NCBI GenBank assembly: GCA_027064085.1
Contig: JAMOQH010000169.1
Span: forward strand, 1-6,123
Direction: 5' to 3'
DNA length: 6,123 nucleotides
Origin: a bacterium
GTDB taxonomy: Bacteria > UBP6 > JAFGXH01
Below are positions 1 through 6,123 of the stretch, one piece after another (the first letter of the stretch is position 1; each line of letters opens with the position of its first letter). A program made the translations under genes and the position numbers. The notes under the pieces are model-generated. The model saw only the letters and a list, made by a program, of their open reading frames with translations. It did no database searches and had not been told where the DNA came from.

Positions 1-121
1 CTGTTAGCTTATAGGTGTAAGCTAGTAAGTTTCTTATTGGCGTTTCACTATTTGTACTAAAGCTTTTTGTTTTTTAAAAACTAGGCTCACTTTAAGCAAG
101 GTGCTTACGATAGACACATAA
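1..121 (-). mobile_element. Start of a further gene cassette (cassette D), truncated by the window edge; no gene seen
   Basis: This is the first ~120 bases of the next cassette, beginning with TTATGTGTC just inside the R' box of the attC at 116-183. No reading frame of useful length opens on either strand: the single minus-strand ATG, at the cassette edge, meets a stop after four codons. Two small hairpins are visible, TAGCTTA/TAAGCTA (5-11 with 18-24, 6-base loop) and TAAGCA/TGCTTA (93-98 with 102-107, 3-base loop), plus an AT-only-core hairpin at 69-81. If this is a cassette, its own attC should contain GACACATAAC on the minus strand; that lies beyond the left edge. The piece could be a long untranslated leader or a gene-less cassette; the sequence does not decide. 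Confidence 0.45.
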
Positions 122-183
122 CGGTTGAAGATAGCCGATAAATTTCCGCTAGGGAATTTATTGGATACTCTGTTTTGTTAGCA
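116..183 (-). other. Integron attC recombination site 1 (end of cassette C)
   Basis: Read on the minus strand, the R'' box TGCTAAC (183-177) is followed by AAAAC and an L'' arm, and the site ends with the R' box GTTATGT (122-116). The arms pair: plus-strand GATAAATTTCC near 137-147 faces GGGAATTTATTGG near 152-164 with small mismatches around a GCTA loop. The minus-strand left arm carries one unpaired G relative to the right arm (AGAGTATCC against AGATAGCC), the kind of extrahelical base that sets attC polarity. At 68 bp it is the shortest site here and starts 3 bases after the stop codon of the 162-aa gene. It shares TAACGGTTGA with attC site 2. Confidence 0.75.
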
Positions 184-697
184 ATTTAGTCAAGTGATTT
201 AACTCTCTCCCATTCTCTTTTTAAAATTAATTGAGATTGAGTTAAAATTTCTGCTTCAATTTCACTTCGATTTTTATCTTTAGTTCTTATATTTTGATAT
301 GCTTCTTCAAGAATTTCAATTAATTTTTTATGGTCATCTTCATTTGGATTAATCAATAAAGAAATTTTAATTTTGTGTTTTTGTAATTCATCAAGTGCTT
401 TTGTTAAATCTTTTGAAGAATGAGGTTTTTCTGCCATATTATTTCCAATGATTGCCTGTGCATTATCAAACCACATACCTTCTAATTTAATGAAACCAAA
501 CAAATAATTAGTAATTTCATCTCTAAGGGTATTTATCCACTCTTGTCGACTTTTTGAATTAACAGAGGCTCGTAATTGTTTTTTAGTTACATAAATACTA
601 ATTAATGGGCTAATCACAACTGCTAACAATGCAGTTATCATTGGTACTATTTTTAAAATAAATTCAGTATCCATTTAATAATTCCTTTTTTTGCTAA
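122..697 (-). mobile_element. Integron gene cassette C (small membrane protein)
   Basis: Cassette bounded by the G^TT crossover points of attC site 2 (697/698) and attC site 1 (121/122), about 576 bp. It starts TTAGCAA and its attC carries TTGCTAAC as R'' box, an exact complement, as expected for one cassette unit. Typical single-gene layout: only 23 bases precede the ATG, with no promoter visible, so expression would depend on read-through from outside the cassette. Confidence 0.75.
186..674 (-). CDS. Cassette-borne hypothetical protein with one N-terminal membrane helix, 162 aa
   Basis: I cannot assign a function. Residues about 5-29 form one hydrophobic helix (FILKIVPMITALLAVVISPLISIYV region), followed by a basic KKQLR stretch. 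The remaining ~130 residues are then expected in the cytoplasm. They are charged and mostly helical, with three segments that look conserved in type: SRQEWINTLRDEI at 42-54, LLINPNEDDHK at 106-116 and a basic-aromatic LKREWERVK end at 151-159. Proteins with this plan (short anchor, then N/S-RQ-W-I-x-x-LRDEI) are, from memory, frequent among uncharacterised cassette and genomic-island genes. The ATG is chosen because AAGGA lies 8-9 bases upstream in the 23-base leader. The stop is 3 bases before attC site 1. A role in defence or membrane sensing is conceivable but not shown. Confidence 0.85.
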   Translation of the reverse strand: MDTEFILKIVPMITALLAVVISPLISIYVTKKQLRASVNSKSRQEWINTLRDEITNYLFGFIKLEGMWFDNAQAIIGNNMAEKPHSSKDLTKALDELQKHKIKISLLINPNEDDHKKLIEILEEAYQNIRTKDKNRSEIEAEILTQSQLILKREWERVKSLD

Positions 698-826
698 CGG
701 TTGAGTACAAAAATATGTTACCTGCTTTTAAGTTTTGAAATGCTTAAATTGCTTTAAAGTTTCTAAACAAATCTAAGCTTTTTTCGGCGATGGGTAACAT
801 ATTTTTGTTGCTACGATTTGTTATAT
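692..826 (-). other. Integron attC recombination site 2 (end of cassette B)
   Basis: Minus strand: R'' box ATATAAC (826-820) followed by AA, then the stem, and R' box GTTAGCA (698-692). The core stem is a perfect 16-bp inverted repeat, 707-722 against 793-808, around a ~70-base AT-rich loop. Beyond the perfect stem the minus-strand left arm is three bases longer than the right arm, giving unpaired bases that set the orientation on the minus strand. Total 135 bp, similar in length to site 3. The R'' box and the following CGTAG resemble those of site 4. Confidence 0.85.
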
Positions 827-837
827 CTTTTTGAAAG

Positions 838-866
838 CACCGACAAGATAAAAAGTCAAGTCGGTG
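838..866 (-). terminator. Possible hairpin after the outer-membrane protein gene
   Basis: A perfect 7-bp GC-rich inverted repeat, CACCGAC (838-844) with GTCGGTG (860-866), encloses a 15-base loop between the stop codon of the barrel gene and attC site 2. Its position suits an mRNA 3' end structure. It lacks a clear U-tract on the minus strand (the stem is followed by CTTTCAAAAAG), so it may protect the transcript rather than terminate it. Confidence 0.35.
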
Positions 867-903
867 TAGAGAATATATGAAAAACGAGGAGAAAAAGACC
901 AGC

Positions 904-1452
904 TTAGAAACGGAACTTAATGTTACCACCAATGTTTGTAAACTTAACATCGCCAAGTTCTCCACCCTCGTCAGCAGTTAAATCATAATCAGTAACAGTG
1001 TATTCAACACCAAGACTTAAATGTTCCCATATTTTATAGTCAATACCTGCACCATAACGAACACCACCACCTGTTACTGTATCGCTAGAACCATCATAGA
1101 AAGAATAATCCATAGAAGTACCATAGTAACCAACAATACCGAATACATCTAAGTCATCAATGAAAGTATATCCAAGATGAAGCTCACCGCCATAAGTTGA
1201 CATATCGTTTGTTGTACCACTTGCAAACTCGAAGCTTTGATAACCATAGTTCACTGCACCACCAAATAGGAAGTTACCTGTTGACTCAAAATGACCGTGA
1301 CCTCCGAAACCTACTTCATAACCTGTCGTGCTTGGACTTGTACTTGTATCTGCTTCTGTGCTATATACACCACCTTTGATAAAAGCATCTCCTGCCATAA
1401 CTCCACTTGCTAATGCCATTGCTACTAATGTAGTACCTAAAAATTTTTTCAT
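904..1452 (-). CDS. Small outer-membrane beta-barrel protein, 182 aa
   Basis: A secreted protein expected in the outer membrane. Residues 1-20 are a classic signal peptide (MKK, hydrophobic core, then VMA with cleavage before G21). The mature part alternates aromatic and small polar residues in amphipathic stretches (GYEVGFGGHGHF, FLFGGAVNYGY, GGELHLGYTF, FGIVGYYGTS, VRYGAGIDY, LSLGVEYTV), enough for an 8-strand barrel. It ends with IKFRF, whose last phenylalanine fits the barrel-assembly signal. Loops are rich in D, T, S and G. The ATG has AAAGG about 7 bases upstream. It sits alone in its cassette, and no partner gene is visible. Base composition is richer in G+C than in the restriction cassette beside it, suggesting a separate origin. 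Whether it is a porin, adhesin or phage-receptor variant cannot be told; the family resembles short uncharacterised barrels of Campylobacterota. Confidence 0.9.
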   Translation of the reverse strand: MKKFLGTTLVAMALASGVMAGDAFIKGGVYSTEADTSTSPSTTGYEVGFGGHGHFESTGNFLFGGAVNYGYQSFEFASGTTNDMSTYGGELHLGYTFIDDLDVFGIVGYYGTSMDYSFYDGSSDTVTGGGVRYGAGIDYKIWEHLSLGVEYTVTDYDLTADEGGELGDVKFTNIGGNIKFRF

Positions 1453-1534
1453 TGAAAACCTTTAAAATTTAAATTTACCTATTTAAGAAATAGGCATATT
1501 CAAATTTCCAGATAATGTGGCAACTTGGATATAA
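1453..1534 (-). promoter_or_regulatory. Leader of the outer-membrane protein gene with a small hairpin
   Basis: This 82-base leader holds a perfect 7-bp inverted repeat, CCTATTT/AAATAGG (1478-1484 with 1488-1494, 3-base loop), and the palindromic AAATTTAAATTT just before the ribosome site AAAGG. On the minus strand TTGCCA and AATATG are spaced 17 bases apart, only a weak promoter match. The leader is long enough to carry its own promoter, unlike cassette C. Confidence 0.3.
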
Positions 1535-1662
1535 CGACCGACTTGAACTACAAGTGTACCATTGAGGCAGAAGCAATTTGTTTATCTGGAATATAAATAT
1601 TTTCATAATTATTTGAATTACTAGCGATAGGTACACTTGTTAGTTCCAAGGATTTGTTAGGA
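1529..1662 (-). other. Integron attC recombination site 3 (end of cassette A), overlapping the methyltransferase gene
   Basis: Minus strand: R'' box TCCTAAC (1662-1656), then AAATC, and R' box GTTATAT (1535-1529). Plus-strand CTTGAACTACAAGTGTACC (1542-1560) pairs with GGTACACTTGTTAGTTCCAAG (1630-1650). The minus-strand left arm has two additional bases (one in CTTGG, one in CTAAC) that would be extrahelical, a textbook attC feature, and they orient the site on the minus strand. The loop of about 69 bases is coding. The methyltransferase stop codon (1548-1550) lies within the right arm, so the reading frame covers most of the site. Confidence 0.9.
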
Positions 1663-2648
1663 TAAATACTGCTTAAATCTTCAATTATTCTTTTTGCTAA
1701 ATAATATGCAAGATTTGGTGGTACCGCATTTCCTACCATTTTATAACCAGCACTTAAATTATTATAATAAAATTTATGACTATCTGGAAATGTTTGTATT
1801 CTTGCACATTCTCTAATACTTAATCTTCTATATAAATGTTCACTACCTTTTACAAATATTCTTTTATCTTTTTCCACAAACTCCATTTTTGGAGCTTGTG
1901 GATGTAGTGGTGCATGTCTTCCACCTGCTTGAATTGTAAATGATGGTTCATCCCAATTTCTTACTCTATTTCTTGACATAAACATTGATGAAAATCCACC
2001 TGTCATATATTCATGATTAGGGATATTACAATTATTACCATTCGTATAATTTTTATCTTTAGCTGATAAAACATTATCTTTTAAATCCCAAATTACATCT
2101 TTTAAAAATCTCTTTTTTGAAAAGCTTTTTGGGAATTTAAAATTCATATTTAAATCTTTTCTGTATCCAATAAAAAATATTCGTTTTCTATCTTGTGGCA
2201 CTTTATAATCATGAGCATTTAAAAGTTTGAAAGATAAATTGTATCCACTATCAATAAAATGATTTTTAATATTTTCAAGTGCTTCGCTATGTCTATTAGC
2301 TAACATACCAGAAACATTTTCAGCTAAAAAAAATAAAGGTTTTTTATCTTTTAAAACTCTAATAAACTCAAAAAACAACTGCCCCCTATGGTCTTGTATA
2401 CCCCTTGATTTACCTGCTTCACTCCAACTTTGACATGGCGGGCCACCAATTAGCCCTAAAGTTTCTGGGATTTCATCTGATGGAATTTTCGAAATACTTC
2501 TTCTGTCTAAAATTGTATTTGGAAAATTCTTTTCAAATGTTTCCCAAATTTCTTTATCATATTCATTTGCCCAAATAGTTTTAAAACCAGCTTTTTCAAA
2601 ACCTAGGTCTAATCCACCTGCACCTGAAAATAAAGATATTATATTCAT
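1548..2648 (-). CDS. Type II DNA (cytosine-5) methyltransferase, HaeIII/NgoPII-like (predicted GGCC), 366 aa
   Basis: Transfers a methyl group from S-adenosylmethionine to carbon 5 of cytosine, protecting host DNA from the endonuclease encoded just upstream. The C5 motifs appear in order: SAM-binding [15 protein letters not shown] (7-21), catalytic GGPPCQS with Cys72, ENV (110-112), QDRKR (152-156), a target-recognition region about 190-270 with [17 protein letters not shown] (279-288) and GNAVPPN (306-312). The body strongly resembles M.HaeIII and M.NgoPII as I recall them, both GGCC enzymes. Those have the segment SGRQCQLHPQAP where this protein has [12 protein letters not shown], so specificity is inferred. 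The start fits the family N-terminus (MNIISLFSG), with AAGG about 11 bases upstream inside the preceding gene. About 38 residues from 329 onward are encoded by attC site 3 and exceed the usual family length of 330-340. Confidence 0.95.
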
Positions 2649-2652
2649 AAAA

Positions 2653-3498
2653 TTAAACCTTAAAAGTTAATAGTTTTGCATCTATTAATTGAACTGGATT
2701 ATTTGGATTTTTAATTATTATATCTTGAACTTCTATATTGTTATTATTTATATTTTCAATAGCTTTTTTATCTTCAGTAGGTAGAGATTCATATTTTTCT
2801 TTTTTCATTAAACATGCTAACTGAAAAATTTTTGTATCATCAAAGCTATAAATATAATTAAAAACTTTATTTGGATTATCAATATGCCACATACCTCTAA
2901 TTCTTAAATCTGTAATACCTAATGGATCAACTTTTTTAACTTTTCCTAACTCTTTTGTTTGAGTAAACTCTACATCTTCTATTGTAGTTATTCCATCCGA
3001 AATGGTATTTTTAATTCTTTCATAAGTTTCTTTATCTGCACAAAAACAATCCCCATAAACTAACCATAATGATTTTAAAATTGAATTATCTACATAACCA
3101 ATAGCATAAAGCATATCTTTTATAGTCCATTCTTCACATTCTCTACAAGCTTTAGTTATCATTGGACTATTAGCATAAAGTTTTGCTTTTGGATATGAAC
3201 TATTTAATGCTATTGCACTATTTTTTGATTCTAATTTTTTAATCTCTATTGCATCACTATTTCTTATCATTAAATCAGGTGGATTATTTTTATTTCCTTG
3301 ATAAGAATAAATTTTTGATAGTTTTTCTAATTTGACTTGTTCATTAGTTTCATTTGTAGTATTTGCAAAAATATCTTTAATATAAGTTTCTAATCCTTCA
3401 CCCATATTATTTGCTCTATTATTACCTTGTGTCACATTAGTTATATTAACTTGATAATGATTTACTATATTTATAAATGCTTTAATTATGTTTGACAT
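2653..3498 (-). CDS. Type II restriction endonuclease, NgoPII family (predicted GGCC), 281 aa
   Basis: Predicted to cleave unmodified double-stranded GGCC sites. The protein has a PD-(D/E)XK active site: PD at 74-75, then Glu85 and Lys87 in DAIEIKK. The N-terminal [17 protein letters not shown] segment (26-42), the NPPD element, and [13 protein letters not shown] (95-107) match my memory of R.NgoPII (about 278 aa), so length and start agree with that family. A cluster of cysteines (C118, C121, C151, C153) could be structural. The ATG has AAGGA about 8 bases upstream. The gene begins 11 bases after the NACHT gene and stops 4 bases before its cognate methyltransferase, so the two are probably translationally linked. 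The endonuclease precedes the methyltransferase and no controller (C) protein gene is present, which leaves open how the host is protected when the cassette first arrives. Confidence 0.9.
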
Positions 3499-3509
3499 AT
3501 TTTTATTCC

Positions 3510-5939
3510 TTAATGTTTAGATAACTCTCGTTTTAAGTTTTTGAAAGAGTTCTTTTTTACTGTTAAAATACTTTGAAATATATCTGGAAAATTTTTTTTA
3601 TATTTATTTATTAATTTTTTAATACTTTTATCAAGTTCATCATCTAATTCAATTCGACCTTTTTTATCAAAAAAAGATATTAACATCGTTAAAAGTACTT
3701 TATTCTCTAATTCCTTTATATTTTGGATTAATGGTACTATTTTTTTTAAACTACTATTGATAAACTTTTTATCCAATGAAGCTGAGTTTTTTAGTATGTA
3801 AATTGTAGAAAAATAAAGTTTATTTTCATTATCATCAATATTATTTATTAATTTTTTTGTTTCATTTCTTAAAAAAGTACTTGAATAGCATAAGTCAATC
3901 ATATTAAACATACTAATACTACTTAAAATATGTGGAACTTCCATATTTAGACTATCTTTAAAAATTTTATGAAAATTTTCTTTTAAATCAAGTGACATTA
4001 ACATAGCAGTTTCAATAATATTTTCTTTAAAATTACTATCAGTCATCCAAGCATATTGAACTAATCTTCCCAAGTAAAATTTATTTAAATTTTTATCAAA
4101 TTGATTGTCAAGCTTTTCAATACTTTTTTGTAATTTATTATATTCACTTTTTATAATTTTACCTTTTAGTCCAAAGTAAAAAAAGACTACTTCTTCCCAT
4201 TGTTCAATAAAACTATATAATGAAAATAATTCATCAAACTTATCTTCTTCTATTAACTCTTCTTTATTTTCTTTGAAATAATTTGCAATAAAAAAATCTA
4301 AAAATGATTTATGTGAAAAATAAACTTCACTATTCTCTATTTTTAAAATACTAACTCTTTTGATATTTTCTATAAAATTTTCTTTATTTGTTATTACTGA
4401 AGAATGTTTTTTAGTAAATATATCTACAAATTTTATAAATTCATTATAGCTAATTTTTACCTTATTTTTTAGAAAAAATATTTCATATGATAAATTTGCA
4501 AAAAATTCTTTTTTAATTTTTGGTTCAAATAATTTATCAATTTCTGTACTAATTTCAAACTCTCCAAACATAATTCCAATATATTTATTATAAAGCTCTG
4601 TTATTGAAGCAGGTATTTCGTTATGTTTTTCAACTACTTCAATTAATAATCTTAAAGCCAAAGGATAAAAAGGTATTTGTCCTTCTAATTCAGAAATACT
4701 TTTTTCTAAATTATTAACTAAAATACTTTGTTTCTCAGCTATTTTTTTTATAAAATCTATTGCCTGTTTTGTTTCATATGGCATAAGTTCATAATGCACA
4801 TATTCATCAAATTCTTCCAATATTGTAAAATTTGTTCTTGAAGAAAAAACAATTGTTATTTCTTTATTCTTTAGTATTACATAAGATTCTATTTTTTCTT
4901 TAATTAAAAGTCTACTATTTTTATCAATTTCATCTATTCCATCAATAATAATTGTTCTAATAGTGTTGTCTTTTGATGATGAATAAAATTCTTCTAATAT
5001 AATTTCAATATTTTCAATATTATCTTTTATATCAATCGCCCTCAAGCTTACAGGAAAAGAAAAATCACTTTCCTCTCTAATTGAATTTATATTATTTTGT
5101 TTTAAAAATTTATTTATAAATTCTAAAATTATCTTAAATAATAATACAGACTTTCCAGAACCTGCTTCACCAGTTAAAATTATTTTTTGATATTTTTTTT
5201 CAGTAATTAACTCTAAAAATGATTGAAAATTCTCTCTATGACCAAATAGTTGTTCACTTATTAGTTTTAAATCATTTTTTGAATTTTGCTGAACGAGTAA
5301 CTCCTTTTTTGTTTTATTAAATCTTTTTATGTAAGGTTCTATAAAATATTTTAATTTTTTATCTTCAACTAAAAACTTTTCTATTTTTTCAACTCTATTT
5401 TTGAAAAATAGTTGTAAATCTTCATTAAAATAAAATTCTGGATAATGTTCTTCAAATAATTTTATTAAATCTTCAATAGCAAAATAATCCACATTATTCT
5501 TATAATTAACAAGTAATGGATCAAGTATTTTTCTTTTAGCCCCATCAGATATTGTTCCAGTATTTACTATATATACTTTTGATATAGTAACTTCTTCATG
5601 AATGTCTTGTAATTGAGCTTTTGTCATAAAAGCTTGTTGAACTTGAGTTGATATTTCAGCAGTTTTACTAACTGCAGAACCAGATAATTTTTCAACTGCT
5701 TTTACAACGAAAGCTATATGTTCATAATTACCAAAATTATCTTTCGTTCTAACAACAATATCTTTTCCTTTTTCTTCTGCACCCTGTAATATTTCAATAT
5801 AAGAATTAGGATATATTATTTCTAATAGTTTTTTTAACTCATAATGAAATTTATTCTCTTTACCAATGTAAGACTTTATTATATCTCTTTTTGTACTATA
5901 AAGTAAATCTTTAGCTTTTAATTGAAAATCTTTTAACAT
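3510..5939 (-). CDS. NACHT-type STAND NTPase with N-terminal PD-(D/E)XK-like domain, probable anti-phage protein, 809 aa
   Basis: A large signal-transducing ATPase expected in the cytoplasm. Residues about 30-105 look like a restriction-endonuclease fold: helix with Glu34, GKDIVV with Asp60, then AFVVKA with Lys80 and a following helix with STQVQQAF (98-104). The acidic or Gln residue usual two positions before the lysine is Val78, so the active site is atypical or dead. The NACHT core follows: Walker A GEAGSGKS (257-264), Walker B IIIDGIDEID (330-339) with the doubled acidic residues of NACHT proteins, a sensor arginine in FSSRTN (Arg368), and the downstream SHKSFLDFFIANYF signature (542-555). 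Residues 560-809 are helical, lysine-rich and without obvious repeats; such C-terminal regions usually sense the trigger. Bacterial NACHT proteins are known anti-phage systems. SD AGGA lies 7 bases before the ATG. Confidence 0.9.
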   Translation of the reverse strand: MLKDFQLKAKDLLYSTKRDIIKSYIGKENKFHYELKKLLEIIYPNSYIEILQGAEEKGKDIVVRTKDNFGNYEHIAFVVKAVEKLSGSAVSKTAEISTQVQQAFMTKAQLQDIHEEVTISKVYIVNTGTISDGAKRKILDPLLVNYKNNVDYFAIEDLIKLFEEHYPEFYFNEDLQLFFKNRVEKIEKFLVEDKKLKYFIEPYIKRFNKTKKELLVQQNSKNDLKLISEQLFGHRENFQSFLELITEKKYQKIILTGEAGSGKSVLLFKIILEFINKFLKQNNINSIREESDFSFPVSLRAIDIKDNIENIEIILEEFYSSSKDNTIRTIIIDGIDEIDKNSRLLIKEKIESYVILKNKEITIVFSSRTNFTILEEFDEYVHYELMPYETKQAIDFIKKIAEKQSILVNNLEKSISELEGQIPFYPLALRLLIEVVEKHNEIPASITELYNKYIGIMFGEFEISTEIDKLFEPKIKKEFFANLSYEIFFLKNKVKISYNEFIKFVDIFTKKHSSVITNKENFIENIKRVSILKIENSEVYFSHKSFLDFFIANYFKENKEELIEEDKFDELFSLYSFIEQWEEVVFFYFGLKGKIIKSEYNKLQKSIEKLDNQFDKNLNKFYLGRLVQYAWMTDSNFKENIIETAMLMSLDLKENFHKIFKDSLNMEVPHILSSISMFNMIDLCYSSTFLRNETKKLINNIDDNENKLYFSTIYILKNSASLDKKFINSSLKKIVPLIQNIKELENKVLLTMLISFFDKKGRIELDDELDKSIKKLINKYKKNFPDIFQSILTVKKNSFKNLKRELSKH

Positions 5940-6019
5940 TTATTATTCCTAATTTTATTATATATTGTACTAAACAAATTTAATAAACTTACTTAAGTAA
6001 ATATAACTACTTATCCTAA
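5940..6019 (-). promoter_or_regulatory. Leader and possible promoter of the NACHT/restriction-modification operon
   Basis: This 80-base, very AT-rich stretch is the only upstream region inside cassette A. On the minus strand it has a perfect TATAAT (5962-5957) and an overlapping TACAAT just before it. No good -35 box stands 16-18 bases upstream, though some AT-rich bacteria use -10 boxes with weak -35 elements. With TATAAT the transcript would start near 5950, placing the AGGA ribosome site (5950-5947) almost at the 5' end; TACAAT would leave slightly more room. Upstream lies a perfect 12-bp palindrome, listed separately. Confidence 0.4.
5989..6000. promoter_or_regulatory. Perfect 12-bp palindrome, possible operator
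   Basis: TTACTTAAGTAA is identical on both strands and sits about 27 bases upstream of the candidate -10 box of the NACHT/restriction-modification operon, inside the cassette. The position suits a binding site for a dimeric regulator. AT-rich palindromes of this size can occur by chance, and no regulator is encoded in the window. Confidence 0.25.
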
Positions 6020-6109
6020 CTATTAGTTAATCAACATTTTAGCACCAACCACATTAATCCATCATAAATAATTCTAATGCTAAAATGTTGTTTCTACGCC
6101 TTGTTATAT
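6014..6109 (-). other. Integron attC recombination site 4 (end of the upstream cassette)
   Basis: Minus strand: R'' box ATATAAC (6109-6103), then AAGGCGTAG, and R' box GTTAGGA (6020-6014). The core stem is a perfect 13-bp repeat, CAACATTTTAGCA (6032-6044) with TGCTAAAATGTTG (6078-6090), around a 33-base loop. The minus-strand left arm is one base longer than the right. The R'' box implies that the unseen upstream cassette begins TTATAT. The 14 bases to its right (6110-6123) would be the tail of that cassette; nothing can be read in them. Confidence 0.85.
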
Positions 6110-6123
6110 GAACGAATGTAGGC

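What the first reader, a model, noticed from the sequence alone, without database searches (positions are those of the whole stretch)
5640..5860. Atypical nuclease active site on the NACHT effector domain
The N-terminal domain has the layout of a PD-(D/E)XK fold (Glu34, Asp60 in GKD, Lys80), but the position that is normally Glu, Asp or Gln before the lysine is Val78. I recall similar GAEEKGKD...AFVVK domains in other uncharacterised STAND-type proteins, suggesting a conserved variant family rather than a decayed nuclease. It may use a displaced acidic residue or may only bind nucleic acid.
Basis: partly seen in the sequence, partly recalled or inferred. Interest (0 to 1): 0.6.

Follow-up and report, generated by a model that had tools for sequence, protein, structure and literature searches.

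The report
Mrr-like DNase on a NACHT protein
The protein is a bacterial immune sensor of the NACHT (NLR-like) kind whose front end is a DNA-cutting domain with a slightly unusual active site; the same arrangement is present in bNACHT25, an E. coli anti-phage protein whose DNA-degrading activity has been shown, so the site is very probably working rather than broken.

Summary
In detail: the first ~185 residues of an 809-aa NACHT protein (3510-5939, minus) carry D60 and K80, with Val78 where PD-(D/E)XK enzymes have Asp/Glu (Gln in Mrr). It is a conserved variant. Eleven homologous N-terminal domains, from Campylobacterota to Deinococcus, all keep D60 and K80; position 78 is Val (8), Ile (2) or Gln (1). 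The key relative is bNACHT25 (WP_001702659.1): its effector aligns over 151 columns (hhalign E 4e-16), its Ile-x-Lys matches Val-x-Lys, and its D48 equals D60. Published work shows D48A abolishes phage defence and infection-triggered DNA degradation. So a hydrophobic-x-K site occurs in an active DNase. The effector is under purifying selection (dN/dS 0.06-0.24). Corrections: Glu34 and Gln101 are not conserved; Glu28, Glu56 and Gln99 are. 'May only bind nucleic acid' is unlikely. The missing carboxylate may come from E95 (E/D in 9 of 11), E56 or E28; untested. It is not a strict bNACHT clade-6 member: its C-terminal region shows no similarity to NCH1. It shares an operon with an NgoPII-type restriction-modification pair, apparently one integron cassette. 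Verdict: new member of a known kind, with a testable active-site question.

The parts
5385..5939 (-). N-terminal effector domain, residues 1-~185 of the NACHT protein (Mrr-like nuclease)
   Evidence: hhalign 98.7% / E 4e-16 to the bNACHT25 group over 151 columns; Pfam Mrr_cat hits in 6 of 11 homologous domains; predicted order alpha-beta-beta-alpha-beta, low confidence
5856..5858 (-). Glu28, conserved motif-I-like Glu in helix A (invariant in 11, although the alignment needs a 1-5 residue gap in four of them)
5772..5774 (-). Glu56 of G53-x-x-E56-x-G58-x-D60, invariant; corresponds to the first Asp of GDGGID in E. coli Mrr
5760..5762 (-). Asp60, motif II metal ligand; = D48 of bNACHT25, essential there
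   Evidence: PMC12169576
5706..5708 (-). Val78, the motif III position (V8/I2/Q1 in homologues; Gln in E. coli Mrr)
5700..5702 (-). Lys80, motif III lysine, invariant
5655..5657 (-). Glu95, motif IV helix; candidate displaced carboxylate (E8/D1/T2)
5643..5645 (-).
4260..5270 (-). NACHT module (residues ~224-560): Walker A GEAGSGKS 257-264, Walker B IIIDGIDE
   Evidence: Pfam NACHT 27.2 bits over the cut-off of 26.7
4311..4313 (-). His543, equivalent of bNACHT25 H506 (H506L is hyperactive)
   Evidence: BLASTP register; invariant in 7 proteins; PMC12169576
3513..4172 (-). C-terminal sensor region (residues ~590-809), no detectable NCH1
3510..5939 (-). NACHT protein, 809 aa
2653..3498 (-). NgoPII-type restriction endonuclease, same operon (11-bp gap)
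   Evidence: Pfam RE_NgoPII E 2e-125
1548..2648 (-). C5-cytosine DNA methyltransferase, same operon (4-bp gap)
   Evidence: Pfam DNA_methylase E 2e-97
6017..6105 (-). attC-like integron site upstream of the NACHT gene
   Evidence: TATAACAA...GTTAGG with a long hairpin; 0.0 expected in shuffles; fold z -3.3 to -3.8
695..822 (-). second attC-like site, after the outer-membrane-protein gene

Best explanation
The domain is an Mrr-like DNase effector of a bacterial NACHT (NLR-like) immune protein. Shown here: it is homologous to the effector of bNACHT25, with D60 = D48 and K80 = K69, and the residue two before the lysine is hydrophobic in both. Shown by others: bNACHT25 degrades DNA on phage infection, needs D48, and is switched on by H506L in its NACHT module (His543 here). 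Inferred: in the resting protein the NACHT module holds the nuclease inactive; a cue at the C-terminal region releases it, it oligomerises, and the nuclease cuts DNA and stops the infected cell. Inferred, less certain: D60 binds the metal, K80 activates water, and the missing motif III carboxylate is supplied from elsewhere, most simply E95 in the following helix (the PD-XXK-E arrangement known from Cfr10I/NgoMIV), with E56, E28 and Q99 as other candidates. The Val/Ile is a further step from Mrr-type Q-x-K.
For: Locus L035 holds WP_001702659.1, the accession given for bNACHT25. Whole-protein BLASTP 24% over 693 aa, E 2e-29; effector-only hhalign E 4e-16 with D and K in register. D48A abolishes defence and DNA degradation (PMC12169576); H506L hyperactive. 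Position 78 is V/I in 10 of 11, Q in Deinococcus, Q in E. coli Mrr at the same register. Pfam Mrr_cat matches 6 of 11 domains, best 3e-6, and one over the cut-off in a whole protein. dN/dS of the effector 0.06-0.24. Model topology and REase-dominated fold matches. PD-XXK-E precedent in PMC551604.
Against: No activity has been measured for this protein. Only D48 mutants of bNACHT25 are described in the paper read, not its Lys, Ile or helix Glu. The window domain itself has no Pfam Mrr_cat hit. The AF2 model is poor (pLDDT 53) and its best structural matches are in or near the null range (Z at most 8.1). E95 is Thr in two homologues that also have V-x-K (L029, L076), so E95 cannot be the universal substitute. 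Direct hhalign to E. coli Mrr alone is not significant (E 0.085).
Confidence: 0.82

Rival explanations
1. A degenerate REase fold that no longer cuts but binds nucleic acid or a partner, acting as a sensor or oligomerisation part (like families named NACHT-associated inactive REase).
For: No acid at motif III; one of 11 members has a marginal hit to Pfam NA-iREase1 (E 0.1).
Against: D60, K80, E56 and Q99 are invariant; purifying selection; bNACHT25 with I-x-K is an active, D48-dependent DNase.
Confidence: 0.1
2. The nuclease acts on RNA rather than DNA.
For: Some REase-fold domains in immune systems cut RNA (general knowledge); bNACHT25 defends against RNA phages.
Against: For bNACHT25 the measured outcome is plasmid DNA degradation, ablated by D48A.
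Confidence: 0.06
3. The NACHT protein is a guard of the adjacent restriction-modification system: inhibition of the R-M enzymes by a phage triggers the DNase. (Concerns the trigger; compatible with the DNase reading.)
For: NACHT, REase and MTase form one tight operon, conserved in three genomes (window, L003, L024).
Against: Related NACHT genes in Campylobacter-like genomes and on the Malaciobacter plasmid stand without the R-M genes; the three operon copies are close relatives (87%), so co-inheritance is enough.
Confidence: 0.08

Closest known systems
bNACHT25 / bNACHT32 (bNACHT clade 6; E. coli WP_001702659.1, PMC12169576)
   Same: Homologous N-terminal DNase with Asp and hydrophobic-x-Lys in register; NACHT module with the regulatory His; order effector-NACHT-sensor.
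   Different: 24% identity; C-terminal NCH1 domain of bNACHT25 not detected here; a 5-residue longer loop after the Lys; R-M operon and apparent integron-cassette setting here, prophage setting there.
Mrr / Pfam Mrr_cat type IV restriction endonuclease (E. coli Mrr)
   Same: FxxxxLxxLL-type helix, (D/E)xGxD loop, lysine at the same register, similar C-terminal strand-helix elements.
   Different: Gln-x-Lys in Mrr, Val-x-Lys here; Glu of 'FE' in Mrr is His32 here, with Glu28 upstream; Mrr has an N-terminal domain instead of NACHT.
Cfr10I / NgoMIV-type restriction enzymes (PD-XXK-E; PMC551604)
   Same: No acid two before the lysine; a Glu in the following helix (K+15 here; K+10 in bNACHT25).
   Different: There the relocated carboxylate is part of the described active site; here the helix Glu is Thr in 2 of 11 homologues and untested.
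Avs4 nuclease domain (PDB 8dgf)
   Same: N-terminal domain of a STAND defence protein; weak structural match (Z 6.7, 135 residues, 3.5 A).
   Different: No sequence similarity found; STAND protein of another family.

Membership tests
[quoted passage not shown]
   AF2 pLDDT 53, secondary structure order fits, first core strand not clearly formed; fold matches mostly REases but Z at most 8.1
PD-(D/E)XK nuclease superfamily | Motif II Asp and motif III Lys conserved | tested here: met
   D60 and K80 invariant in 11 homologues
PD-(D/E)XK nuclease superfamily | Acid (Asp/Glu) two residues before the Lys | tested here: not met
   Val in the window; V8/I2/Q1 in homologues
Mrr-like nucleases (Pfam Mrr_cat) | Match to the Mrr_cat profile | tested here: inconclusive
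   No hit for the window domain; 6 of 11 homologous domains hit, best E 2.9e-6; one whole protein over the cut-off
Mrr-like nucleases (Pfam Mrr_cat) | Gln-x-Lys motif III | tested here: not met
   Val-x-Lys here; Gln-x-Lys only in the Deinococcus homologue L032 and in E. coli Mrr
bNACHT proteins (bacterial NLR-related) | Central NACHT module | tested here: met
   Pfam NACHT over the cut-off
bNACHT clade 6 (bNACHT25/32) | N-terminal PD-(D/E)XK-type DNase of the bNACHT25 kind | tested here: met
   hhalign E 4e-16 over 151 columns
bNACHT clade 6 (bNACHT25/32) | C-terminal NCH1 domain | tested here: not met
   No Pfam NCH1; profile comparison of C-terminal regions finds nothing
bNACHT clade 6 (bNACHT25/32) | Phage defence and Asp-dependent DNA degradation | not testable with these tools
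   Needs an experiment
Integron gene cassette | attC sites bounding the gene(s) | tested here: inconclusive
   Two attC-like sites on the minus strand against 0.0 in shuffles; boundaries shared with L003, different flanks; but the site directly after the MTase gene is weak and the strong one lies beyond the OMP gene
Integron gene cassette | Integron integrase in the same element | tested here: inconclusive
   None on this 6-kb contig and none over the cut-off in G000; a true IntI in G038

The most novel reading that the evidence does not exclude
The bNACHT25-type effector is its own class of REase active site: no acid at motif III, and in some members none at motif IV either, so that metal binding rests on D60 with E56 of the same loop and/or E28 of helix A, with Gln99 as an essential polar residue; a catalytic arrangement not described for Mrr or for PD-XXK-E enzymes.
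Probability: 0.3. Interest if true: 0.5.

Novelty: new member of a known kind. Interest (0 to 1): 0.38.

Why it matters
It turns an apparent 'broken' nuclease into a defined, testable question: how a proven immune DNase family (bNACHT25-like) cuts DNA without the acidic residue taken as a hallmark of its fold. Annotation rules that call such domains inactive because motif III lacks an acid would misjudge them. It also extends the bNACHT25-type effector to Campylobacterota, Thermodesulfobacteriota and Deinococcota proteins, with a different sensor end, and places one copy with a restriction-modification pair in an apparent integron cassette.

Tried and rejected
E95 as the universal displaced carboxylate: weakened, Thr in L029 and L076. 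Sequence search of PDB with the protein, with the domain profile and with bNACHT25: nothing meaningful. PADLOC and NCBIfam: only weak ATPase-region hits for the NACHT protein. Viral-contig scans with the window domain, the Campylobacterota profile, the Deinococcus, Pseudomonas and Campylobacter-like domains: no relatives; with the bNACHT25 domain: only near-identical prophage copies. Phage genomes: none. AF2 of the bNACHT25 domain: too poor to use (pLDDT 40). The structure job could use only the window, L003 and viral-contig sequences, so the alignment was shallow. E. coli Mrr itself does not appear in the fold lists, which with this model says little. Weak hits in G344 and three others (E about 5e-4) were judged chance. 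A one-mismatch attC-like motif in G000 contig 156 lies inside a coding gene and is chance. A NACHT-R-M guard mechanism was considered; kept only as a low-probability rival.

Full report
What was checked. The finding points at residues 27-100 of an 809-aa protein encoded on the minus strand at 3510-5939. Pfam recognises the central NACHT module but nothing in the first 200 residues of this protein.

Relatives. The gene is rare: in a sample of 397 Campylobacterota genomes the domain was found clearly in six. Close copies (86-87%) lie in a Nautiliales MAG (L003) and in G038 (L024), each followed by the same NgoPII-type restriction endonuclease and C5 methyltransferase; more distant ones (48%) in three Campylobacter-like genomes and (34-36%) on the Malaciobacter mytili plasmid pAMYT, without those genes. 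Plasmid searches added NACHT-type proteins from Desulfosarcina, Enterobacter, Pseudomonas and Deinococcus. A profile search of the window's own phylum added one protein, in G010, with the same N-terminal domain but, as far as its sequence shows, no NACHT.

The decisive relative. The Enterobacter protein led to an E. coli prophage gene whose protein accession, WP_001702659.1, is the one given for bNACHT25 (PMC12169576). The window protein and bNACHT25 align along most of their length (24% over 693 aa, E 2e-29). The two effector groups align over 151 columns at hhalign E 4e-16. D60 falls on D48 and K80 on K69; Val78 falls on Ile67. That paper reports that D48A abolishes phage defence and the DNA degradation seen on infection, and that H506L in the NACHT module makes the protein hyperactive; H506 is His543 here, invariant in the seven proteins compared. 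A hydrophobic-x-Lys site is therefore found in an experimentally active DNase.

The active site. In an 11-domain alignment the invariant columns are E28, L38, G53, E56, G58, D60, K80, Q99 and A134. The residue two before the lysine is Val in eight, Ile in two (bNACHT25 and Pseudomonas) and Gln in the Deinococcus protein, which is what E. coli Mrr has at that register. Six of eleven domains in the first such alignment match Pfam Mrr_cat, and one whole protein exceeds its cut-off. The parsimonious reading is an Mrr-like domain in which the Gln of Q-x-K has become Val or Ile. Invariance of E28 depends on a small gap in helix A for four of the sequences.

Which residue replaces the missing carboxylate is not settled. 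E95 lies at the start of the next helix (motif IV), comparable to the relocated carboxylate of the PD-XXK-E arrangement in Cfr10I and NgoMIV (PMC551604). It is Glu or Asp in nine of eleven but Thr in two that also have V-x-K. E56, four residues before D60 and matching the first Asp of GDGGID in Mrr, is invariant, as is Q99.

Not decay. Pairwise dN/dS of the effector region is 0.06-0.24, similar to the NACHT region.

Structure. A shallow-alignment AlphaFold2 model has mean pLDDT 53. Its element order fits an REase core, and the best structural matches are dominated by restriction endonucleases (MspJI, FokI, N.BspD6I) and include AF1548 and the N-terminal domain of Avs4, but with Z at most 8.1 this alone would not be convincing.

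What it is not. It is not filed as bNACHT clade 6, because the C-terminal NCH1 domain of that clade was not found by Pfam or by profile comparison. It is a NACHT protein with the clade-6 type of effector and a different sensor end.

Setting. On the minus strand two attC-like sites lie at 6105-6017 and 822-695, none expected in shuffles. The copy in L003 shares the cassette ends (TAGTTAGGATAA and TAGTTCAAGTCGGKCGTTAT) with different flanks. NACHT, endonuclease and methyltransferase therefore appear to travel as one cassette of about 4.5 kb, although the attC right after the methyltransferase is weak. The contig is only 6.1 kb, no integrase over the cut-off was found in G000, and the contig may be misbinned or recently transferred, since its close relatives are in Campylobacterota while G000 was placed in another, smaller phylum group.

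Mechanism and confidence. Most likely (0.82) the domain is an active DNase held in check by the NACHT module and released on a phage cue. The trigger, the oligomer and the catalytic carboxylate are inferred, not shown.

Noticed in passing
window 695-822, 6017-6105 and about 118-182 (-): attC-like integron sites; the window reads as an integron cassette array carrying NACHT-R-M, an outer-membrane beta-barrel gene and a small membrane-anchored protein of unknown function.
   Followed up: partly
window 1520-1575 (-): The 3' boundary of the NACHT-R-M cassette (TAGTTCAAGTCGGTCGTTAT) is shared with L003 but forms only a short weak hairpin, so its attC may overlap the end of the methyltransferase gene.
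   Followed up: partly
window 1548-3498 (-): Complete NgoPII-type restriction-modification pair in the same operon as the NACHT gene, also in L003 and L024.
   Followed up: partly
L024 7500-11883: The NACHT-R-M set sits inside what looks like a hydrogenase maturation (hyp) operon in G038; the same genome has a true integron integrase on another contig, without a detected cassette array.
   Followed up: partly
L025 6895-13018 (also L026, L027): In Campylobacter-like genomes the NACHT gene lies next to a short ComM-like gene (295 aa) and a protein with a TnsE C-terminal domain plus a pentapeptide-repeat protein, suggesting a Tn7-like or comM-targeting island.
   Followed up: no
L076 1501-2844: A 447-aa protein in G010 (same phylum group as the window's genome) has the same nuclease domain (V-A-K site) fused to an apparently non-NACHT C-terminus.
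   Followed up: no
window, whole contig C169 of G000: Close relatives of the window's genes are in Campylobacterota although G000 is grouped in another phylum; the contig may be misbinned or recently transferred. GC (26%) does not discriminate.
   Followed up: partly
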